A stretch of 64,000 nt of DNA from Candidatus Chromulinivoraceae bacterium (lineage in GTDB: Bacteria > Patescibacteriota > Saccharimonadia > Saccharimonadales > Saccharimonadaceae). Numbering within the stretch: the stretch's first letter is position 1; every line of letters begins with the position of its first letter. The stretch spans positions 1 to 64,000 of the forward strand of contig DATIJL010000016.1 in the NCBI GenBank assembly GCA_035478595.1, written 5' to 3'. The translations under genes and the position numbers were made by a program. The notes under the pieces were generated by a model. It saw only the letters and a list, made by a program, of their open reading frames with translations. It was not told where the DNA came from and did not search any database. This document shows, piece by piece, positions 1 to 64,000 of the stretch.

Positions 1-483
1 CCCGCCTCGGAGATCTTTACCCCCAAATATGCACCTACCATTGAGGCCGATGCCAGAAAGTACTGCATCAACAACGTCGAGCCATTCGCTAGCAGCGGAA
101 TCATGTACTTTGGCACCACTGGCTCCTTGAATGCGCTGTACCAACCGGCTTTTTTGGCTGCGATGCGCGCCAACAACATTTACGGGGTAGCGCCGGAATT
201 TAGCCGCTTGCTCGACCAGAATTTAGCCGGTGAAGCGCTAAATACACCGGTTCTACTGGTTTCCGGGAAGAACGATCAGGTAATTCTAGTCGGGGCCCAG
301 GAAGAATTGGCTAAACGTATCTGTGCAGATGGTTCCAGCAATTTACGCTGGGAGCTATCTGGCGCAACCCACTATGCCCCGATGTTTAACGCTGGCAGGG
401 CTGCAGTAATGGACTGGATGGCGACCATCATTAATGGTGGCCAACCACAGTCGCAGTGTGACCATTACGCGGTTGGAATATAA
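1..483 (+). CDS. Alpha/beta hydrolase, C-terminal part (5' end outside window)
   Basis: The reading frame is open from base 1, so the 160 codons seen are the C-terminal end of a longer gene; the first ATG at 103 is internal. The segment TPVLLVSGKNDQVI looks like the late beta strand plus acid loop of the alpha/beta hydrolase fold. SGATHYAPM near the end looks like the loop carrying the catalytic His. The nucleophile Ser would lie upstream, out of view. The fold of large lipases or peptidases would fit, but the substrate cannot be told. The gene is followed after 45 bases by a YggT-like membrane gene on the same strand. Confidence 0.6.
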   Translation, partial: PASEIFTPKYAPTIEADARKYCINNVEPFASSGIMYFGTTGSLNALYQPAFLAAMRANNIYGVAPEFSRLLDQNLAGEALNTPVLLVSGKNDQVILVGAQEELAKRICADGSSNLRWELSGATHYAPMFNAGRAAVMDWMATIINGGQPQSQCDHYAVGI

Positions 484-528
484 GCATTAGCAATTTGAGC
501 AGAATATACTAAAATTGGAGGCAGCAGT

Positions 529-891
529 ATGAAGAAAAAATCGACGGCCAGACGTGCAAATAACAAACTAGCAGAGGAACGTAAACACTTTTTTGAGGCT
601 TATCATTTGGTGTATTACGGGCTAGGAGCCATCGAGAGCCTGCTGGGTTTCCGATTGGTATTTAAGTTGTTGGGCGCGAACCCAACCAGTGCTTTTGTGT
701 CGATGGTTTACTCACTGGGTGGTATTTTAATCTCACCTTTCCGGTCGATTTTCCATCCAGCGGTAACCTCGGGGGTAGAAACCGTCTCGGTGTTTGAGCC
801 GGCTACCCTAATTGCCATGGTTGTATTCGCTTTGATCGGCTGGGGTTTGGCTAAATTGATAGCGATCTGGGTAGCCGACGAGCTATCTTAA
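529..891 (+). CDS. YggT-like small membrane protein
   Basis: 120 residues. A basic N-terminus (about residues 1-22) is followed by three hydrophobic stretches near 25-47, 50-75 and 92-115. The segment RLVFKLLGANPTSAF followed by a PF pair resembles the conserved core of YggT family integral membrane proteins. The family has been linked to cell-division and osmotic functions, but its biochemistry is poorly known. Shine-Dalgarno TGGAGG lies 10 bases before the ATG. The stop is 9 bases before the next start, so it is probably co-transcribed with the downstream secreted protein. Confidence 0.55.
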   Translation: MKKKSTARRANNKLAEERKHFFEAYHLVYYGLGAIESLLGFRLVFKLLGANPTSAFVSMVYSLGGILISPFRSIFHPAVTSGVETVSVFEPATLIAMVVFALIGWGLAKLIAIWVADELS

Positions 892-900
892 GGGGGGAGT

Positions 901-2724
901 TTGCTTCGCAAACAAATTTTAGGTCACCTCAAACCAGCGCTCAAACCTAGCCCAGCTCCGATAATTGCTGGGATAGTGCTGCTTAGCGTCGGTCTTGGAG
1001 TAGTCCGCACCCAAATGCCCTTAGCGGCCAGGGTCGTCGGCCGAGATTCGGTCCCGGTAGAAGGTCCTTTAAGAGTTAAATTTGGCCAGGATGTTGCGCC
1101 AACGTATGTAGCCAGCATTAGCCCAGATGCACCGGGCGCATGGGAGCAAAAGCGCACCCCGCTCGGAGTCTCGGAGGCAGATTTTATCCCCAACGGCAAT
1201 CTTCAGATCTCGCACACCTACAAGGTTCGGATTACCGGATTAAAACGCGCAATTACAAATGCCCCTCTGCCGGATATCGAGCAGGCCTTTACTACCGAGG
1301 TCGCGGCCGGAATTAAAAGCATCAGCCCAAAGTCTAATTCCAAAAACGTTTCAATCAAGCCACGATTTATAGTCGTCCAATCCGACGCCAGCGAGTATCC
1401 TCGAAAGTTAAGTGCGAGCCTCAACCCAAAGGTGAAGTTAAACCAAATATCCGATGGGCAGGTGATGGCCTGGGAGCCCAGTAGTCCTTTGAAACAAGGC
1501 ACCAGCTATACTTTTTCGGTTCAAGACCCTGCCTTGCCAGACAAAAACAAAGCTGTAGTCAGTTCGACCTTTACGACCGTTACCCAACCCGCGATCGTCT
1601 CCGCCCGGGAAGGGGACCACTTCAATAAGGATCAAACCGTCGACATTGGCTTTGACCAGCCGATGGACACCACTCAAACAGCCTTTAAATTCGATTTCGC
1701 GGGGAAGGGTAGCTGGGTTGATGCTAAAACCTACCGATATGTTCCGGAGGGAATTTCTCCTGGCAAAACCTATAAGTACACCGTCAAAGCTGGGTTGAGA
1801 TCAAAAGTCGGTGGTGTGCTAGAAAAAGACCGTCCCTTCGCCTTTGCGACCAACGGAGCAGTCACAGCCAGCTTCAGCCCTGGAGGTGGCGTCGCCCCGA
1901 ATTCGCCAATGCACATTACCTTCGACCAGGCAGTAGATCATGCCTCGGCCGAAAAACGCTTTAGTGTCGGCCCAAACGTACCCGGCAAACTGTCCTGGTC
2001 CGGCAATACCATGACCTACTCACCTTCGGGGGAGGCTTACCAAACTGGCTACACCTTCAGCGTCGGTGCGGGAGTAGTCCCGACCTGGGGTCTACCTAGC
2101 GCAGGCGTTTTGAGTGGGTCCTACACTACCGTAGCGCAGGTCGTTAAACTAAATGTGCCGCTTTACACCCAGCCTTATGGCCGTAGCTGCGAGCTGACAT
2201 CGCTTCGGATGCTACTGGCCTACCGTGGTATCCAAACCTCGGAGAACGCGATCGTTAATATCATTGGCTACAACCCAAGGGCCCGGAACGGTGATGACTG
2301 GGACAACCCAAACGAAATGTTCGTTGGTTTCCTCTCGACCTTTAGCTGGACGCAAGGTTACGGTGTGCACGCTGGACCGGTCGCCAGAGCCGCCCAAAGC
2401 TATGGCCGTAGCGCCAGCGCGTACTTCGGCGTTAGTGCTGCATTTATCGCCGGACAAGTCTACGCCGGCAATCCGGTTGAGGTCTGGGGGCACATTGGAG
2501 CGGCTTACGCCGACTCTTGGAATACCAGCTCGGGCAGGGTGAACACGACAACCTCAATGCATGCTCGGGTCGTCTATGGTGTGCAGGGTAGCGCCGATAA
2601 CCCTATCGGGTTCTACGTCAACGACGCCTGGACCGGCAGCGCATCGTACTGGTCGGCCGGATCTCTACTTGGCAACATGAACGCGGTGCCAGGAGTTAGT
2701 AATCAAGCCGTCGTCGTATTCTAA
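901..2724 (+). CDS. Secreted/anchored protein: Ig-like repeats plus C39-like papain-fold domain
   Basis: 607 residues, TTG start preceded by a strong AAGGGGGGAG ribosome site overlapping the end of the previous gene. One transmembrane or signal-anchor segment lies at about residues 18-36. About four Ig-like (Big_5 type) repeats follow to about residue 410, recognisable by recurring 'F.QPMD..Q' and 'Y.F.V..G' patterns. The last 190 residues resemble the peptidase C39-like/papain-fold family: Cys in RSCELTSLRMLL, His in SMHARVVYGV, and Asn-Asp in YVNDAW form a plausible catalytic set. It is likely displayed outside the cell. Whether it cleaves peptides is inferred only from these residues. It could act on envelope proteins of a host or neighbour cell. 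Confidence 0.7.
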   Translation: MLRKQILGHLKPALKPSPAPIIAGIVLLSVGLGVVRTQMPLAARVVGRDSVPVEGPLRVKFGQDVAPTYVASISPDAPGAWEQKRTPLGVSEADFIPNGNLQISHTYKVRITGLKRAITNAPLPDIEQAFTTEVAAGIKSISPKSNSKNVSIKPRFIVVQSDASEYPRKLSASLNPKVKLNQISDGQVMAWEPSSPLKQGTSYTFSVQDPALPDKNKAVVSSTFTTVTQPAIVSAREGDHFNKDQTVDIGFDQPMDTTQTAFKFDFAGKGSWVDAKTYRYVPEGISPGKTYKYTVKAGLRSKVGGVLEKDRPFAFATNGAVTASFSPGGGVAPNSPMHITFDQAVDHASAEKRFSVGPNVPGKLSWSGNTMTYSPSGEAYQTGYTFSVGAGVVPTWGLPSAGVLSGSYTTVAQVVKLNVPLYTQPYGRSCELTSLRMLLAYRGIQTSENAIVNIIGYNPRARNGDDWDNPNEMFVGFLSTFSWTQGYGVHAGPVARAAQSYGRSASAYFGVSAAFIAGQVYAGNPVEVWGHIGAAYADSWNTSSGRVNTTTSMHARVVYGVQGSADNPIGFYVNDAWTGSASYWSAGSLLGNMNAVPGVSNQAVVVF

Positions 2725-3782
2725 TTGATATAACGCTTCCTGAGCTTCAACGGAGGTTTTTCGATTAGGTAGTAAGCTGCCACCGCAAATACGATCGTAA
2801 CCGGCAGGAAAATTAAAGTCGCCGAGATCAGTCCCGCTGAAACCCGGTGATTATTGATTGTTACCACCCATCCAGCGCGCTGAAGCAGCTTGATGATCGG
2901 ATACTGCAAAATGTATAAGGAAAAACTTATTACTCCAGCCAGCCTCAATGGTTCAAGCCACCTTGGCTGGTAGATCCGAGCCAACCCTACATAGCAAGCC
3001 GCCACGGCCGCCCAGACCAACGGCTCAAGGACCGGCCAAACGACTAGAAAATACGATGGCCCATATTTCCACCCGGTCACGGTATACACCCAAAGCAAGA
3101 TCACCAGCGCCGTAAAGGACACGATGAGCCCAATAGCCAGCTTTCGGACGGGAAGCATCGGTAGTTTGGTCAGCCAGTCGCCATTGAAACAGTAAAAGGC
3201 TGCCAGCATTCCGACCAGGAATTGATCGAGCCGGCCGAGCATGGTCCAGTAAACCAGTTCATGCAAGTACGATCCGTCCAGACGGATAGCCAGCCTCACG
3301 ACCGACAATGCTGCCAGCAGAATCCAAAGCACTTTTACGCCGTACCGTTTCAGTAGCGCGAGAAGATAGGGCAGCAGAAAATAGAATTGAATCTCAAGCG
3401 AAATTACCCACAGAACAATGTCGAAGATGCCATAGCCCAAATGATAATTACCGAAGCCAATCAGGTTTAACATCAGCTGCCTCGACGGCATTTTGCCGAC
3501 GGAAAACGCCAATAGGTTGACCACTAGATATAAGGGGAAGAGCCGCAAAAAGCGGTTTATGTAGAAGTTTTTCCAGTTCACCTTGTCTGCATTCAAGGCC
3601 GCCGAGGTGAGGATAAAACCGCTCAAGGCGAAGAATAGGGCTACCCCGGTAAACCCGTTGACGATCAGAACGTCCAGCGGAGAGCGGACAATCGGGGTCG
3701 AGTTGGCACCTACCCCGAAATAGTAGGGCGCTACGGACATGGCGGCTATGGCGTGGAAATAAAAAACCAGCAGCACCGCCAA
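2721..3782 (-). CDS. Acyltransferase family 3 (OafA/YrhL type) membrane protein
   Basis: About ten hydrophobic helices in 353 residues. The conserved His of the family appears in VFYFHA, followed by GFTGVALFFALSGF, the usual GVxLFFxLSGF motif. The family O-acylates cell-surface sugars at the membrane. The only usual start codon is TTG at 3782. However, the same frame continues upstream and encodes IPELDQLRGLA, the standard beginning of this family, with no ATG, GTG or TTG before an in-frame stop at about 3836. Translation may begin at a rare ATT or ATC codon about 10-17 codons upstream, or the start has been lost. The 3' end overlaps the convergent gene by 4 bases. Confidence 0.8.
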   Translation of the reverse strand: MAVLLVFYFHAIAAMSVAPYYFGVGANSTPIVRSPLDVLIVNGFTGVALFFALSGFILTSAALNADKVNWKNFYINRFLRLFPLYLVVNLLAFSVGKMPSRQLMLNLIGFGNYHLGYGIFDIVLWVISLEIQFYFLLPYLLALLKRYGVKVLWILLAALSVVRLAIRLDGSYLHELVYWTMLGRLDQFLVGMLAAFYCFNGDWLTKLPMLPVRKLAIGLIVSFTALVILLWVYTVTGWKYGPSYFLVVWPVLEPLVWAAVAACYVGLARIYQPRWLEPLRLAGVISFSLYILQYPIIKLLQRAGWVVTINNHRVSAGLISATLIFLPVTIVFAVAAYYLIEKPPLKLRKRYIN

Positions 3783-3864
3783 GCCTCTTAACTGGTCGAG
3801 CTCTGGAATGTATTTAATGTTCGAACTACGGATCTAGAGAATCCCCCTGAATTTGGATTTTACA

Positions 3865-4170
3865 CTACTGGCTTTGACGTTCGGCAACGAATTTCTGCGA
3901 ACGGCTAGCCGACTTATCTGTCCGGTGTAAACAGCCGACCCAACAACAGGGTCGGCGCATACCTTGAACCAATTCCTCGGGTACCCGCCTGACGTGGTCT
4001 TTACGGGTTGCTTCTTGCTTCACCGATATTACCCAACAAATCCATTCATTGCGGGCAAGTGGAGTAATATCCTCCCACTGCGCCAAGGCGTCAGGGTCGG
4101 CGAGTAGCGCCTTCCGCAAATCGGCAGGCAATTTGTGAACTACTCCTTCAGATATTGTCTTCGTTGGCAT
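3865..4170 (-). CDS. YdeI/OmdA family (OmpD-associated) protein
   Basis: 101 residues matching the C-terminal bacteriocin-resistance/OmdA type domain. The pattern [20 protein letters not shown] leads into a W-I-W run, then [20 protein letters not shown] and a final WVGCLHR. The paired Cys and terminal Cys-His are typical of one branch of the family. Function is unproven; related proteins are annotated as protecting against bacteriocins or peptides. It is divergently arranged with DUF2200 (4184), with only 13 bases between the two starts. Confidence 0.75.
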
Positions 4171-4183
4171 ACACTCATTTTAT

Positions 4184-4534
4184 ATGAAAAAAGAGCGACT
4201 CTACGCATTGCCATTTGCCGAGGTCTACCCGCACTACGTGAAGAAAGTGGAGACCAAGGTACGGACCAAGGCCGAGCTCGACGAAATCATCCGTTGGCTG
4301 ACCGGTTACACTCAGCTCCAGTTGGGGAAGCAGCTCGAGGAAAAGACCAGCTTCGAAGACTTCTACGGGAAATCCCCGAGGATGAATCCGGCGCGAAAGC
4401 TAATCACTGGTGTGATCTGCGGCGTTCGAGTCGAGGACATCGAAGATCCACTGATGCAGGAAATCCGCTATCTGGACAAACTAGTCGACGAACTCGCCAA
4501 AGGAAAACCGATGGAGAAAATTTTGCGGAAATAG
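4184..4534 (+). CDS. DUF2200 family protein
   Basis: 116 residues, nearly full family length. Recognised by [44 protein letters not shown] and the near-universal tail [18 protein letters not shown]. No biochemical function is established for the family. It starts 13 bases from the divergent YdeI-like gene, leaving no room for a long leader. It is followed by the MazG-like gene on the same strand. Confidence 0.85.
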
Positions 4535-4586
4535 AATCCTTCCTGTACAACGGGGATACGGAACTTGTCATCACGGAGGTGCAGGA

Positions 4587-4922
4587 GTGATCGATCAACG
4601 GACAGTCTACCAGGAGTGCCTCGATTCGGGGTGGGACCCGGCGGACAAGAACAGCTTCGCCGAGGAAGTCGCGCATCTCCACGAGGAGATCTCGGAGGCC
4701 TTTCAGGCGTGGCGTTTGTACAAAGACGCCGAGGTTCGGTTCTCGCCCGAAGGCAAACCTCTCGGCGTCCCAGCTGAGTTCGCCGATGTGGTGATCGGGT
4801 TGCTCTACAACGCCGAACGGATGGGTTTCGACCTCTGGGAAGCGGTAGAGCAGAAGCTCGCGTACAACCGCACCCGCAATTACACAACCGAAGGCAGGCA
4901 GCTTCACGCGAAGGGCGAATAA
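4587..4922 (+). CDS. MazG-like nucleotide pyrophosphohydrolase
   Basis: 111 residues. The all-alpha NTP pyrophosphatase pattern is visible: FAEEVAHLHEEISEAFQAWR carries the ExxE metal-binding pair, and EFADVVIGLLYNAERMG carries the second (E/D)xxD set. Such enzymes hydrolyse NTPs or dNTPs to the monophosphate, often as house-cleaning. The GTG start at 4587 is chosen because GGAGGT lies six bases upstream. Codons are clearly GC-richer than in the core genes. A terminator follows directly. Confidence 0.75.
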   Translation: MIDQRTVYQECLDSGWDPADKNSFAEEVAHLHEEISEAFQAWRLYKDAEVRFSPEGKPLGVPAEFADVVIGLLYNAERMGFDLWEAVEQKLAYNRTRNYTTEGRQLHAKGE

Positions 4923-4936
4923 GTCCTTAAGATCGA

Positions 4937-4966
4937 CAACCCTCTCCGGGTCACCGGGGAGGGTTG
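4937..4966 (+). terminator. Intrinsic terminator after MazG-like gene
   Basis: Eleven-base-pair stem (4937-4947 with 4956-4966, one G.U pair), 8-base loop, followed by GATGTTTTTGG, which gives a U-rich tail on the plus strand. It lies 15 bases after the stop of the MazG-like gene. Confidence 0.75.
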
Positions 4967-4994
4967 GATGTTTTTGGTTCGAAAAATAAATTCT

Positions 4995-5069
4995 TGGCTG
5001 GGGAGGAGGGATTCGAACCCCCGAATGCATGGACCAAAACCATGTGCCTTACCACTTGGCGACACCCCA
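4995..5069 (-). tRNA. tRNA-Gln (anticodon TTG)
   Basis: Reading the minus strand, the 75 bases form a cloverleaf: acceptor TGGGGTG with CTCCCCA (one T-T mismatch), a D arm GTCGCCAAGTGGTAAGGC, an anticodon arm CATGG-TTTTGGT-CCATG, and a T arm with TTCGAAT. The anticodon UUG reads CAA (and CAG by wobble). The 3' CCA is encoded after discriminator G. The acceptor strand resembles the E. coli tRNA-Gln sequence closely. Confidence 0.95.
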
Positions 5070-5148
5070 AAGCTCCACTATTTTACCATATGAAAGGGGT
5101 ACTTTCTAGCTACATTTATAAAACAGTCATTTATTTAGTGTATTGTGA

Positions 5149-5463
5149 TTAGTTAAGAATGAAGTATAAACCGATTGAGAAAATGGCAATTCCAGCAATC
5201 GTTGTAAGATAAACGAGCCGGTCTCCGCGTGTCTTATACGATGAAACGTATTCAGCATCTTTAACTGCTCGCAGTAGATTGGCAGGCGATCCGCTGTAGG
5301 TAATATAACGGGTCTCCCAGTTTGGTTTGAACTTGTTCTTAAATTGCTCAACACCTTTGAACGAGTAATAGAACCCGAAACGTCGAAGAAGTCTATGAAC
5401 TGACGACAGTTCAGCCTTCATGGTTTTAGGGCTATGGAAAAGTATTTTCATAAGCTGATTCAC
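5149..5463 (-). pseudogene. Remnant of lysylphosphatidylglycerol synthetase-like (MprF/DUF2156) gene, C-terminal part
   Basis: 104 residues. The run RFGFYYSFKGVEQFKNKFKP followed by WETRYITYSG resembles the extreme C-terminus of the DUF2156/MprF catalytic domain ('F.L..F..KF.P.W..RY.VY'). It is followed by a hydrophobic helix. The full catalytic domain is about 300 residues and is missing, and no ribosome site precedes the GTG at 5463 or the ATG at 5451. It is most likely a decayed fragment beside tRNA-Gln. A short intact membrane protein that borrowed this end cannot be excluded. Confidence 0.5.
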
Positions 5464-5529
5464 TTCACGATACTAATGAACTATACGCTAAGTCAAGAGC
5501 GCGGAGTAAAGAGACTCATAGAAGACATT

Positions 5530-5560
5530 AAAAGAGATCGACATATAGTCGATCTCTTTT
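5530..5560. terminator. Bidirectional intrinsic terminator
   Basis: Perfect 13-base-pair stem (5530-5542 with 5548-5560) around a 5-base loop, with A-run on one side and T-run on the other. It can therefore terminate transcription arriving from either strand. Confidence 0.8.
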
Positions 5561-5606
5561 AATTTAAAATGGTGATTATTGCATATAAAATAGTTTGCGC
5601 TTTCGT

Positions 5607-5649
5607 GGCCGAGCGAGACTCTGGGTTTGTCGCCCGGTCTCGCTCGGCC
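5607..5649 (-). repeat. GC-rich 13-bp hairpin at 3' end of lipoprotein gene
   Basis: Perfect inverted repeat 5607-5619/5637-5649 (GGCCGAGCGAGAC and its complement) starting inside the lipoprotein stop codon. The loop can form a further GGG/CCC pairing. No U-tract follows on the transcribed strand, so it may protect the mRNA 3' end or need a factor, not act as a classic terminator. Confidence 0.7.
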
Positions 5650-6242
5650 TACAGCTTGTTGACGGTCTGGATGACCATCTTCACTAGGTTGAGGAATGCA
5701 CCATCCGGCAGGTTTGCCGAGTTGGTGATGTCGAGAACGACTCCTCGCTGCTTCAGGAGTACCTCGTACTCGTTGACCGTCCTGCCCTCGAAGGTGGTTA
5801 CGCCTCTGATGGCGTCGTCGCCCAGTCCGGCGTACCGGACTGAGGTTGACTTCATGCCCCCCGACTCGGTCGTGCCCAGTGCAGCGATTTGGGTATCCCA
5901 GATCGCATCCTTGACCAACATCCAGTGGATCTCGACGTTGTTGACCTCCTGGGTGTCTGTGTAGTAGAAACACACCGTCGGCTGGGCGCCAGCCGAAATG
6001 TCGACGTCGTTCACCGAGTAGACCGTCTTGCCGATGATCTGGCTGACGGCATCCTTGGAGAACGCCTCACACACCGGCTTAGCGGGGAGCGAGGTGGACA
6101 TCACCGGCGGTGCGGCCTGAGCGGCAACGCTAGTGGTCGAGCTGGTTGAACTCGTCTGGCTCTGAGCTCCCCCGCACGCGGCGAGAAGGGCGGTCAGAGT
6201 GACAGCGGTGATTACGCCGCTGATCCTTGCGATGGCACGCAT
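5649..6242 (-). CDS. Putative lipoprotein, DUF3558-like
   Basis: From ATG 6242 the protein is 197 residues: basic start, a hydrophobic stretch and the lipobox LLAACGG, with acylation predicted at Cys about residue 23. A Ser/Thr/Ala-rich linker follows to about residue 50, then a compact domain with two Cys (VCEAFS and TVCFYY) that could form a disulphide. Layout and spacing recall the DUF3558 lipoproteins common in Actinobacteria; this resemblance is tentative. A TTG three codons upstream (6251) is an alternative start, but neither has a clear ribosome site. GC-rich codons differ from the neighbours, which may indicate transfer from a high-GC host lineage. Confidence 0.65.
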   Translation of the reverse strand: MRAIARISGVITAVTLTALLAACGGAQSQTSSTSSTTSVAAQAAPPVMSTSLPAKPVCEAFSKDAVSQIIGKTVYSVNDVDISAGAQPTVCFYYTDTQEVNNVEIHWMLVKDAIWDTQIAALGTTESGGMKSTSVRYAGLGDDAIRGVTTFEGRTVNEYEVLLKQRGVVLDITNSANLPDGAFLNLVKMVIQTVNKL

Positions 6243-6320
6243 GGCGTCCAATCTGCTAGAAGGTGAATCAAGCTGTGACTCGCGTATAATATATACTATT
6301 TTATTACTTCATGCAAATAC

Positions 6321-7157
6321 CTAGTGGTGTTTTCGATGTATTTCGTCATACGCCTTTTCGATATATTGTGCATGCGCATCAAACATTTCTAGTGAGTCCA
6401 TTCCTTCTCTTGTAAACCAGCCTACATCAATCGCGTCGTCCCGTGCAACTGGCTCAGTGTCATATAAGTACTCTTGATTTCCGTGAATTAAGACCACGGT
6501 GTTTTCTGTCCAAGCATGGATTGTGTCGCGAAGTCCAACGGATCGCTTATTCAGAATAACCTCGTCAACGCCACCTACCTCAGTGAGTCCGGTCTCTTCG
6601 CTGAGCTCTCGACGCGCTGCTTTCTGCGCTGATTTATCCTTGCGGTCTACAAAGCCACCCGGAAGAGCCCATCTTCTGCCCTTCTCTCTTCGGATAAGAA
6701 GGAACTCGGGTAATTCACCCCGATAAGTAACGGGGTCGACCGTTTCGTTTGGCCCGTATTTGTAAAAAAATCCTGCGCCAGTTGGAAGGCCAATTCGTGG
6801 ATCTGCTAGCAACGGTTCGGCATCGGGGTGAATAGGACGTCCGTACTGGTCGATGCTTAAGCCTGCGCTGCGCCAGCGTGCTATAAGTTTGGGATCAACC
6901 ATAGACATACCAGAATCTGGAACTTCCGGATCCAGACCCTTAGTCTTGCCTTGACGGTTAACATGGTTCGCAACGTGCCAGAGACCATCCGGAATATTGG
7001 TACCAACCTTGGCTAGGCGTAATCCGGCCGCTCCTAGAAATAAACGGTTTCTGTGTTCTGGATACCCTTCGTATGGCCCTTGCTTAATAATATCTGCAAT
7101 AGAATCTAGTTCTTCCCGTGTTATACGTTCGCCCATAAACATAAGCATAACATGCAC
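6321..7157 (-). CDS. Nudix hydrolase, NUDT9/ADP-ribose-pyrophosphatase-like
   Basis: 278 residues. The Nudix helix is RRELSEETGL in the segment after ALPGGFVDRKDKSA. The usual Glu before the helix is replaced by Asp-Lys, as in the NUDT9 branch, where a long N-terminal region precedes the Nudix fold. Here about 145 residues precede it and include PGMSMVDP-like and DPRIGLPTGAGFFYKYGPN segments that recall NUDT9. The probable reaction is hydrolysis of ADP-ribose or a related NDP-X. The start is uncertain: GTG 7157 or the in-frame ATGs at 7148, 7142 and 7136. A TTATAT element just upstream suggests a leaderless start. Confidence 0.75.
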   Translation of the reverse strand: MHVMLMFMGERITREELDSIADIIKQGPYEGYPEHRNRLFLGAAGLRLAKVGTNIPDGLWHVANHVNRQGKTKGLDPEVPDSGMSMVDPKLIARWRSAGLSIDQYGRPIHPDAEPLLADPRIGLPTGAGFFYKYGPNETVDPVTYRGELPEFLLIRREKGRRWALPGGFVDRKDKSAQKAARRELSEETGLTEVGGVDEVILNKRSVGLRDTIHAWTENTVVLIHGNQEYLYDTEPVARDDAIDVGWFTREGMDSLEMFDAHAQYIEKAYDEIHRKHH

Positions 7158-7226
7158 ATATAACTGATTTCTAGGGCTATATGCTCGAGCAAATAGAAGT
7201 TTTCGTGATCCTATCCCCCGTATCCA

Positions 7227-7826
7227 CTATATGATTTCGAAGCCATATTTTTTAGCTAATGATCGGAGCTCAGGTGTGCCAAGTTCATTTTGGAATTGTC
7301 TGAAACGTGCTACTTTTTCCTCACCAAACTTCTCCAGCTTTTCAGCATAGGTATCCGCCGTCATAAACTTCGGAGGTGTCGTCTTGGTATGAAACTTGTC
7401 TGCATACATGGTCAGCCGCTCTTCTGGGGTTTCTGCAAAGTAGTCAGAAGGCGGGATAGGTAACTTGTCTTCCTCGATCTCTTTTTTGGTTAGACCTACA
7501 CCAGTATGATTCGAAGCAAAGCGGCAAAGTTGTTCATCGAAACCCTCTTCTTTAAGTAACGCAAAGCCTTCGGTTCCATGCTTGATGTAGTTCGCATGAT
7601 CGATCTCACCGTTCGGCAGGTAGAGGCGGTATACACCGACGTCATGCAACAGACACCCGACTTTTACAAGTTCAGAATTTACCGGGAGGCTCGATTTCTG
7701 GATGAGCTGCTCGGCAAGCTCCCAAATTATTTGACAGTGAGTGAAAACCAAATCAAAGGCAGCTTGTGATGGTGCATATTTTCTATGGAGTGCAATGATT
7801 TCTTCGTAGGTGGGTAGAGTATTCAC
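7227..7826 (-). CDS. HD domain phosphohydrolase
   Basis: 199 residues from GTG 7826. HD signature: FTHCQIIWELA (first His), CLLHDVGVY (His-Asp pair), then the ASNHTGVG His and a distal TMYADKFH Asp. Metal-dependent HD enzymes hydrolyse nucleotides or other phosphoesters; the substrate is unknown. A perfect TATAAT (7834-7839) ends 7 bases before the GTG, with no ribosome site between, so the mRNA should begin at the start codon. A longer open frame to 7886 exists but would run through this promoter. Confidence 0.75.
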   Translation of the reverse strand: MNTLPTYEEIIALHRKYAPSQAAFDLVFTHCQIIWELAEQLIQKSSLPVNSELVKVGCLLHDVGVYRLYLPNGEIDHANYIKHGTEGFALLKEEGFDEQLCRFASNHTGVGLTKKEIEEDKLPIPPSDYFAETPEERLTMYADKFHTKTTPPKFMTADTYAEKLEKFGEEKVARFRQFQNELGTPELRSLAKKYGFEII

Positions 7827-7932
7827 TCGGATTATTATATCAGGATATGGGAAGGGTGAAATTGTGTCTCGTAATTTGCAGCCCATCTACTGGAAGCGGC
7901 TATTCTCATGAGATCTATTTATGCATTGAAAA

Positions 7933-7975
7933 GACAGGAGTCCCCGACGCGAAGTCGAAGACTCCTGTCGGGGAC
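7933..7975 (-). terminator. Two overlapping alternative hairpins after PlsC-like gene
   Basis: Two long perfect pairings interlock. GACAGGAGT (7933-7941) pairs with 7961-7969, and GTCCCCGAC (7940-7948) pairs with 7967-7975. On the minus strand the first is followed by TTTTC and would be a terminator. The second competes with it, or, trimmed, adds a pseudoknot. Confidence 0.65.
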
Positions 7976-7989
7976 GAAATGCAGTACGG

Positions 7990-8691
7990 TCAGGTTGAAG
8001 ACGGAGTAGCCATCTCGATCAGGCTACGGATCGCCTCCATCACCTCCTCACTAAACGCGTCACGCTGTTGCTTGGTTGATAGGCACTGCGGGGGCGTCAT
8101 GGGCTTGCCGATGACGATGGTGTAGCGACGACGCCATCCCCAGTGCCACCATCCGGTACCTGGGCGCTTCACGCGGTTGGTACCGACCATCGCAACCGGA
8201 ATGACCGGCACACCCGCTTCGGATGCCATGTATGCCACACCGTTCTTCGGGGGCAGCAGCTCGCCTGTGCGTGAGATCTTGCCTTCGATGAAGGCCGCGA
8301 CCGCACCACCGGCCGTGAGAACCGCAACGCCGACCCTCGATGCCTCAACGGCTGTGTCCGTACCGCGATGAACCGGGATGATACCGAACCACTGCAGTAT
8401 GCGACCAGCAATCGGGCTTCGGAACAGCTCGGCCATGGCCAGAAATGTTACGTCTGGCCGGAACTTGACGATGGGCGCGAACAGCCCGATGGGATCGAAC
8501 GTGGACAGGTGGTTCGACGCGATCACCACTCCCCCGGAGGAGGAGAGATTCTCACGACCGATTACTGTTGGTCGGACGAACAGCCGTGTCTTTGCCGCAC
8601 AGACAAGCAGGAGCCGAATGATCCGATTGGCCCACATCACCCTCCTTCGGAGGGAATTGGGGATCGTCGTAACCTCGGATTGATGTCGCAC
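7990..8691 (-). CDS. plsC: 1-acyl-glycerol-3-phosphate acyltransferase (PlsC family)
   Basis: 233 residues. The NHX4D motif appears as SNHLSTFDP, the second block as FIEGKISRTGELLPPKNG, and the PxVPV-like block as AGVPVIPVAMVGT, all typical of PlsC/LPLAT enzymes that make phosphatidic acid at the membrane. A hydrophobic segment lies before the motif. Two starts compete: GTG 8691 with GGAGG five bases upstream, or ATG 8637 with AAGGAGG three bases upstream. The codons are GC-rich and the gene ends 14 bases before an unusual double hairpin, as in the other GC-rich single genes of this window. Confidence 0.85.
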   Translation of the reverse strand: MRHQSEVTTIPNSLRRRVMWANRIIRLLLVCAAKTRLFVRPTVIGRENLSSSGGVVIASNHLSTFDPIGLFAPIVKFRPDVTFLAMAELFRSPIAGRILQWFGIIPVHRGTDTAVEASRVGVAVLTAGGAVAAFIEGKISRTGELLPPKNGVAYMASEAGVPVIPVAMVGTNRVKRPGTGWWHWGWRRRYTIVIGKPMTPPQCLSTKQQRDAFSEEVMEAIRSLIEMATPSST

Positions 8692-8791
8692 GGTTGCCTC
8701 CAGTGTGTGATTGGATGAGGTACTTGCGCCACTTACAATAACATAATTTCATAGTAATCTCAACTTAAATTATTTACTTTATATAAAAATT

Positions 8792-9781
8792 ATGTTAAAG
8801 TATGCAATCGTGACGGCGACCGCCGTCATTTCGTATCCTGAAAGGGTGAGGACGTTGTCCAACATTGTGGATCAGGTGGGCAATTTGCCCCCGGTGCACT
8901 GGCTCACGCACCTCGGTGTGTGGCACCACGCCCCGTTCTCCTGGGTGGGCGACCTCTTGGGAACCATCTTCTCGCAGCACCTGCTGCAGTGGAGTGGCAA
9001 CCGGCTGGGGTGGCTCATCATCACGATCGTCGTCCTGTCCGGGATGACGCTCGAACTGGTGTGGTGGCTGTGGAGCTGGATGCGCGGTCGACAGGTCGGG
9101 TACGACAGCCGTAGGGCTGAGTACTGGACCACCGGCCCGCGCGCCGGTCAGCGCAAGTCGAAGCCGATCAACCTCGTGCGTGCACGGGCACGGCGATTCG
9201 CCTGGCCGATGCTCGGGCTGCCGCTGTACTTGGTGGCTGTGAGCATGTACTTGTGGTACCTGGTGTGGCCGGGGGACGCGAGTCGTCTCCTGATGGCCAT
9301 GCTGTGGTTCGTCTTCACGCCGGTGCGTCGTGCGATGTTCATCGCCGTCGCCCGCAAGGCGTACAGGGCAAACCACCCGAACGACCGGCTGGAAACCAGC
9401 CTGCTCGAGGACGTCTACAACTACTTCTTCACGGGAGTCGCGAGGCCGGCCAATAAGCAGCGGTACATCGAGCCGCCGTTCGAGAACACGAGCTGGTTCT
9501 ACCGGTTCCTCAACTGGGGACACGCCTCCTTCAGCAAGTACGGGACGTTCTGGCGTGTGTTCCGCTTCTGGAACTTCCTGCGTTTCTGGGGGCTGCTTGT
9601 CCAGTTGTTCGTCGCGTTCTTCTGGCCAATCGCGGCCGTCGCTGCCCCGTTCTTCTACATGAGCAGCGTGGAGGACTACGAGGACTGGATGAACCCCTGG
9701 TGGCGCCGGTACCGCAAGAGCGAGTACCACGGCAAGGTCATCAAGGGCACTGTCGTGAACAGGGCTGACAACCCGGCGTAA
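8792..9781 (+). CDS. Aromatic-rich membrane protein of unknown function
   Basis: 329 residues, unrecognised. Hydrophobic segments lie near residues 70-95, 135-160, 165-185 and 250-275, separated by basic Arg/Trp-rich loops. The C-terminus is very rich in Trp, Phe and Tyr (WFYRFLNWG, FWNFLRFWGLL). Bases before about 8812 are AT-rich and those after are strongly GC-rich. Possible starts are ATG 8792, GTG 8810 (seven bases after a TAAAGT element) and GTG 8846 (after GAAAGG). A small GACGGC/GCCGTC hairpin sits at 8811-8826. No cellular role can be given beyond membrane location. Codon use suggests the same origin as the other GC-rich single genes. Confidence 0.65.
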   Translation: MLKYAIVTATAVISYPERVRTLSNIVDQVGNLPPVHWLTHLGVWHHAPFSWVGDLLGTIFSQHLLQWSGNRLGWLIITIVVLSGMTLELVWWLWSWMRGRQVGYDSRRAEYWTTGPRAGQRKSKPINLVRARARRFAWPMLGLPLYLVAVSMYLWYLVWPGDASRLLMAMLWFVFTPVRRAMFIAVARKAYRANHPNDRLETSLLEDVYNYFFTGVARPANKQRYIEPPFENTSWFYRFLNWGHASFSKYGTFWRVFRFWNFLRFWGLLVQLFVAFFWPIAAVAAPFFYMSSVEDYEDWMNPWWRRYRKSEYHGKVIKGTVVNRADNPA

Positions 9782-10160
9782 CCAACAACAACCCATTATA
9801 AATATTCAGAGATGATGAACATTTTTAAATTCTAGTTGTGTTGCAAGCATACGAAAGGCCGACTAGTGCAAGGAACGTCTAATCTTGAAGATAAGCTAGA
9901 CCTTGTAAAAATATGAAAAAATCTGATTCCCATTCTAGTGGATATGTAGAATAACTTTTTCTGAGACCAATTGCTGTGTTGGCTATTCTGTGTTTAAATA
10001 CATGTAAAGTGGTCACCCCTTGCAACCATGCGCTACTCATTCGGCGAACATCATGGACGGAAACCTCGATCACTAAGATGAATGAGTCGGCTTACACCAC
10101 TCGAGGGATATCGTCGAGCCTTCTAGGGTAGTAGCTCTCATTAACTAATAAAGAGGCACT
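9782..10160. other. Noncoding or degenerate stretch of 379 bases
   Basis: AT-rich and without a convincing gene on either strand. A 64-codon open frame at 9879-10073 (minus) has no ribosome site and no recognisable sequence. The last 20 bases hold the AAAGAGG ribosome site of the next gene. Confidence 0.5.
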
Positions 10161-10349
10161 ATGCAACACCAAGACAAAAGCTCTCAAGACGACCCAAAGG
10201 GATACGTCTACAGCTACGGGGATAGCCTGAAACACTGGCGCTCGTGGGGTTCCTGGTTCAGCTGGGGTAGCCCGGTTGGCCTGGGTCTGTTCTTTATTTC
10301 CATTGCGGCATCGCTGTGGATTTTGAGTCAGGCTTTCGGCTGGAAGTAG
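10161..10349 (+). CDS. Small single-helix membrane protein
   Basis: 62 residues. A polar N-terminus with Trp/Ser-rich HWRSWGSWFSWGSP is followed by one hydrophobic helix (about residues 38-58, GLGLFFISIAASLWILSQA). AAAGAGG lies 5 bases before the ATG and a strong terminator follows 16 bases after the stop, which supports a real gene. No family was recognised. Confidence 0.6.
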   Translation: MQHQDKSSQDDPKGYVYSYGDSLKHWRSWGSWFSWGSPVGLGLFFISIAASLWILSQAFGWK

Positions 10350-10364
10350 ATACTTCCGACTGGC

Positions 10365-10396
10365 AAAATAGCACCGTCATCTGACGGTGCTATTTT
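10365..10396 (+). terminator. Intrinsic terminator of small membrane protein gene
   Basis: Long near-perfect stem around AGCACCGTCA (10365-10379 with 10382-10396), ending in TATTTTT. The flanking A-run also makes it usable from the other strand. Confidence 0.85.
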
Positions 10397-10509
10397 TATG
10401 GGCTATTTGATGATTTGGTGACGGTTGACACGTCTTTTGATTAATCGAGTATTATGTTATAAATATATAAAGTGTGCAACTCTGCACGCACGAGAGAATC
10501 GAGGCTCAA

Positions 10510-10965
10510 ATGGAATCACCGATTCATCCGATGGACCAGGCGCTGAATAGGCGCGGATGGAGACGTGCCCAGTTGGACGACCTGGGCGAGGAGCCGGCCA
10601 AGCTGGCTGCACGGATTGTGTGTCGTGCCTACAGCCTCAACCCGGGCACGCGACCGCTCATCGCCGTGATCGACGTTAACCTGTGGCTCCGTGGCAATAA
10701 GGTTCGTATGGATCTTGCGACGCCGCAAGTACCTCCATTTCTGGAGGTTCTGGTGGCGCACGGGCTGCTCGGAATAACGCCGCACGGGCTCGGTTTGGTG
10801 CCCTGTGACCACGAACCGTGGCATTGGAATCCCTTCTGCTTGCCGCTTGTGTGGCGACAGGAGATGAACTCCATTCCCGTCTTCAACGCGTTCGTACAGG
10901 GGTATTCCCGTAGTCTGCAAGATCCCTCGTGGCAATGCCCAGATGCCGCGCGCTTGATGCGGTAG
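10510..10965 (+). CDS. Hypothetical protein, GC-rich single gene
   Basis: 151 residues from ATG 10510, chosen because CGAGG lies 5 bases upstream; an earlier GTG (10474) lacks a site and sits in a GTGC/GCAC hairpin. The protein is mixed alpha/beta in appearance, with no signal peptide, and has Trp- and Pro-rich segments such as PCDHEPWHWNPFCLPLVW. The His/Cys/Asp in that segment could bind metal, but this is only a guess. A promoter TTGATT with TATAAA precedes it. A GC-rich hairpin follows. No known family was recognised. Confidence 0.55.
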   Translation: MESPIHPMDQALNRRGWRRAQLDDLGEEPAKLAARIVCRAYSLNPGTRPLIAVIDVNLWLRGNKVRMDLATPQVPPFLEVLVAHGLLGITPHGLGLVPCDHEPWHWNPFCLPLVWRQEMNSIPVFNAFVQGYSRSLQDPSWQCPDAARLMR

Positions 10966-10977
10966 AGCTAGCCCGCT

Positions 10978-11008
10978 GGGGGCGCGAGAGCACGAATCTC
11001 GCGTCCCC
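10978..11008 (+). repeat. GC-rich hairpin after hypothetical gene
   Basis: Twelve-base-pair stem GGGGGCGCGAGA/TCTCGCGTCCCC with one G.T, 7-base loop, 12 bases after the stop codon. No U-tract follows. Confidence 0.7.
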
Positions 11009-11097
11009 GGTACAACCCCCTAGTCTATTCACGATAAGTCGTCCTCGGTCGGACGATTTTTAAATTTTCTGCCCGGAAGGCATATATAATAGGTTTA

Positions 11098-11649
11098 ATG
11101 ATATATGTAGTACTCCTGCGTGGCATAAATGTCGGCGGTAAGAATAAAATCCCAATGGTAGGTCTAAAACTATTTCTTGAAGAACAGGGTTTTACAAACG
11201 TTATAACTTATATTCAGAGTGGTAACGTTATCATGCAGTCAGATCTCGATGCAAAGACTCTCGGTAAAAAAATTGAGGAAAACTTGCCTAAAAGGTTTAC
11301 GTTGGACAGCTCTATCGTTAAGGTACTTGTACTAACTCGTGATCAACTTCAGGCAGTAATTGACAATAAACCTAAAGGCTTTGGCGAGCAGCCAGAAAAA
11401 TATTACAGTGATGCGATATTCTTGATGGACATTGCCTTGGCTGACGCTATGTCAGTGTTTAGTCCTAAAGAAGGTATTGACTCAGTGTGGCCTGGCGACG
11501 GTGTCATTTATTCACAGAGATTGGGTGTTGTGAGAACTAAAAGCCGCCTCAATAGAATCATTGGAACAGTGCCCTATCAGTCTATGACAATACGTAACTG
11601 GGCCACAACGACTAAGCTACTTGATATGGTAAACGCCATAGACGCTTAA
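11098..11649 (+). CDS. DUF1697 family protein
   Basis: 183 residues, full family length. The family hallmark begins the protein: VVLLRGINVGGKNKIPM, then TYIQSGNVI and a C-terminal NWATTTKLLDM. DUF1697 proteins are widespread and uncharacterised. A perfect TATAAT (11085-11090) ends exactly seven bases before the ATG and no ribosome site is present, so translation should be leaderless. It probably forms a unit with the YdeI gene 25 bases downstream. Confidence 0.9.
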   Translation: MIYVVLLRGINVGGKNKIPMVGLKLFLEEQGFTNVITYIQSGNVIMQSDLDAKTLGKKIEENLPKRFTLDSSIVKVLVLTRDQLQAVIDNKPKGFGEQPEKYYSDAIFLMDIALADAMSVFSPKEGIDSVWPGDGVIYSQRLGVVRTKSRLNRIIGTVPYQSMTIRNWATTTKLLDMVNAIDA

Positions 11650-11674
11650 TAATGTTTTTGAGTCAGGAGATCTT

Positions 11675-12253
11675 ATGACTGAAATGAAAAATGACTTACC
11701 TATTAAACTGTTCGCTACTGATACACAGTGGCATGAATGGCTCGATGAAAATCATGCCATAAGTAGCGGTGTATGGTTACGTTTTTATAAGAAAGGTCAC
11801 GGTGAATCTATAAACCACACCACTGCGCTCGATGAGGCACTTTGCTATGGCTGGATAGATAGCCAGGCCGCATCATATGACGGTGATTCCTATCTGCAGA
11901 AATTTACTCCACGTCGTCCCAAGGGTCTATGGTCAAAGCGTAATATTGAACATATCGAACGATTAACACAAGCAGGGCGCATGGCGGCTGCTGGGATTGC
12001 CGAGGTTGAGGCGGCAAAGGCTGATGGTCGTTGGCAAAAAGCCTACGATCCTGCCGTGTCGATGGAAATTCCAATGGATTTTCTTACAGAATTGTCTAAA
12101 CGTCCTGAAGCAAAAGCATTCTTCGATACCCTCAATAAGACCAATTTGTACTCAATTGCCTGGCGTCTGCAAACGGCAAAAACAGATACGACGCGTCAAC
12201 GACGGATGGACGCAATTTTGGCGATGTTAGATAAACATGAGAAATTTCATTAG
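11675..12253 (+). CDS. YdeI/OmpD-associated family protein, full length
   Basis: 192 residues. Characteristic blocks are WHEWLDENHAISSGVWLRFY, ALDEALCYGWIDSQ, KFTPRRPKGLWSKRN and the helical C-terminal PEAKAFFDTLNKTNLYSIAW. This longer form differs from the short YdeI-type protein at 3865-4170. Molecular function is unknown; family annotations mention bacteriocin protection. Ribosome site AGGAGAT is 5 bases before the ATG, unlike its leaderless neighbour. Confidence 0.9.
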   Translation: MTEMKNDLPIKLFATDTQWHEWLDENHAISSGVWLRFYKKGHGESINHTTALDEALCYGWIDSQAASYDGDSYLQKFTPRRPKGLWSKRNIEHIERLTQAGRMAAAGIAEVEAAKADGRWQKAYDPAVSMEIPMDFLTELSKRPEAKAFFDTLNKTNLYSIAWRLQTAKTDTTRQRRMDAILAMLDKHEKFH

Positions 12254-12286
12254 GAGATACTAGGATCTTCAATCCTAAGAGCAAAA

Positions 12287-12832
12287 CTACTTATGTACTA
12301 GCGCTGTGAGTTTGGCGAGCTTCTCTCGATATGCGTGTTGGTTAAATCGTCCGGGGTAATCGACAAGTTCAGTGTTTAATACGCGGAACCCGGCTTTTTT
12401 GAGCGGTTCGGCTGCTATATCGAATACGTTGGATTTTATTAAAATGATACCTGTACTTGATTGTGCTAGTCCGTCTACTTTCTCAATAAGTTGAGGTATT
12501 GACTGGCGAATACGCTCTCGGCGCTCCTTTTTAGTAATTTCATGGACTTGTGATTCTTCGAGTGCTTCAATCATGTAAAAACCATCGGACTGGAATCTGC
12601 GCAGCCAACTCTCCTTCTGAGACTCTAGTTCAGCTTCCTTTTGGTCAACCGTCTCAGGATAAAGCGCATAAATGGTATTAGTGAAGAGCCGATCATCCTT
12701 ACGAATACGATCAGCATAATAAAACTGCCTGCTGCTTTGCACATCGGGTTTAGGAGGTGGCGACTCGGCGATAAGAAGGATCTTGATATGATCGGGTTTG
12801 TATTTTTGGCGAGCTGTTTCGTATGAACCCAT
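12287..12832 (-). CDS. Hypothetical protein with possible uracil-DNA-glycosylase-like start
   Basis: 181 residues. The segment HIKILLIAESPPPKPD near residue 15 resembles the 'ILxIGExPG' entry of the uracil-DNA-glycosylase superfamily, but the later motifs are not clear, so the assignment is weak. The middle is charged and helical. TAGTAT (12841-12846) ends 8 bases before the ATG without a ribosome site, again a leaderless arrangement. It converges on the YdeI-type gene. Confidence 0.5.
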   Translation of the reverse strand: MGSYETARQKYKPDHIKILLIAESPPPKPDVQSSRQFYYADRIRKDDRLFTNTIYALYPETVDQKEAELESQKESWLRRFQSDGFYMIEALEESQVHEITKKERRERIRQSIPQLIEKVDGLAQSSTGIILIKSNVFDIAAEPLKKAGFRVLNTELVDYPGRFNQHAYREKLAKLTALVHK

Positions 12833-12900
12833 ATATATCCATACTACTATAAATAAATTGTGTCGTGCTTAATAAAATTGAGAATCAGGGTTTAAACGGC

Positions 12901-12963
12901 AGACGATCGTGGTGATGAGCGGCGCGGTTTGTATGCGCAGCTCATCACCATTCAGGATCGTCT
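12901..12963 (-). repeat. Compound hairpin overlapping stop codon
   Basis: Outer stem AGACGATC/GATCGTCT (12901-12908 with 12956-12963) encloses a perfect 10-bp stem GGTGATGAGC/GCTCATCACC (12911-12920 with 12940-12949) and a small GCGC stem. The outer arm overlaps the stop codon of the gene at 12962. No U-tract follows. Confidence 0.7.
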
Positions 12964-13183
12964 ACCGACCATCGCTTCTTGCCTGAGGTTCGCCCGACTC
13001 CACCCGACCGCTTGTGGACTGGGTTGGACGGTAGGCGCCATCGCTGGTGCCGAAGTTGGTGACGTAGGTTGTTCCCGAGTCCTCGGACGTGTACGGGTCG
13101 GGCGTGGGGATGCGTTCGCCACTGAGGGTGGTGGCCGCCGCTGTGCCCGGATCTGTCAGGTCTGGCTTTTTGGGCTGAGACAT
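12962..13183 (-). CDS. Short disordered hypothetical protein, GC-rich
   Basis: 73 residues, dominated by Pro, Thr, Ser, Gly and Asp (for example TDPGTAAATTLSGERIPTPD), so probably unstructured. AGGGAG lies 7 bases before the ATG and a TATGAT element lies upstream, which supports a real single gene. No family was recognised. It sits between the ATPase and the 12287 gene and ends in a compound hairpin. Confidence 0.55.
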   Translation of the reverse strand: MSQPKKPDLTDPGTAAATTLSGERIPTPDPYTSEDSGTTYVTNFGTSDGAYRPTQSTSGRVESGEPQARSDGR

Positions 13184-13239
13184 CGTTCGTCTCCCTGCTC
13201 GAAGGAGTTTGGCTAAGCTATCATAACATGAATAATCGA

Positions 13240-15810
13240 CTAAAGCGAATCTGCATGCGCAAATTCACCATATCTACTATTTTTTGCGGTTTGACTTCGT
13301 CCAAGAAATCGACGGCCGATGTATTTGTGAACTTCTATAACGGCAATAGGAATAACGAGAGCGATAAGACTAGTAATAGCTAGATCTGGCAACGCGACAG
13401 GGCTAACGTGGAGTACGGTTCCAAATGGCGTAAAGATTGCGAAAAGTTGCAATGTTGCAGCAATGGCAAGTCCTGTGTAAAATTTGCCGTTAAAGACGCG
13501 CAGACGCATAAACAGTGGTTCATCGTCACTTCTGAGACTAATTGCACTCGCCCACTGCATGACAACGAGCGCAGTAAAAGCAATCGTACGTCCGTAGGCT
13601 GCACCATACCAATGCGTGAAGAATGCGTACATGCTCAGTGTCAAAGCGGCCATGGTGATAGCTATAAGTACGATGCGTGATATAAGGAATGCATCCAAAA
13701 GTGGGGCGTCTGGCCTGTCGGGGTGACGGCGCATCGTTGAGCGCTCACCTGGTTCCAGACCAAGGGGTATGACCATAGCTGTATCGGTTACTAGGTTGAC
13801 CCAGAGGATCTGTACTGGCACTAACGGAATTGGTAGCCCGACAACGAGAGCGGCGATAGTTGTAAGAACCTCACCTGTATTTGTAGCAAGCAGATAAACA
13901 AGCATGCGACGGATATTGGCTATAATAGTGCGACCCTCGCGCATAGCATCGACGATGCCCTTGAAGTTATCGTTAATAAGAATAATATCGCCTGCATCTT
14001 TGGCGATTTGTGCTCCGCTTCCCATGGCAACACCGACATGCGCATTTGTGAGGGCGGGCACGTCATTAACTCCGTCACCAGTCATGGCGGTGATATTGTG
14101 TTTTTTAAGAAGTGCTAAAATGCGGTATTTATGGTCAGGAGTTACTCGTGAGAATACGCGGATCCCCTCAATAATCCCCTCTAGCTGTTCGTCGCTCATG
14201 ACATTCATGTGACGGGCGTCAAAAACTTGATCACGTGAGTGGACCATTCCGAGTTGCCTGGCAATATGATAAGCCGTTTCAAAGTGGTCACCTGTAATCA
14301 TACGAACACTTACACCTGCCCGGAGTGCAGTCTGAATTGCAGACTTTGCCTCGGGACGCAGCACGTCGGCAACGGCTACAAAACCGTCCAATGTAAGCTT
14401 ATCTCTTTTGTGTAGCTCACTAAATTCTGTAATTGGTTTTTTGAGTGTAACATGCGCTACGGCAATGACACGGTAGCCGTTACCGGTAAACTTATGAAGC
14501 TGCATCGAGGTTTGTTCATGTTCACTTTCGGTAAGGTCACAATGTAACAGTACATGCTCAGGGGCGCCCTTTATGGCTAGGTCATATTCGGCGCCGTTGT
14601 GCCACAAGTTGCCACTCATAGCGACCTCTTGATCGAACGGTAGACTAAGGAGCGGTTGATGGTGTGATGGGCTTATATTCTTTGCTTCGGCATACTGCAG
14701 GAAAGCAGCGTCAAGAGGATCGCCATGATTATGAGTTGATTGGTTAGCGGCTCGAGCTATAGTGTGCGAAAGTCGACTGTGCGAGTTTTGGTAATGCCAT
14801 ACATCCTGAATAGTTAGCTGATTTTTGGTGAGAGTGCCTGTTTTATCAGTTGCGATAGTGGTAATGACGCCAATTGACTCGATAGACCGCATGGTGCGCA
14901 CGAGCGCCTTTTTATGAGCCATACGACGCATGCCGAGGACTAAGATAATAGAAACTGCAATTGGTAGATCTTCAGGGACAGCGCTTACGGAAAGCGCTAA
15001 AACAAATTGCAAACTGTCGGCGATTGTTGTGCCACGATAAAGCGAAAGTAAGAAAACGACAATAGCGATACCAGCAATTGCAGTAATAATCTGCGAAATG
15101 ACCTTATCAATCTTTTGTTGAACCGGACTATCCGCGGGAGTGTCTTTGGTAAGTTGGGCTAACCGGCCAAATTCAGTCTCATTACCGGTCGCTATCACAA
15201 CGGCAATTGCCTCGCCTGAGACGACAAATGAACCTTGGAATAGCATATTGGTTTGTTCGTAAACTTCTTTTTCACCTGATAGCTCAACAGTCTGTTTATC
15301 AACGGGTATAGACTCACCTGTTAACTGGGCCTCATCGATGCGTAGGGCGCGTCCGGTAATGATACGTGCATCTGCTGGGATTTTGTCGCCTTCGCGGAGC
15401 GTCATAACGTCGCCTGGAACAAGTAGTGTAGAGCTGATAGTGATGTTTTTCTCATCACGCAGTACATCTACTCTTTGCTCTTCGTGCTTGCGAAGTGAAC
15501 GTAAGATTCTCTCAGTAGAAAAACGTTGTACGTAGTAAATGACGGCACTTACTAATATGATGGTTGAGATAATGACTGCGTCTAAAATGGTGTGGCGAAA
15601 AATACTAATAGCTGCCGCTGCAATAAGAATGACCATAGATAGGTTAGCAAATGGCTCTATGATCTTACGCCATATGGATTCGCTTGAGACGCGAATAGAG
15701 TTAGGACCGTTGAGACGTAGTCGCTCCTCTGCCTCGCTGATGGCGAGACCGAGTTCGGAAGATTGCAATTCGTCTAGGGTTTGGCGAACCGTTTTTGTGT
15801 AATAAAGCAT
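13240..15810 (-). CDS. Cation-transporting P-type ATPase (P2 type)
   Basis: 856 residues. N-terminal cation-ATPase domain (residues 1-60), then actuator motif LTGESIPV, phosphorylation site TDKTGTLTKNQ (Asp about residue 320), nucleotide-domain segment KGAPEHVLLHC, and hinge motifs MITGDHFETA and MTGDGVNDVPAL. About ten transmembrane helices include VSAVPEDLPIAV, the M4 PE(D/G)LP motif seen in Ca2+/Mn2+-type pumps. It probably exports Ca2+ or Mn2+; the exact ion cannot be fixed here. A perfect TATAAT (15818-15823) ends 7 bases before the ATG: leaderless. Confidence 0.9.
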   Translation of the reverse strand: MLYYTKTVRQTLDELQSSELGLAISEAEERLRLNGPNSIRVSSESIWRKIIEPFANLSMVILIAAAAISIFRHTILDAVIISTIILVSAVIYYVQRFSTERILRSLRKHEEQRVDVLRDEKNITISSTLLVPGDVMTLREGDKIPADARIITGRALRIDEAQLTGESIPVDKQTVELSGEKEVYEQTNMLFQGSFVVSGEAIAVVIATGNETEFGRLAQLTKDTPADSPVQQKIDKVISQIITAIAGIAIVVFLLSLYRGTTIADSLQFVLALSVSAVPEDLPIAVSIILVLGMRRMAHKKALVRTMRSIESIGVITTIATDKTGTLTKNQLTIQDVWHYQNSHSRLSHTIARAANQSTHNHGDPLDAAFLQYAEAKNISPSHHQPLLSLPFDQEVAMSGNLWHNGAEYDLAIKGAPEHVLLHCDLTESEHEQTSMQLHKFTGNGYRVIAVAHVTLKKPITEFSELHKRDKLTLDGFVAVADVLRPEAKSAIQTALRAGVSVRMITGDHFETAYHIARQLGMVHSRDQVFDARHMNVMSDEQLEGIIEGIRVFSRVTPDHKYRILALLKKHNITAMTGDGVNDVPALTNAHVGVAMGSGAQIAKDAGDIILINDNFKGIVDAMREGRTIIANIRRMLVYLLATNTGEVLTTIAALVVGLPIPLVPVQILWVNLVTDTAMVIPLGLEPGERSTMRRHPDRPDAPLLDAFLISRIVLIAITMAALTLSMYAFFTHWYGAAYGRTIAFTALVVMQWASAISLRSDDEPLFMRLRVFNGKFYTGLAIAATLQLFAIFTPFGTVLHVSPVALPDLAITSLIALVIPIAVIEVHKYIGRRFLGRSQTAKNSRYGEFAHADSL

Positions 15811-15831
15811 TAGTAGTATTATAGCAAAAAC

Positions 15832-15864
15832 AAAAAGAGTGAAGTGTGGAGCTTCACTCTTTTT
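15832..15864. terminator. Terminator between GreA-like gene and P-type ATPase
   Basis: Perfect 13-bp stem AAAAAGAGTGAAG/CTTCACTCTTTTT with 7-base loop. It is symmetric in A/T tails, so it works on both strands. It lies 15 bases after the GreA-like stop and just upstream of the ATPase promoter. Confidence 0.85.
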
Positions 15865-15879
15865 TCATGTCGGATAGGG

Positions 15880-16347
15880 CTACCCTATGCTTACAAGCTG
15901 TAGGCGGTTGGTGCGTAGTCCTGAGGACCATTCAACCACGTCCTGTATCTGTTTACCGATGAGGTTTTTGCCAAGCGGACTTTTGATGGAAATGCGTCCA
16001 TCGCTCGGGTTGGCTTCGATACTTTCTACAATTGTATAGCGCACGATGCGACCACTTGTATCGAGCAGGTCGACAACCGAACCGATAGCCACCTTAATGG
16101 CGTCACGCTTGCGTGGGAACAATTTTGCTTGAGAGAGTGCGCGCTGCTTGTCAGCAAGCTCGCTCTCTATAACTTCAATTGCAGCAAGCTGTTCAGACCT
16201 AGCGAAACGTTCGTCATGGCCATCGGTTTTGTCGATATCGCGCAGACGTGCGAGCGCCTCTTGCTTCTCGTGTGCTAGCCGTGAAACCGCTTTTTTAAGT
16301 TCCTTCATACCTTTTTTGCTGAGATAAATGGTCTTGCGAGAGTTCAT
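15880..16347 (-). CDS. GreA/GreB-like transcription elongation factor
   Basis: 155 residues from ATG 16347, chosen because AAGGAGGACAGAAC precedes it; an open frame extends upstream without meaning. A long charged coiled coil (residues 10-75) is followed by the C-terminal FKBP-like Gre domain with GSVVDLLDTSGRIVRYTIVE and ISIKSPLGKNLIGKQ, the usual 'SP(L/I)GxALLGK' position. Gre factors enter the RNA polymerase secondary channel and trigger cleavage of backtracked transcripts. The acidic tip is less clear than in E. coli GreA, so a Gre-fold regulator is possible. Confidence 0.8.
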   Translation of the reverse strand: MNSRKTIYLSKKGMKELKKAVSRLAHEKQEALARLRDIDKTDGHDERFARSEQLAAIEVIESELADKQRALSQAKLFPRKRDAIKVAIGSVVDLLDTSGRIVRYTIVESIEANPSDGRISIKSPLGKNLIGKQIQDVVEWSSGLRTNRLQLVSIG

Positions 16348-16466
16348 GTTCTGTCCTCCTTTTTGTATTAGCGAATGCTTTTGATCGTTATCCGCTACAA
16401 GTTCCAGTATGTCAGCCAAACCTGAGGCCATTCTTAAAATTGGGCCATGTTGCTAAAAGCACGACG

Positions 16467-17153
16467 TTACTTCTTAAGCTTAGAAGGAACGATTTTGCCA
16501 TCTTTAAGGGTAAAGGTGCGATCGGTCTTCCCGGCAATATCGAGGTCGTGTGTGACAGCCAAGATAGTTGTGTTCTGTGTGCGGGACAGACTGTGGAGGA
16601 GGTCGAAGATCTTTTTGCCCGTCTCACTGTCTAGGTTACCGGTTGGCTCATCGGCTAAAATAACAGCCGGATTGTTGGCAAGTGCTCGAGCAATTGAAAC
16701 ACGTTGTTGCTGACCCCCGCTGAGGCGCGCTGGTTTACGAAGCTGCTCGTCAGCGCTTATCCCGACCTCTTCAAGTAACTTCCCTGCTCGTTCGCGTCGT
16801 TCGTGAATAGCCTTTACACCACCAAACTCGAGCGCTAACATGACGTTTTCGAGTGCGCTAAGGTTTGGGATTAAGTTGTAGTGCTGAAATACAAAACCTA
16901 TCTTACGAGCACGGTACTGTGTCTGTTTGCTCGGTGACAGTTTAGCGATATCGATATCGTCTACCATGATATTGCCATCAGTTGGCGTGTCGAGTGCTCC
17001 AAGAAGGCTTAACAGTGTCGACTTGCCACTACCACTTTTTCCGATAATAGATGCGAACTCACCCGTCTCCACCCGAAAGCTTACATCGTTTAGGGCGTAT
17101 ACTTCACCATGTGCGGCATTGAATGTCTTCGTCAAATTTTTTACTGCTAACAT
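16467..17153 (-). CDS. ABC transporter ATP-binding protein (MacB/LolD type)
   Basis: 228 residues. Walker A GKSGSGKSTLLSLLGALDTP, Q-loop FQHYNLIP, signature LSGGQQQRVSIARAL, Walker B VILADEPTGNLDS and switch His in VTHDLD are all intact. The wording is that of the MacB/LolD/FtsE group, which pairs with FtsX-like permeases and often exports peptides or works in envelope maintenance. It is the last gene of a four-gene unit (regulator, kinase, permease, ATPase), 10 bases after the permease. Confidence 0.92.
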   Translation of the reverse strand: MLAVKNLTKTFNAAHGEVYALNDVSFRVETGEFASIIGKSGSGKSTLLSLLGALDTPTDGNIMVDDIDIAKLSPSKQTQYRARKIGFVFQHYNLIPNLSALENVMLALEFGGVKAIHERRERAGKLLEEVGISADEQLRKPARLSGGQQQRVSIARALANNPAVILADEPTGNLDSETGKKIFDLLHSLSRTQNTTILAVTHDLDIAGKTDRTFTLKDGKIVPSKLKK

Positions 17154-17163
17154 AAGATTCTCC

Positions 17164-18534
17164 TTATTCCGTCCTTAGTACTTCTGCGGGGCGAACGCGT
17201 GCGATAGCCCAGGCCGGAACGGCGCTACCAACGATGGCAATCAAGATAATGATGCCAACGCTTTCAGCCAAAATCTGTGGGGTTAATGTACTGGTAACAT
17301 CTTTGACATTACTACCAAGCTGGCTGCTTATGGCGCCAAAACCACCACCGAATGACATGCGCCTTGCACCACCACCTGTCGAAGTAACAGTTTGTGGGTT
17401 ATTTGAGTTTGTTGAGCTCGAGACGAGTGATTGAGTTAAGGGACCGCTGGTCATAACACCTATCCCAAGGCCGAGGATACCACCTAGGATCGTGAGCGTA
17501 AGGGCTTCGGTGACGAACTGAACAATTACTTTTGCGTTCGTACCACCGATCGCTTTAATCACACCGATTTCACGACGACGTTCACGCACGATCATAATCA
17601 TCGAAAGAAGGATGATGGCAGCTGCTGCAACGCTGGCACCGATCACACCTACAAGCGCGAGGCTCGCAATGCTCTCGAGTGGTTGAAGGCTGTTCTCCGC
17701 CTGTTGCTGTTGGCTCGTGATATCTGCCTTATCTCCCAGTGAAGCCTTAAGAGCTGTAACTGCAGAAGCAACGTTGTCGCTACTGTCGATTGTTGCCGTC
17801 ACATTCGTGACACTTCCTGGTTGGTTTGTGAGGGTCTGTAAAGTTGCGATAGGCATGATGATGCCGTTGTTTTCGAATTTGTTGTCACTCGTAAAGATAC
17901 CTTTAACGGTGATCGTTTTGCCATAGGCGGTAAAGGTGCTGCCAGCAGAAAGACTGTTCTTTTGTGCAAGCGTCGTACCGACAAGTGCAATAAGATCGCT
18001 ACTTGAGCCGTCTATGGTTGCACCACTAGTAATCTTATCAGTAGCAACGATAGAGGCAGGATCGCTTGTACCTGTTACGGTTGTACGTGGCGTTGGTGCT
18101 GGACGGCTTGTGTCATTAGCACCACCGCCGACGTTCGTAGAAGCACCTGAGCTGCCATCCGCAGATTCAAACCTCATCATGCGCTTACCAAAGCTACCAA
18201 GTTCGAGTGATGGCGTTAGGTTGGTGTCGCTTGTACCCAGTTGATCCGTGAGCGTTGAAGCGACACTTTTAACATGTGCCGTTGAAGCTATGGTTTTTAT
18301 TTGGTCGGCCGTAAGTGGATCGCCGCCACCCATTCCTCCACTAATGCCAGCTGGGTTGATGGTTACCTGAGTTGCGGTCGAGGCCTTTACCTCAGCCACC
18401 TTGTTGTTGACGCTAGTTCGGGCGACCATCATTGCTAAGATCAGACTAATGCTGATAGCGAGCATTATGAGGATCGCTCCGGATCGTATGGGGCTACGTA
18501 AGGCATTGCGCATTCCCCGGGTTAGTACGTTCAT
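17164..18534 (-). CDS. ABC transporter permease, FtsX/MacB-like
   Basis: 456 residues. One N-terminal membrane helix (about 15-38) is followed by a 230-residue Ser/Thr/Gly-rich extracellular domain. Three helices follow near 290-320, 340-365 and 420-445, with RERRREIGVIKAIGGTNAKV, the hallmark cytoplasmic loop of MacB-type permeases. It works with the ATPase at 16467. The unusually Gly/Ser-rich stretches (residues about 130-160 and 375-400) may be flexible linkers. Confidence 0.88.
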   Translation of the reverse strand: MNVLTRGMRNALRSPIRSGAILIMLAISISLILAMMVARTSVNNKVAEVKASTATQVTINPAGISGGMGGGDPLTADQIKTIASTAHVKSVASTLTDQLGTSDTNLTPSLELGSFGKRMMRFESADGSSGASTNVGGGANDTSRPAPTPRTTVTGTSDPASIVATDKITSGATIDGSSSDLIALVGTTLAQKNSLSAGSTFTAYGKTITVKGIFTSDNKFENNGIIMPIATLQTLTNQPGSVTNVTATIDSSDNVASAVTALKASLGDKADITSQQQQAENSLQPLESIASLALVGVIGASVAAAAIILLSMIMIVRERRREIGVIKAIGGTNAKVIVQFVTEALTLTILGGILGLGIGVMTSGPLTQSLVSSSTNSNNPQTVTSTGGGARRMSFGGGFGAISSQLGSNVKDVTSTLTPQILAESVGIIILIAIVGSAVPAWAIARVRPAEVLRTE

Positions 18535-18573
18535 GACGTCTCCTTAATTAGATTTACGTTTCGAGAATATCAG

Positions 18574-19587
18574 CTATTTCTGATTTTTTGCTTTATCAGA
18601 GCTGAAGATTGGCAGTAAGACGCGGAAGGTAGTCACCTGTTCAGGTGCGCTACTAACCGCCAGCTCACCTTTATTAAGTTCAACGATCTTTTTTGCTAAA
18701 GCAAGTCCAAGGCCGTAGCCTTTTTTCTCACCACTTGTGCGTGACTGATCAGCACGATAAAAACGATCAAAAATATGAGGCAGTATATTGGCAGGAATGC
18801 CCTCACCTTCATTACTAACTGAAAAACCAGCAGTGTCTTTTTGGTTAAGAAGAGTAACGATGACCTTAGAGCCTTCAGGACTGTACTTGAGTGCGTTGTC
18901 GAGCAGAATCGTCAGTAGTTCATCAACATGGGTGGATGACGCTATGACAGGACGTGATTTGCCACTCGTAAACTCTATGCGGTTACCGTCCTTTTTACTG
19001 AGTCTTTCGACAATCGGCTGAATGGCCATAGGAAGAATAACTTTCCCCTGTTCGATATTGTCATGATCAAGTCGTGAAAGCTGTAAGAGCATGTGCGAGA
19101 GGTTGGTGAGCTTATTTACCTCTTCAAGGTTGCTTTCAAGCAGTTCCCGCATCTCCTCTTTTTTAAGTGCTGGGTCACGTAGCGCAACCTCGATCTCGGT
19201 CTTCATACTAGCAAGTGGCGTGCGGAGTTCGTGACTGGCGTCGCTTGTAAAGCGAGATTGGGCTTCGTGAGCCTCTTCAATGGGAGTTAGGGTTCGCCTG
19301 GCTAAATAGTAGCTACCTATACCTCCGGCAATCCAGATACAGATATTAGTAACAACAAGTGAGGTTATGAGGCTTGCATTCGCCTGCCGTACTTGTACGT
19401 CCCTAAAATTGTCGAGCATTGTATGGTTGACGACATAACTAAATCTTGGAGAGTTTTGAACATCGTTAATACGTGCGCCTACTTCATTTGAGGCGATAGA
19501 ATAAATCACCACACTAAATAACAAGCTGATTGCTATAAGAATAGCTAAATACCAGCTTGTAAGTTTAAGAGTGGCGGATTTAAACAC
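18574..19587 (-). CDS. Sensor histidine kinase
   Basis: 337 residues. Two membrane helices (about 10-32 and 72-95) flank a short outer loop of about 40 residues. The H-box is TSDASHELRTPLASMKTEIE, with His about residue 138. The N-box is ILLDNALKYSPEGSKV, and the G-boxes are DRFYRADQS and GYGLGLALAKKIV. The small sensing loop suggests detection within or near the membrane, as in kinases that control peptide-efflux ABC systems. It starts 2 bases after the response-regulator stop, so the two are translationally coupled. Confidence 0.92.
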   Translation of the reverse strand: MFKSATLKLTSWYLAILIAISLLFSVVIYSIASNEVGARINDVQNSPRFSYVVNHTMLDNFRDVQVRQANASLITSLVVTNICIWIAGGIGSYYLARRTLTPIEEAHEAQSRFTSDASHELRTPLASMKTEIEVALRDPALKKEEMRELLESNLEEVNKLTNLSHMLLQLSRLDHDNIEQGKVILPMAIQPIVERLSKKDGNRIEFTSGKSRPVIASSTHVDELLTILLDNALKYSPEGSKVIVTLLNQKDTAGFSVSNEGEGIPANILPHIFDRFYRADQSRTSGEKKGYGLGLALAKKIVELNKGELAVSSAPEQVTTFRVLLPIFSSDKAKNQK

Positions 19588-19589
19588 TG

Positions 19590-20267
19590 CTAGCTTGCCG
19601 CCTGTAATTTATAACCAAAACCTCGGACGGTATGAATAAGCTGGGTGGCAAATGGTTGGTCGATTTTTGCACGGAGGTATTTAATATAGACTTCAACAGT
19701 ATTTGGTAGAATATCGGCGTCGTAATCCCAGACGTGAGCAATAATAAGCTCTTTAGGTAACGGTCGCCCCTGGTTTCGCAAAAGATATTCCAAAAGAGCG
19801 AACTCTTTACCGGTTAGCTGGATTGTCTGGTCTTCGCGCTTAACTTCGTATGTAACGGTATTAAGGGTTAGATCGCCAGCCTCAAGGATAGTCGATTGCT
19901 GTTCTTTTGGACGACGAAGTAGCGCACGCACTCGGGCAAGAAGTTCTTCGAGGGCAAATGGTTTTATCATGTAATCATCAGCGCCACTATCGAGGCCCTC
20001 GGCGCGGTCTTTTACTCCGCTGATAGCCGTTAAGAGTAGTACAGGTGTGTGAATTTTTGTGGTTCGCATGGCTTTTACAATAGCGAGGCCATCGTACTGA
20101 CCAGGTAACATACGATCAATAATTGCAACGTCATATGGTTCGGTTGTAGCCATTGCATAGCCGTCGTCGCCATCATAAGCCACGTCAACAGCGTAGCTCT
20201 CTTGCTCTAGAGCCTTTTTGAGTGCTCGAGCAATTTTATGTTCATCTTCAATCAATAAAATTCTCAT
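19590..20267 (-). CDS. OmpR-family response regulator
   Basis: 225 residues. The receiver domain has acidic pair EDE near residue 7, phospho-acceptor Asp in VAIIDRMLPG (about residue 51), Thr in LLLTAISG and Lys in DYMIKPFALEELLAR. The C-terminal winged helix ends in YLRAKIDQPFATQLIHTVRG. It heads the four-gene unit with kinase and ABC exporter, which it most likely regulates. TATACG (20275-20280) ends 7 bases before the ATG: leaderless transcript predicted. Confidence 0.93.
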   Translation of the reverse strand: MRILLIEDEHKIARALKKALEQESYAVDVAYDGDDGYAMATTEPYDVAIIDRMLPGQYDGLAIVKAMRTTKIHTPVLLLTAISGVKDRAEGLDSGADDYMIKPFALEELLARVRALLRRPKEQQSTILEAGDLTLNTVTYEVKREDQTIQLTGKEFALLEYLLRNQGRPLPKELIIAHVWDYDADILPNTVEVYIKYLRAKIDQPFATQLIHTVRGFGYKLQAAS

Positions 20268-20305
20268 ATCACATCGTATAGTATCAAGACTGTCTGAGGC
20301 TAAAC

Positions 20306-20626
20306 TTAAAGACTGGTGGGAGCGTATTTCTCACCCCACTCTTCCATACTGTGCAAGATTGGGAGTAATCCTTGCCCTTTTTCGGTCAGCTTGTAATCAC
20401 AACGCGAACCACTTGCAGGAAGTTTTTCAATGATTTCTGCTTGCTCTAGTGATGTAAGTCGAGCAGAAAGTGTGCGAGGGTTAATACCACCGGTCAGATC
20501 TTGCAGCTGGCAAAATCGTACCGTTTCTTCGTTTAAAAAGTATCGCAAAAGAAGTGGTGTCCATTTGTCGCCAAGTATATCTGTTGCTGCTTGAACGCAA
20601 CCAACGGGTTTTGTTGCCGTTTCCAT
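20306..20626 (-). CDS. HxlR-family winged-helix regulator
   Basis: 106 residues from ATG 20626. The family start GCVQAATDILGDKWTPLLLR is present, then FCQLQDLTGGINPRTLSARL and the wing SRCDYKLTEKGQGL. HxlR proteins are dimeric redox- or metabolite-responsive regulators. A Cys lies at position 9 as in redox-sensing members. The promoter TTGACT-17-TATAGT ends 7 bases before the ATG, so the longer open frame to 20716 is not used. It faces a small membrane-protein gene across a shared promoter region. Confidence 0.9.
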   Translation of the reverse strand: METATKPVGCVQAATDILGDKWTPLLLRYFLNEETVRFCQLQDLTGGINPRTLSARLTSLEQAEIIEKLPASGSRCDYKLTEKGQGLLPILHSMEEWGEKYAPTSL

Positions 20627-20704
20627 AATTAATACTATACATTGTCTAGCAGTTATAGTCAAACAATCATTGTACTTATGGTTTTGGTGGGCTACACTGA
20701 AAAC
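20627..20704. promoter_or_regulatory. Divergent pair of leaderless promoters
   Basis: Minus strand: TTGACT (20657-20662), 17-base spacer, TATAGT (20634-20639), 7 bases, ATG 20626. Plus strand: TTGTAC (20670-20675), 17-base spacer, TACACT (20693-20698), 6 bases, ATG 20705. The two -35 boxes are only 7 bases apart. A regulator bound here, plausibly the HxlR protein itself, would affect both genes. Confidence 0.75.
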
Positions 20705-20845
20705 ATGACGAAACAACCAATCAAAAAGCCAACCAAAAAAGCGGTAAAAAAGGTTGATTTTGAGCCGAATAAGATGACCTTTGCAGTGGCAGTTTTAGCT
20801 GTGGTATGCCTAGTGCTCGTCGCGCTAATAGCTACGCTGTCATAG
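20705..20845 (+). CDS. Small membrane protein with lysine-rich start
   Basis: 46 residues: a Lys/Pro-rich start (KKPTKKAVKKVDF) and one helix (about residues 24-44). The start ATG 20705 lies six bases after a TACACT box with a correctly spaced -35, so the longer open frame is not used. It is divergent from the HxlR regulator. The gene ends one base before the end of the convergent exporter permease. No family was recognised. Confidence 0.6.
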   Translation: MTKQPIKKPTKKAVKKVDFEPNKMTFAVAVLAVVCLVLVALIATLS

Positions 20846-20846
20846 T

Positions 20847-22058
20847 CTAAGCTTTTCGACCAAATATTTCTCTTACGCTGAGTTTGCGACTGTATTCAAG
20901 TGCACCAAAACGGAAGATTCTTACGCCAATACTTATGGCTAGAATGGTAGTCGCGATTAGAATGGCGATTGATATAAGCGCAGGGACGAGCTGCAAATTG
21001 CCAACGGCGTTTCTTAGAAGAAGTGGAATAGGCGCGGTAAGTGGAAAGTAGCTGAGTATCTGTACGATGAGGGAATCCGGCGCGGTTACGAATAATGGCG
21101 CGGCGTATAGTGGCCCGAATGTTAATGCCATGACTGCGCCAAAGAATCCGCCAGCCTCTTTAGCAGTTGGCATCGCCGCACCGAGTGTCATTAAGATACC
21201 GGTATACATAAGGTAGCTGACAATAAAAATGACCGCTCCTAATGTGATTGCAAGCGGATCAAGCGGAATGGTCGAGAGATCGAAGCTTGGAAGTGCGAGC
21301 TGATTTTTAAATGTAAAATAGCCTGCGATGACTGGTACTAAAATAACCACCATCTGAATAAGCGCCAGAACAATTAATGACAGTAATTTACCTACAAGAA
21401 GTGTCGTTGGCTTAATGGTTGCAAGAATCATCTCAATGACACGGTTCTCTTTTTCTTCAGTAATACTGGTAAGAATTTGATTACCGAACGTGGCAATCAT
21501 AAAGTAAAACAATACCAAGAACAATCCTGGAGCAATAAGCTTCAAAAAGCCTTTATCTTGTTGACCGTTAGTGTAGGTAGTTGCGTTATAGTTGACGTGG
21601 TTCTGTAGAATGGCAACCAGGCTAGGGTCGGCTTTAGCCGCAACCGACTGTGTTAGCAAGAGGGTTGCAAGGCTTTGATAGCGACTATCATCAAAGATGC
21701 CTACTTCCTTGCCATAGATTTGCACCGTTTCTTTATTCACGTTAGCTGGGTAGTAGAAGTATGCATCGATCGCGCCTGACTTAACAGCTTGCTCACCTTG
21801 GGTTTGAGTTGTAAATGAGACGGCTCCTATCGACTTTAGGAAACCCGGAGCAATAAGATGTGAGTTGTCTGTCACTCCGACAGTATAATGCTCGTCAGCA
21901 AGGCTCTTGCTTTGAGTGTCGCTTGCCTTATTAGAAAAATAAACGACTGCGCCAATAACACCCAAGATAACAGGCATGGCGAGAGCAGCCATCCAAAAGC
22001 TTCGTTTCTTAAGTGTTCGTGCAATTTCAAATCGAACGACAGTGCCTAAATTATGCAT
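20847..22058 (-). CDS. ABC-2 type permease, NatB-like
   Basis: 403 residues. One helix near the N-terminus (about 20-42), a soluble outer domain of about 130 residues, then five helices from about 175 to 395. Segments FGNQILTSITEEKENRVIEM and FFYMIATFGNQ match the ABC-2/NatB permease family used for Na+ or drug export. Its start overlaps the end of the ATPase gene by 8 bases. It forms a two-gene exporter with that ATPase. Confidence 0.88.
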   Translation of the reverse strand: MHNLGTVVRFEIARTLKKRSFWMAALAMPVILGVIGAVVYFSNKASDTQSKSLADEHYTVGVTDNSHLIAPGFLKSIGAVSFTTQTQGEQAVKSGAIDAYFYYPANVNKETVQIYGKEVGIFDDSRYQSLATLLLTQSVAAKADPSLVAILQNHVNYNATTYTNGQQDKGFLKLIAPGLFLVLFYFMIATFGNQILTSITEEKENRVIEMILATIKPTTLLVGKLLSLIVLALIQMVVILVPVIAGYFTFKNQLALPSFDLSTIPLDPLAITLGAVIFIVSYLMYTGILMTLGAAMPTAKEAGGFFGAVMALTFGPLYAAPLFVTAPDSLIVQILSYFPLTAPIPLLLRNAVGNLQLVPALISIAILIATTILAISIGVRIFRFGALEYSRKLSVREIFGRKA

Positions 22059-22983
22059 GGTAGCCCTCCTCTTTTGCGGCTGCTCCGTAAATATCTACAA
22101 AAATGTCATCCAGCGATGGGCGCTTAAGTTCAAAGCGAACACAAGCTACTCCCGCTGTGGTAAGTGATCGCTGAATAGCAAGGAGATCACCTTTCGGCTC
22201 TAGAGTCGTTACCTTACCTTCTTTACGCTGAATGGTGTAGAGCTTGTCATTAGCAGGTACCGTTTGATCGGATACGATCTCGAGTATTTTACCGCCAAAT
22301 TGTTCCTTTACTTCATCGATCGTGCCGTAGAGTCTGCTTTCACCGTCTTTTAGTAGCAAAATACGGTCGCAAAGTCGTTCAACTTCTTCCATTTGGTGAG
22401 TAACAAAAATAACGGTCGCGCCTTTTTGTTGATGCTCCTCAACGATGCTCATCAGAAGGCGTCGGTTTACAGGATCGAGGCCTTTAGTTGGCTCGTCCAA
22501 AATAAGTAGATCCGGTTCGTTCATAACCGCGATGCCGAGTTGTACTTTCTGTTGCTGTCCGCCAGAAAGCTTATCAAGACGAGTCGTAGCTTTGTCGAGG
22601 AGTTCAACTCTTTTCAGGTAGGTTAGCGACCATTGCTCTGCCGCGCTATGTGACAAACCCTTCAATCGTCCAAAGTAGGTCATTGTATCGAGGACCCTTT
22701 CTTTTTTGTAGAGTCCGCGCTCCTCGGGAAGATAGCCAAGCTTAACATCACCGTCTACTGTATAAGGTGCTCCATTGATTGTTAGTATGCCGTCGGTCGG
22801 TAAATAAATACCAAGCAAAGCTCGAATAGTAGTTGTCTTACCAGACCCATTACTACCTAAAAAGCCAAATGTTTCACCTTTTCGAACATTGAACGATAAA
22901 TCTTTAATAACGGTGGTTTTACCAAAATTCATACGAAAATGGTCAATACTAACAAGAACCGGATTACTTTTCATGCTTCTCAT
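22051..22983 (-). CDS. ABC-2 exporter ATPase, NatA-like
   Basis: 310 residues. Walker A GSNGSGKTTTIRALLG, signature KLSGGQQQKVQLG, Walker B LLILDEPTKGLDP and switch FVTHQMEEV. A C-terminal extension (about residues 235-310) is of the type seen in NatA and drug-exporter ATPases. Start ATG 22983 follows yajQ by 9 bases, and a second in-frame ATG is at 22974. Confidence 0.92.
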   Translation of the reverse strand: MRSMKSNPVLVSIDHFRMNFGKTTVIKDLSFNVRKGETFGFLGSNGSGKTTTIRALLGIYLPTDGILTINGAPYTVDGDVKLGYLPEERGLYKKERVLDTMTYFGRLKGLSHSAAEQWSLTYLKRVELLDKATTRLDKLSGGQQQKVQLGIAVMNEPDLLILDEPTKGLDPVNRRLLMSIVEEHQQKGATVIFVTHQMEEVERLCDRILLLKDGESRLYGTIDEVKEQFGGKILEIVSDQTVPANDKLYTIQRKEGKVTTLEPKGDLLAIQRSLTTAGVACVRFELKRPSLDDIFVDIYGAAAKEEGYHA

Positions 22984-22992
22984 TTTATCACG

Positions 22993-23487
22993 CTAGCGGT
23001 AATTAATAAATTGCAGTGGGAAGTCGTAATCGCCACCTCGCAATAACGACATGACTTTTTGCAGTTCATCTTTACTGCTGCTAGTTACGCGCACTGCGTC
23101 ACCCTGTATTTGAGATTTTACCTTTGGCACCTCTTCACGCAATTGCTTAGCAATCGCTTTGGCATTTTCCTGTGAGAGCCCTTGTTTGAATGGAATTTCC
23201 CAGGTCGTTTTGAGATTACTCTCGACAGGTGTTTTAGATAGGTCGAGAACCTTAGCGCTGTGTTCACGAGCGGCTAGTTTCTTGCGGATAATATCAAGGA
23301 TCGTATCGCATTGCCATTGGTTTGCGCCTATGACTTTAAACCCTGTTTTATCGCCAAGCCACTCAATTGTAGCAGGCGTACCCTTAAAATCATATCGTGT
23401 TGCTATCTCACGTTCGGTGCCGGCAAAAACGTTATTCATCTCCGCTTTATCGTACTCAGAAACAATATCGAATGAGAATGTTGCCAT
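22993..23487 (-). CDS. yajQ: YajQ family (DUF520) nucleotide-binding protein
   Basis: 164 residues from ATG 23487, preceded by AAGGAGG; a longer open frame into the FMN reductase gene is not used. FSFDIVSEYDKAEMNNVF at the start, ATRYDFKGTPATIEW and a C-terminal GDAVRVTSSSKDELQ-type segment identify the family. YajQ proteins bind nucleotides, and c-di-GMP in some species. The stop of the upstream FMN reductase overlaps this ATG by one base (TAATG), so the pair is coupled. Confidence 0.93.
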   Translation of the reverse strand: MATFSFDIVSEYDKAEMNNVFAGTEREIATRYDFKGTPATIEWLGDKTGFKVIGANQWQCDTILDIIRKKLAAREHSAKVLDLSKTPVESNLKTTWEIPFKQGLSQENAKAIAKQLREEVPKVKSQIQGDAVRVTSSSKDELQKVMSLLRGGDYDFPLQFINYR

Positions 23488-24059
23488 TACGCCTCCTTTT
23501 TTTCGCGTGCTGTTTTTAACATGTCGGCAAACCAAATGAGTTCTTTGTATAGTTTTCCCAGTGAAGTTTTGTAGCGCTCCGAAAAATCAGGTTGGATCTC
23601 ACCCGTCGTCTCATTAAAAATGTTTTGCACATAAGGAAAGTACACATCCCAGCTCATAACAACAAGTCCCGTCTCGCGAACGGCAGGCACAAGAGACTCA
23701 ACGGCTCGCGTGCCTCCCCAGTTTCCGTCGCTTACACCTGCAAATGCGACAGGTTTGTGGTTGTAATTAGCGAGCTCGCTGTCGAGCATACGCTTGAGAC
23801 TACCTGGAAAACTGTGATTATATTCTGGTGTTACCACAAAAAATGCATCGGCTTTTTTCGTTATCTCTGTATAGCGAGGATCTTTGCCCTCGGGGTCGTT
23901 GCCGTCACCTTCAAGATGGAGTTCGGTTGGATCAACGAATATGATTTCAATGCCTTCTAGTTGGCGACCAAATTCAGCTACAAAGTGTGCTGCGTGGATT
24001 GATCGGCGCTGTTTACGGGTGGTGCCGGCTAGAACAGCTATCGTGAGTGGTTGATGCAT
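23487..24059 (-). CDS. NADPH-dependent FMN reductase family flavoprotein
   Basis: 190 residues. Flavodoxin-like fold: N-terminal FMN-phosphate loop AGTTRKQRRS, FFVVTPEYNHSFPGSLKRML and VAFAGVSDGNWGG are the family blocks. Such enzymes reduce FMN, quinones or azo compounds with NAD(P)H. GGAGGG precedes the ATG. It is first of a run with yajQ and the NatAB-like exporter. Confidence 0.9.
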   Translation of the reverse strand: MHQPLTIAVLAGTTRKQRRSIHAAHFVAEFGRQLEGIEIIFVDPTELHLEGDGNDPEGKDPRYTEITKKADAFFVVTPEYNHSFPGSLKRMLDSELANYNHKPVAFAGVSDGNWGGTRAVESLVPAVRETGLVVMSWDVYFPYVQNIFNETTGEIQPDFSERYKTSLGKLYKELIWFADMLKTAREKKEA

Positions 24060-24138
24060 AAATTCCCTCCTTGGTATTTATCATTAGTATAGCAAATCAT
24101 GCTTTTATGGTGAGATTATAAGGGTATACTAAGTATAT

Positions 24139-25299
24139 ATGAGACGAGCATGGATAATTATGAGTGTTCTTGTCCTGCTTGCAGCTACGTCTTTATGGTA
24201 TTGGTATGGTCACCAAACTGAACAAAAACCTAACCCTTCGGTTGTGCAGGGCACAAAACAGCCTCAACCCACTCCGCCCTCTCTTGTTGACATGCGTCTC
24301 TCGCAAATGTCACTTCGTGATAAAGTGGCAAGCCTTCTTATAACGAACGTATCAGGAACTGACGCTGGCCTACTTGGGCAATATGCGGACACTAACAAAC
24401 TCGGCGGAGCTATTTTAATGGGCGAGAACATTCCCGCGACAGATACGCAACTTAAAGCGGAAACGGCCGCTCTACGTGGAGGTGATGTGCAGTTTCCACG
24501 GCTGGTAACAACTGATGAAGAGGGCGGAACAGTTAAGCGCCTACCGGGTGATATGTTTCCAAGCGGACTTAATCTTAAGAATAAAACATCTGCTAACGTA
24601 CAAACTGCATTTGATGAGCGATCGACAATGGTACAGTCGGTGGGTATCACTCTCAACTTCGGTATTATCGCGGATGTTACGAGTAATCCAAACTCTTTTA
24701 TTTATGAGCGCACTCTTGGTATAACGCCTGAAGTAGCTGCAGACCATGTGGCTGCGGCTGTGGAGGGATCAAAAGGTAAAACACTCTCTACGCTTAAGCA
24801 TTTCCCTGGCCACGGTGAAACAATCGATAATTCTCACATTATAATTCCTACGATCAACGTGTCGTACACCGACTGGCAGATGAAAGATAAAATACCATTT
24901 GCAGCTGGAATTGCGGCTGGTGCAGATGTTGTGATGGTCGGTCATCTCCGTTACGCAACCGTCGATGATCAGCCAGCAAGCTTGTCTAAGAAGTGGCACG
25001 ACATTCTACGAAATGAACTTGGATTCAAGGGTCTGATAGTTACCGACGCTATGGGTATGCTGCAGAATTCGGGTGAGTCTATCTATCAAGACCCTGTGCA
25101 GAATGCTGTTGCAGCGTTAAATGCTGGCAACACAATGTTGCTCTATGTTTTTGATACCACTACTCGCATCGATCCGAATATTCTTATTGATGGCATCGTG
25201 GCTGCGGTCAAAAACGACACTCTCAATGAAGCACTTATAACTAGCGATGCGCGACTCGCACTGACGACTCGAGCTGAAAGCGCTAGCTTAGTGAAGTAA
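24139..25299 (+). CDS. Glycoside hydrolase family 3, beta-N-acetylhexosaminidase type
   Basis: 386 residues. An N-terminal membrane anchor (about 3-24) and a Pro/Gln linker precede the GH3 barrel. TTDEEGGTVKRLPG is the substrate-loop motif and KHFPGHGETIDNSH the conserved GH3/NagZ signature, whose His-Asp supplies the acid/base. VTDAMGML carries the nucleophile Asp. It should cleave N-acetylglucosamine from muropeptides or from host-derived glycans outside the membrane. TATACT ends 8 bases before the ATG: leaderless. Confidence 0.88.
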   Translation: MRRAWIIMSVLVLLAATSLWYWYGHQTEQKPNPSVVQGTKQPQPTPPSLVDMRLSQMSLRDKVASLLITNVSGTDAGLLGQYADTNKLGGAILMGENIPATDTQLKAETAALRGGDVQFPRLVTTDEEGGTVKRLPGDMFPSGLNLKNKTSANVQTAFDERSTMVQSVGITLNFGIIADVTSNPNSFIYERTLGITPEVAADHVAAAVEGSKGKTLSTLKHFPGHGETIDNSHIIIPTINVSYTDWQMKDKIPFAAGIAAGADVVMVGHLRYATVDDQPASLSKKWHDILRNELGFKGLIVTDAMGMLQNSGESIYQDPVQNAVAALNAGNTMLLYVFDTTTRIDPNILIDGIVAAVKNDTLNEALITSDARLALTTRAESASLVK

Positions 25300-25335
25300 A
25301 CGTAGATTTAAGAAAGATGCTATAATAACGCCATT

Positions 25336-26472
25336 ATGAGAACAAGAATAGAGATCGACACGAAAACATTTGTGCGCTTTTGGTTGGTAGTAATTGGATT
25401 TGCATTTGCAATTCTTGCCATCTATAGTGCACGGACGGCTCTCATCTTGCTTGGAATTGCCTTCTTCCTTGCAATGGCCCTTAACGCACCGGTAACATAT
25501 CTTGCAAGGTACTTGCCTGGTAAAAGTCGTGTTGCAGGTACGGCTGTAGCTTATATATTAGTTGTAGCTATTCTGGCTGTGTTTGCCTTTTTGATCGTTC
25601 CACCTATCGTGCAGCAAACAGTTAAATTTAGTCAAACAGTGCCGAGTCTTATCGATGGTGCAACTTCGCAGTGGCATGGGCTAAGTGATTTCGTCGCACG
25701 CTATAACCTACAGCCACAAGTCGATAGTATAGTTGCATCTCTAAAGCATAGTGCTTCTGCCTGGACTTCTGATGCTGGACGTAATGTAGTGCTTGGTCTA
25801 GGGTCTGTTGCTTCTACGCTTGCCTCAGCAGTACTTGTACTTGTGCTTTCGTTCTTAATGCTCGTAGAGGGCCCAATGTGGCTTGAGCGTATTTGGGGTG
25901 TCTATAACGATGAAGAGCGTATGAAGCACCATCGTCAGCTCGTTCACCGCATGTATACAGTCGTAACAGGCTATGTCACTGGTCAGCTAACGGTCTCAGG
26001 CATTGGCGCGACTCTTGCTGGACTTATGGTATTTATCTTAAGTTTGTTTATTCCATCCGTTCCAAGCAACCTTGCGCTTCCGACAGTTGCCATCGCCTTT
26101 ACGTTGTCTCTTATCCCTATGTTTGGTGCAACAATCGGCGGTATTATCGTGGCACTACTGCTTATATTTAATAATCTAACGGCTGGAATTATCTTTGCTG
26201 TATACTTCATCGTCTATCAACAGATCGAAAATAATTTCATTTCACCAACTATCCAGTCGCGTAAGCTAGAACTTTCCGCTCTTACGGTATTAGGCTCTGT
26301 CACGATTGGTTTGTATGTATTTGGGCTTGCCGGTGGTATTATTTCCATCCCAATCGCGGGTTGTGTCAAAGTGCTTCTGGAAGATTATTTGGAACGTGCC
26401 AAGAAGAATCGCCAAAGAAGCGAACGGCCGCTTAATAAGCTAGTTAATAAGCTCCGCATCGAATCGGAGTAA
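25336..26472 (+). CDS. AI-2E family (YdiK/PerM type) membrane protein
   Basis: 378 residues, about eight helices in the usual arrangement: two N-terminal hairpins, a 100-residue soluble middle, and the conserved C-terminal half with LIPMFGATIGGIIVALL, YQQIENNFISP and SIPIAG. The name AI-2E transporter covers exporters and Na+/H+ antiporters as well, so the substrate is open. TATAAT (25321-25326) lies 9 bases before the ATG. A terminator shared with the convergent small gene follows. Confidence 0.9.
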   Translation: MRTRIEIDTKTFVRFWLVVIGFAFAILAIYSARTALILLGIAFFLAMALNAPVTYLARYLPGKSRVAGTAVAYILVVAILAVFAFLIVPPIVQQTVKFSQTVPSLIDGATSQWHGLSDFVARYNLQPQVDSIVASLKHSASAWTSDAGRNVVLGLGSVASTLASAVLVLVLSFLMLVEGPMWLERIWGVYNDEERMKHHRQLVHRMYTVVTGYVTGQLTVSGIGATLAGLMVFILSLFIPSVPSNLALPTVAIAFTLSLIPMFGATIGGIIVALLLIFNNLTAGIIFAVYFIVYQQIENNFISPTIQSRKLELSALTVLGSVTIGLYVFGLAGGIISIPIAGCVKVLLEDYLERAKKNRQRSERPLNKLVNKLRIESE

Positions 26473-26481
26473 CCTGAAAAG

Positions 26482-26521
26482 AACGATACCCCGCCTGGCT
26501 TACGCCTAGCGGGGTATGTTC
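26482..26521. terminator. Bidirectional terminator with stacked inner hairpin
   Basis: Stem ATACCCCGC/GCGGGGTAT (26486-26494 with 26509-26517), extended outward by GAAC/GTTC across one bulged G and inward by GGC/GCC. The minus strand continues TTCTTTTC. It separates the AI-2E gene and the convergent small gene. Confidence 0.8.
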
Positions 26522-26560
26522 GTACTGCAGGTGTGGCTGTGCCACGATGAGTCTCGCCTC

Positions 26561-26746
26561 CTACGTAGTAGTCTCAGTCGGTTCGGCTTCTCCCGTCGGG
26601 GTTTGGGCGGCCTCTGCCGCCTTTCGCTCCCAGCGGGTTTGGTCGGCTGCATTGGCCTGACGTGACTTTTCGGCCAGTCCGAGGTACTTGTCGACGTGAG
26701 ATCCAGGCTTGTTGTGCTGCCGCTTACGACGACCCTTGAGGGACAT
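26561..26746 (-). CDS. Short basic hypothetical protein, GC-rich
   Basis: 61 residues from ATG 26746, which has GGAGGTG upstream (an earlier ATG at 26761 has none). The N-terminus KGRRKRQHNKPGSHVDKYLG is very basic, the middle helical and Ala-rich, and the tail PTGEAEPTETTT acidic. The basic start could bind nucleic acid. No known family. It belongs to the set of GC-rich single genes with 3' hairpins. Confidence 0.6.
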   Translation of the reverse strand: MSLKGRRKRQHNKPGSHVDKYLGLAEKSRQANAADQTRWERKAAEAAQTPTGEAEPTETTT

Positions 26747-26876
26747 ATCCCCCACCTCCATGCTCGTACGAACAGTAATCTTATGATATCACAAGAGCCC
26801 TTGAAACACTTTTTAGTATAGGTATACGCATTCGAAGGCTCCCATGTTGTGGCTGTACTCCTCTCAGAGCTCTGTG

Positions 26877-29630
26877 TTAAGAAAGGGTTTGCAAGACGTT
26901 TAGTTCTATCTCTCGCGGATCCGAGATAAGCTTATGTACGGGTACCCTTAAAACGTCCCAGCTATTCTTGTTGAGATATGCATCTCTTCGAGTATCTTCA
27001 AATACAGGCAGACCTCCTACGATTTCATGTTGACTACCATCCAATTCTATCGCAACTTTTTTAATGTCATTAATAATTGCGAAGTCTACCGTGAAACGAC
27101 CGTCGACTACGTATTGAGGTTCAATGGTAAATTCTGTAGGGACTGTATTTTTGAGTAGATGTAATAACTGTTTCTCAAAGATATTCATTGGACGATTGGG
27201 AGTGTTCTTGTGATCACTGTCGCTGACATGACTGCAGTACTCGGCAATGTCCTTCAATTTTGAACTACTTTTTAATGCGAATTTATTGTCGCCTACAATA
27301 AGCAAGAGCTGCTTTGCTCTTGATATGGCCACGTTCAGAATTTGTTTATTCTTGACATACCAAAAGTCAGATCCTCCATCTCCATCTTTGGCGACTACCA
27401 CTGAAAAGAGAAGTATATCAACTTCAGAACCCTGGAATTTATGAACAGTAAGCGTACGAACGTTGCGTAATTCTTCTACGGAAAATCTTTTTGCTAACTC
27501 TTCGACAATGATATCCCGTTGCTTGGAGTATGGTGTTGCTATACCGATAGTTAGACCTTGCTCGTTGGCAACGGGCAATAGCCGTTCTATGATCTCAAGA
27601 ATGTAGGATACCTCACGGCGATTATATTTGCTACCTGTCTTATGTTTGTATGTAGCTCCTTCAACGTCAACCCAGTATACCCCGGGAGCGATATCCTCAG
27701 GTAGAGTCATCTCGGGCTCGCGAATCTTTAGTTTGCCGCCATAAAAAACACTACTGAATAAGTTTGCTATAAGTGCATTTGACCGGTAGTGATTCTTTAG
27801 CTCCTGTTCAGGTTCCTTAAGTGCTTTTTTTGCAGAACTAAATAAAGATGTGTCCGTGTACCGTACGAGTGCAGGATAAAAACGCTGGCTATTCATCTGA
27901 TGTTTCTTGGCGAGCTCTTCTTCGAGAGTTGGCGTGATACGTGCGATGTGACTAAGCTGGTTTTCATCCCCTACAATTACCGCTCGCTTCGCTCGATATA
28001 GCGCAGGTGCTGCCGAGGAAAGATCGATCTGCGACGCCTCATCGAATATTACGTAGTCAAATATATTTGGCTGAAGGGGAAAGGTTGCCGCAAGTGATTT
28101 CAGCGTACAAGACCATATGTTCATTGCACTTAACGCGGTATGAATATATTTTTCACTATCGTCTTGCTTATGTCCGTATATAAACTTTTTATTTTGTATT
28201 GCGTCTACATAAGCAACAAGATCTCCGTAGAGACCATTTCCAAGGATTAATTTTAAATAGTTTGCCTTAACATATTTCTGACTCATGTCTACGTGCTGCA
28301 TTTTAAGTTTGTCAACTTTTTTCATTACCTCGTGGCCAGATCGACGACGACGCAAGAGGGAGCTAATTAGTTGAGTGGGTATATCGAGGCTGTATTTGCC
28401 TAAAAGTCGTATTGTTTTCGGGTACGAACCTAGCTGGTCTTGTTGCGTTAACAACCACTCGAGTCCCTTATAGTAAGAACTAGTGCGCTTGATGTAGTTA
28501 CCTTCTCTTTTGATCTGTTTCCACTTCTTCTCAATCGGTTTAAATGGAAGATCTTCGGCAAGTGACGCCTGTTGGTCGTTATACCGTGCCACCATCGCTT
28601 CAAGTCGGCGGCCCAAGTCTTGTCGGACATCTTTTTTACCGGTCTGCATTATGAGGTTAGCAAAATCGTTATTGATACGCTCGTTGACCACTCGAACTGC
28701 TTCGCCCGTATGACTTACGAAGAGTACCTTTTTATTTTGCAGAAACAAATTAATAATTAAATTGGCGATGAATTGGCTTTTTCCGGTACCGGGTGGTCCC
28801 GTTACGACGGTGTGATCGCTACCGAGAATGTGTTGGATGGCTCGTAATTGATACTCATCATATAGAAAAGGGAGTGTGGGCGTTATACTTTCGTAACTAC
28901 TGGAGCTTAGATTATCAATATATTTTAGTGAACTTGTGTCTAAATCTTCTTTGGTTGCAAGTTTTTCGAGATCGTTAAGAACGTGGAGATTGTAGACTGT
29001 GGCATCACTTGCATAGACTATGGCTTTGTTGTAAACAACGGTTCCGTCGTATGGGTGTATGGTTGAGACTGGTGAGAGCGCTTGCGGGTGTATTCCCTCT
29101 ATAAGGTTCAAATGGGTTTCTTTCTCTAATAGATACAAAACGGTATCAAGTTTTGAAGTCTTGTTTGCCTCAAAGACGGCCTTAATCTCCGTATTGAGTG
29201 CTACTATCTCGTCTTGATTAAGGCCTAATTTCTCAAACGCAGCACTTCCAAGAGACGGTATTGCTTCGGCACGTGAAAGAGTAGCGCCGTTAGATTGTGT
29301 GACTACCTCAAGTCGTATGATAAAAAGAGGAGCAACTCGATTTTCTTTTCTACTAGCATCGTAAAACATTAACAGAGGATATCCAAAGAAGACGTCTTGA
29401 CCCTTAGACTGAGATTGAATGAGAAGTTCAGCGGTCTTCCCTTTTTCTAAAAAGTAATCTGTATTGCTAGGACTAAAAATAAAAGGATCAAATTTCCCTT
29501 CGAATAATCGTGCGCGGACCCGATCTTTTATGGCGAATGAGCCATTTTTAATGCCGAAGCTCTGATCGAGCGCACCTTCGGATTTAATGCAGTCGCGCCA
29601 ATAAGCTATCACTGATTGTAGAGAATTCAT
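26877..29630 (-). CDS. SF1 helicase (Dna2/Upf1-like) with C-terminal PD-(D/E)XK nuclease domain
   Basis: 917 residues. Walker A VTGPPGTGKSQFIANL (about residue 280), Walker B YVIFDEASQIDLS, motif III IVGDENQLSHI, then HYRSNALIANL, GIATPYSKQRDI, the VHKFQGSEVDI motif and NVAISRAKQ. These are the AAA_11/AAA_12 pair of Dna2/Upf1-type SF1B helicases. The last 100 residues carry VDFAIINDIKKVAIELDGSQ and a later DVLRVP strand, as in DUF559/MTES_1575-type nuclease domains. The first 270 residues are unassigned. Such fusions act in DNA repair or phage defence; the standalone setting leaves both open. TATGCT ends 6 bases before the ATG. Confidence 0.85.
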   Translation of the reverse strand: MNSLQSVIAYWRDCIKSEGALDQSFGIKNGSFAIKDRVRARLFEGKFDPFIFSPSNTDYFLEKGKTAELLIQSQSKGQDVFFGYPLLMFYDASRKENRVAPLFIIRLEVVTQSNGATLSRAEAIPSLGSAAFEKLGLNQDEIVALNTEIKAVFEANKTSKLDTVLYLLEKETHLNLIEGIHPQALSPVSTIHPYDGTVVYNKAIVYASDATVYNLHVLNDLEKLATKEDLDTSSLKYIDNLSSSSYESITPTLPFLYDEYQLRAIQHILGSDHTVVTGPPGTGKSQFIANLIINLFLQNKKVLFVSHTGEAVRVVNERINNDFANLIMQTGKKDVRQDLGRRLEAMVARYNDQQASLAEDLPFKPIEKKWKQIKREGNYIKRTSSYYKGLEWLLTQQDQLGSYPKTIRLLGKYSLDIPTQLISSLLRRRRSGHEVMKKVDKLKMQHVDMSQKYVKANYLKLILGNGLYGDLVAYVDAIQNKKFIYGHKQDDSEKYIHTALSAMNIWSCTLKSLAATFPLQPNIFDYVIFDEASQIDLSSAAPALYRAKRAVIVGDENQLSHIARITPTLEEELAKKHQMNSQRFYPALVRYTDTSLFSSAKKALKEPEQELKNHYRSNALIANLFSSVFYGGKLKIREPEMTLPEDIAPGVYWVDVEGATYKHKTGSKYNRREVSYILEIIERLLPVANEQGLTIGIATPYSKQRDIIVEELAKRFSVEELRNVRTLTVHKFQGSEVDILLFSVVVAKDGDGGSDFWYVKNKQILNVAISRAKQLLLIVGDNKFALKSSSKLKDIAEYCSHVSDSDHKNTPNRPMNIFEKQLLHLLKNTVPTEFTIEPQYVVDGRFTVDFAIINDIKKVAIELDGSQHEIVGGLPVFEDTRRDAYLNKNSWDVLRVPVHKLISDPREIELNVLQTLS

Positions 29631-29810
29631 TACTTAAGCATACCGTACCATACGCTCAATTTTACCATCTCTTTGACCGATGATGATGATATTTTTCGTA
29701 TAGTCAATACCGATACCGACGTCTCAAAAGTACTTATTGCTATGGACCGTACGGCTGTGACCGCTCCCGTTATACCCCCCAGAGCCACCAAACCACCACA
29801 ATCACATATA
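29631..29810. other. Intergenic stretch between helicase and pilin genes
   Basis: 180 bases without a convincing gene. It contains the helicase promoter close to 29637-29642. A Gly-rich open frame continues past the pilin stop in another frame but has no start. Confidence 0.4.
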
Positions 29811-30368
29811 TTATGGTGATGGTTGATTTTGACCGCCTGCAACCGTGTGAAGTGTCCCATCGCTTGTTCGCCACCAGAAACGGTAGCCAACACAGACCTC
29901 ACCAGGATTGAAGCATGTCCAGTGTCCAGCAGAGGCATCGAGTGCTGGGTCGATTATGGAGACCCAACCGATCTTGCCATTTTGTGCATGTCCAGACTGA
30001 GTCCAGGCGGCCTCCTCCTCAATTGAGTTTGCAGCCCCTGATGTGTCGTATGGCGATATCAGGAGCTTCGCCTTTACGCCATCAGCTGCCATATTTTGGA
30101 TAGGCCAAACACCTGTCGAATCTGCCAGTCCCATCTGTCCCCAGGTAGCTGACTTGGGGTAGGTACTATTGTCGGTATTGTACAGTTCGACTGCACTTTG
30201 TAATTTTTGGATTTCGTCATTGAGCGCTGCATCTTTTGCACGGTTCTGGACGCCGTTGTAGGCCACGATGACGATCGCTGCAAGTATGGCAATGACGACG
30301 ATAACAATTAAAAGCTCGACGATTGTGAAACCGCGTGATTTTGAATTATAGCGTGATGCCCATTTCAT
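29811..30368 (-). CDS. Type IV pilin-like prepilin
   Basis: 185 residues from ATG 30368. A basic leader of about 12 residues ends in the prepilin peptidase site SRG-FTIVELLIVIVVIAIL, with the family Glu at +5. The N-terminal helix continues into NRAKDAALNDEIQKLQSAVE, then a pilin head with two Cys (HWTCFNPGEVCVG) able to form the C-terminal disulphide loop. It should be processed and built into pili that serve adhesion to host cells or motility. Earlier ATGs at 30389, 30401 and 30413 overlap the promoter (TTGACC-18-TAATAG). Confidence 0.88.
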   Translation of the reverse strand: MKWASRYNSKSRGFTIVELLIVIVVIAILAAIVIVAYNGVQNRAKDAALNDEIQKLQSAVELYNTDNSTYPKSATWGQMGLADSTGVWPIQNMAADGVKAKLLISPYDTSGAANSIEEEAAWTQSGHAQNGKIGWVSIIDPALDASAGHWTCFNPGEVCVGYRFWWRTSDGTLHTVAGGQNQPSP

Positions 30369-30487
30369 CTGCCATCCATTATGAAGCATTCTATTAGTCA
30401 TACTGTAGTGCAATGGTCAACAGTTTTTATGTACATTGTATTAAAGGTAAAAAGAATTCTATCTGTTAGGCGTGGTAGAATAGAGGC

Positions 30488-31021
30488 ATGCATCAGCCTA
30501 TTCGAGAAACAGCACGTGGAGTAATTATTCATGATGGCTTACTTCTATTAATACGACGAACCAGACAGAATGTTGAAGGAGGTATCGATGACTGGCTCTC
30601 TATACCGGGTGGCGGGCTAGAACCGGGCGAAACACCACAACAAGCTGTCGTTCGTGAGCTAAAAGAAGAACTAGGGCTGACCGTGCGGATTGATAGTTTT
30701 CTGGCGACTCAGGATGTTCTATCAGATGAATCACGACATAATTATTTCCTCTGTTCGATTCTTACAGGAGAACCACATATTATGGAGCAGAGCGAAGAAT
30801 ACGAACGTATGCAGGGCAAGATTCCAAATACGTATACTGTCGCATGGACAAATTTAAAAAGCCCCGAGCTACCAGGCAGGTTGTTCTGGGCATACGCGGA
30901 AGCATACATCCAGTTTAGACCGTTTGTCAGCTCGGGCATTGCTGCGGCTCTTTCTCTGCTTACTAGCGGAGATGCTTCGGCGCCTAAGACGGTTCAGAAC
31001 TTAGTGGCGCTGCTTGACTAG
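30488..31021 (+). CDS. Nudix hydrolase (MutT-like)
   Basis: 177 residues. Complete Nudix box: GGGLEPGETPQQAVVRELKE followed by ELGL. It begins with ETARGVIIHDGLLLLIRR, the first strand of the fold. The substrate is not predictable. TAGAAT ends 6 bases before the ATG. The first of two NTP-type Nudix enzymes in this part of the window, it converges on the GC-rich gene at 31122. Confidence 0.88.
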   Translation: MHQPIRETARGVIIHDGLLLLIRRTRQNVEGGIDDWLSIPGGGLEPGETPQQAVVRELKEELGLTVRIDSFLATQDVLSDESRHNYFLCSILTGEPHIMEQSEEYERMQGKIPNTYTVAWTNLKSPELPGRLFWAYAEAYIQFRPFVSSGIAAALSLLTSGDASAPKTVQNLVALLD

Positions 31022-31082
31022 AAATAAAAAGAACCCGATAGACATCAGGATCAGATTGTTTTTTATAGAATTAGGACGGCAC

Positions 31083-31117
31083 GTGCGACACGGAGTGGTT
31101 GTCACTCCGTGTCGCAC
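31083..31117 (-). repeat. Perfect 15-bp hairpin after GC-rich small gene
   Basis: GTGCGACACGGAGTG (31083-31097) pairs perfectly with 31103-31117 around a 5-base loop, four bases from the stop codon of the 31122 gene. No U-tract follows on either strand. Confidence 0.75.
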
Positions 31118-31121
31118 TATC

Positions 31122-31364
31122 TCAGGACTGCTTAGAGTCGAGCAGCGCGTCCACTTCGGCACGGTAAGTGCCAGTGGACGCGACAGTTGCGTTCTTTGGC
31201 AGAACGCCTGTGATTTTAAGGAAGTCGACGATGCCTTGCCAGTCCTCGTCGCTGCGGGTTGCAGCGTAGTCCGTGATTGCGGTGGGCAGAAGTGACATGA
31301 ACTCAGGGGTCTGCATCGCCTTGCGACGCGAGCGCTTCAAGAACGCGTCAAGTATGGAAGACAT
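31122..31364 (-). CDS. Short hypothetical protein, GC-rich single gene
   Basis: 80 residues, mostly helical with a basic patch KRSRRKAMQT near residue 10 and the segment DEDWQGIVDFLKITGVLPKN. AGGACGG lies near the ATG and a TATCAT element upstream. No family was recognised. It is isolated between convergent and tandem genes and closed by a perfect hairpin. Confidence 0.55.
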   Translation of the reverse strand: MSSILDAFLKRSRRKAMQTPEFMSLLPTAITDYAATRSDEDWQGIVDFLKITGVLPKNATVASTGTYRAEVDALLDSKQS

Positions 31365-31553
31365 CTCTACCGTCCTAATTCTATGATAGTATCACCAACT
31401 GTGAAGTGGTGGACTCAATAATTATTAAATCATATTATATCGATTATAACAAGTTTTGAATCAAGTTAAGCAAGATACCTTCGGGTTTTTATGGTGTAAA
31501 GGTCGTGAGAGATAAAAACGTCTTCGTTTGAGTGTTTTCTCGATGTTTCTTGG

Positions 31554-31738
31554 CTATTTAGACTTAGGTTCGATGTGCGTAGAGACTTTCGCTGCATTCT
31601 TGCGTTCGATTGATTGTTTGGTAATCTCCAGACTACATTCCATATGCTCCTGACAGTAGATGGCACACTCTTTAGCGATCTCTTCATCTTCGTAATGAAG
31701 GTAACATACAGGACATTCGCACGAAGTTTTTGTATCAT
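31554..31738 (-). pseudogene. Frameshifted Cys-rich small protein
   Basis: From the ATG at 31738 (TATAAT six bases upstream) the frame reads M-I-Q-K and then loses sense. One frame over, right after an A5 run at about 31724-31728, the sequence encodes TSCECPVCYLHYEDEEIAKE, CAIYCQEHMEC and a Lys-rich end stopping at 31554-31556. That frame has no start codon of its own. One extra A in the run would join start and body into a 61-residue protein with six Cys, possibly a small zinc-binding protein. It is either a true frameshift mutation, a slippage site or an assembly error. Confidence 0.55.
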
Positions 31739-31863
31739 ATCGTTATTATAGTAATAACGTTGGCATGCATGGGACGGTTAATAATCCTGAGTAATTGCTC
31801 TAGTTGGGCAAAGCTAGACGGGTATATTCTAAGACCGTTTATTTTTTATGATAATCTACGTAT

Positions 31864-32064
31864 ATGACTCAATTGCAATCGAAAATTATAAGTGGTAGTT
31901 GTCTTGTTCTTTCGGTTCTTATTACTTATCTATCATATAACTTTGGCTTTTCCAGGGCCATTGCAGGGGAAAGTATCAATATTCGGATACCTTTATGCAC
32001 CTTCATTGTTTCTGTAGGATTTGTGCTTGCAGCCATTATCGTACATCTTAGATTCAGGACGTAA
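31864..32064 (+). CDS. Small two-helix membrane protein
   Basis: 66 residues with hydrophobic helices at about 9-26 and 42-60 and a basic C-terminus (HLRFRT). GATAAT (31850-31855) ends 8 bases before the ATG and there is no ribosome site, consistent with the leaderless pattern seen elsewhere. No family was recognised. Confidence 0.5.
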   Translation: MTQLQSKIISGSCLVLSVLITYLSYNFGFSRAIAGESINIRIPLCTFIVSVGFVLAAIIVHLRFRT

Positions 32065-32098
32065 TTAGGCTTGGCCTATCTTTATTTTGCTGCTACTC

Positions 32099-32524
32099 CT
32101 AGTTTTCTAGGAGCTTCTTTATGCCCTGTAGAATCATGTTCCAGTTTTTCTCTGACTGCTCAGTGGCTTCCTTCGATATATTGTTTTCTTGTTTTATAGT
32201 AAGGGTTGTTGGGCCGTTTGTCTCAGACAGAGTGTATGTAAGTGTACTGTAGTTTTCAGGCTTGTCTTCACGACCGCTCATAGGGCTAAAGTAGGTGGCT
32301 TTTAAAAGTTCATTTGGCTTGATCTCAAGAATAGTTCCCTTGTCCTCATATTGCTTACCTTCCCACTCACCCCGATAGTTAAGTTGTCCGCCAACCTTCC
32401 AGTCGGAGACAACCTCTGCTCCGAACAAGTATTGCTTAACTAGTTCAGGTTTCGTCAGTGCTTCCCAGACCTTCGCGGCTGGGACATCAATTATTACTGT
32501 GGCGTTTGCCGTACGTTCATTCAT
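32099..32524 (-). CDS. SRPBCC / AHSA1 domain protein
   Basis: 141 residues. START-like fold of the Hsp90-activator-homology type: IIDVPAAKVWEALTKPELVK, VGGQLNYRGEWEGK, KGTILEIKPNELLKATYFSP and a long C-terminal helix with NWNMILQGIKKLLEN. These proteins bind hydrophobic ligands; no ligand is implied here. AGGAGA lies upstream of the ATG. Confidence 0.88.
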   Translation of the reverse strand: MNERTANATVIIDVPAAKVWEALTKPELVKQYLFGAEVVSDWKVGGQLNYRGEWEGKQYEDKGTILEIKPNELLKATYFSPMSGREDKPENYSTLTYTLSETNGPTTLTIKQENNISKEATEQSEKNWNMILQGIKKLLEN

Positions 32525-32620
32525 AATTCATTTTTCTCCTACTTGTAGTATACGATATGCTGAGAAGTGAACCAATTGTATGAGGAATGTAGTCAACCAT
32601 AGCGACGCGGGTTATCTATA

Positions 32621-33250
32621 TTATTTGCTAAAATCGGTATGGTTGCGATCAATGCACTGAGCAATTATGTTAATTTCTCGACACGCCTCAGAAGGATTAT
32701 CACTACCATGCAGTAAATTGTTATAGTTGTGTATCCCAAACTTCCCCCTAAGGGTGCTCGGATCTGCGGCTTGTTCTATGTTCCAGCTTCCAACCTGTTT
32801 CCTCCAAGTCTCGGTCGCTCCTACTTTATCAGATGATAGAACGAGGCCAATCGTCGGACCGGCCGTCATAATACCAACAAATTCCGCCCATCGATTTGGC
32901 ATATGCAAGTCTTTTTCGGGTGGACGCTCTTTTTGGTCCTGTTTAGCTTTACCTATGTAGAATTCATCGATAGCGATAAGGTCGAATACGAACGAGAACT
33001 TTAGCAGTACGTTTAAATCTACGATGTTACGCTCTAGCGTCTCTTCGGGACTGCTTTCTATGAGCTCTGCTTTCATGGAATTCGCAATATTTGGCCTTAT
33101 CATAGCAAGCGTAGCCTTGTTTGACAGGATTAATTTGATTAATTGGTCATCCCTCAGGAGTTCAAGGACGTTATTGGTGGGTGACGCAATAGACTTTGGC
33201 TGCGGCCGATCGGGAGTGCGGGGCCTTGATGTATCGTCTATATTCTTCAT
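32621..33250 (-). CDS. Divergent nucleoside-diphosphate-kinase-like protein
   Basis: 209 residues. The NDK start appears as ATLAMIRPNI, the middle as AEFVGIMTAGPTIGLVL, the phosphate-contact region as PSTLRGKFG, and the catalytic motif as NLLHGSDNPSEACREI, with the active His in HGSD. About 40 residues precede the fold and an insertion of roughly 40-50 residues sits before FVGIM, where ordinary NDKs (about 140 residues) have none. NDKs move a phosphate from an NTP onto an NDP. As the last gene of the FolE operon it would perform the final NDP-to-NTP step of a shared pathway. Its ATG overlaps the SDR stop by 4 bases. Confidence 0.75.
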   Translation of the reverse strand: MKNIDDTSRPRTPDRPQPKSIASPTNNVLELLRDDQLIKLILSNKATLAMIRPNIANSMKAELIESSPEETLERNIVDLNVLLKFSFVFDLIAIDEFYIGKAKQDQKERPPEKDLHMPNRWAEFVGIMTAGPTIGLVLSSDKVGATETWRKQVGSWNIEQAADPSTLRGKFGIHNYNNLLHGSDNPSEACREINIIAQCIDRNHTDFSK

Positions 33251-33936
33251 GCCTGCTGTCCAGTATTTCTCGAAAGGTAAGCACCACCGTCATAATCAAT
33301 GAGGCTTCCTGTCATATTCAGTTGTTTATTATTGATCATGAAATTGAGTAGGACGATAAGGCCTTCAATAGGTTCGGCAATGGTTTTTTGAACGAGATAC
33401 CGATCGTAATAAGCGGTGCTACTTGAGTTGGTGCTAAACGTTGGCCCGAGTCGTATGGCATTAACGGTTGTATGGGGTGCAAGTTCGACTGCTAGGATCT
33501 TTATTATATCTTCGAGCGCAAGCTTTGACAATGAATATGAACTGAAGTCTCTTTTAGGATGAGAGATACCCGAATCTCCGAATGCAATTACTTGAGAAGA
33601 AGGGTTCAATCTAATATTTTTGCATATGTACGCGAGTGACAAAGCGTTGCATTGAAAATCTTTGCAATATTGATCTAAAAGTTCATTAAGACCCACGGCG
33701 TCGGAAGTGTATGTTGAAGAGAAAAATACGACACTATCGAATGCAATGCCCGAAACCTCTTTAGTAAAAGTACGTAGACTATCCTTATTGCTTAGGTCTA
33801 CTGAAAATGTATGAGCGTCTTGATTGGCATGGCGAAATGTTTTATATACAGTACATCCATCACTCTCTAATTGCGTAAGAAATCGCTTAGCAATCTTTGA
33901 TCCTCCACCGATGACGAGTATATTTGAAGAAACCAT
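33247..33936 (-). CDS. Short-chain dehydrogenase/reductase
   Basis: 229 residues. Rossmann start ILVIGGGSKIAKRFL (a variant of TGxxxGxG), DLSNKD acidic turn, and the catalytic Tyr-Lys in SSYSLSKLALEDI with upstream Ser (GDSG). The C-terminal SLIDYDGGAYL matches SDR ends. In an operon with GTP cyclohydrolase I, a pteridine reductase of the FolM/PTR1 kind is an attractive guess, but the classical FolM motifs were not verified. It is spaced one base from Maf and overlaps the NDK-like gene. Confidence 0.8.
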   Translation of the reverse strand: MVSSNILVIGGGSKIAKRFLTQLESDGCTVYKTFRHANQDAHTFSVDLSNKDSLRTFTKEVSGIAFDSVVFFSSTYTSDAVGLNELLDQYCKDFQCNALSLAYICKNIRLNPSSQVIAFGDSGISHPKRDFSSYSLSKLALEDIIKILAVELAPHTTVNAIRLGPTFSTNSSSTAYYDRYLVQKTIAEPIEGLIVLLNFMINNKQLNMTGSLIDYDGGAYLSRNTGQQA

Positions 33937-33937
33937 T

Positions 33938-34519
33938 CTACGCTCTGTAATCTAAAAGTCTTAAGTTTTTTCTGACGATTTCCATAGGAAGCCCCATCGC
34001 TCCCGTATATGATCCCTCGAAACTTTCAACAAGGGTAAAGCCTGGTGCGTCTAAGAAAAAGCCAAGACCAGCATTACGAATGGTAAAGTCGTTGCCTTCT
34101 AGAAGCTTTCTGATGGTCTTTTCGTCAAAATCGATATAACTAATTGAAGTAGCGCATACATTCGTTATTGTTTTTCCGCGATATGTCATCGCGACACCTG
34201 TCATTGCTCGGATTGTTTTTCCAGATTGAAGCAAGCATAGCTCAATGGCCTCCTTGGCTGAGCTTGGCTTGTGAAGCCGACGACCATCGGGTAATAAGGT
34301 GAGGGTATCGGCGGCAATAACTAGATCATTTTGATGTCCGCTCCAAACGGCTTCTGATTTTGTCCTTGCTAATATTGTAGCGATCTGTTCGTCGCTTTTA
34401 TCCTGATGTGATGCTTCTATATCCCGTTCATCGACACTCCTTACGTGAATCTCGAATGGTAAACCTGAGGCCTCCAGAATCGTTTTTCTTAACCATGAGT
34501 TCGAAGCCAGTATAATCAT
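33938..34519 (-). CDS. Maf family nucleotide pyrophosphatase
   Basis: 193 residues. Maf blocks: start ILASNSWLRKTILEASGLPF, VIAADTLTLLPDGRRLHKP (the DT followed by a phosphate-binding Lys region), GKTIRAMTGVAM and AGLGFFLDAPGF. Maf enzymes hydrolyse (d)NTPs or modified NTPs such as m7GTP and pseudo-UTP to the monophosphate plus PPi. It overlaps the phosphoribosyltransferase by 4 bases. In this operon it may act on dihydroneopterin triphosphate or on a modified nucleotide. Confidence 0.85.
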   Translation of the reverse strand: MIILASNSWLRKTILEASGLPFEIHVRSVDERDIEASHQDKSDEQIATILARTKSEAVWSGHQNDLVIAADTLTLLPDGRRLHKPSSAKEAIELCLLQSGKTIRAMTGVAMTYRGKTITNVCATSISYIDFDEKTIRKLLEGNDFTIRNAGLGFFLDAPGFTLVESFEGSYTGAMGLPMEIVRKNLRLLDYRA

Positions 34520-35121
34520 AATAATCCTTCATTGTTTCTATGAAATTCTGATATTGCACTATACTCCCAAGGATACTCCACGTAAGGCTTCTCATCGAAG
34601 TTGATACGGACTCCAAATCCGTCAGGTTTGATAACAGATGCTATCCTCCAAGGGCAGTCCTTGGGCGTAGGGTAGCGCATCCATTCTAAAACACCTATGT
34701 GTATTTTCGACGTCAGATGCATACTCTTCAATCTGGTCGCGAGATATTTCTGAACTGTCGCAACGGCCCTGCCCGTGTGGTATGGACCATCAATTATCCA
34801 AAGACTCAATCCTTGATTTAGCAATTGTTTGATGCTATTAATTGATTTACCGTCTAGACCTTGTACGATGTCGACGTACTCATTTGGGGTTCCCAGATCT
34901 TGATATGTGGCACTAATGCTGAACGAAGCAAACGGAAGGCTCGCTTCTTCAAATGACGCTCCCACTAAGCGCGTGGGTATCCACCCACCCCTTCCAACAG
35001 CCACGAGGATTGCTCCACCAGGTGTTTCTTGCTGTATGCTGTCAAAAAGTAATCGTGCGTGCATGTGAACTTCGGGATAATCAATCCAGTATCGAGATTT
35101 TTCTTTGAATTCTTTACCCAT
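34516..35121 (-). CDS. Phosphoribosyltransferase (type I, purine-like)
   Basis: 201 residues. AILVAVGRGGWIPTRLVGA is the early PRTase loop, and SLWIIDGPYHTGRAVATVQ is the PRPP-binding motif in variant form (usual 'VDDVxxTGxT'). The end KPYVEYPWEY resembles the PWE element of hypoxanthine/xanthine PRTases. It should join PRPP to a free base, giving a nucleoside monophosphate. The altered PRPP loop (Gly-Pro in place of Asp-Val) hints at unusual specificity. It starts 5 bases after the kinase stop. Confidence 0.78.
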   Translation of the reverse strand: MGKEFKEKSRYWIDYPEVHMHARLLFDSIQQETPGGAILVAVGRGGWIPTRLVGASFEEASLPFASFSISATYQDLGTPNEYVDIVQGLDGKSINSIKQLLNQGLSLWIIDGPYHTGRAVATVQKYLATRLKSMHLTSKIHIGVLEWMRYPTPKDCPWRIASVIKPDGFGVRINFDEKPYVEYPWEYSAISEFHRNNEGLL

Positions 35122-35125
35122 GGCT

Positions 35126-35773
35126 TCATACTACCTCATTAAGTTTATTTACTGTATCGATAGGGCTCATGTCTGACGTGTCTAGTACGATGGTGCGTGC
35201 TAGCACGTAATGTAGTATATGCATTATAGCGCCATGACGCGTATTAAAGACTCGGATTCTATCCTCGATCTGCTCAACTGTTTCGGGTCGCGCGGAACGC
35301 TCGTTGTCCTCTGCTATTCTTCGCCTCACTATCTCTTCAGAGGCGGTAAGTACAATCGCGCTACTTTCATGAGAGCGCCTTTCTATGTGTGAAGCAAGCC
35401 ATTGCGCCTCTTCGGTGTGTTTAGGTACCCCGTCAAGAATGTATGGGCTGGGTTGTGTAATGTAGGGTATTATAGAACCCTGAATAGTCTCTAGGGGCCA
35501 CACGCCTCCTCTCTCCATTAAGGAACGAACTTTTTCATCTTTTTGATGGCTTATAGCGCTTCGCGTTATCTCTCCTAATGATACATAGCGTAGGGGCGTG
35601 ACTCGTTGTAGATGATTGACAAAGGTCGTTTTTCCTACGCCAGTCATCCCCATCAGGACAACATCGTTGGTTGCTATAAAATCGTGTACTGGCTGGTATC
35701 GATCTCGCTCGGGTAGGCTCTCACTTCGATCCCTGGCTAGATCCGTGTCACTATGTAGATTAGGGTGCTCCAT
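35126..35773 (-). CDS. P-loop nucleotide kinase (adenylate-kinase-like)
   Basis: 215 residues. Walker A is LMGMTGVGKTTFVNHL (about residue 45). Next come SLGEITRSAI and YILDGVPKHTEEAQWL, matching the adenylate kinase 'DGFPR' position. A LID-like basic segment EEIVRRRIAEDNERSARPE completes the NMP-kinase look. About 40 extra residues precede the P-loop. It probably phosphorylates a nucleoside monophosphate. Between FolE and the PRTase it would convert that enzyme's NMP product to an NDP for the NDK-like protein. Confidence 0.75.
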   Translation of the reverse strand: MEHPNLHSDTDLARDRSESLPERDRYQPVHDFIATNDVVLMGMTGVGKTTFVNHLQRVTPLRYVSLGEITRSAISHQKDEKVRSLMERGGVWPLETIQGSIIPYITQPSPYILDGVPKHTEEAQWLASHIERRSHESSAIVLTASEEIVRRRIAEDNERSARPETVEQIEDRIRVFNTRHGAIMHILHYVLARTIVLDTSDMSPIDTVNKLNEVV

Positions 35774-35780
35774 AAGACTC

Positions 35781-36329
35781 CTACTTTCTTAAGTAAGATA
35801 AAAATTCGTTTTTTGTCCTCATGTTGTTGCGGAATGTGCCACTAACATGACTAGTAGTTGTATAAATGCCCACTTTTTCAACTCCTCGCATTTCCATGCA
35901 CATATGTCTTGCAGTTAGAGAAACGGCAACGCCTTTGGGCTGTAATCTCTCATCTAAAAATTCTGCAACTTGCTTCGTGATCCGTTCTTGATTTTGAAGG
36001 TTCTTACTAAAGTGAGTCAAAATCCGCGATAGCTTCGATAATCCAACAATTTTTTCATCAGGAATATAGGCGATTGTAGCCTCGCCAAAAAAAGGAACCA
36101 TATGATGTTCGCACATACTATAGAATGGGATTCCCGTTTGAATAATCATCTCATCGTAGCCTTCGTTTTCAAAAGTAGTGACGTTAAATTCTTTTTTTTC
36201 TAGAAATTCTCTCAAAAATTTTGTGTACCTTTTTGGGGTATCGACCAAGCCTTCGCGTTCAATATCTTCGCCAATTGCAGTTAAGATGCCTCTGGTCAGC
36301 TCTTCCATCTGTTTGCCACTCGTTTCCAT
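35781..36329 (-). CDS. folE: GTP cyclohydrolase I
   Basis: 182 residues, standard length. IPFYSMCEHHMVPFFGEATI holds the zinc Cys and His, VGLSKLSRIL the substrate loop, and SLTARHMCMEMRGVEKVG the second zinc Cys. It converts GTP to 7,8-dihydroneopterin triphosphate and formate, the first step to folate, biopterin or 7-deazaguanines. No other folate-synthesis or queuosine gene is in view. It heads a six-gene operon with gaps of -4 to 7 bases. Ribosome site AGGAGGG precedes the ATG, and a possible promoter TTGGTA-16-TACTAT lies near 36416-36443. Confidence 0.95.
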   Translation of the reverse strand: METSGKQMEELTRGILTAIGEDIEREGLVDTPKRYTKFLREFLEKKEFNVTTFENEGYDEMIIQTGIPFYSMCEHHMVPFFGEATIAYIPDEKIVGLSKLSRILTHFSKNLQNQERITKQVAEFLDERLQPKGVAVSLTARHMCMEMRGVEKVGIYTTTSHVSGTFRNNMRTKNEFLSYLRK

Positions 36330-36562
36330 AAAACTTCCCTCCTATGATAATTCTTAGCCACAAACTAGCACCCGATCGATGATTATCGATTGTGCGATTA
36401 TGCAGATATACGTATAGTAGCACATATTTATAATTTACCAAGAAAATTCTTTGTATAAAAAATCTGAGGATCTAACAGTTACGTGTTTGCATAGAAACTC
36501 TCATAAAACTACAGACTCTGTCATTGACAGTATGATCGTTCGGAACATACTATAAGTGACAT

Positions 36563-37018
36563 ATGAAAGTCGTTGAACGAAGAATCGTAGGGTCGTTACT
36601 TATTTCGGTTGACAAGCATCTCCTGCTAGGTTATAAGAGCCCTGGACGGGGTGACAAGTATTCTGATTGTTGGGTTATCCCGGGTGGCGGTGTAAATACC
36701 AACGAAACAGATGTGGAAGCTCTTCATCGCGAAATTATGGAAGAGACTGGTTTTGATATATCGTCGTACGAGTCAATTCTTATCGACGATACACTTAGAG
36801 GCGAAAATAGGACGAAGGATCTTGTCACTGGTCATGCCATAACTTTTAAAATGAAGTTCTTCGACTACGTTACCAATGTTCCCAAATGCGCCAAGGATAT
36901 TCTTGTTGTTGCTCAAGATGATTTGACAAAGGTCGAGTGGATACCTTTCGAGAGACTATCGAGCTATAAACTATCTCAATCGACAGCTGACCTATTGAAA
37001 AGGCACGGATTTATATAG
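36563..37018 (+). CDS. Nudix hydrolase divergent from FolE operon
   Basis: 151 residues with a complete Nudix box: PGGGVNTNETDVEALHREIM followed by EETGF. The first strand is VGSLLISVDKHLLLGYKSP. Nudix relatives elsewhere dephosphorylate dihydroneopterin triphosphate (FolQ/NudB), so its place beside folE is suggestive but not proof. TATAAG lies 6 bases before the ATG, with no ribosome site. Confidence 0.85.
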   Translation: MKVVERRIVGSLLISVDKHLLLGYKSPGRGDKYSDCWVIPGGGVNTNETDVEALHREIMEETGFDISSYESILIDDTLRGENRTKDLVTGHAITFKMKFFDYVTNVPKCAKDILVVAQDDLTKVEWIPFERLSSYKLSQSTADLLKRHGFI

Positions 37019-37127
37019 TATAAAATAAGCCCATCTGTTCATAGTAGTCGCGTAGTTCGCTTGCTAGCACAAGGTGATCTAGCATGAGCGAAGGATTTAG
37101 ATGAGAAGAGTTTGGGATTGCGAGGAG

Positions 37128-38579
37128 CTACATATATTCCCAAACGGTGCCCTCTTGCGTGTCGCGAACAGCAACGGCTTTTGCTGCAAGCTGGTCGCGG
37201 AGATCATCGGAGAGCTGCCAGTTTTTCTCGTCTCGGGCGCGTTCGCGTTTTACGATGAGCTGCTTTGTTTTGTCATCGATGTCAGGTGTTGAGTCTAGTA
37301 GCTGTAGGCCAAGTAGCTGATCAATAGTCTCAAGAAGGTCATGGAACGTATCTCCGTCGATTTTATCTAGGCTGTGAGTTTCAAGGTGAGAAAAGACTTC
37401 GTCAATAATGCGAAGTGCTTCTGGCGTATTGAGATTGTCATCCAGTGCGGCTTTAACTAAGCCGATGACAGCAAGTGATGGATCTTCTTCCTTGTTTTTA
37501 TCTTGGGCTAGCGTATCGTGAACCTGGTGTCGCAGGGCCGCGACGTTTCGCCAATGATGTCGTCTGTTCTTGGCCGCGGTGAGGTTCTCAAACGTAAAGT
37601 TACCTTCGTTAGAATACTGTCCCTGTAGTACAAACATCCGAAAATCAAGCGGGTCGTACCCTTTTTCTGCAAGATCTTGAAGCGTATATCCATTGCCTAG
37701 GCTCTTGCTGATCTTCGTGCCGTTAACCTTGATATGGTTGTTGTGCAGCCAGTAGTGGGCAAAGATTTTACCGCTTGCAGCCTCGGATTGGGCAATCTCA
37801 TTTGTGTGGTGAACAGGAATATGATCAATACCGCCAGTATGGATATCAATAGTCGGGCCCAGGATGCTCATAGCCATAGCCGAGCATTCAAGGTGCCATC
37901 CGGGAAAGCCCGTCTTAGGATGAGTAGACTTTCCGTCCATTAGATCCGAGGGTGTTTCCCATTCCATGTCACGTTTTTCGCCCATAGGTGTGAACTTCCA
38001 TAGGGCAAAATCACTCGGATTTCGCTTTTCGGTATTAAATGCTACGCGCGCACCCGCCTTCTGACCTTCAAGATCGAGTCCGGCAAAATCTGCGTAGGTC
38101 GGGAACTTACTTGTGTCGTAATAAATGCCGTCATCTATTTGGTAGGTATAGCCTTTCTCTTTTAGAATTCGGATAAGATCTAGCTGCTGAGGAATAAAAT
38201 CAGTCGCGCGCACCACATGCTCCGGCATGATAAGACCAATTTTTTCCATACCAGCCAAAAAGTCTTCGGCATAGAATTCGGCAATTTGCCAAGCGGTTTT
38301 ACCTTCACGTTTGGCACCTTTTTCTAGCTTGTCTTCTCCTTCATCAGCATCACTAACGAGATGACCGACATCAGTAATATTCATAACTCGCTCGACGTCG
38401 TACTCGTTTGCAATAAGGGTGCGTACGAGCGTATCCCAATAAATATATGCAGCCCAGTTACCTACTTGTAAATGATTGTATACCGTAGGGCCACAGGTAT
38501 AAAGCGTGACCTTTTGACCATTCATTGGTGTAAAATCTTCGGTTTTTTTAGTGAGCGTATTGTGAAGTTGGAGTGTCAT
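37128..38579 (-). CDS. cysS: Cysteinyl-tRNA synthetase
   Basis: 483 residues. TCGPTVYNHLQVGN carries the HIGH-type motif (as HLQVGN) and the zinc Cys, GWHLECSAMAMS the second zinc Cys, GGIDHIPVHHTNEIAQSEAA the His pair, and KISKSLGN the KMSKS motif. The C-terminal helical domain is shorter than usual. It charges tRNA-Cys. The catalytic-domain Asn in HHTNE replaces the usual Glu. An 80-base gap with the repeated element GCGTCTTACC/GCGCTTACC lies upstream. Confidence 0.95.
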   Translation of the reverse strand: MTLQLHNTLTKKTEDFTPMNGQKVTLYTCGPTVYNHLQVGNWAAYIYWDTLVRTLIANEYDVERVMNITDVGHLVSDADEGEDKLEKGAKREGKTAWQIAEFYAEDFLAGMEKIGLIMPEHVVRATDFIPQQLDLIRILKEKGYTYQIDDGIYYDTSKFPTYADFAGLDLEGQKAGARVAFNTEKRNPSDFALWKFTPMGEKRDMEWETPSDLMDGKSTHPKTGFPGWHLECSAMAMSILGPTIDIHTGGIDHIPVHHTNEIAQSEAASGKIFAHYWLHNNHIKVNGTKISKSLGNGYTLQDLAEKGYDPLDFRMFVLQGQYSNEGNFTFENLTAAKNRRHHWRNVAALRHQVHDTLAQDKNKEEDPSLAVIGLVKAALDDNLNTPEALRIIDEVFSHLETHSLDKIDGDTFHDLLETIDQLLGLQLLDSTPDIDDKTKQLIVKRERARDEKNWQLSDDLRDQLAAKAVAVRDTQEGTVWEYM

Positions 38580-38659
38580 TGCAAGAGTTCCTGTTAAGCG
38601 TTTATATCACTTTAGGTAAGCGCCTTATGGTAAGACGCTACATACAGGATTTGGTAATA

Positions 38660-39643
38660 TTACGCTTCATGGTCTTTAATCGCTTTTTCCGTTGCCGTCA
38701 ATAGTTCTGCTACAATCTTATCGTATTCTTCATAAACACGGAAACCGGCTGCGTATTTGTGACCTCCACCACCAAAGAAGCCGGCAATTTCTTCGGAGAT
38801 TGGCATGTTGCTACGAAGCTTGCCCGTTACCTTACCGTCTGGATATGTTTTAATAGCAACGCCAATTTCGACACCTTCAACGAGCCGCATTTCATCCAGC
38901 ACAAGTACGCTTGGATTATATTGATCGCTGTACTGCTGTATTTCTTCCCATGGTATATGGATAATAGCGAGCTTGCCATCTAAAAAGTATTCGATGCGAC
39001 TAATGAGCTGACCTTTGTAGGCTAAAATCTCTGGGGATTTTTTCATAAACTCACGTCGGCGATTTTCTATAGCAGAGTTGCTTGCGCCGAGCTCTGTGAG
39101 TTTTCCAGCTACAAAGAAACTGTTAGCTGTTGTGTTCTGGGTGGTAAGTCCAAGGCTGTCTGACATGATAGCAACAAGCATATTTTCGGCTGCTTGCGCA
39201 TTGATACTCCAGTTGTTCGTACTAGCAAGTGCATAAATAATCTCACTAGTAGCAACAGCTTCATCGGCAAGCATAGTATGCGGAAAGCTGAGGCTTGATT
39301 TTGTCGCGTGGTGGTCGATGACGAGCACCGGGTGCGTTTCTAGGAACGACCGCACACCGGGTGTTTCCAACGCTTTGCTGATAAGAATGTCAGCACTTGT
39401 ATCCACGATAATAGCGAGGTCGGCATCGGTCTTGAATGTCATTTCAACTCTATCCCAACCTTTAATGTATCGCATGTATTTTGGCACGTCTGTCGCGCAG
39501 TACATAGTGACGTCTTTTTTAAGATCACCCAGAATCTCTTCAAGCGCGAGGCTGCTACCAAGACTGTCGCCGTCTGGGTTTTCGCCCTGAATGATGACAA
39601 TTTTTTGTGCTTTTGCAATAAGCTCTGCGGCTTTTTCGTACAT
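38660..39643 (-). CDS. DHH family phosphoesterase (NrnA-like)
   Basis: 327 residues. DHH domain: GENPDGDSLGSSLAL, DLAIIVDTSADI, LVIDHHATKSS. The DHHA1 domain ends in GFFGGGGHKYAAGF. NrnA-type enzymes degrade short oligoribonucleotides and 3'-phosphoadenosine 5'-phosphate; c-di-AMP phosphodiesterases share the fold. It starts right at the stop of recR (one-base TAATG-type junction), so it belongs to the ybaB-recR unit. Confidence 0.9.
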   Translation of the reverse strand: MYEKAAELIAKAQKIVIIQGENPDGDSLGSSLALEEILGDLKKDVTMYCATDVPKYMRYIKGWDRVEMTFKTDADLAIIVDTSADILISKALETPGVRSFLETHPVLVIDHHATKSSLSFPHTMLADEAVATSEIIYALASTNNWSINAQAAENMLVAIMSDSLGLTTQNTTANSFFVAGKLTELGASNSAIENRRREFMKKSPEILAYKGQLISRIEYFLDGKLAIIHIPWEEIQQYSDQYNPSVLVLDEMRLVEGVEIGVAIKTYPDGKVTGKLRSNMPISEEIAGFFGGGGHKYAAGFRVYEEYDKIVAELLTATEKAIKDHEA

Positions 39644-40257
39644 TATAATGTCCTTCGTCCTTCAAGGGCGTGAGTTAGAGTTATTTGATCGGCGTATTCT
39701 AAGTCGACGCCGACTGGAATGCCTCGCGCGAGACGTGTAAGTTTAACCTCGTTACCAGACTCTTGAACGTGGCGCTGCAAGAAGAGTGCAGTCGACTCAC
39801 CTTCAACGCTTGCGTTAGTCGCGATAATGACCTCTTGTACATCGTCGTTCTTGATTCGCTCTAGTAGCTCGGGAATATGAAGCTGCTCTGGGCCGATACC
39901 ATCAATCGGTGAGATTGCGCCTCCTAAGACGTGATATGTACCGTGATACTGCCCAGTGCGTTCTAGAGCGACGATATCAAGTGGTTCTTCAACGACGGCA
40001 ATTAACTGCTTATCGCGGCTGCTGTCAGTATAGAGCGAAGAGACGGATTGATCGGCATCTATAAGCGCAAAGGTAACTGGACACGTCTTTACGCCCTCGT
40101 GGAGGTCGGAGATGGCTGCTGCGAGCTTATCGGTCGTGTGGCTGTCGCTACGTAGCAGAAAGTACGCATACCGCTCTGCAGTACGCGCACCTACGCCAGG
40201 CAAGCGGCCTAATTCATCGATCGCTTTGGTGAGCGCCGCTGGAAGAATTTGCGCCAA
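39643..40257 (-). CDS. recR: RecR recombination mediator lacking the zinc-finger cysteines
   Basis: 204 residues from TTG 40257, which has AGGGG 6 bases upstream; the open frame to the GTG at 40293 overlaps ybaB. The HhH start LPGVGARTAERYAYFLL is intact and the Toprim domain shows AVVEEPLDIVALERTG, HVLGGAISPIDGIGP and VIIATNASVEGESTALFL. Between them, the usual four-Cys finger is reduced to one Cys (KTCPVTFALIDAD...) while spacing is kept. RecR works with RecO/RecF at gaps and as a DNA-clamping ring. The finger normally stabilises the subunit. Confidence 0.92.
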   Translation of the reverse strand: MAQILPAALTKAIDELGRLPGVGARTAERYAYFLLRSDSHTTDKLAAAISDLHEGVKTCPVTFALIDADQSVSSLYTDSSRDKQLIAVVEEPLDIVALERTGQYHGTYHVLGGAISPIDGIGPEQLHIPELLERIKNDDVQEVIIATNASVEGESTALFLQRHVQESGNEVKLTRLARGIPVGVDLEYADQITLTHALEGRRTL

Positions 40258-40267
40258 CGTGTACCCC

Positions 40268-40558
40268 TTATAGTCCGAGGTTGCCGAGACCACCCATGAG
40301 CGGCTTCATTTTTTCTGAGGCAACTTCTTGTGCTTTTGCAAGGCCATCGCGGAAAGCGATCTCAATCCAGTGTTCTAGCTCTGTAATGTCATCAACATCA
40401 ACTTGTGCTGGGTTGATCTTGACGCTTTTTATCTTCATTTCACCGGTAATCTGAACGACAACAGCGCCATCGCCAGCTTCTACCTCGATGATTTCTTTAG
40501 CAAGATCTTTCTGCGCTTTGCGCAGCTGATTCAACATTTTCATTTGGTCAAATGCCAT
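40268..40558 (-). CDS. ybaB: YbaB/EbfC family nucleoid-associated protein
   Basis: 96 residues. DQMKMLNQLRKAQKDLAKE, VVVQITGEMKIKSVKINP and a Gly-rich C-terminus GGLGNLGL are typical. The dimer binds DNA as part of the nucleoid. The dnaX-ybaB-recR order seen in many bacteria is loosely kept here, with dnaB and a membrane protein in between. AGAGGAG precedes the ATG. Confidence 0.92.
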   Translation of the reverse strand: MAFDQMKMLNQLRKAQKDLAKEIIEVEAGDGAVVVQITGEMKIKSVKINPAQVDVDDITELEHWIEIAFRDGLAKAQEVASEKMKPLMGGLGNLGL

Positions 40559-40597
40559 AATTCGGTCACTCCTCTGTTTTTACCTATCTAGTATACG

Positions 40598-42070
40598 TTA
40601 TTTTATTACTGTTTTATAGATGTAAAGTCGATCGGCGTTATGAGACGTGCTGTCTGTGATAATACGATAAAGCTGCGATGACTGATCAGTCATGTGAGCA
40701 TTATGTGTCACAATAACCATCTGCGCCGTAGCGAGGGCAACTGGCAACTGTGTATTCACTTGCACGTTAGTGTTATGTTTTGCAATAACCGCATAAAAAG
40801 GTACTTCATTTTGGCTTGGAACAAGTGTAACATTTTGATTAGCTTTTTTAGCCGTAGCGAGCTGCATATTAACTAGGCGAAGGTCGTGGGAAAAATTCCC
40901 GGCTGTCTGGGGGTCGTAGGCGTATCCATACATGTAGCGATTAACGCCAGTGAATACCATTCCACTAATAAGCACTACTAGCGGAATGAGACCGGCAAAA
41001 CGGGCATATGGATTGCGTGGAAAGAGACTATACCAGCTGTTCAGTAAACGATGGATTCCCATTGCCATCAGGAGCATAACAGGTACGAATGTAACACTTA
41101 TATAGCCGGGGTTGATAATCAGTACTGGTACGAGTAGCACAGCCCAGGCAGCAGTAATATAACTGCGAGCTGTGTATTTTGTTGTGGCAAGCTGAAAGAT
41201 ACCTAAGATAATGAGAATGACGGAGCCAAGACCATAAACTGGTGTCATGAAGATACCACTGCTCGGTGAAATAAAGTCGAAGTACTGGTGCAGAAGCTGA
41301 AGGATGTTTGCTTTAAAATCGATCGAAGTTGTTGGAATACCAAGAATCGTCAATCCGATAGATGGCTTCAAAAAGATTGCGTATGCAAGCGGTATAAGTA
41401 GAATGAGCGCTACCACAACGCCTATAGCAATCTTGATCTTTGAAAGTTGTCGTACAAGATATCGAAGATGTGGGTGCAGCATGATCGCACTTGCTAGCGC
41501 AATAAGAATATATGGACTTAGCGGCGTATACATGCTGAGCGCAGCAATGGCAAAGAGTGCAATCTTCCAAACAGTCGTCCATCCTGTCCTTCTAGAAATG
41601 AGCATTGCAAGTACAAGCAGCCAAACTGACCAAAAGATATATACGATACTACTCGTGCCGCTTTGAGCCACGAATAAAAACTGTCCGGTCGTAATAACGA
41701 TAATGGCAGTAAGAACGGCGACGTTTTCACGGAACCAGGTTCGAAGTAACATGAACATTCCAGCGGCAGAGAAAAGCCCTAGGAGTAATGATGGCAACTT
41801 AACACTGAAAATAGATACGCCGAGTAGATTAATACTGGCATGCTGCAAAAGGTGATACGGAAGATTAATAACAGAATCTGGATTGAACGAGGAAAGTGAA
41901 AAAGTTGCAGTATTACTGGTAACGACAGACTGCATTTCACTCTGACTCAAGCCGCCCGGTATAAATAGTCCGGCTACTATAAGCATGCCAATGATCAAGA
42001 TTGCGATAAGACCATACCCCAACACGTATCGCCACCTGTAGATAAAATAATCTGTTAGTTCTTTGCCCAT
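40598..42070 (-). CDS. GT39-like multi-pass membrane glycosyltransferase
   Basis: 490 residues with about ten helices. Overall layout is that of ArnT/PMT-type (GT39/PMT_2) enzymes: first helix, an outer loop where the catalytic acid usually sits (here SQSEMQ), then a periodic helix bundle and a soluble C-terminal part. Such enzymes move sugars from polyprenyl-phosphate donors outside the membrane. The catalytic Asp-Glu pair is not clear, so the assignment is tentative. TATAAT lies 11 bases before the ATG. Confidence 0.6.
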   Translation of the reverse strand: MGKELTDYFIYRWRYVLGYGLIAILIIGMLIVAGLFIPGGLSQSEMQSVVTSNTATFSLSSFNPDSVINLPYHLLQHASINLLGVSIFSVKLPSLLLGLFSAAGMFMLLRTWFRENVAVLTAIIVITTGQFLFVAQSGTSSIVYIFWSVWLLVLAMLISRRTGWTTVWKIALFAIAALSMYTPLSPYILIALASAIMLHPHLRYLVRQLSKIKIAIGVVVALILLIPLAYAIFLKPSIGLTILGIPTTSIDFKANILQLLHQYFDFISPSSGIFMTPVYGLGSVILIILGIFQLATTKYTARSYITAAWAVLLVPVLIINPGYISVTFVPVMLLMAMGIHRLLNSWYSLFPRNPYARFAGLIPLVVLISGMVFTGVNRYMYGYAYDPQTAGNFSHDLRLVNMQLATAKKANQNVTLVPSQNEVPFYAVIAKHNTNVQVNTQLPVALATAQMVIVTHNAHMTDQSSQLYRIITDSTSHNADRLYIYKTVIK

Positions 42071-42093
42071 AAATTACTTACGATTATAGCACG

Positions 42094-43440
42094 TTAATCA
42101 TGTCGTTTATCAAGCGACATAAAGCGTAGGCGCTCTGGGTGGAAGTACAGTTCAACCTTGCCAACAGGGCCGTTACGATGTTTAGCGATAATAAGATCGG
42201 TAATGTTTTCACGCTCGGTCTCTGGGTTGTAGTACGCTTCGCGGTAAATAAACATTACAATGTCGGCGTCCTGCTCGATTGATCCAGACTCACGAAGGTC
42301 GGCTAGCTGTGGAATCTGCGGACTGCGACTTTCAACGGAACGCGAGAGCTGGCTTAGCGCGATGACAGGTACATTTAGCTCGCGGGCAATAAGCTTAAGT
42401 CCACGTGAGATTTCACTCACCTCTTGCACTCGGTTGCCATTGTCGCGACCGCTTCCCTGCATCAGCTGAAGATAGTCAACGATGATAACTCCCAGAGGAG
42501 CATCATGAGCGGCGCGGCGGGCTTTGGTGCGCATTTCAAGAACGGAAAGTCCTGGTGTGTCATCTAGATAAATAGGTGCTTCGGCCATTTCGCCCATAGC
42601 TTCACTAAGCTTACTAAAATCATCATCAGAAAGATTGCCTGTACGAATATTCCAAGCGTCAACACCGCTGGCGTCAGCCAACATACGGTCAACTAGCTGT
42701 TCTTTGCTCATCTCTAGGCTGAAGAATAGGACAGACTGCTTGGCGACGGTCGCTACATTGTATGCGAGGTTGGTTACAAGGGTTGTCTTACCCATGGCTG
42801 GACGGGCGGCAAGAATAATCAGGTCACTTCGTTGGAGGCCTGCGGTCATATTGTCGAGGTCGCGCCAACCGGTTCGAACGCCACGAAGTGCGCCCTTGTT
42901 GCGATGGAGTTCTTCCATGCGGTCAAAACTATCTGTTAAAATCGTTTCAATACTGACAAGATCTTGTTTGAGCGACTGGTCGCTCACGCTAAATAGTTCT
43001 GCCTCAGCCTTTTCGAGTAGTTCCTGTGTGGTGGTCTCTTCGTCAAAACCAAGCTCGGATATATCAGCGCTGGCTTTAATAAGTCGGCGTCGAATAGCTT
43101 TTTGGGCAACCATTTCGGCGTAGGCTTCGGCGTGAGCTGCGGTCGGAACATAGTTAGTAAGCTCAGTTAAATAAGCTGAACCACCAATGACATCAAACTC
43201 ATCCTTCTTTTTAAGCTCATCACTGAGAGTCAAAAGATCAACCGGACGATGACGCTCATAAAGTCGCATCATGCCTTCGAAAATGATTCGATGGCGTTTG
43301 TCGTAAAAATCTTTTGGCGAAACATGCTCTGAAATATCGGCAAGAGTTTCCTCGTCAATTAAAACTGCACCGAGTAAACTCTTTTCGGCGTCTAGGTTTT
43401 GTGGCGGGACTTTTCCGGCCGGGACTTCTTTTGTTGACAT
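42094..43440 (-). CDS. dnaB: Replicative DNA helicase
   Basis: 448 residues. The N-terminal domain begins VPPQNLDAEKSLLGAVLIDE. The RecA-like domain has Walker A ARPAMGKTTLVTNLAY, Walker B GVIIVDYLQLM, arginine-containing SRGLKLIARELNVP and IALSQLSRSVE, and the end HRNGPVGKVELYFH. The hexamer unwinds DNA ahead of the fork. No intein is present. The gene lies 20 bases after dnaX. Confidence 0.96.
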   Translation of the reverse strand: MSTKEVPAGKVPPQNLDAEKSLLGAVLIDEETLADISEHVSPKDFYDKRHRIIFEGMMRLYERHRPVDLLTLSDELKKKDEFDVIGGSAYLTELTNYVPTAAHAEAYAEMVAQKAIRRRLIKASADISELGFDEETTTQELLEKAEAELFSVSDQSLKQDLVSIETILTDSFDRMEELHRNKGALRGVRTGWRDLDNMTAGLQRSDLIILAARPAMGKTTLVTNLAYNVATVAKQSVLFFSLEMSKEQLVDRMLADASGVDAWNIRTGNLSDDDFSKLSEAMGEMAEAPIYLDDTPGLSVLEMRTKARRAAHDAPLGVIIVDYLQLMQGSGRDNGNRVQEVSEISRGLKLIARELNVPVIALSQLSRSVESRSPQIPQLADLRESGSIEQDADIVMFIYREAYYNPETERENITDLIIAKHRNGPVGKVELYFHPERLRFMSLDKRHD

Positions 43441-43460
43441 ACACCTCTTAGCATCAAAGA

Positions 43461-44924
43461 CTATTCTTCGATGCTTACCTCTTCTCCTCCACCCATAATA
43501 GCAGCTACTGCGGCTGCTGTGCTATCTTTTGGCGGCGGCGGTGTTCCAATTGTCTCTATAAGTGGGTCACCAGCTCCCGTTTGCTCGAGTGCGACAGTCA
43601 AGTTAGCGCGGTACTTTGCATCGTCCAACTTCTTTTTATAGAAGTTATTGACGGTATAAAGAATTAGCTTATCATCGGCCACTTCGTAACTGCACCTTGC
43701 AAGTACGCTATGGATCGCCACGAAGTTTTGATGTGTGTATTCAAGGACTGCATTCCAGTCGAGGTTTTCAAGGTGAGATTCGCCTTGTAGTTTAGGCACA
43801 TCTGGCGAGGTTACCGACGGTGATGGTTTAGCTGGCTCGCGGGGCGTTTTACTCGCCGGAATTTGGCTTACCATGGGTTTAACAGAAGGCGTTGGCCGAA
43901 CGGCCTGACGTTCGAGCTCTTTAACGGGCGCACTAATTTCAGGCATTGGCGATGCAAGCGCGACAGATTTTGGTTTAGGCGCGGCATGAGTAGCCAGTAC
44001 GGTTAAAAGTTTAATACTTGGCTGTGATGATTTAGCCACTTCGAGTAGTTGGTCGAGTAGCGGCAGCAGCTGTGGTTTTTCGGCAATTTGCATACGAACA
44101 GTCTGAATAAGCTGACTTACGAGGACGCTTGGCTGAATGCCACTTTGTTCACCTGCATCCACCAGCGCTACGATCGCAGTGATGTCACGAGCCTCGTAGG
44201 CTGCGAGTAGTTTTTCAACGTGTTCGGCTGGCGCTAGGCCAAGCGCCTCTTCTACGAGTTGCATGGTGATGCCGGTTTTCTCATCAGCAAGACCTTGCAA
44301 TTGGTCGAGCAGACTTATGCTATCACGAAAACTGCCATCTCCACGCCGTGCAATGATCTCAAGAGCTCCCTCGTCGATTTTTATACCTTCTTCTTTTGCG
44401 ATGTAGGCGAGATGTTTTTTTGCAACTACTGGTGTTATAGCTCTAAGACTAAAGCGCTGCGTGCGGCTAATTATAGTTGCAGGCAGCTTATCTGCATCGG
44501 TTGTAGCTAGGATAAAAACAGCATGCTCAGGCGGCTCTTCGAGGGTTTTAAGGAGTGCATTAAATGCAGCCTTGGAAAGCATGTGCACCTCGTCGATGAT
44601 GTAGACTTTCTTGAGAGCTGAAACAGGTGCGATTTGTACTTTTTCTCGCAGATCTCGAACATCTTCAACTCCATTATTACTTGCAGCATCGATCTCAATA
44701 ATATCAAGATTCGTTTCATCTTCGTCATAGGGTAGTTTATTAATTTCGTATGCCAAAATACGGGCTATGGATGTTTTACCAACACCCCGAGGGCCTGTTA
44801 AAAGATATGCGTGAGCAATTCGGCCGGCGGCAAGCGAGCGCTCTAAAATATCGGTGACATGTTTTTGCCCCTCGACATCAGCTAATTTGCGGCTGCGATA
44901 TTTACGATACAACGCTTTTGACAC
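43461..44924 (-). CDS. dnaX: DNA polymerase III gamma/tau subunit lacking the zinc module
   Basis: 487 residues, GTG start with GAGGGG upstream. Walker A LTGPRGVGKTSIARILAYE, IIEIDAASNNGVEDVRDLRE, Walker B YIIDEVHMLSKAAFNALLKT and sensor ATTDADKLP-ATIISR are present. In other bacteria the stretch after Walker A holds four zinc-binding Cys. Here it is replaced by EINKLPYDEDETN, with no Cys. A Pro/Ser linker (about 330-395) and a small C-terminal domain follow. It loads the sliding clamp. Confidence 0.94.
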   Translation of the reverse strand: MSKALYRKYRSRKLADVEGQKHVTDILERSLAAGRIAHAYLLTGPRGVGKTSIARILAYEINKLPYDEDETNLDIIEIDAASNNGVEDVRDLREKVQIAPVSALKKVYIIDEVHMLSKAAFNALLKTLEEPPEHAVFILATTDADKLPATIISRTQRFSLRAITPVVAKKHLAYIAKEEGIKIDEGALEIIARRGDGSFRDSISLLDQLQGLADEKTGITMQLVEEALGLAPAEHVEKLLAAYEARDITAIVALVDAGEQSGIQPSVLVSQLIQTVRMQIAEKPQLLPLLDQLLEVAKSSQPSIKLLTVLATHAAPKPKSVALASPMPEISAPVKELERQAVRPTPSVKPMVSQIPASKTPREPAKPSPSVTSPDVPKLQGESHLENLDWNAVLEYTHQNFVAIHSVLARCSYEVADDKLILYTVNNFYKKKLDDAKYRANLTVALEQTGAGDPLIETIGTPPPPKDSTAAAVAAIMGGGEEVSIEE

Positions 44925-44994
44925 TGTTTGTTTCCCCTCACGTTTCTGGTTCTATTGTACGCTGTTTGTGTTGAATAATTTGTTGTCGTTTTTA

Positions 44995-45882
44995 TTAAAA
45001 AAGTGATATCTGTCGAGCTGGAAGATCAAGTGACAGTTCTGTGTCAGTGATCTCTACATGGTGGCCGATGAACTTTTTAAGGGGCAGAAAAACTGGCGTA
45101 TCTTTATAATCGCAAAAAAGTAGAGATCCGAGCATACCGGTACATCTGCCTGTTAGTAGCTGCTGATCAATAGAGCAAAAGCTTTGAGTGAGGTCAGGCT
45201 GTGTGTTTGGGAAAAAACTAGTATCTAGATCATGCACCTCACTGTCTGCAAACGAAACATGCAGTTGTTCTTCAATACGACTACGGGTCTGTTTGAGATC
45301 ACCCTCACCCTTTTTGTGGTCGTATGGTATTTCTAGTAGAGATAGCTTTTTCCTCAGTTGCAATGTTTCGGCAATGCCAGGCATACTCGCAATCTTAGCT
45401 TCGTATTGCCTAGCGATATGAGCAGACGGAAATGTATCTAAAATAAGTGCATCGCGAGCGCCCTGCTCCAAAAGTCGCGATCGCTCGCGTTTAGCATGTG
45501 AGATACCAACCTTAACAACATCGTCGCCAAAACGCGCAAGATATAAAATGTGTGGCTCTTTGTTGCGAGCTTCTTGCTGTTCAGAAACCGTGCTGGCATT
45601 GTAAAACGCCGGATTAAACCCAGTCCTAGTTTGGCAAGCTGGACATTGCTCATATTTATTCTCAACGACATGACTATCAGGGCAGCTAAAGCGTTCACCG
45701 GTGGTAATATCACGCCAGCCCGTGCAGTGCCGCTGCGAAGTGTCAAAACGCATAGCTATCCTTTGACCGAGCGGCTCGAAGTCAATGAAGGAATTGCCTT
45801 TTTGAAACGAAATGATAGGTTTCTCGTCACGTGAGAAACCTACATGTGTTAACAAATAATCGCCCACCTCAGGCATCTTCAA
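44995..45882 (-). CDS. DUF2797 family protein
   Basis: 295 residues. GRRHCTGW-like RHCTGWRDITTGERFSCPDS and EQCPACQTRTGFNPAF give a Cys-rich zinc-ribbon-like part. HILYLARFGDDVVKVGISHA is the GIY-YIG-like core of DUF2797. The family is uncharacterised; a nuclease or nucleic-acid-binding role is possible. It lies 7 bases after the 45890 gene and likely shares its transcript. Confidence 0.85.
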   Translation of the reverse strand: MKMPEVGDYLLTHVGFSRDEKPIISFQKGNSFIDFEPLGQRIAMRFDTSQRHCTGWRDITTGERFSCPDSHVVENKYEQCPACQTRTGFNPAFYNASTVSEQQEARNKEPHILYLARFGDDVVKVGISHAKRERSRLLEQGARDALILDTFPSAHIARQYEAKIASMPGIAETLQLRKKLSLLEIPYDHKKGEGDLKQTRSRIEEQLHVSFADSEVHDLDTSFFPNTQPDLTQSFCSIDQQLLTGRCTGMLGSLLFCDYKDTPVFLPLKKFIGHHVEITDTELSLDLPARQISLF

Positions 45883-45889
45883 TCCTCTT

Positions 45890-46405
45890 CTAGAGTGCTG
45901 CTTCGACAGCAGCCCAGGTAGCTTCTGGATTATCTTCAGGAACGATGATAGTAACCTGGTCGCCGATGTTGATACGGAAGTACGTTACGCTAGCAAGGAG
46001 AATACGGTATTCGCGACCATTCGTCTCGACGTAGTAAGCACCATCGTGTTGTACAAGTGTACCAATGATTTGTCTTCGCTCAACGGGGCCGATTTGCTTG
46101 TAGATAAAACCGCCATCATCTGCGATAGTCAGCTTAAGGATGTCGCCCTCAACCAACTTAGATTTGCTGGCGTAGTTTGCTGGTACTGGATAGCTTTTGC
46201 CATCTGGCCCGATCATAATTTGACCATCAAAGACACCCTCGACGATTTTACCGCTGACTTCTTCTTGGCTGTTGCGTGGAGTTACAATGGTGCCGTCATC
46301 ACCGACGATACTAATAAGTAGCTCCTTTGCGGCCGCTAGGTTTGTTTCTGCCTCTTGAATAAGCGATCGTAGCCGCTTGACTTGTTTTTCGGGTAATTCA
46401 GACAT
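45890..46405 (-). CDS. Conserved-looking hypothetical protein with coiled coil and beta domain
   Basis: 171 residues from ATG 46405 (AAAGGAA upstream). A helical coiled-coil start (residues 1-35, RSLIQEAETNLAAAKELL) precedes a beta-rich domain with GKIVEGVFDGQIMIGPDGKS, PANYASKSKLVEGDILKLTI and a C-terminal strand region NIGDQVTIIVPE. The middle resembles OB- or KOW-like ribbons, so RNA or ribosome binding is conceivable. No named family was recognised. Confidence 0.6.
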   Translation of the reverse strand: MSELPEKQVKRLRSLIQEAETNLAAAKELLISIVGDDGTIVTPRNSQEEVSGKIVEGVFDGQIMIGPDGKSYPVPANYASKSKLVEGDILKLTIADDGGFIYKQIGPVERRQIIGTLVQHDGAYYVETNGREYRILLASVTYFRINIGDQVTIIVPEDNPEATWAAVEAAL

Positions 46406-46485
46406 GGTAACTCGCAATTTCCTTTGTCTATTTTTGTGTAGTATTACCCCTATATATACCAGCCACAATGCTACCTGTCAAATGT

Positions 46486-47004
46486 TTAGGTGTGCGTCCA
46501 GGACTGCCAGGTGTTTGGGGCGGACATTCCCGCGGAGCCAAGTCCAATATTGGAGCCGAGCGCGCTACAGAGCGTGGTTGCGTTAGAGAAGCTATTTTTT
46601 GTCAGTATAGTATTATTCACAAAACCATCTTGCGTCATCAAGAATATAGTATCAGCCTTACTGAGCGCGGCAATATAATACGACTGATAGTCGGAAGTGT
46701 TTACGCAATATACAAAGTTGACCGCGGTCGTTACATCGTAGGCGCCTTTAGTAGCCTTTATGTTAAGCGGGCTGAGATCGGTACTTGTTTGTGGAAAATA
46801 ATGAGTAGTTGAAGTACTTACACGGAATGACTCAAGCAGGCCTGTCGAGTTATCTAGGTCTGACTGAACGGACGCATCGTAACCACTATTCTGTACATTA
46901 CCGTATACAACCAGAGTTATGGACGCCAAGATAACAATTATAGAGATAACTATAAGTATCTCGACGATAGTAAATCCGTTTTGAGCGGCGCGTATAGTAC
47001 TCAT
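46486..47004 (-). CDS. Type IV pilin-like prepilin
   Basis: 172 residues from ATG 47004, ten bases after TACAAT (an ATG at 47016 overlaps that box). The prepilin site is AAQNG-FTIVEILIVISIIVIL, then VYGNVQNSGYDASVQSDLDN. Two Cys (FVYCVNTSD and TTLCSALGS) may form a disulphide in the head. This is the second pilin of the window; its head is unlike that at 29811, so they may be different pilin types. Confidence 0.87.
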   Translation of the reverse strand: MSTIRAAQNGFTIVEILIVISIIVILASITLVVYGNVQNSGYDASVQSDLDNSTGLLESFRVSTSTTHYFPQTSTDLSPLNIKATKGAYDVTTAVNFVYCVNTSDYQSYYIAALSKADTIFLMTQDGFVNNTILTKNSFSNATTLCSALGSNIGLGSAGMSAPNTWQSWTHT

Positions 47005-47087
47005 GCTTTTTATCATTGTAGCATACAAAAGTTATTCAGTTTTCCACATTATTTTAAGGGGTAGTTTTGTAAACGTTGTCATTTTTA

Positions 47088-48137
47088 TCATGACTGCCAG
47101 ATAGCTCCGGGCGCATCATTTCGCCCTGTTCCGACGACGGCAATCAGTTCACCTGGATATGCCTTGGTTATTTTTGAGAGTCCAGCTACGGCAACAAGAG
47201 TTGTAGGTTCGAACGGTACAAAACTGGAGCAACGATCGAGTTTGCGGTAATGAATTTCTTCTAAATAATCTTCTACAACTGCCGTTACTTCATCGTCGTC
47301 TACTTTCCATAACGTGGTATTTGGAAAGGTTTGGTAGGCATCGAGTGTTCGCTCAGCTGTTCTTTTTACCGCGGAACCTCCATATCGTGTATTGGGATGT
47401 GTCGCATCGACAACCGCGCCAACCTCTGCACTGCGTGATAAACTATTGCTGCCTTGTGCCTCGACACCATGGACTGTGATGTTAGCTCCAAGCTCCCTGA
47501 AACGCTCGGCAACGCCACGAAATAGACCGCCTCCGCCGACAGGCAATACTACGTGTCGAAGATCCAGGTTTGACTCCAGGGCACTGCCGTAGATATCGTC
47601 AGCCAGCGTACCTTGGCCTGCAGATACGAGCGGGTCGTCAAACGGATGGACAACTTCACCGAGCTGTTCGGCGCTTGCATGCGCCCATGTGAGGCTTTCG
47701 TCAAAGCTGTCGCCAACTACATGGAGGTTAAAGCCGGGAGTGTCGCCCCACAATTGTTTAGCGCCCTCTTTCTTACTCATCGGAGCTGATGTTGGTACAA
47801 CACCATGAACTCTCATTCCTAAAATCTTTCCGGCCATAACAGCCCCACGTAAATGGTTACCCGCAGAGGGCACGGTGACAGACTCGACACCTTGTTCTTT
47901 CAATACAGACATGGCATTGTAAGCCCCACGCCACTTAAACGTCCGTGCATAGTTGGCTGCAGCATCGGCAAGGTAAAGGCCGGACGCTCCAAGCCTATGC
48001 GTGTAGAGGGAAAACTCACGGTCTAGCTCGGTAAGTTCAAACTGCTCGCCCATTTCTTCGCGACGATTATCGATCGTGGCATATGCTTCTTCACCCATAC
48101 TTGCTCGGTATGTCTGGCGCTCAAGTGCTATGGTCAT
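47088..48137 (-). CDS. Threonine dehydratase-like PLP enzyme (fold type II)
   Basis: 349 residues, no regulatory C-terminal ACT-like domain. RTFKWRGAYNAMSVL carries the PLP Lys in the FKxRGA context of IlvA/TdcB; VPSAGNHLRGAVMAGKILG is the SxGNHxxG ring, and VLPVGGGGLFRGVAE the phosphate-binding Gly loop. The expected reaction is L-threonine to 2-oxobutanoate plus ammonia, first step toward isoleucine, or catabolic deamination. The ribosome site AAGGAGA follows a predicted attenuator and an isoleucine-rich leader ORF, which argues for a link to isoleucine. No further ilv genes are in view. Confidence 0.87.
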   Translation of the reverse strand: MTIALERQTYRASMGEEAYATIDNRREEMGEQFELTELDREFSLYTHRLGASGLYLADAAANYARTFKWRGAYNAMSVLKEQGVESVTVPSAGNHLRGAVMAGKILGMRVHGVVPTSAPMSKKEGAKQLWGDTPGFNLHVVGDSFDESLTWAHASAEQLGEVVHPFDDPLVSAGQGTLADDIYGSALESNLDLRHVVLPVGGGGLFRGVAERFRELGANITVHGVEAQGSNSLSRSAEVGAVVDATHPNTRYGGSAVKRTAERTLDAYQTFPNTTLWKVDDDEVTAVVEDYLEEIHYRKLDRCSSFVPFEPTTLVAVAGLSKITKAYPGELIAVVGTGRNDAPGAIWQS

Positions 48138-48163
48138 GGTATCTCCTTCTTAGACAACAAAAA

Positions 48164-48185
48164 ACTCCGGCTCAGCGGCCGGAGT
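48164..48185 (-). terminator. Attenuator terminator before threonine dehydratase gene
   Basis: ACTCCGGC (48178-48185) pairs perfectly with GCCGGAGT (48164-48171) on the minus strand, 6-base loop, then a run of six T. It ends only 21 bases before the start codon and 11 bases before the ribosome site. Transcription must read through it to express the gene. Confidence 0.85.
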
Positions 48186-48219
48186 GCTCGTGTATCTTCT
48201 AATATTTATATATGAGCAA

Positions 48220-48279
48220 TCAGCACCGCGTAGATGGCGGAATAATAATGCTGATAATAATTTGTTGGTTAGTGCTCAC
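48220..48279 (-). CDS. Isoleucine-rich attenuator leader peptide
   Basis: Nineteen codons from GTG 48279 to TGA: MSTNQQIIISIIIPPSTRC. Six of 19 codons are Ile, in two triplets (ATT ATT ATC and ATT ATT ATT). Seven codons follow the second triplet before the stop. CCGCC in the Pro codons (48236-48240) can pair with GCGGTGCT (48222-48229), which in turn can pair with AGCACTCCGG (48179-48188), the left arm of the terminator. This is the classic 1:2 / 2:3 / 3:4 attenuation layout. The GTG lies 8 bases after the -10 box, so it is at or next to the mRNA 5' end. Confidence 0.75.
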   Translation of the reverse strand: MSTNQQIIISIIIPPSTRC

Positions 48280-48287
48280 TGGTAGAT

Positions 48288-48316
48288 AGTATATCGGCTA
48301 ATAATATTGATTGCAA
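48288..48316 (-). promoter_or_regulatory. Promoter of attenuated threonine dehydratase unit
   Basis: TTGCAA (48311-48316), 17-base spacer, TATACT (48288-48293). The predicted transcription start is about 48281, within two bases of the leader-peptide GTG. Confidence 0.75.
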
Positions 48317-48324
48317 ATAAAGCA

Positions 48325-48347
48325 GCCGTCTACGCAAGGTAAACGGC
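48325..48347 (-). terminator. Probable terminator of rplJ-rplL
   Basis: GCCGTTTAC (48339-48347) pairs with GTAGACGGC (48325-48333) with one G.T, 5-base loop, followed by TGCTTTATTTG. It separates rplL from the threonine dehydratase promoter, whose -35 begins 9 bases further on. Confidence 0.6.
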
Positions 48348-48383
48348 CGTTCTATGATTGGTTGTAATTCGGTCAGAATAAAA

Positions 48384-48758
48384 TTAGCTGAGTTCGACAG
48401 TTGCGCCAGCTTCTTCGAGTTGCTTCTTAGCAGCTTCGGCGTCGTCTTTAGTAACCTTCTCTTTGATAACGCTTGGAACGTCGTCAACGAGGGCTTTTGC
48501 CTCACCAAGGCCAAGGCCGGTGATTTCTTTAACTGCCTTGATGACAGCAACTTTCTGAGCACCTGCGTCCTTGAGGTTAACAGTGAACTCAGTTTTTTCG
48601 TCTTCAGCAGCACCAGCTTCAGCTGGAGCGGCTACGGCAACAGCAGCTGCAGCAGCTGGCTCGATGCCATATTCATCCTTAAGGATAGTTTTGAGGTCAT
48701 TAACCTCGAGTACAGTAAGCTTAGTAAGCTCTTCTGCAAGCTTTTTAATATCAGCCAT
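48384..48758 (-). CDS. rplL: Ribosomal protein bL12 (L7/L12)
   Basis: 124 residues. N-terminal dimerisation part [20 protein letters not shown], Ala-rich hinge, and C-terminal domain [20 protein letters not shown] and [15 protein letters not shown]. It forms the ribosomal stalk with L10 and recruits translation factors. It lies 58 bases after rplJ in the same transcript. Confidence 0.97.
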
Positions 48759-48816
48759 AGTAGACTCCTTGATTTAGTATCCGGTTATATGAATATAACC
48801 GGATGAATTAACTTGA

Positions 48817-49341
48817 TTAACTGGTTGCTTTTGCTTCAATGCCATCAAGCAACGCGTGTAGGTTGCCAGATAGTGCATTGGTAACATCGTGAACTGGTGA
48901 AAGCAGTTGTGATACCACTTGGCCGATAAGTTGGTTCTTGCTAGGTAGACCAGCAAGTGCCGTAACCTCTGCAGCACTCAAGAGTGCACCTTCACCTGAG
49001 AAAGCACCAACAAATTCAAGAGCTGGGTGTGTTTTTGCAAACGCACTCAAAACTTGTGCTGGAGCTACCTCGTCTTCACTGCTAATTGCGTAAAGCAACT
49101 GGCCTGTGAGTGATGAAGTGTCGGTATTTTTGTACGTATCGTTTGAGCCAAGAGCGACGCGGACAAGACGGTTTTTAGCCACCTTGATCGTTACGCCAAC
49201 TTCGCGTGCTTGCGCACGAAGAGCTTGGATATCAGCAACGCTTAAGCCCTGATACTGTGCGAACACAGCCATCTTAGAGCCTGCAAGTGCCTCACTCATT
49301 TCAGCAACCAAAGTGTTCTTTTTATCGCGTGAAATTGCCAT
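48817..49341 (-). CDS. rplJ: Ribosomal protein uL10
   Basis: 174 residues. AGSKMAVFAQYQGLSVADIQ, VTIKVAKNRLVRVAL and a C-terminal helix that binds L12 identify L10. It anchors the stalk on 23S rRNA. L10 with L12 commonly represses its own operon by binding the mRNA leader; a matching leader is present at 49342-49538. Unlike in most bacteria, rplK and rplA are not next to it but lie 4-14 kb away. Confidence 0.96.
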   Translation of the reverse strand: MAISRDKKNTLVAEMSEALAGSKMAVFAQYQGLSVADIQALRAQAREVGVTIKVAKNRLVRVALGSNDTYKNTDTSSLTGQLLYAISSEDEVAPAQVLSAFAKTHPALEFVGAFSGEGALLSAAEVTALAGLPSKNQLIGQVVSQLLSPVHDVTNALSGNLHALLDGIEAKATS

Positions 49342-49538
49342 AAAAACCTTTCTTTAGTTGTGCCCCGAAGGGTTTTAATTTTTCTGACCGAATTGTCAAC
49401 GTACGGTAATGAGAGGCTCAAAGAAATGAAAAAAGTCTTTGATTCTCGCATTACCAAAGACTTGACTCGAAATGTTTATTTCATTCCTCGGTAGCATGAT
49501 TAAGTGATACTTCACCGCTACTGTCTCTGGCAATGTCT
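49342..49538 (-). promoter_or_regulatory. L10 leader with attenuator
   Basis: About 195-base leader. GACAGTAGC...GCTACCGAGGAATGAAA (within 49479-49525) matches the style of the L10-binding kink-turn hairpin of rplJ leaders. Downstream, AAGTCTTTG/CAAAGACTT (49433-49441 with 49455-49463) plus a T-tract forms a terminator. The sequence TCTCATTACC (49406-49415) can pair with GGTAATGcGAGA in its loop, giving a competing structure. It ends with the rplJ ribosome region AGAAAGG. Confidence 0.75.
49433..49463 (-). terminator. Attenuator terminator in rplJ leader
   Basis: Perfect 9-bp stem AAGTCTTTG/CAAAGACTT with 13-base loop followed by TTTTTTC on the minus strand, 90 bases before rplJ. Confidence 0.8.
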
Positions 49539-49544
49539 ATCTGT

Positions 49545-49574
49545 AGTGTAGCAAACAACCTGTGAAAATGTCAA
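49545..49574 (-). promoter_or_regulatory. rplJ-rplL promoter
   Basis: TTGACA (49569-49574), 18-base spacer, TACACT (49545-49550). The predicted start is about 49538, giving the long leader used for L10 control. Confidence 0.75.
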
Positions 49575-49637
49575 CAGTTTTTGCGAACTGAGCATTAATT
49601 GTTAATTTACGAGTTTTATGGTATAATAAACGGTCGA

Positions 49638-50534
49638 ATGAAAGAAAAGCAACCCCAGCATCCGGTTTCACGGAAAGAACGCTCCGAGTATGGAGCTGTT
49701 CCACTTGAACCTTGGACGGCCGTTGAAGAAGAAGGTAGTTGGCTTCGTAAAAAACGTCAAACCTATTTGGCGGCATCTGTTCTTCGTATCAGCGGACGTA
49801 TCGATGCAGCCATGGATGCCGCGGTGAATCAGTATGACTGGGTTGATTCACCTGATCTCTCGCGTGAACTTCGCAGTTTGGTCGAATCTTCACTCTATGA
49901 CTCACAACGGCGTCGGCTTGAGCTTAACCCTGGCGCACTTCAACGTGGTTCGGTAGATGAAGAGGACGCCCGCTACGAAAAAGCTAAGAACGGCACCGCG
50001 ACGCCCGCCGAACTCCTGGCTCTGCTTATGGAATATCCAAAATTAGAGTCTGTGGAGCTTGCTAAACTGTCTCACCCACTTGATTTCCAGGCAACTCAAG
50101 AAATGGATGACGAGGTGATGTACTCTCTTGCTTGGATGGGTTTTGATTTTCTGGACGAACCCGGTCGCTATAAAACAAAAAGTTATAAGGCAGAACTTCC
50201 TGTGGCTACAGTGCTGCGTAAACAAACAATCGCCGAACATCAAACGGACAGCGGTATATTGCAAGTGGTGCAGCGTCGCGCTTTCCTGGTGCGCGGTGAC
50301 AAGGAGGCTCGTGCCGACAATGACATATATCTTGATCGTATGTTGCATGACCCAGAGGGGCACGCTCGGATTTATAAAAAGATTGAAGGTTGGTATCCAT
50401 ACGCTAAACTTCTTCCTGTCGAGAACGAACGTTCACGCAAGTGGCTTCAGCCGCTTGCGACATCATATTATGCCAAGTACGTTGATGAACCGTCTGCTAC
50501 TGAAAATCTCTCAGGCAGCAACTCGAGCTCTTAA
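49638..50534 (+). CDS. Hypothetical protein, unrecognised
   Basis: 298 residues from ATG 49638. TTGTTA-17-TATAAT ends 10 bases before it, so the longer open frame from 49599 is excluded. The protein is highly charged and helical, with no signal peptide or membrane segment. It has an N-terminal basic stretch (SWLRKKRQTYLAASVLRISG) and a Ser-rich tail. No family can be named. It is divergent from rplJ and its 3' end overlaps tmk by 4 bases. Confidence 0.7.
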   Translation: MKEKQPQHPVSRKERSEYGAVPLEPWTAVEEEGSWLRKKRQTYLAASVLRISGRIDAAMDAAVNQYDWVDSPDLSRELRSLVESSLYDSQRRRLELNPGALQRGSVDEEDARYEKAKNGTATPAELLALLMEYPKLESVELAKLSHPLDFQATQEMDDEVMYSLAWMGFDFLDEPGRYKTKSYKAELPVATVLRKQTIAEHQTDSGILQVVQRRAFLVRGDKEARADNDIYLDRMLHDPEGHARIYKKIEGWYPYAKLLPVENERSRKWLQPLATSYYAKYVDEPSATENLSGSNSSS

Positions 50535-51199
50535 ATAAGTTGTACTTCCTCGAGCTTTTGAATGATACGTGCGTGCACTTCATCAATGCTACCCCCTGCA
50601 GAAATACGAGCACTTGCGGGCATATCTTGTCCATCTACGGTGTGGCGTTTAGCAACCATTTGACCTGCTTCAGCATACCCTTTTTGTAGTAAACTCTGAA
50701 ATTCATCAGGTTTTGATTCAAAGTAATCCTTGGCGCTCGTTCCTCGCCGTGCAAGCATTTGCTGGTGTTGTTGTTCGGGTACGTATAGGAGTGCGGTGAA
50801 GGTGGGCTCTATGTATTCATTAGGTAACCATTTTTTTGTTTCATCACGAATTACCTCCGCTCCCATGCCGCATGCTACTCCTTGGTATGCGACTGAAGAA
50901 AGCCAGTTTCGATCAGCGACGATAACTACTCCATCACGGAGTGCCGGCTCAATGACCTGGCGATAGACCTCAAGGCGGTTAGCAGTAAAGAGTAGCAAAT
51001 CTGTTGAAGGCTCACGTGTAAGATCACGGTTTTTTATGATCTTTTCTAGTTCAAGCCCCATTGGCGTCTCGCCCGGCTCATGTACGTAACGACTTTTAAG
51101 ACCGCGCCTAGTTAGTTCATCGACAAGAATCTGTGCCTGGGTAGTCTTGCCAGTTCCATCGGGACCCTCGATGACAAAATATTTGCCGAGCTCGCTCAT
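50531..51199 (-). CDS. tmk: Thymidylate kinase
   Basis: 222 residues. P-loop IEGPDGTGKTTQAQIL, DR(X) motif VIVADRNWLSSVAYQG, and LID region near QHQQMLARRGTSAKD. It phosphorylates dTMP to dTDP with ATP. The family DR-Y/W pattern and ARRG-type lid support Tmk over other nucleotide kinases. It overlaps the dcd stop by one base and completes the thyA-folA-dcd-tmk set. Confidence 0.9.
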   Translation of the reverse strand: MSELGKYFVIEGPDGTGKTTQAQILVDELTRRGLKSRYVHEPGETPMGLELEKIIKNRDLTREPSTDLLLFTANRLEVYRQVIEPALRDGVVIVADRNWLSSVAYQGVACGMGAEVIRDETKKWLPNEYIEPTFTALLYVPEQQHQQMLARRGTSAKDYFESKPDEFQSLLQKGYAEAGQMVAKRHTVDGQDMPASARISAGGSIDEVHARIIQKLEEVQLI

Positions 51200-51918
51200 T
51201 ACTTCAGTCCTCTAGGAAGGCCTTTGACAACTGGCGGCAATTTTCGCTTGTCTTTATAGGCGCGCGGAAGCATGTGTTCGGGCGACCAGGTAGCTATCAA
51301 CTCGTCGAGGTCGCTTGTGTGCTGGTATTTGCCACTCATACCGTCGCGGCCGTCACTGTATTCGCCGTCTACTGTGCCAGTGTGGTGAAAAATTACTTGC
51401 CCCATGCGTTCGCCAACCGGTAATACGACTGATTCGTGCTCGTTAAGGTTGTAAATCTCAAGTGTAATGCGATTAATATAGCCTGGGTCAATCCAGCCAG
51501 CATCGAAACAAACAGCTACTCCGTTACGTCCCCAGCTACTACGCGAACGTACTTCACTTGCGCCGCCATGTGCTCGAATACCCATGAATTCATGGGTGTG
51601 AGCTAAAATACGCTCGCCAGGTCGTAGGACGATAATAGGGTGATCCTCTGGAATATTAGCAAAGAGTTGATATCCGTGTTCTTCGCACCATTGTTTATGC
51701 GGCATGGCCTCAAGAGGACCCTTAAAATAGCGCTCAACATCACCTTGATCGAAAGGATTATACACCTTCGCCTGCTCTTGGTATTCTTGCTTATAAAAAT
51801 AATGTCCCAAAGTAAAGTCGAGGCTTGCCTCGCTAACATGAGCTTCGTTGTACGGCGTGCATACAATGGTACCACCGGCAATGGCGGCTTTAATTTCTGT
51901 GTTGCTGTAAACGCTCAT
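51199..51918 (-). CDS. dcd: dCTP deaminase
   Basis: 239 residues, about 45 longer than E. coli Dcd. Core SEVRSRSSWGRNGVAVCFDA, GWIDPGYINRITLEIYN (catalytic Glu in TLE) and VLPVGERMGQVIFHHTG match Dcd. It turns dCTP into dUTP, or into dUMP if bifunctional. No dUTPase is visible nearby, and thyA upstream needs dUMP. The extra residues form an insertion (about 50-85) and a basic tail. Confidence 0.9.
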   Translation of the reverse strand: MSVYSNTEIKAAIAGGTIVCTPYNEAHVSEASLDFTLGHYFYKQEYQEQAKVYNPFDQGDVERYFKGPLEAMPHKQWCEEHGYQLFANIPEDHPIIVLRPGERILAHTHEFMGIRAHGGASEVRSRSSWGRNGVAVCFDAGWIDPGYINRITLEIYNLNEHESVVLPVGERMGQVIFHHTGTVDGEYSDGRDGMSGKYQHTSDLDELIATWSPEHMLPRAYKDKRKLPPVVKGLPRGLK

Positions 51919-52052
51919 CCTTGTACTCCCGCATTAGACAAAGGCGCCCTACCAGCGCATTCTTTATCTTTAGTGCTCACCTCCCCAGGTGTTTGTTTCC
52001 TTAATTTATACCCTACAGTATGCCATATTTTGATTAACTGGACAACTTAAAC
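51919..52052 (-). promoter_or_regulatory. Promoter and structured leader of dcd-tmk
   Basis: TTGTCC-17-CATACT near 52018-52047 could start an internal transcript. The roughly 100-base leader can form CACCT-GGGG-AGGTG and GCGC-TGGTAGG-GCGC hairpins before the GGGAG ribosome site. No known riboswitch class was recognised. Confidence 0.4.
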
Positions 52053-52565
52053 CTAGGCTATGCGATCGAATACAATCGTGTCAAAGTCGTATTCATCTCT
52101 GTCGCTTTTTTCATGATGCGATCGAGACGTCTCGTGCCACGCGCGTTTATCGAACGAAAAAAACGTGTCGCCATTAACGATCGTATCTACTTCAGTCAGA
52201 TAGATGCGATCCGCATAGGGCATAAGAAGTTCGTAAATCTGACTGCCACCAATCACAAAAATATCGTTCTCGGTCTGATTTGCCCGTTTTAGCGCGTCGT
52301 CGGGCGAATGGGCGACCACGACATTATCTCGCTTTGGCGTGTACTCCGCATCTCGCGTTATAACTATATACAGTCTGCCTGGCATTGGTCGTCCACTACG
52401 ATCATAGTAGGCGGCCATAGAATCATAGGTTTTGCGTCCTAAAATAACCACCTTACCAAGTGTAAGCTGCTTTAGTGAAGCAAGATCGGAACGAATCCTC
52501 CAAGGGATTAGGTTATCTTTGCCGATAGCACCCTTTTTATCCGCAGCAACAATATAAGAAATCAT
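52053..52565 (-). CDS. folA: Dihydrofolate reductase
   Basis: 170 residues. IVAADKKGAIGKDNLIPWRI with the WR and following Asp, VVILGRKTYDSM, RPMPGRLYIVITRD and FVIGGSQIYELL are the standard DHFR blocks. It regenerates tetrahydrofolate consumed by ThyA, whose gene is 9 bases upstream. Folate itself would have to be imported or scavenged, as no folP/folC genes are in view. Confidence 0.95.
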   Translation of the reverse strand: MISYIVAADKKGAIGKDNLIPWRIRSDLASLKQLTLGKVVILGRKTYDSMAAYYDRSGRPMPGRLYIVITRDAEYTPKRDNVVVAHSPDDALKRANQTENDIFVIGGSQIYELLMPYADRIYLTEVDTIVNGDTFFSFDKRAWHETSRSHHEKSDRDEYDFDTIVFDRIA

Positions 52566-52574
52566 GGTTTTTAC

Positions 52575-53492
52575 CTATACTGCAATCGGTGCTTTAATAC
52601 CAGGATAAGGGTCGTAGCCTTCTAGTGTGAAATCATCTATCGTGAAGTCGAAGATGGATTTTATCTCTGGATTAATTTTCATAGTTGGCAATGGTCGTGG
52701 TTCGCGTGAGAGCTGCTCGTCGACTTGTTCGAGATGATTCAAGTAAAGATGAGTGTCACCAAGCGTGTGGACAAACTCGCCTGGTTCGAGACCTGTTACC
52801 TGTGCAACCATCATAGTTAGAAGTGCGTACGACGCAATGTTGAATGGCACGCCCAAAAACGTATCGGCGCTACGCTGGTATAGCTGGCAACTGAGTTTCC
52901 CGTCATTTACATAAAACTGGAACAAGGTGTGACATGGAGGCAGGCCAGCAATAGCCATTTCGTCGATATCAGCAACGTTCCAGGCAGACACTATGATGCG
53001 GCGGGAATCGGGTCTATTTTTAATCATCTCGATTGCTCTGGTGATCTGGTCGATTTCTCCGCCTTTGCCGTCTGGCCAGTGGCGCCATTGGTAACCATAC
53101 ACAGGTCCAAGTTCGCCATATTTTACGGCGAATTCGTGATCAGATTTAACCTTCTCTATAAACTCAGTGAGCTTAGCGTTCCATTCGTCGGAACCCGTTG
53201 CAGGAATCTCCTGGTCGGTTGCCTGTAGGTAGGCCTTGAATGGCCATTCGTTCCAGATGTTTACATTGTTTTGTACGAGATATTCGATGTTGCTACTGCC
53301 CTGTAAAAACCACAGCAGCTCATGAATAATACCTCGAAGGAATAGTTTTTTCGTCGTAATGGCCGGAAACCCTTCGCTCAGGTCAAAGTGCATCTGGCGA
53401 CCAAAGACACTTTTTGTACCCGTTCCGGTTCTATCTGTTTTCTCGTGTCCGTTTGTTTTTATATCCTGGAGCAAGTCCAAATACTGGCGCAT
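52575..53492 (-). CDS. thyA: Thymidylate synthase
   Basis: 305 residues. [20 protein letters not shown], the catalytic Cys in [14 protein letters not shown], and [20 protein letters not shown] followed by the [12 protein letters not shown] block identify ThyA. It methylates dUMP with methylene-tetrahydrofolate. It is first gene of the thymidylate group and is preceded by GAGGGATGAGGT. Confidence 0.97.
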
Positions 53493-53568
53493 ACCTCATC
53501 CCTCTCTACCCTTAATATTTCCAGTATGACATATTACTGTTGGTTTGATTGTTGTGCTTTTTGGAAAT

Positions 53569-53603
53569 AAAAATGCCTCGCTGTAAAAAAGCGAGGCATT
53601 TTT
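53569..53603. terminator. Terminator between rplA and thyA
   Basis: Perfect 14-bp stem AAAAATGCCTCGCT/AGCGAGGCATTTTT with a 7-base loop, T-tail on both strands, 13 bases after the rplA stop. Confidence 0.88.
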
Positions 53604-53615
53604 ATGAAATAGATA

Positions 53616-54608
53616 TTATTTAACGATATCTTCTACTTTGATGCCAGGCCCCATGGTTGTTGAGATGCTGGTTGATTTAACGTAGGCACCCTTAAGGCTT
53701 GATGGCTTCTGGCTCTGTAGACTGTCAAAGAATGCCTTAGCGTTCTCTGCGAGCTTTTCAGCGCCAAACGATACCTTACCAATTGAAAGGTGTACGATAC
53801 TTTGCTTGTCAACGCGGTATTCAACCTTACCAGCTTTGGCTTCAGAAACAGCCTTTACGACGTCAGTTGCAACGGTACCCGCCTTAGGGTTTGGCATAAG
53901 GCCGCGTGGCCCTAGGAGGCGAGCGTATTTACCAAGTTTTGGCATGTACTGAGGAGTTGCAATAAGCGTGTCAAAGTTGAGTTCTTCTTTTTCAAGCTGT
54001 TTCAAGAACTCTTCGTCACCGATAACATCGGCACCGGCTTTTTTGGCACCAGCGTGCTCTGCCTCTGGGGCAAAGACTGCAACACGAATAGTCTTACCGC
54101 TACCGTTTGGTAGGGATACAGTACTACGGACGTTCTGGTCAGCCTGACGTGGATCAACACCAAGACGAACGTGAACTTCTACAGATGCGTCAAACTTAAC
54201 AGGGTTAGTTTTGGTTGCAAGCTCGAGGGCATCAGCGAGTGAGTAAGTCTTACCTTTTTCAACAAGCTCAGCAAGTTTACGGTAGCTTTTACCACGACGT
54301 TCGAGAAGTGGACGGGTAACTGGCTTAGGTCCTTTTTTAGTATGAGCTTCTGCTTCCTCGGATTGAGGAGTAGTGTCGCCAGCTTCCTTGCGAGCTTCTT
54401 TTTCTGCTTTTTCGGTAGCCTCGCGAGCGGCTTTGTCGCTACGTTTACCGGCCTTTGCAGTGGCTTTTTCTTCAGTAGTAGCCTCTGCTTCAGTCTCTAC
54501 AGCTCCGACTGTTGCAATTGCAGCTTCAATCTCTGCAATTGTGTTCTTTTCGGTTACTTCGAGCTTGAGCTCTTTGGCTTGCTCGAGTAATTCGGCTTTT
54601 TTAGCCAT
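53616..54608 (-). CDS. rplA: Ribosomal protein uL1 with long N-terminal extension
   Basis: 330 residues against about 230 for ordinary L1. The L1 body starts near residue 100 ([20 protein letters not shown]) and carries [15 protein letters not shown] and [18 protein letters not shown]. The extra first 95 residues begin [20 protein letters not shown], which resembles a small SAP/HeH-type helix-turn, followed by an Ala/Glu/Lys-rich charged linker. L1 binds 23S rRNA at the E-site stalk. Promoter TTGATA-17-TACAAT and a GGCC hairpin lie upstream. Confidence 0.94.
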
Positions 54609-54674
54609 AGGTATAAACCCTTTCTGTGGTGCAAGCGGCCTTCAGGCCTCCCAACATTGATTATTTATAACGTT

Positions 54675-54703
54675 ATTGTATCATTTTTAGATAATTTTAT
54701 CAA
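54675..54703 (-). promoter_or_regulatory. rplA promoter
   Basis: TTGATA (54698-54703), 17-base spacer, TACAAT (54675-54680). The leader of about 60 bases contains GGCCTGAAGGCC (54635-54646), a small hairpin that could serve L1 autocontrol. Confidence 0.7.
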
Positions 54704-54711
54704 TGGATCAT

Positions 54712-54753
54712 GTGTCCGCTCGCCTCGGGGAAAATTCCCAGGCGAGCGGACAC
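54712..54753 (-). repeat. Perfect 14-bp GC-rich hairpin
   Basis: GTGTCCGCTCGCCT (54712-54725) pairs perfectly with 54740-54753; the loop can add GGG/CCC. It begins 6 bases after the stop of the 54759 gene and has no U-tract. Confidence 0.75.
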
Positions 54754-54758
54754 TACTT

Positions 54759-55037
54759 TCAACGCCAGAGCGTCTCTACATACCTGCCAGCGCGTGTGCG
54801 AATGGTCATGATGACCTTGCCACCCTGCTCGTCACGAACATCGAGGTCGATGTATTCGACGCCACCTATGGCGACGGCGCACGGATTGACATGGCAGGCC
54901 TGTTCGAACAGTGTTCCCTTGCCTACGACCACATCCCGGGGCCGGTTGGCTGCGGGCTGCAGGATCTGTTCGTTGAGCCACCTCTTGAGCTGGATCTCCA
55001 GGGGACGTCGACGGACGTGTCTCATTTTGTCGAGCAC
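54759..55037 (-). CDS. Short hypothetical protein, GC-rich single gene
   Basis: 92 residues from GTG 55037, favoured because GGAGAGG lies 8 bases upstream; GTG 55046 and ATG 55025 are alternatives. The basic start RHVRRRPLEIQLKRWLNEQI is followed by a beta-rich part with VAIGGVEYIDLDVRDEQGGK. No family was recognised. It is one of four consecutive GC-rich single genes between rplA and the Nudix gene. Confidence 0.6.
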   Translation of the reverse strand: MLDKMRHVRRRPLEIQLKRWLNEQILQPAANRPRDVVVGKGTLFEQACHVNPCAVAIGGVEYIDLDVRDEQGGKVIMTIRTRAGRYVETLWR

Positions 55038-55286
55038 TACTCTCACCTCTCCGGTCTAGAAAGTCGAATCATTATGACATTTTTTCAAAATAAGTGCAAA
55101 CATTCGCTATGTATGCATGACAGCGGAGACTCGGTACGTATAGGTTAAGTGCGCTGGCTCGATCCTTCTTGGACAAGCTGATCGAAAGCCTTTCGGTCAC
55201 CGTCGAGAACCGTTTAATCAAGGTATGGTAGACCCGAGATTCCTTGACCGATAAATGCATTGCTGGTGTTTTGTAAATGATTTCAG

Positions 55287-55323
55287 ATTGTACGTGACGA
55301 GCGGGGCGGCTGTCGCGTACGAT
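55287..55323 (-). repeat. Hairpin after 55323 gene
   Basis: ATTGTACGTGAC (55287-55298) pairs with GTCGCGTACGAT (55312-55323) with two G.T pairs around a GC-rich 13-base loop, abutting the stop codon. No U-tract. Confidence 0.6.
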
Positions 55324-55634
55324 TAGAGCATTCTGTTTGCGAGAAACACGAGTGCGTTGCGTCCTCGCGTATTTCCTCGAAGCGTCTGAAGGATTGCATT
55401 TTGTACGATCCTTCGTCGGTCTTCATCACCCTGGATGATGATGTCGTACTCTTCGATTGAGGTGAACTGCCTACTCGGCATGCTCCGGAGGTGAACAACC
55501 TCAACACCCTCGATATCACTGAGCTCATCGGGTTCCAACCTGGCCCAAAACGTTTTGAGTCGCAACCGCACACTACCTTCTTGTACGACAGTGTGTGCTC
55601 GGTCGACCTTGACGAATGGTACTTCTTTCTTCAT
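55323..55634 (-). CDS. Short hypothetical protein, GC-rich single gene
   Basis: 103 residues from ATG 55634 (GGAG five bases upstream); ATG 55670 is an alternative. The composition is charged, with probable beta strands early (PFVKVDRAHTVVQEG) and a helical end GDEDRRRIVQNAILQTLRGN. No family was recognised. Confidence 0.55.
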   Translation of the reverse strand: MKKEVPFVKVDRAHTVVQEGSVRLRLKTFWARLEPDELSDIEGVEVVHLRSMPSRQFTSIEEYDIIIQGDEDRRRIVQNAILQTLRGNTRGRNALVFLANRML

Positions 55635-55724
55635 GGCTTCTCCGTTCCGCCTGCCCCGCTCGTCGTTCATTATTTAACTATGTTCGAATGTGTGTAACAA
55701 GTGTATATGCTTATGATATGAAAA

Positions 55725-55788
55725 GAGCCCACCTGAAGGGCCGACGGTGGACGCTGGAATGCGGCCACGGGCTCTCTTCATGTGGGCT
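55725..55788 (-). terminator. Branched terminator region after 55788 gene
   Basis: AGCCCAC/GTGGGCT closes the region, with competing AGAGCCC/GGGCTCT and inner GGCCG/CGGCC and CCACC/GGTGG pairings. On the minus strand the outer stem is followed by CTTTTC. The closing and inner stems exclude one another in part. Confidence 0.6.
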
Positions 55789-56042
55789 TAGACCCGGATC
55801 TCGCCGCTCTTGGCGAGCTTCTCGATCTCTGCGGTGAGGCGGACGACGGCGTCCGTCGGGCTGGTGCCGGCGGGCACGATCAGTACGACGGTGTTCATGT
55901 CGACGCTCTGGAAGCCGCCGGGGATCAGCAGGCCGCTCTTGATCATGGCGTCGCCGATCTTGTAGTGACCCGCTCCCGGGAAGCGCACGAGTGCGGCCTG
56001 GCCGAACGCGACGTCCAGCTCGGGGCCCTGGGACTGCGGCAT
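55788..56042 (-). CDS. Short hypothetical protein, GC-rich single gene
   Basis: 84 residues. AGAGGAGG lies 6 bases before the ATG, and TTTACT-17-TATTAT lies upstream. It appears beta-rich at the start (DVAFGQAALVRFPGAGHYK) with a helical end TEIEKLAKSGEIRV. No family was recognised. Confidence 0.6.
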   Translation of the reverse strand: MPQSQGPELDVAFGQAALVRFPGAGHYKIGDAMIKSGLLIPGGFQSVDMNTVVLIVPAGTSPTDAVVRLTAEIEKLAKSGEIRV

Positions 56043-56128
56043 GAGTGCCTCCTCTTTGTCACTGCGCGAAAAGGTCTTTCTCGCGACGACAGTAACAACT
56101 CGTGTAATAATAACATATATACGCTAAA

Positions 56129-56167
56129 AAGTAAAGAGAGAGGATTATGCACCCTCTCTCTTTACTT
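56129..56167 (-). terminator. Perfect 15-bp terminator
   Basis: AAGTAAAGAGAGAGG (56129-56143) pairs perfectly with 56153-56167. On the minus strand it is followed by TTTTT. Its tail overlaps the -35 region of the next gene. Confidence 0.85.
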
Positions 56168-56179
56168 ACCTTTGTTCAG

Positions 56180-56425
56180 CTAGAATACGCTGAGCAGAGT
56201 CCAATTACTGCCTTCGCTGCGAAGACGGTAGTTTTGGCGACCGTCTGTCATCGTGAAGATCTGCGAGATCCGCTCACCGCTTCGTACAACGGTTCGCAGC
56301 CCGGCGTCGATAAAATCGTACGTCGTGCCCTGAAACTCGATGCGTCGTGGGTAGGCGCGCATACCGCGGCTAAAGCCGATTGCGGTAACGTCAACTGGGC
56401 TGTTAATGGTAGTTTGATCTTTCAT
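56180..56425 (-). CDS. Short hypothetical protein behind a riboswitch-like leader
   Basis: 81 residues. AAGGGAG lies 8 bases before the ATG. The sequence suggests a small beta barrel: VDVTAIGFSRGMRAYPRRIE, YDFIDAGLRTVVRSGERISQ and a final RLRSEGSNWTLLSVF. No family was recognised. The preceding 270 bases hold a promoter, a long non-coding leader and an intrinsic terminator, so its expression may be conditional. Confidence 0.6.
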   Translation of the reverse strand: MKDQTTINSPVDVTAIGFSRGMRAYPRRIEFQGTTYDFIDAGLRTVVRSGERISQIFTMTDGRQNYRLRSEGSNWTLLSVF

Positions 56426-56694
56426 ATTCGTACTCCCTTACTCTAAAGATGATTTTTTTGATTTTTGGTAAAGAAAAAACTGACAACAAGAAAATTGGTC
56501 AGTTGCGGATTTATAGAGCAGCTACAAGGAGACAAATAACACCGCCTATATTATTTGCTGTATCACCTGAAGTAGCGATTGAATATGTAGTCCGTGCAGG
56601 GGCGCTTAACAACTGTCAGTGTGCATGCCGGCTTGTATTGTATAAAGGTCTGCTAGTAAAAAGGCTCTCCACCAGTACTCTCATGACCTTCTTT
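56426..56694 (-). ncRNA. Candidate riboswitch-like leader
   Basis: About 265 bases without a convincing gene. TTGACC (56720-56725), 19-base spacer and TATAAT (56695-56700) precede it, and a terminator (56478-56504) ends 52 bases before the next start codon. The 5' AAGAAGGTCA (56684-56693) can pair with TGACC-AATT-TTCTT (56488-56501), which shares the terminator arm. A 22-codon ORF from ATG 56684 may be a leader peptide but shows no residue run. Confidence 0.45.
56478..56504 (-). terminator. Intrinsic terminator in leader of 56180 gene
   Basis: AACTGAC (56498-56504) pairs with GTCAGTT (56478-56484) on the minus strand across a 13-base loop, followed by six T. Confidence 0.7.
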
Positions 56695-56746
56695 ATTATA
56701 GCGCTTCGGCCAGTTAAACGGTCAATGGCATAAGCAGTTTTTACAA

Positions 56747-57283
56747 CTATTTATATGTCTTAGCGGGGACAGCTTCCCACTCGGCAAGTACGTGGTTGAA
56801 CCCGAATAAGGCGATCTGCCTGACATTCTCCGGAATAAGTGACTCATCGAACACAAGCAGCTCTTTTTTAGTCAGTAATTTAATGGTGGTCGATTCGCCT
56901 TCGACTGGTTTTTGAGTGGGCGCTTTGCTTGCCGTAAAGGCGTATGCGATATCAGTATGAAAATGATCGATACCATTACCAAATGGGTGCGTGCTGTGCG
57001 CAAGTGGCACGGGGTGAACGGTTGCGTCTGGTAGCTGCGGAACACGGTGGGTCGGCTGTAATATGGCAAGATCCTCCAGGAGATACCCGGATTCTTCTTC
57101 AAGCTCATGGCTTATAGCTTGCCATGGTGTTTCGTTAAGCTCGATGTGGCCGCCGAACTGCATGTATTTGCCGATCTTTTTATGAAGATGCAGCATAATT
57201 TTAGGTTCGCTAAAATCAGTTCTAAATACGTAGGCACTTGCCGTGTGGTCGTGCTGGCCGGGTTCGGTGTGAACGTGTGGCAT
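56747..57283 (-). CDS. Nudix hydrolase
   Basis: 178 residues. The Nudix box is GGHIELNETPWQAISHELEE followed by ESGY. A His-rich start (MPHVHTEPGQHDHTASAYVF) and the loop HPFGNGIDHFHTD are unusual and might bind metal. The substrate is unknown. It lies 35 bases from the LigD stop on the same strand, so it may share its transcript. Confidence 0.87.
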   Translation of the reverse strand: MPHVHTEPGQHDHTASAYVFRTDFSEPKIMLHLHKKIGKYMQFGGHIELNETPWQAISHELEEESGYLLEDLAILQPTHRVPQLPDATVHPVPLAHSTHPFGNGIDHFHTDIAYAFTASKAPTQKPVEGESTTIKLLTKKELLVFDESLIPENVRQIALFGFNHVLAEWEAVPAKTYK

Positions 57284-57318
57284 GTTTTTTTATGTTCCCC
57301 TTGTATGGGGCTATGATA

Positions 57319-59763
57319 TCACGATTCGAGTGACTTCAAGATCGTAGAAATATCAACACCTTTGCCAAGAACAGGCTTCCATAAATCGCCTACTGCATCT
57401 AGCCGTTTGTGGGCATTCTTAATGGTAAAGTCGGCTGGTTTGAGGCCCGGCTTTATTTCATCCCAGTGTAGCGGCATAGAAACGCTGGCATCTGGTGTGG
57501 GACGGAGTGAATACGGTGCCGCGAGGGTTTGACCTTCTCTGTTTTGGAGAAAATCAAGGTAAATGCGGTGCGGCCGCTTAGCCGGCATACGCTCTACGCT
57601 GGTAAGTTTAGGTAGGCGCTTGTTTATCTCGAGCACCAGTAAGTGAGCAAAGTTTTTGGCTTGTTCGTAACTATATTTTGTTCCAAGGGGTACATAAATA
57701 TGAATGCCAGTCTTGCCAGATGTCTTAGGCAGGCAGGCTACGCCCCATTCGTCGCACACTTTTTTGACTTCTAACGCTACGGTAATAACGTCTTTAAACG
57801 TGACACCCTCTGGGTCGAGGTCAATCACAAGCCAATCAGGTGTATTGAGATGTCCAACCCGTGAGTTCCATGGGTTTATCTCGATACTGCCAAGTTGCAC
57901 AGCATACAGTAGTGTTTCAAGCTTACCTCCTACCATCCAGTGGAGTGTATCATTATGAGAGTCTGAAAATATGTCTGTTGCTGGAACCCAATCTGGCAGG
58001 TGCTCCATGTTCTTTTGGAAAAAACCTTCGCCAGTTATACCATTGGGCTGTCGCAATAGAGACAGCGGACGATCTTTAAGATACGGCAGTATAAAATCAG
58101 CCGCCGATTCGTAGTAGTCGACAATATCACCCTTGGTATAACCCATTTTTGGAAAAAATACTTTATCGAGATGAGTAAATTCTACGTGGCCTTTTTTCAT
58201 AGGAGCCTCCTCCTTTTGCGTAATTGTAGCCGGCTTCTCGTGGTGGACGGCTGTTGGTTTTTTATCAGGGCGAAGTCCCTCGAATACTGGCTGGCGCATG
58301 CGGCTATCGCTTGTCCATTCGCTAAAACTCATTTCACATACGAGCTCTGGGCGTACCCAGTGGACGGTTGCGTTTGGCTTCGGTTCTGTCGCGAATGGCG
58401 ATGTTTTGCGCTCAAGCTTGTCTAATTTTTCACGTAGGAGTTTGCGTTGGTTATCTGGAATGCCACCGCCTGAATGCCCTGTATAGATAAATTTCTCACC
58501 TTCGTACATACCGACAACAAGCGAACCTAGATATTGCCGTCCTCCGCGAGGCTCAGTAAAGCCGCCTATGACGACCTCTTGGCGCAAATGGGTCTTAATT
58601 TTTAGCCATGCTGAACCTCGATTGTTTTCGCGGTAAGGACTGTCAGCTTTTTTAGCCACGATACCCTCAAGATGTTGGGCTTGAATCTGTTCGAATAGTT
58701 TCTCGCCTTTGGTCTCGATCGCATCGCCAAACCGAATAGCCGAATGCTCGGGTAGGATAGATTGTAGAAGTTTCTTACGCTGAAAGAGTGGCATCTCTCG
58801 CACATCACGACCATCACACCATAAAATGTCAAAAACATAGTAGACCAGTTGACCTGTGGGGCTGGTGCGCCAGTTTTGTAGCGCTTCAAAATGCGGACGA
58901 CCTTCTTTATCTATAACTACAATCTCTCCGTCTAGAATCACATCGTGTTTAAGTGCACGCACGGCCTCAACAACTGGAGGATAGTGCTCACTAAAGTCAT
59001 TGTCGGTACGGGAGTACAAACTAACCTCGTCTCGATGCTTGCTTGCAATGGCACGATAGCCATCCCACTTCATCTCAAACAGCCAGCCGTCCTGAGAGAA
59101 TGGCTTCTCAATCAGCGTGCAAAGCATCGGCTTTACCCGCCACGGTACTTTAACGAGTGGGTACGTAGAAATATCAAAGGCTAGATGCCCAGTATGACCA
59201 TCAAGATCATCCACTTTAAGACCGCTTATTACTGAGCGGTCTTCTTTTGTAATGTCTGCTGCCGTAGCTTCTTCGTCACCTTTTTTAATGAGCAGCCAGG
59301 CGTGTTCGTCTTTGCCGTACATTTTTATAAGAGCAAACTCGCCTTTTAGTTTTTTACCGTGTAAAAAGAATGTTAGGTGGCCCTTCTGTAGCTCTTCTCG
59401 TATCGTATCTTCGTCGTTCGATTTGTCATGATAGGGCTCATATGTGCCTTTATCCCAAATAATCACTTTGCCGGCACCGTAGTTACCTTCTGGAATCACA
59501 CCTTCAAAGGTACGGTATTCGTACGGATGATCTTCAACTTGTACAGCTAAGTGCCTGTCGTGCGGGTTCATAGATGGACCTTTCGGCACGGCCCAGCTTT
59601 TTAAGACACCGTCTAGTTCGAGGCGAAAGTCGTAATGTAGTTGTGATGCGTGATGCTCTTGAACGACAAATGAAAGCTTTTTACTTTTACTTTTTTTAAC
59701 AGTACCCTGAGGTTCGGGGGTCTTACTAAATGAACGTTTGGAAAAGTATTTTCCTAACCCCAC
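57319..59763 (-). CDS. ligD: Multifunctional DNA ligase D (PE-LIG-POL order)
   Basis: 814 residues. The phosphoesterase domain comes first (about 25-160): VVQEHHASQLHYDFRLELDG, with His and Asp of the 3'-end processing site. The ATP-dependent ligase follows (about 205-500): LFEMKWDGYRA with adenylated Lys, LDGEIVV and EGIVAKK. The primase-polymerase is last (about 525-814): VFFPKMGYTKGDIVDYYESA and WLVIDLDPEG with the metal Asp pair. It processes and seals double-strand breaks with Ku by end joining. Only 4 bases separate it from ku. Confidence 0.95.
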   Translation of the reverse strand: MGLGKYFSKRSFSKTPEPQGTVKKSKSKKLSFVVQEHHASQLHYDFRLELDGVLKSWAVPKGPSMNPHDRHLAVQVEDHPYEYRTFEGVIPEGNYGAGKVIIWDKGTYEPYHDKSNDEDTIREELQKGHLTFFLHGKKLKGEFALIKMYGKDEHAWLLIKKGDEEATAADITKEDRSVISGLKVDDLDGHTGHLAFDISTYPLVKVPWRVKPMLCTLIEKPFSQDGWLFEMKWDGYRAIASKHRDEVSLYSRTDNDFSEHYPPVVEAVRALKHDVILDGEIVVIDKEGRPHFEALQNWRTSPTGQLVYYVFDILWCDGRDVREMPLFQRKKLLQSILPEHSAIRFGDAIETKGEKLFEQIQAQHLEGIVAKKADSPYRENNRGSAWLKIKTHLRQEVVIGGFTEPRGGRQYLGSLVVGMYEGEKFIYTGHSGGGIPDNQRKLLREKLDKLERKTSPFATEPKPNATVHWVRPELVCEMSFSEWTSDSRMRQPVFEGLRPDKKPTAVHHEKPATITQKEEAPMKKGHVEFTHLDKVFFPKMGYTKGDIVDYYESAADFILPYLKDRPLSLLRQPNGITGEGFFQKNMEHLPDWVPATDIFSDSHNDTLHWMVGGKLETLLYAVQLGSIEINPWNSRVGHLNTPDWLVIDLDPEGVTFKDVITVALEVKKVCDEWGVACLPKTSGKTGIHIYVPLGTKYSYEQAKNFAHLLVLEINKRLPKLTSVERMPAKRPHRIYLDFLQNREGQTLAAPYSLRPTPDASVSMPLHWDEIKPGLKPADFTIKNAHKRLDAVGDLWKPVLGKGVDISTILKSLES

Positions 59764-59767
59764 GAGG

Positions 59768-60535
59768 TTATTCTTCCTTCAAACTCGCTTTAAGTGCAGT
59801 CATAAGGTCTTTAGCCTGGGTATCGGGCTGCTTGGATGGTCGTTTTTTGAGTTTTTTGCCCTTGGTTTTGGCTTCAATAAGGTCTTCGAGTTCTTCGGTA
59901 AACGTGTCTTCGTAGTCCTCGGGAATAAACGGCTTGGTTTCCTGTGAGATTAATTTAAGTGCAACCTTGACTTCGTCTTTAGTGACACTCGTTTCAGATG
60001 GAAACTTAAGCTCGGTCGCTTCTCGTAGGTCGGTTGGAAATCGCATTTGCGTCAGTACGAGTGCTCGACCAACGGGCTTAATAACGCCTAGATGTTCACG
60101 CTCACGCATTACAAACGTTACAAGCGCGGATTTGCCTGAGCTTTCTAGGGCTCCGCGAAGGAGCGCATAAGCTTTGTCACCACCTTTGGTTGGCTCGAGA
60201 TAATATGGGTGCTCGTAGTAACGGATGTCGATCTCGTCTTCGTCGACAAAGTGCTGAATATCTATCGTTTCAGTCTGTTCACTATCGAGTTTTTCCAGGT
60301 CTTTTTTCGTAAGCACTACGTAATCGCCATCACGGTACTCGTAACCTTTTACGATATCGTTCCATGGCACTTCTTCGCCATCTTTTCGGCAAATACGAGC
60401 ATAACGAATGGGAGAGTTATCGTCCTTATGAAGCATATCTAGGTCTATCCCCTCGTGTGGATTGACACCGCTATATAACCGTACCGGTATATTAACGAGT
60501 CCAAAGCTGATTGATCCGCTCCATAATGCACGCAT
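59768..60535 (-). CDS. ku: Ku protein, bacterial NHEJ
   Basis: 255 residues. MRALWSGSISFGLVNIPVRL is the family start, followed by CRKDGEEVPWNDIVKGYEY and the bridge/core segment KALVLTQMRFP-like ALVLTQMRFPTDLREA. The Lys-rich C-terminal tail (KTKGKKLKKRPSKQ) is typical. The homodimer rings DNA ends and recruits LigD. TAATAT ends 6 bases before the ATG with TTAGCA 18 bases further up: leaderless transcript predicted for the ku-ligD unit. Confidence 0.95.
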   Translation of the reverse strand: MRALWSGSISFGLVNIPVRLYSGVNPHEGIDLDMLHKDDNSPIRYARICRKDGEEVPWNDIVKGYEYRDGDYVVLTKKDLEKLDSEQTETIDIQHFVDEDEIDIRYYEHPYYLEPTKGGDKAYALLRGALESSGKSALVTFVMREREHLGVIKPVGRALVLTQMRFPTDLREATELKFPSETSVTKDEVKVALKLISQETKPFIPEDYEDTFTEELEDLIEAKTKGKKLKKRPSKQPDTQAKDLMTALKASLKEE

Positions 60536-60607
60536 ACATTCATATTAGCAAAGCCTTGATAATAGTGCTAATGGTTTATATTCTATCTTCTAATTTTGAA
60601 GATGAAA

Positions 60608-60652
60608 AAGGCCACGTGGTTAGCGTGGCCTTAGCTCCGGGATTTCCGGGGC
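60608..60652 (-). terminator. Tandem hairpins after coiled-coil gene pair
   Basis: AAGGCCACG/CGTGGCCTT (60608-60616 with 60624-60632, 7-base loop) ends in TTTTTC on the minus strand. GCTCCGG/CCGGGGC (60634-60652) lies just upstream of it in transcription. Further small inverted repeats fill 60657-60720. Confidence 0.7.
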
Positions 60653-60722
60653 TTAGTTTGTGTCCGTCATCTAAACGGTCACAAGCCGGATGGGTAACCG
60701 CTTCCGGCGGGCGGGCTCATGG

Positions 60723-61826
60723 TCAGCTCAGCGTGATGCCGAGCTTCTCCCAGCGTGCGCGCAGCTCAGGCGACACCTCTCGGGTGCGTCCGGTCAGCTC
60801 GGTCTCGAGCTGACGCCTGGCCTCCTCGGAGGCGTTGAGCTGTTCGCGTAGCGTCTGAAGTTCCGTGGCGTGTTGCGTACGCAGCCGGCTGAGCTCGCCT
60901 CCGTGCGTACGCGCGATTCGCTGCTTTTCTTGCTCAGCGTCAAGGAGCTTCCGCTGGAGCTTCTCGATCGTGGTGTTTGCCACTTCGAGGCTCGTGGTGA
61001 GCTGTTCGAGGATAGCCGGGTCGATGTGAGTCGACCGAGCCGTCTCCAGCTCACTAGTGAGCTGGACTACTCTCTTCTCCAGCGTCTCGATGATCTTGAC
61101 CAACTGCTCCAGCTGGTCGACCGCCTCTCCTTGGGTGAGCGGCGGCTGGTCGATCATCTTGTCCTCCTCGATGGAGGTTGCCGGTAGACGAAGCTCGTAT
61201 ACCGCCTCGTTCCGCTTGCTGGTAGGGTCCCGATGGAGGTCCCGATGGCTGACCAGGTGACTGAACACCTGCTCGGCCAAGGGCTTGGCGAGGACGGGCT
61301 GGACATCGTGGAGTTCGATTACTACTCCCACGATGATACCCAGCACCTCGACGCGTCCCATGCGGATCTTGCCGGCCTGGTGGAGCCGCTCGATGGCGAG
61401 CTCGGCCGTCGTGACGACGGTCTCCTCCACATCGGGGGAGACGTAGGTTGTTGTGACGGGTCCGACCTCGTCGTTGGTCAGCCTGGACGACAGGATTCTC
61501 CCGTCGGCGTACTGCGGCTGACACGTTCTGTTCATGCCTTTCGGAGCGGCCATGGTGGCCTCCTCACTTTCGGTGGTGGGGATGGTGGCGTTCGGAAGCG
61601 CGATCGTCTCGAAGCGGTTGCCGTTCACTTCGATGACGATCTTGCCGTCGGTGGCCATCTGGCGCAGGAGCGCACAGAGGGTACCACGCATGCCAGCTCG
61701 AAGCGTCAGGGTGCGGCGCAACTTGTCGACGGCATCATTACTGCCACTGGCAAGAATGAATCCGTCGTACTGCTCGCCCAGGGCCTGGAGAACCATGCCT
61801 GGACGAGCGTTGTTCGAAGTGGACAT
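60723..61826 (-). CDS. Coiled-coil protein with winged-helix-like N-terminal half, gene 2 of pair
   Basis: 367 residues, GC-rich codons. Residues 20-80 (KLRRTLTLRAGMRGTLCALL...GKIVIEVNGNRFETIAL) and 130-180 (AELAIERLHQAGKIRMGRVE...) each look like a winged helix. From about 235 to 350 there is a long heptad coiled coil (LEQLVKIIETLEKRVVQLTS). Start ATG 61826 overlaps the stop of the upstream gene (TGATG) with AGGAGA inside that gene, so translation is coupled. No family was recognised; a DNA-binding scaffold is one possibility. Confidence 0.7.
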   Translation of the reverse strand: MSTSNNARPGMVLQALGEQYDGFILASGSNDAVDKLRRTLTLRAGMRGTLCALLRQMATDGKIVIEVNGNRFETIALPNATIPTTESEEATMAAPKGMNRTCQPQYADGRILSSRLTNDEVGPVTTTYVSPDVEETVVTTAELAIERLHQAGKIRMGRVEVLGIIVGVVIELHDVQPVLAKPLAEQVFSHLVSHRDLHRDPTSKRNEAVYELRLPATSIEEDKMIDQPPLTQGEAVDQLEQLVKIIETLEKRVVQLTSELETARSTHIDPAILEQLTTSLEVANTTIEKLQRKLLDAEQEKQRIARTHGGELSRLRTQHATELQTLREQLNASEEARRQLETELTGRTREVSPELRARWEKLGITLS

Positions 61827-62524
61827 CAGCTCTCCTTATCTCCGTAGGTGGATGCGAGTCTGCCAAGAGTCCTGGCCAGGTCGCTGGAAACAGGAGTCCT
61901 GCTTCCCTGCAACTTGGCGATTTCTTCCAGCAGACCGGGTACCTTATCGGCTTCGGGTCGAAGTTCTTCGATCCTCCGTGTCAGATTGCGGACGGTCTGC
62001 CGCACTTCGGCGAGAGTAGCCTCAAGTCCGCGAATCTGCGTCTCGGCGGTCTCTCGTTTCGTGTTTGCGCGGCTTGTGCGTCTCTGCTCTTTCTCGAACG
62101 CCGCCCGTAGGGCTGTGATCGTTCCTTCGAGTGTGGTGATCTGCTCGCGTAGGAGTTGCTCGACGGACGGTTCAGCCTCCTCCGGCTCACTTGTGGCCGG
62201 CCTTCGGGAGGCTTGACCAGGTCGAGTCTTCGTGACTCTCACTGATCCGTTGCCTGTCGTGAAGGTGCGGGGCACCTGCAGCAGTGACTGACGTGGAGCG
62301 ATGTAGATGACGTTCCCAGCAAGCACTCCTTCGAGGAGTCCGATCTTCCTTGCGCGGTGCAGACCGCGGAGTATGATCGCTATCTCTGCTGGGGGAAGAT
62401 CTACTTCTGCTCCGAGCGCACGAGGCGCGTCAGAGACTACTTGCGGGTCTCCCGTCTCTTCTAGACGTTCGAACAGAGCTTCTGCTGCTCGTAGAACGGC
62501 AGCTCGCTTCTCCTCTTTATTCAT
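61826..62524 (-). CDS. Coiled-coil protein with winged-helix-like N-terminal domain, gene 1 of pair
   Basis: 232 residues, GC-rich codons. Residues 10-75 (AEIAIILRGLHRARKIGLLE and GNVIYIAP) resemble the winged-helix-like part of its downstream partner, suggesting duplication. A Pro/Arg-rich linker (85-115) is followed by a coiled coil (about 118-200) and a short tail. Promoter TTGCAT-17-TATAAT and ribosome site AGGGAGAAGG precede it. No family was recognised. Confidence 0.7.
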   Translation of the reverse strand: MNKEEKRAAVLRAAEALFERLEETGDPQVVSDAPRALGAEVDLPPAEIAIILRGLHRARKIGLLEGVLAGNVIYIAPRQSLLQVPRTFTTGNGSVRVTKTRPGQASRRPATSEPEEAEPSVEQLLREQITTLEGTITALRAAFEKEQRRTSRANTKRETAETQIRGLEATLAEVRQTVRNLTRRIEELRPEADKVPGLLEEIAKLQGSRTPVSSDLARTLGRLASTYGDKES

Positions 62525-62556
62525 CCTTCTCCCTAATCGTGATCGAGGACGATAAA

Positions 62557-62585
62557 ATTATATCATTTTTTTCGAATAAATGCAA
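62557..62585 (-). promoter_or_regulatory. Promoter of coiled-coil gene pair
   Basis: TTGCAT (62580-62585), 17-base spacer, perfect TATAAT (62557-62562). The expected leader is about 25-30 bases with a strong ribosome site, unlike the leaderless core genes. Confidence 0.75.
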
Positions 62586-62643
62586 AACACACCATGCTTA
62601 GAAGGACGAGTAATGACGCTGGCTGTTCGTGCCATCTTTTGCT

Positions 62644-62683
62644 CATAAAAAACACGACCATTTTTCAGGTCGTGTTTTTTATG
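62644..62683. terminator. rplK terminator
   Basis: Perfect 16-bp stem CATAAAAAACACGACC/GGTCGTGTTTTTTATG with 8-base loop, 15 bases after the rplK stop. Confidence 0.9.
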
Positions 62684-62697
62684 AGATTGAAGTGGGA

Positions 62698-63123
62698 TTA
62701 GTCGACGACTTCGACACCCATTGAGCGTGCGGTGCCGGCGATAACTTTAACGCGACCATCCATATCGATAGCGTTAAGGTGGTCTTTCTTAGATTCTGCG
62801 ATAGCTTCAAGCTGCGCGCGAGTAATCTTACCAACCTTTTCGGCGTGTGGTTTGCTGCTACCTTTTTTGATACCGATAGCTTCGCGGATAGCGTCGTCTA
62901 CTGGCTGACCAAGAGACTTCCAGGTAAAGGTACGGTCTTCGAACACTTGGAGGTGAACGATAACGTCTTTACCCATATCGCCTTTGGTAGCGTCGTTAAA
63001 TGGGTTAATGAAATCCATCATGTTCAGGCCCCATTGACCGAGGGTAGAACCTACTGGAGGACCTGCAGTTGCGCGGCCGGCTGGCACGCGGAACTTGATG
63101 TTTCCGATAACTTTTTTAGCCAT
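62698..63123 (-). CDS. rplK: Ribosomal protein uL11
   Basis: 141 residues. KFRVPAGRATAGPPVGSTLG with the paired Pro linker and QWGLNMMDFINPFN are the L11 hallmark; the C-terminal RNA-binding domain ends VIAGTARSMGVEV. It sits at the GTPase-associated region of 23S rRNA. It is not followed by rplA, which lies about 8 kb further along the same strand. Confidence 0.97.
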   Translation of the reverse strand: MAKKVIGNIKFRVPAGRATAGPPVGSTLGQWGLNMMDFINPFNDATKGDMGKDVIVHLQVFEDRTFTWKSLGQPVDDAIREAIGIKKGSSKPHAEKVGKITRAQLEAIAESKKDHLNAIDMDGRVKVIAGTARSMGVEVVD

Positions 63124-63176
63124 TGAATTATTTTCCTTCTTTTGTACTCGTATTACCGAGTGCGTAACGGTTATTT

Positions 63177-63205
63177 ATTGTAGCAAAAACGTTCTGGTTT
63201 TTCAA
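63177..63205 (-). promoter_or_regulatory. rplK promoter
   Basis: TTGAAA (63200-63205), 17-base spacer, TACAAT (63177-63182). Ribosome site AGAAGGAAA lies in the roughly 50-base leader. Confidence 0.75.
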
Positions 63206-63245
63206 GGTGGTCACTATAAAATAAAAACTCCCAAGGGGACTGATC

Positions 63246-63283
63246 CGACCCGGTGCTCGCGGTAAAATGCGAGCACCGGGTCG
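63246..63283 (-). repeat. Perfect 15-bp GC-rich hairpin
   Basis: CGACCCGGTGCTCGC (63246-63260) pairs perfectly with 63269-63283. On the minus strand a second small hairpin CTTGGGAG with TTTTTATTTT follows at about 63222-63240 and supplies the U-tract. Confidence 0.75.
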
Positions 63284-63303
63284 AATGAGGGATCTTGTCG
63301 GTA

Positions 63304-63729
63304 TTACCCAATCAGCTCCTTGTACGCACGGTTGACAGTGCGCGGGTTGCGGCACTCCGCCTCCAGTCGAGCGTACTTACGCCCGGCGCGGCAGCTGCCC
63401 CGCTGCCAGCTCTTCCTGGCGGAATTGTCAGCCTGGATGCTGGCGTAGAAGCTCTTGGTACCATGGTTCGCGCGAAGCTTGTACTTCTTGCCCACGCGAC
63501 TCATGGAGCGAGCAGCGGGGTTGACGCGGCGCGATTGCTGCGAGGTGGCGATTTGGCTCAGACCGTAGACCGTCCACGCGAGGTCGATTTCGCGCTGGAT
63601 CTTGGTGGTGTCGGGCTCTTCTTCGCCCCACGCCATCCACGCCAGTTCGATGTCGATTGTGCGGTTCAGGCTCACGAAGTCGAACGGCTCGACGATGCTG
63701 CTCTCGCGGGTGGAAACACTGATTGACAA
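63304..63729 (-). CDS. Hypothetical protein, GC-rich single gene
   Basis: 141 residues from TTG 63729, supported by GAGGAG 7 bases upstream and TTGACA-16-TAATAT before it. The first half is acidic with three Trp (IDIELAWMAWGEEEPD), the second half very basic (SMSRVGKKYKLRANHGTKS, RKSWQRGSCRAGRKYARLEA), suggesting RNA or DNA contact. No family was recognised. It is divergent from eno. Confidence 0.6.
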   Translation of the reverse strand: MSISVSTRESSIVEPFDFVSLNRTIDIELAWMAWGEEEPDTTKIQREIDLAWTVYGLSQIATSQQSRRVNPAARSMSRVGKKYKLRANHGTKSFYASIQADNSARKSWQRGSCRAGRKYARLEAECRNPRTVNRAYKELIG

Positions 63730-63874
63730 GAGTGCTCCTCGTATTGGTCACCAGTACTTACACTGGCGAACTGGTTGCTTATATTATCATATTGCTTATA
63801 ATTGTCAATGATCATGTTGTAATGTGACCTCTTTCGCTATGCATAAGCGAGGTGTAATATAGGACTGCAAGTAA

Positions 63875-64000
<126 letters not shown>

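Follow-up and report, generated by a model that had tools for sequence, protein, structure and literature searches.

A predicted isoleucine attenuator upstream of a threonine-deaminase-like gene in Saccharibacteria with an incomplete isoleucine pathway

Introduction

Do bacteria of the reduced Saccharibacteria carry an isoleucine-responsive switch of the ilv type and, if so, what does this switch control? The question is raised by a region on the minus strand (48316-48138) of the window, i.e. the whole stretch of 64,000 nucleotides analyzed here, in which a promoter, a 19-codon open reading frame (ORF), a terminator with six T, an AAGGAG sequence, and the ATG of a gene encoding a 349-aa PLP enzyme follow one another in this order. 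An earlier note on this DNA had interpreted the region as ilv-type attenuation. Our analysis points to a predicted ribosome-mediated transcription attenuator of the ilv type that senses charged tRNA-Ile upstream of a threonine-deaminase-like gene, and we place the probability of this reading at about 0.88. The mechanism itself is already known from the ilv operon of E. coli and from ilvBNC of Corynebacterium; what is new is its setting in a reduced phylum and on an incomplete pathway. A search of the open-licence literature for amino-acid attenuation in Saccharibacteria or the Candidate Phyla Radiation gave no relevant paper.

Results

We analyzed the organization of the leader region (Table 1). 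The promoter and the leader ORF with six Ile codons that the earlier note had proposed were both recovered, the ORF starting with GTG and not with ATG. The terminator was likewise found, with an 8-pair stem (48185-48164) that contains six G-C pairs, and its predicted end agrees with the previously suggested termination point at about 48160. Because the gap between the T-run and the ATG of the structural gene is only ~20 nt, a separate promoter between terminator and gene is unlikely. Furthermore, the terminator-like hairpin behind rplL suggests that the leader constitutes its own transcription unit. Among the Rfam leader, T-box, and riboswitch families, no leader was matched at gathering score, and at a lax threshold the window leader gave weak chance matches only; the cis-regulatory match obtained was to the L10 leader in front of rplJ.

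Table 1. Predicted features of the leader region and its surroundings in the window.
Feature	Position	Strand	Description and basis
Promoter	48288..48316	-	-35 TTGCAA (48316-48311), 17-nt spacer, -10 TATACT (48293-48288); consensus scan
Leader ORF VSTNQQIIISIIIPPSTRC	48220..48279	-	GTG start, TGA stop, 19 codons, six Ile; sequence, conserved in six other genomes
Control codons ATT ATT ATC AGC ATT ATT ATT	48241..48261	-	within leader ORF
1:2 hairpin (anti-antiterminator)	48212..48279	-	MFE fold
2:3 antiterminator	48178..48229	-	segment 2 GCGGUGCUGAUUGCUCAU (48229-48212) with segment 3 GAGCACUCCGG (~48189-48178); in-silico folding
3:4 intrinsic terminator ACTCCGGC-CGCTGA-GCCGGAGT + TTTTTT	48158..48185	-	terminator scan
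Shine-Dalgarno AAGGAG of structural gene	48143..48148	-	sequence; 5 nt before ATG at 48137
Regulated gene encoding a threonine-deaminase-like PLP fold-type II enzyme (349 aa) without ACT domain	47088..48137	-	Pfam, structure comparison
Terminator-like hairpin after rplL, ahead of leader promoter	48323..48349	-	scan
Pseudopilin-like gene with prepilin N-terminal motif	46486-47028	-	directly downstream of regulated gene
Ribosomal protein L10 leader (Rfam RF00557)	49420-49548	-	upstream of rplJ-rplL, as expected

Genome-wide, six Ile within seven residues were encoded by 2 of 48,058 short ORFs, and of these only the window leader is preceded by a TAYANT box at a distance of 5-9 nt. When the complete genome (1.136 Mb) was scanned for residue-rich short ORFs followed by a terminator and a gene, a -10 box spaced as for a leaderless transcript was seen in only two candidates, of which the window leader is the one carrying the Ile run. 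As a separate observation, the same genome (G000) holds a second leaderless short ORF, MINRINNANQSTTRSL, with five Asn codons and a terminator behind it (contig C4:72894-73077; locus L033, ~12895-13078). The gene that follows is class II tRNA-synthetase-like (Pfam tRNA-synt_2b and HGTP_anticodon) and ThrRS-like by eye, and this arrangement is possibly another attenuator.

Homologous leaders were identified in six further genomes of this Saccharibacteria family (G013, G160, G201, G023, G004, and G029). Among the 394 family genomes searched, only three others (G013, G160, and G201) contain orthologues of the window gene, their proteins being 38-43% identical to the window protein. A search of genome contigs with the window protein as single query gave no match, and an alignment-based search returned two of the orthologue genomes already found together with distant IlvA relatives. 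The leaders in front of the three orthologues encode MNRQIISIIIASAPAASFA, MSQIHMILSVIILRSNPAALLAHI, and MSFLNMIISNIIIIRLQPAALLVHI, and in each case a terminator comes next, then a Shine-Dalgarno-like site and the gene. From these three and the window leader we built a covariance model holding no protein information and ran it on 388 family genomes. The four model-building leaders were returned first, as they must be. The next three matches (E 8e-10, 1e-7, and 2e-7) all lie upstream of ilvB and encode MSMNNNIILSIITTSTARR, MSASQNIILSIITTATPRR, and MSVSQQIIILSVLTLPHKRR; since the model is blind to protein, the presence of ilvB next to them provides independent support for an ilv leader. Relatives that keep the gene and have lost the Ile codons or the pairing segments were what the earlier note had named as evidence against attenuation; the three relatives with the gene keep both.

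Weaker matches of the model (L159, L160, and L162-L166; E 6e-6 to 0.003) lacked a suitable leader ORF preceding a gene and were taken as chance, as was L161, which was judged from the model alignment only; L167-L171 (E 0.005 to 0.008) were left out of this reading. For the more distant ilvB genes of G028, G018, and G185, no such leader was seen in the upstream sequence read, the match in G178 was partial, and the Saccharibacteria leader model R1 gave no match in the ilvB loci of these four genomes. Locus L181 (G028 contig C32) shows the order ilvB-ilvN-ilvC without such a leader, and contamination or separate acquisition is possible there.

In all seven leaders the start-codon hairpin, the terminator, and a branched-chain codon run surrounding a Ser codon are kept; the run is Ile-rich in six of them, and in six the AGC Ser codon lies within a pairing strand. 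Ile is the sole branched-chain residue in the window and G013 leaders, while Leu, Val or Thr codons occur in those of G023, G004, G029, G201, and G160. Because Leu and Thr codons are also present in the ilvB-group leaders, of which that of G029 contains just 3 Ile, the signal may exceed Ile alone. Such mixed codons would be expected of a true attenuator that responds to the branched-chain amino acids as a set, or to Thr together with Ile; however, the exclusive use of Ile in the window and G013 leaders makes such a broader signal unlikely. The codon pattern also bears on a different kind of sensor. Short hydrophobic leader peptides can stall ribosomes in the presence of drugs, and the leader peptide might be a nascent-chain arrest peptide sensing an antibiotic or other ligand rather than tRNA-Ile. 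However, the peptide sequence is not conserved and only the branched-chain codons recur, and the regulated genes are ilv or ilv-like genes and not resistance genes, so that we regard an arrest peptide as extremely unlikely.

The leader ORF has no Shine-Dalgarno sequence and starts 8 nt after the -10 box, giving a predicted 5' UTR of ~0-2 nt, and all seven genomes have a -10 box (TATACT, TATAGT or TACACT) upstream of the leader start, at a distance of 6-9 nt. In the window genome, a TAYANT box precedes the first ATG by 6 nt in 65, by 7 nt in 36, and by 8 nt in 35 of 1,085 genes, compared to ~6 at most other spacings, i.e. a roughly six- to tenfold excess over the usual count elsewhere. From this excess, leaderless transcription seems to be common in this genome, so that the leaderless leader peptide predicted in the earlier note would be no exception.

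We computed the alternative folds of the leader RNA. The leader folds at -44.6 kcal/mol compared to -30.6 kcal/mol for shuffled sequences (z -3.9), and none of 200 shuffles was equally stable. The 1:2 pairing CCGCC:GCGG described previously exists, but the predicted hairpin is larger: besides CCGC with GCGG, it pairs GUGAGCA (48279-48273) with UGCUCAU (48218-48212) and AUCAGCA (48255-48249) with UGCUGAU (48225-48219). This hairpin would hide the start codon, and an untranslated leader would leave the terminator free. The 2:3 pairing exists too; a more fitting description of it is GCUGAUUGCUC with GAGCACUCCGGC, or GGUGCU with AGCACUCC. In G004 and G029 the start region pairs AUGAGC with GCUCAU, and in G013 it does so with different sequence (GAAUC and GGCAAA with UUUGCC and GAUUC). 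Over the seven sequences, 89% of cells were paired in the 1:2 hairpin compared to 21-50% in slid controls; covariation counts for the same seven gave no clear gain over the shuffle control.

When a ribosome was placed on the Ile codons in silico, segment 2 paired with the 5' arm of the terminator. For these folds the ribosome footprint was set to 15 nt from the A-site codon and folding was at equilibrium, both of which are simplifications. The computed probability that segment 3 is paired upstream, given for no ribosome, Ile stall, and ribosome at the stop, was 0.17/0.62/0.16 in the window genome, 0.04/0.70/0.02 in G013, 0.26/0.79/0.27 in G160, 0.04/0.69/0.04 in G023, and 0.15/0.52/0.18 in G029, and the switch was matched by only 0-5 of 500 dinucleotide shuffles for each. 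Consistent with the earlier proposal that a stall on Ile codons favors the 2:3 antiterminator, the predicted switch was clear in these five of seven genomes. It was weak in G201 and G004, where the equilibrium fold without a ribosome equals the stalled one and a difference appears only between the stalled and at-stop states.

Alternatively, the terminator could be a constitutive brake or operon punctuation and the short ORF a chance product of A+T-rich DNA. Intergenic terminators are common, and the count from the consensus scan is about the chance expectation. However, the start, branched-chain codon run, and terminator are conserved in seven genomes, rplL already has a terminator-like hairpin upstream of the leader promoter, the ORF is the sole one of its kind with Ile run and promoter box genome-wide, and the fold switches in five of the seven genomes, all of which renders a constitutive brake very unlikely.

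The genes around the leader were compared between genomes. In the window the order is rplJ-rplL-leader-short ilvA-like-pseudopilin-MSELPEK-type gene. G029 has rplJ-rplL-leader-ilvB-ilvN-ridA-ilvA-pseudopilin-MSELPEK-type gene (operon L172:2215-6191), and in G023 leader-ilvB-ilvN-ilvA (operon L173:10937-14915) precedes the same downstream genes as in G029; the contig of G004 reaches only to about the end of ilvB. The operons of G029 and G023 occupy the same chromosomal address as the window gene. Leader and locus are thus constant while the gene behind the leader differs between genomes. Because the window leader is homologous to the ilvB(-ilvN-ridA-ilvA) leaders and sits at the same locus, it appears to be an ilv attenuator kept in a lineage with an incomplete pathway. 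Pseudopilin-like genes were also seen at this address in G013, G023, and G029.

The regulated enzyme matches Pfam PALP (1.6e-38), and threonine deaminases are its closest solved structures and sequences, with 8zkv as the best fold match for a structure model of pLDDT 77 built from a four-sequence alignment. It retains the PLP lysine in FKWRGA, as well as SAGNH and GGGGL. The earlier note had called the gene IlvA-like; the resemblance to threonine deaminases stands, but the protein is a divergent relative that scores 144 bits against the NCBIfam IlvA cut-off of 421 and falls similarly below the other IlvA models. Furthermore, conserved motifs of IlvA are changed (GTGxN in place of SGAN) or missing (KRED) in this protein, and neither it nor its three orthologues have the C-terminal ACT-like regulatory domain that is present in the IlvA of G029 and G023. 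In a phylogenetic tree, the four short proteins group together, separately from the full-length IlvA of Saccharibacteria (100/100, long branch). We rejected simple truncation of the local IlvA as the origin of the short enzyme, given ~31% identity and its own long-branch clade; the enzyme may be the product of rapid divergence from IlvA. Judged by its sequence, the window enzyme is a PLP fold-type II enzyme and a divergent short relative of IlvA. Because the ACT domain is absent, the motifs differ from IlvA, and the clade is separate, we can only infer its substrate.

Searches for IlvC and IlvD detected neither in any of the seven leader genomes, with a positive result in each of the 14 control genomes. 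In the window genome, which is 99.5% complete, none of the E. coli proteins IlvG, M, E, D, and C had a match, IlvB/N and IlvE were not found, and among the seven leader genomes only G201 has an IlvE-family aminotransferase. The pathway would accordingly appear to stop at 2-oxobutyrate, or at acetohydroxybutyrate where ilvBN is present. The ilvB-ilvN-(ridA)-ilvA operons of G029 and G023 are found in genomes without ilvC and ilvD. Since both enzymes seem to be missing from all seven genomes, the Ile attenuator would govern a pathway unable to yield isoleucine in the cell. The conserved leaders thus support the ilv-type attenuation claimed in the earlier note, but the remaining isoleucine pathway appears to be absent.

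A pathway incomplete in all seven genomes is what one would expect if the leader were a relic of a lost operon, now of little physiological effect. However, the leader has kept its start and stop codons, its paired segments, and its terminator intact across seven diverged genomes from six genera, where a relic should have decayed, and we therefore consider a relic improbable.

Discussion

For the preferred attenuator, we propose the following sequence of events. RNA polymerase would start within ~2 nt of the leader start codon. With Ile plentiful, the ribosome would read the Ile codons fast and reach the stop, leaving segment 2 masked or paired with segment 1, and the same would hold if the leader is not translated. 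With segment 2 unavailable, the 3:4 terminator would form and transcription would stop at ~48158. When Ile is short, the ribosome would stall on the Ile codons and cover segment 1, and the 2:3 pairing would form, block the terminator, and permit transcription of the threonine-deaminase-like gene. Here we infer the stalling, the direction of regulation, Ile as the signal, and 2-oxobutyrate as the product. The elements of an attenuator were found, namely a predicted leader ORF with Ile codons, an intervening intrinsic terminator, and, in silico, exclusive pairings that depend on ribosome position. Its usual cargo, genes that make the sensed amino acid in the same cell, was not; this bears on the cargo and not on the mechanism.

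It is surprising to find such a leader in this phylum, on an incomplete pathway, and fixed at one locus in front of genes that differ between genomes. An intact Ile sensor on a dead-end pathway poses the question of what the cell gains from threonine deamination when isoleucine is short. The attenuator might be selected because an Ile-short cell, incapable of completing the pathway, makes 2-oxobutyrate (or acetohydroxybutyrate with ilvBN), which its bacterial host would convert to isoleucine and give back, a proposal that we regard as speculative and rather unlikely. If true, it would describe a cross-species pathway with the sensor located in the dependent partner. In organisms that are difficult to grow, the leader moreover offers a sequence tag from which one can read what the cell perceives to be limiting.

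Among known systems, the E. coli ilvGMEDA attenuator (ilvL, MTALLRVISLVVISVVVIIIPPCGAALGRGKA) similarly has a run of control codons followed by a Pro/Ala-rich stretch ahead of an ilv operon. In ilvL, the Pro/Ala-rich stretch encodes pairing segments. It differs in its use of Ile, Val, and Leu codons and in its operon, which includes ilvD and ilvE and has ilvC close by; the R1 model gave no match at the E. coli locus. The candidate ilvB leaders of Actinobacteria, another phylum, are also alike in that short ORFs with runs of Ile, Val, and Leu codons and terminators precede ilvB (PMC1262725). In the ilvB leader of Streptomyces coelicolor, changing the candidate codons had no effect (PMC1262725), which counts against the codon-stall reading. 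The ilvBNC attenuator of C. glutamicum (leader MTIIRLVVVTARRLP; PMC11857589) shares a branched-chain leader peptide, a three-hairpin design, and an H1 hairpin over the start region; transcription there begins a single nucleotide away from the start codon of the leader, and the leader in Saccharibacteria is predicted to be near-leaderless. This likeness is one of design. The two differ in cargo: whereas the C. glutamicum operon comprises ilvB, ilvN, and ilvC, the Saccharibacteria leader precedes either ilvB-ilvN-ilvA or an IlvA-like gene on its own, and the genomes concerned have neither ilvC nor ilvD.
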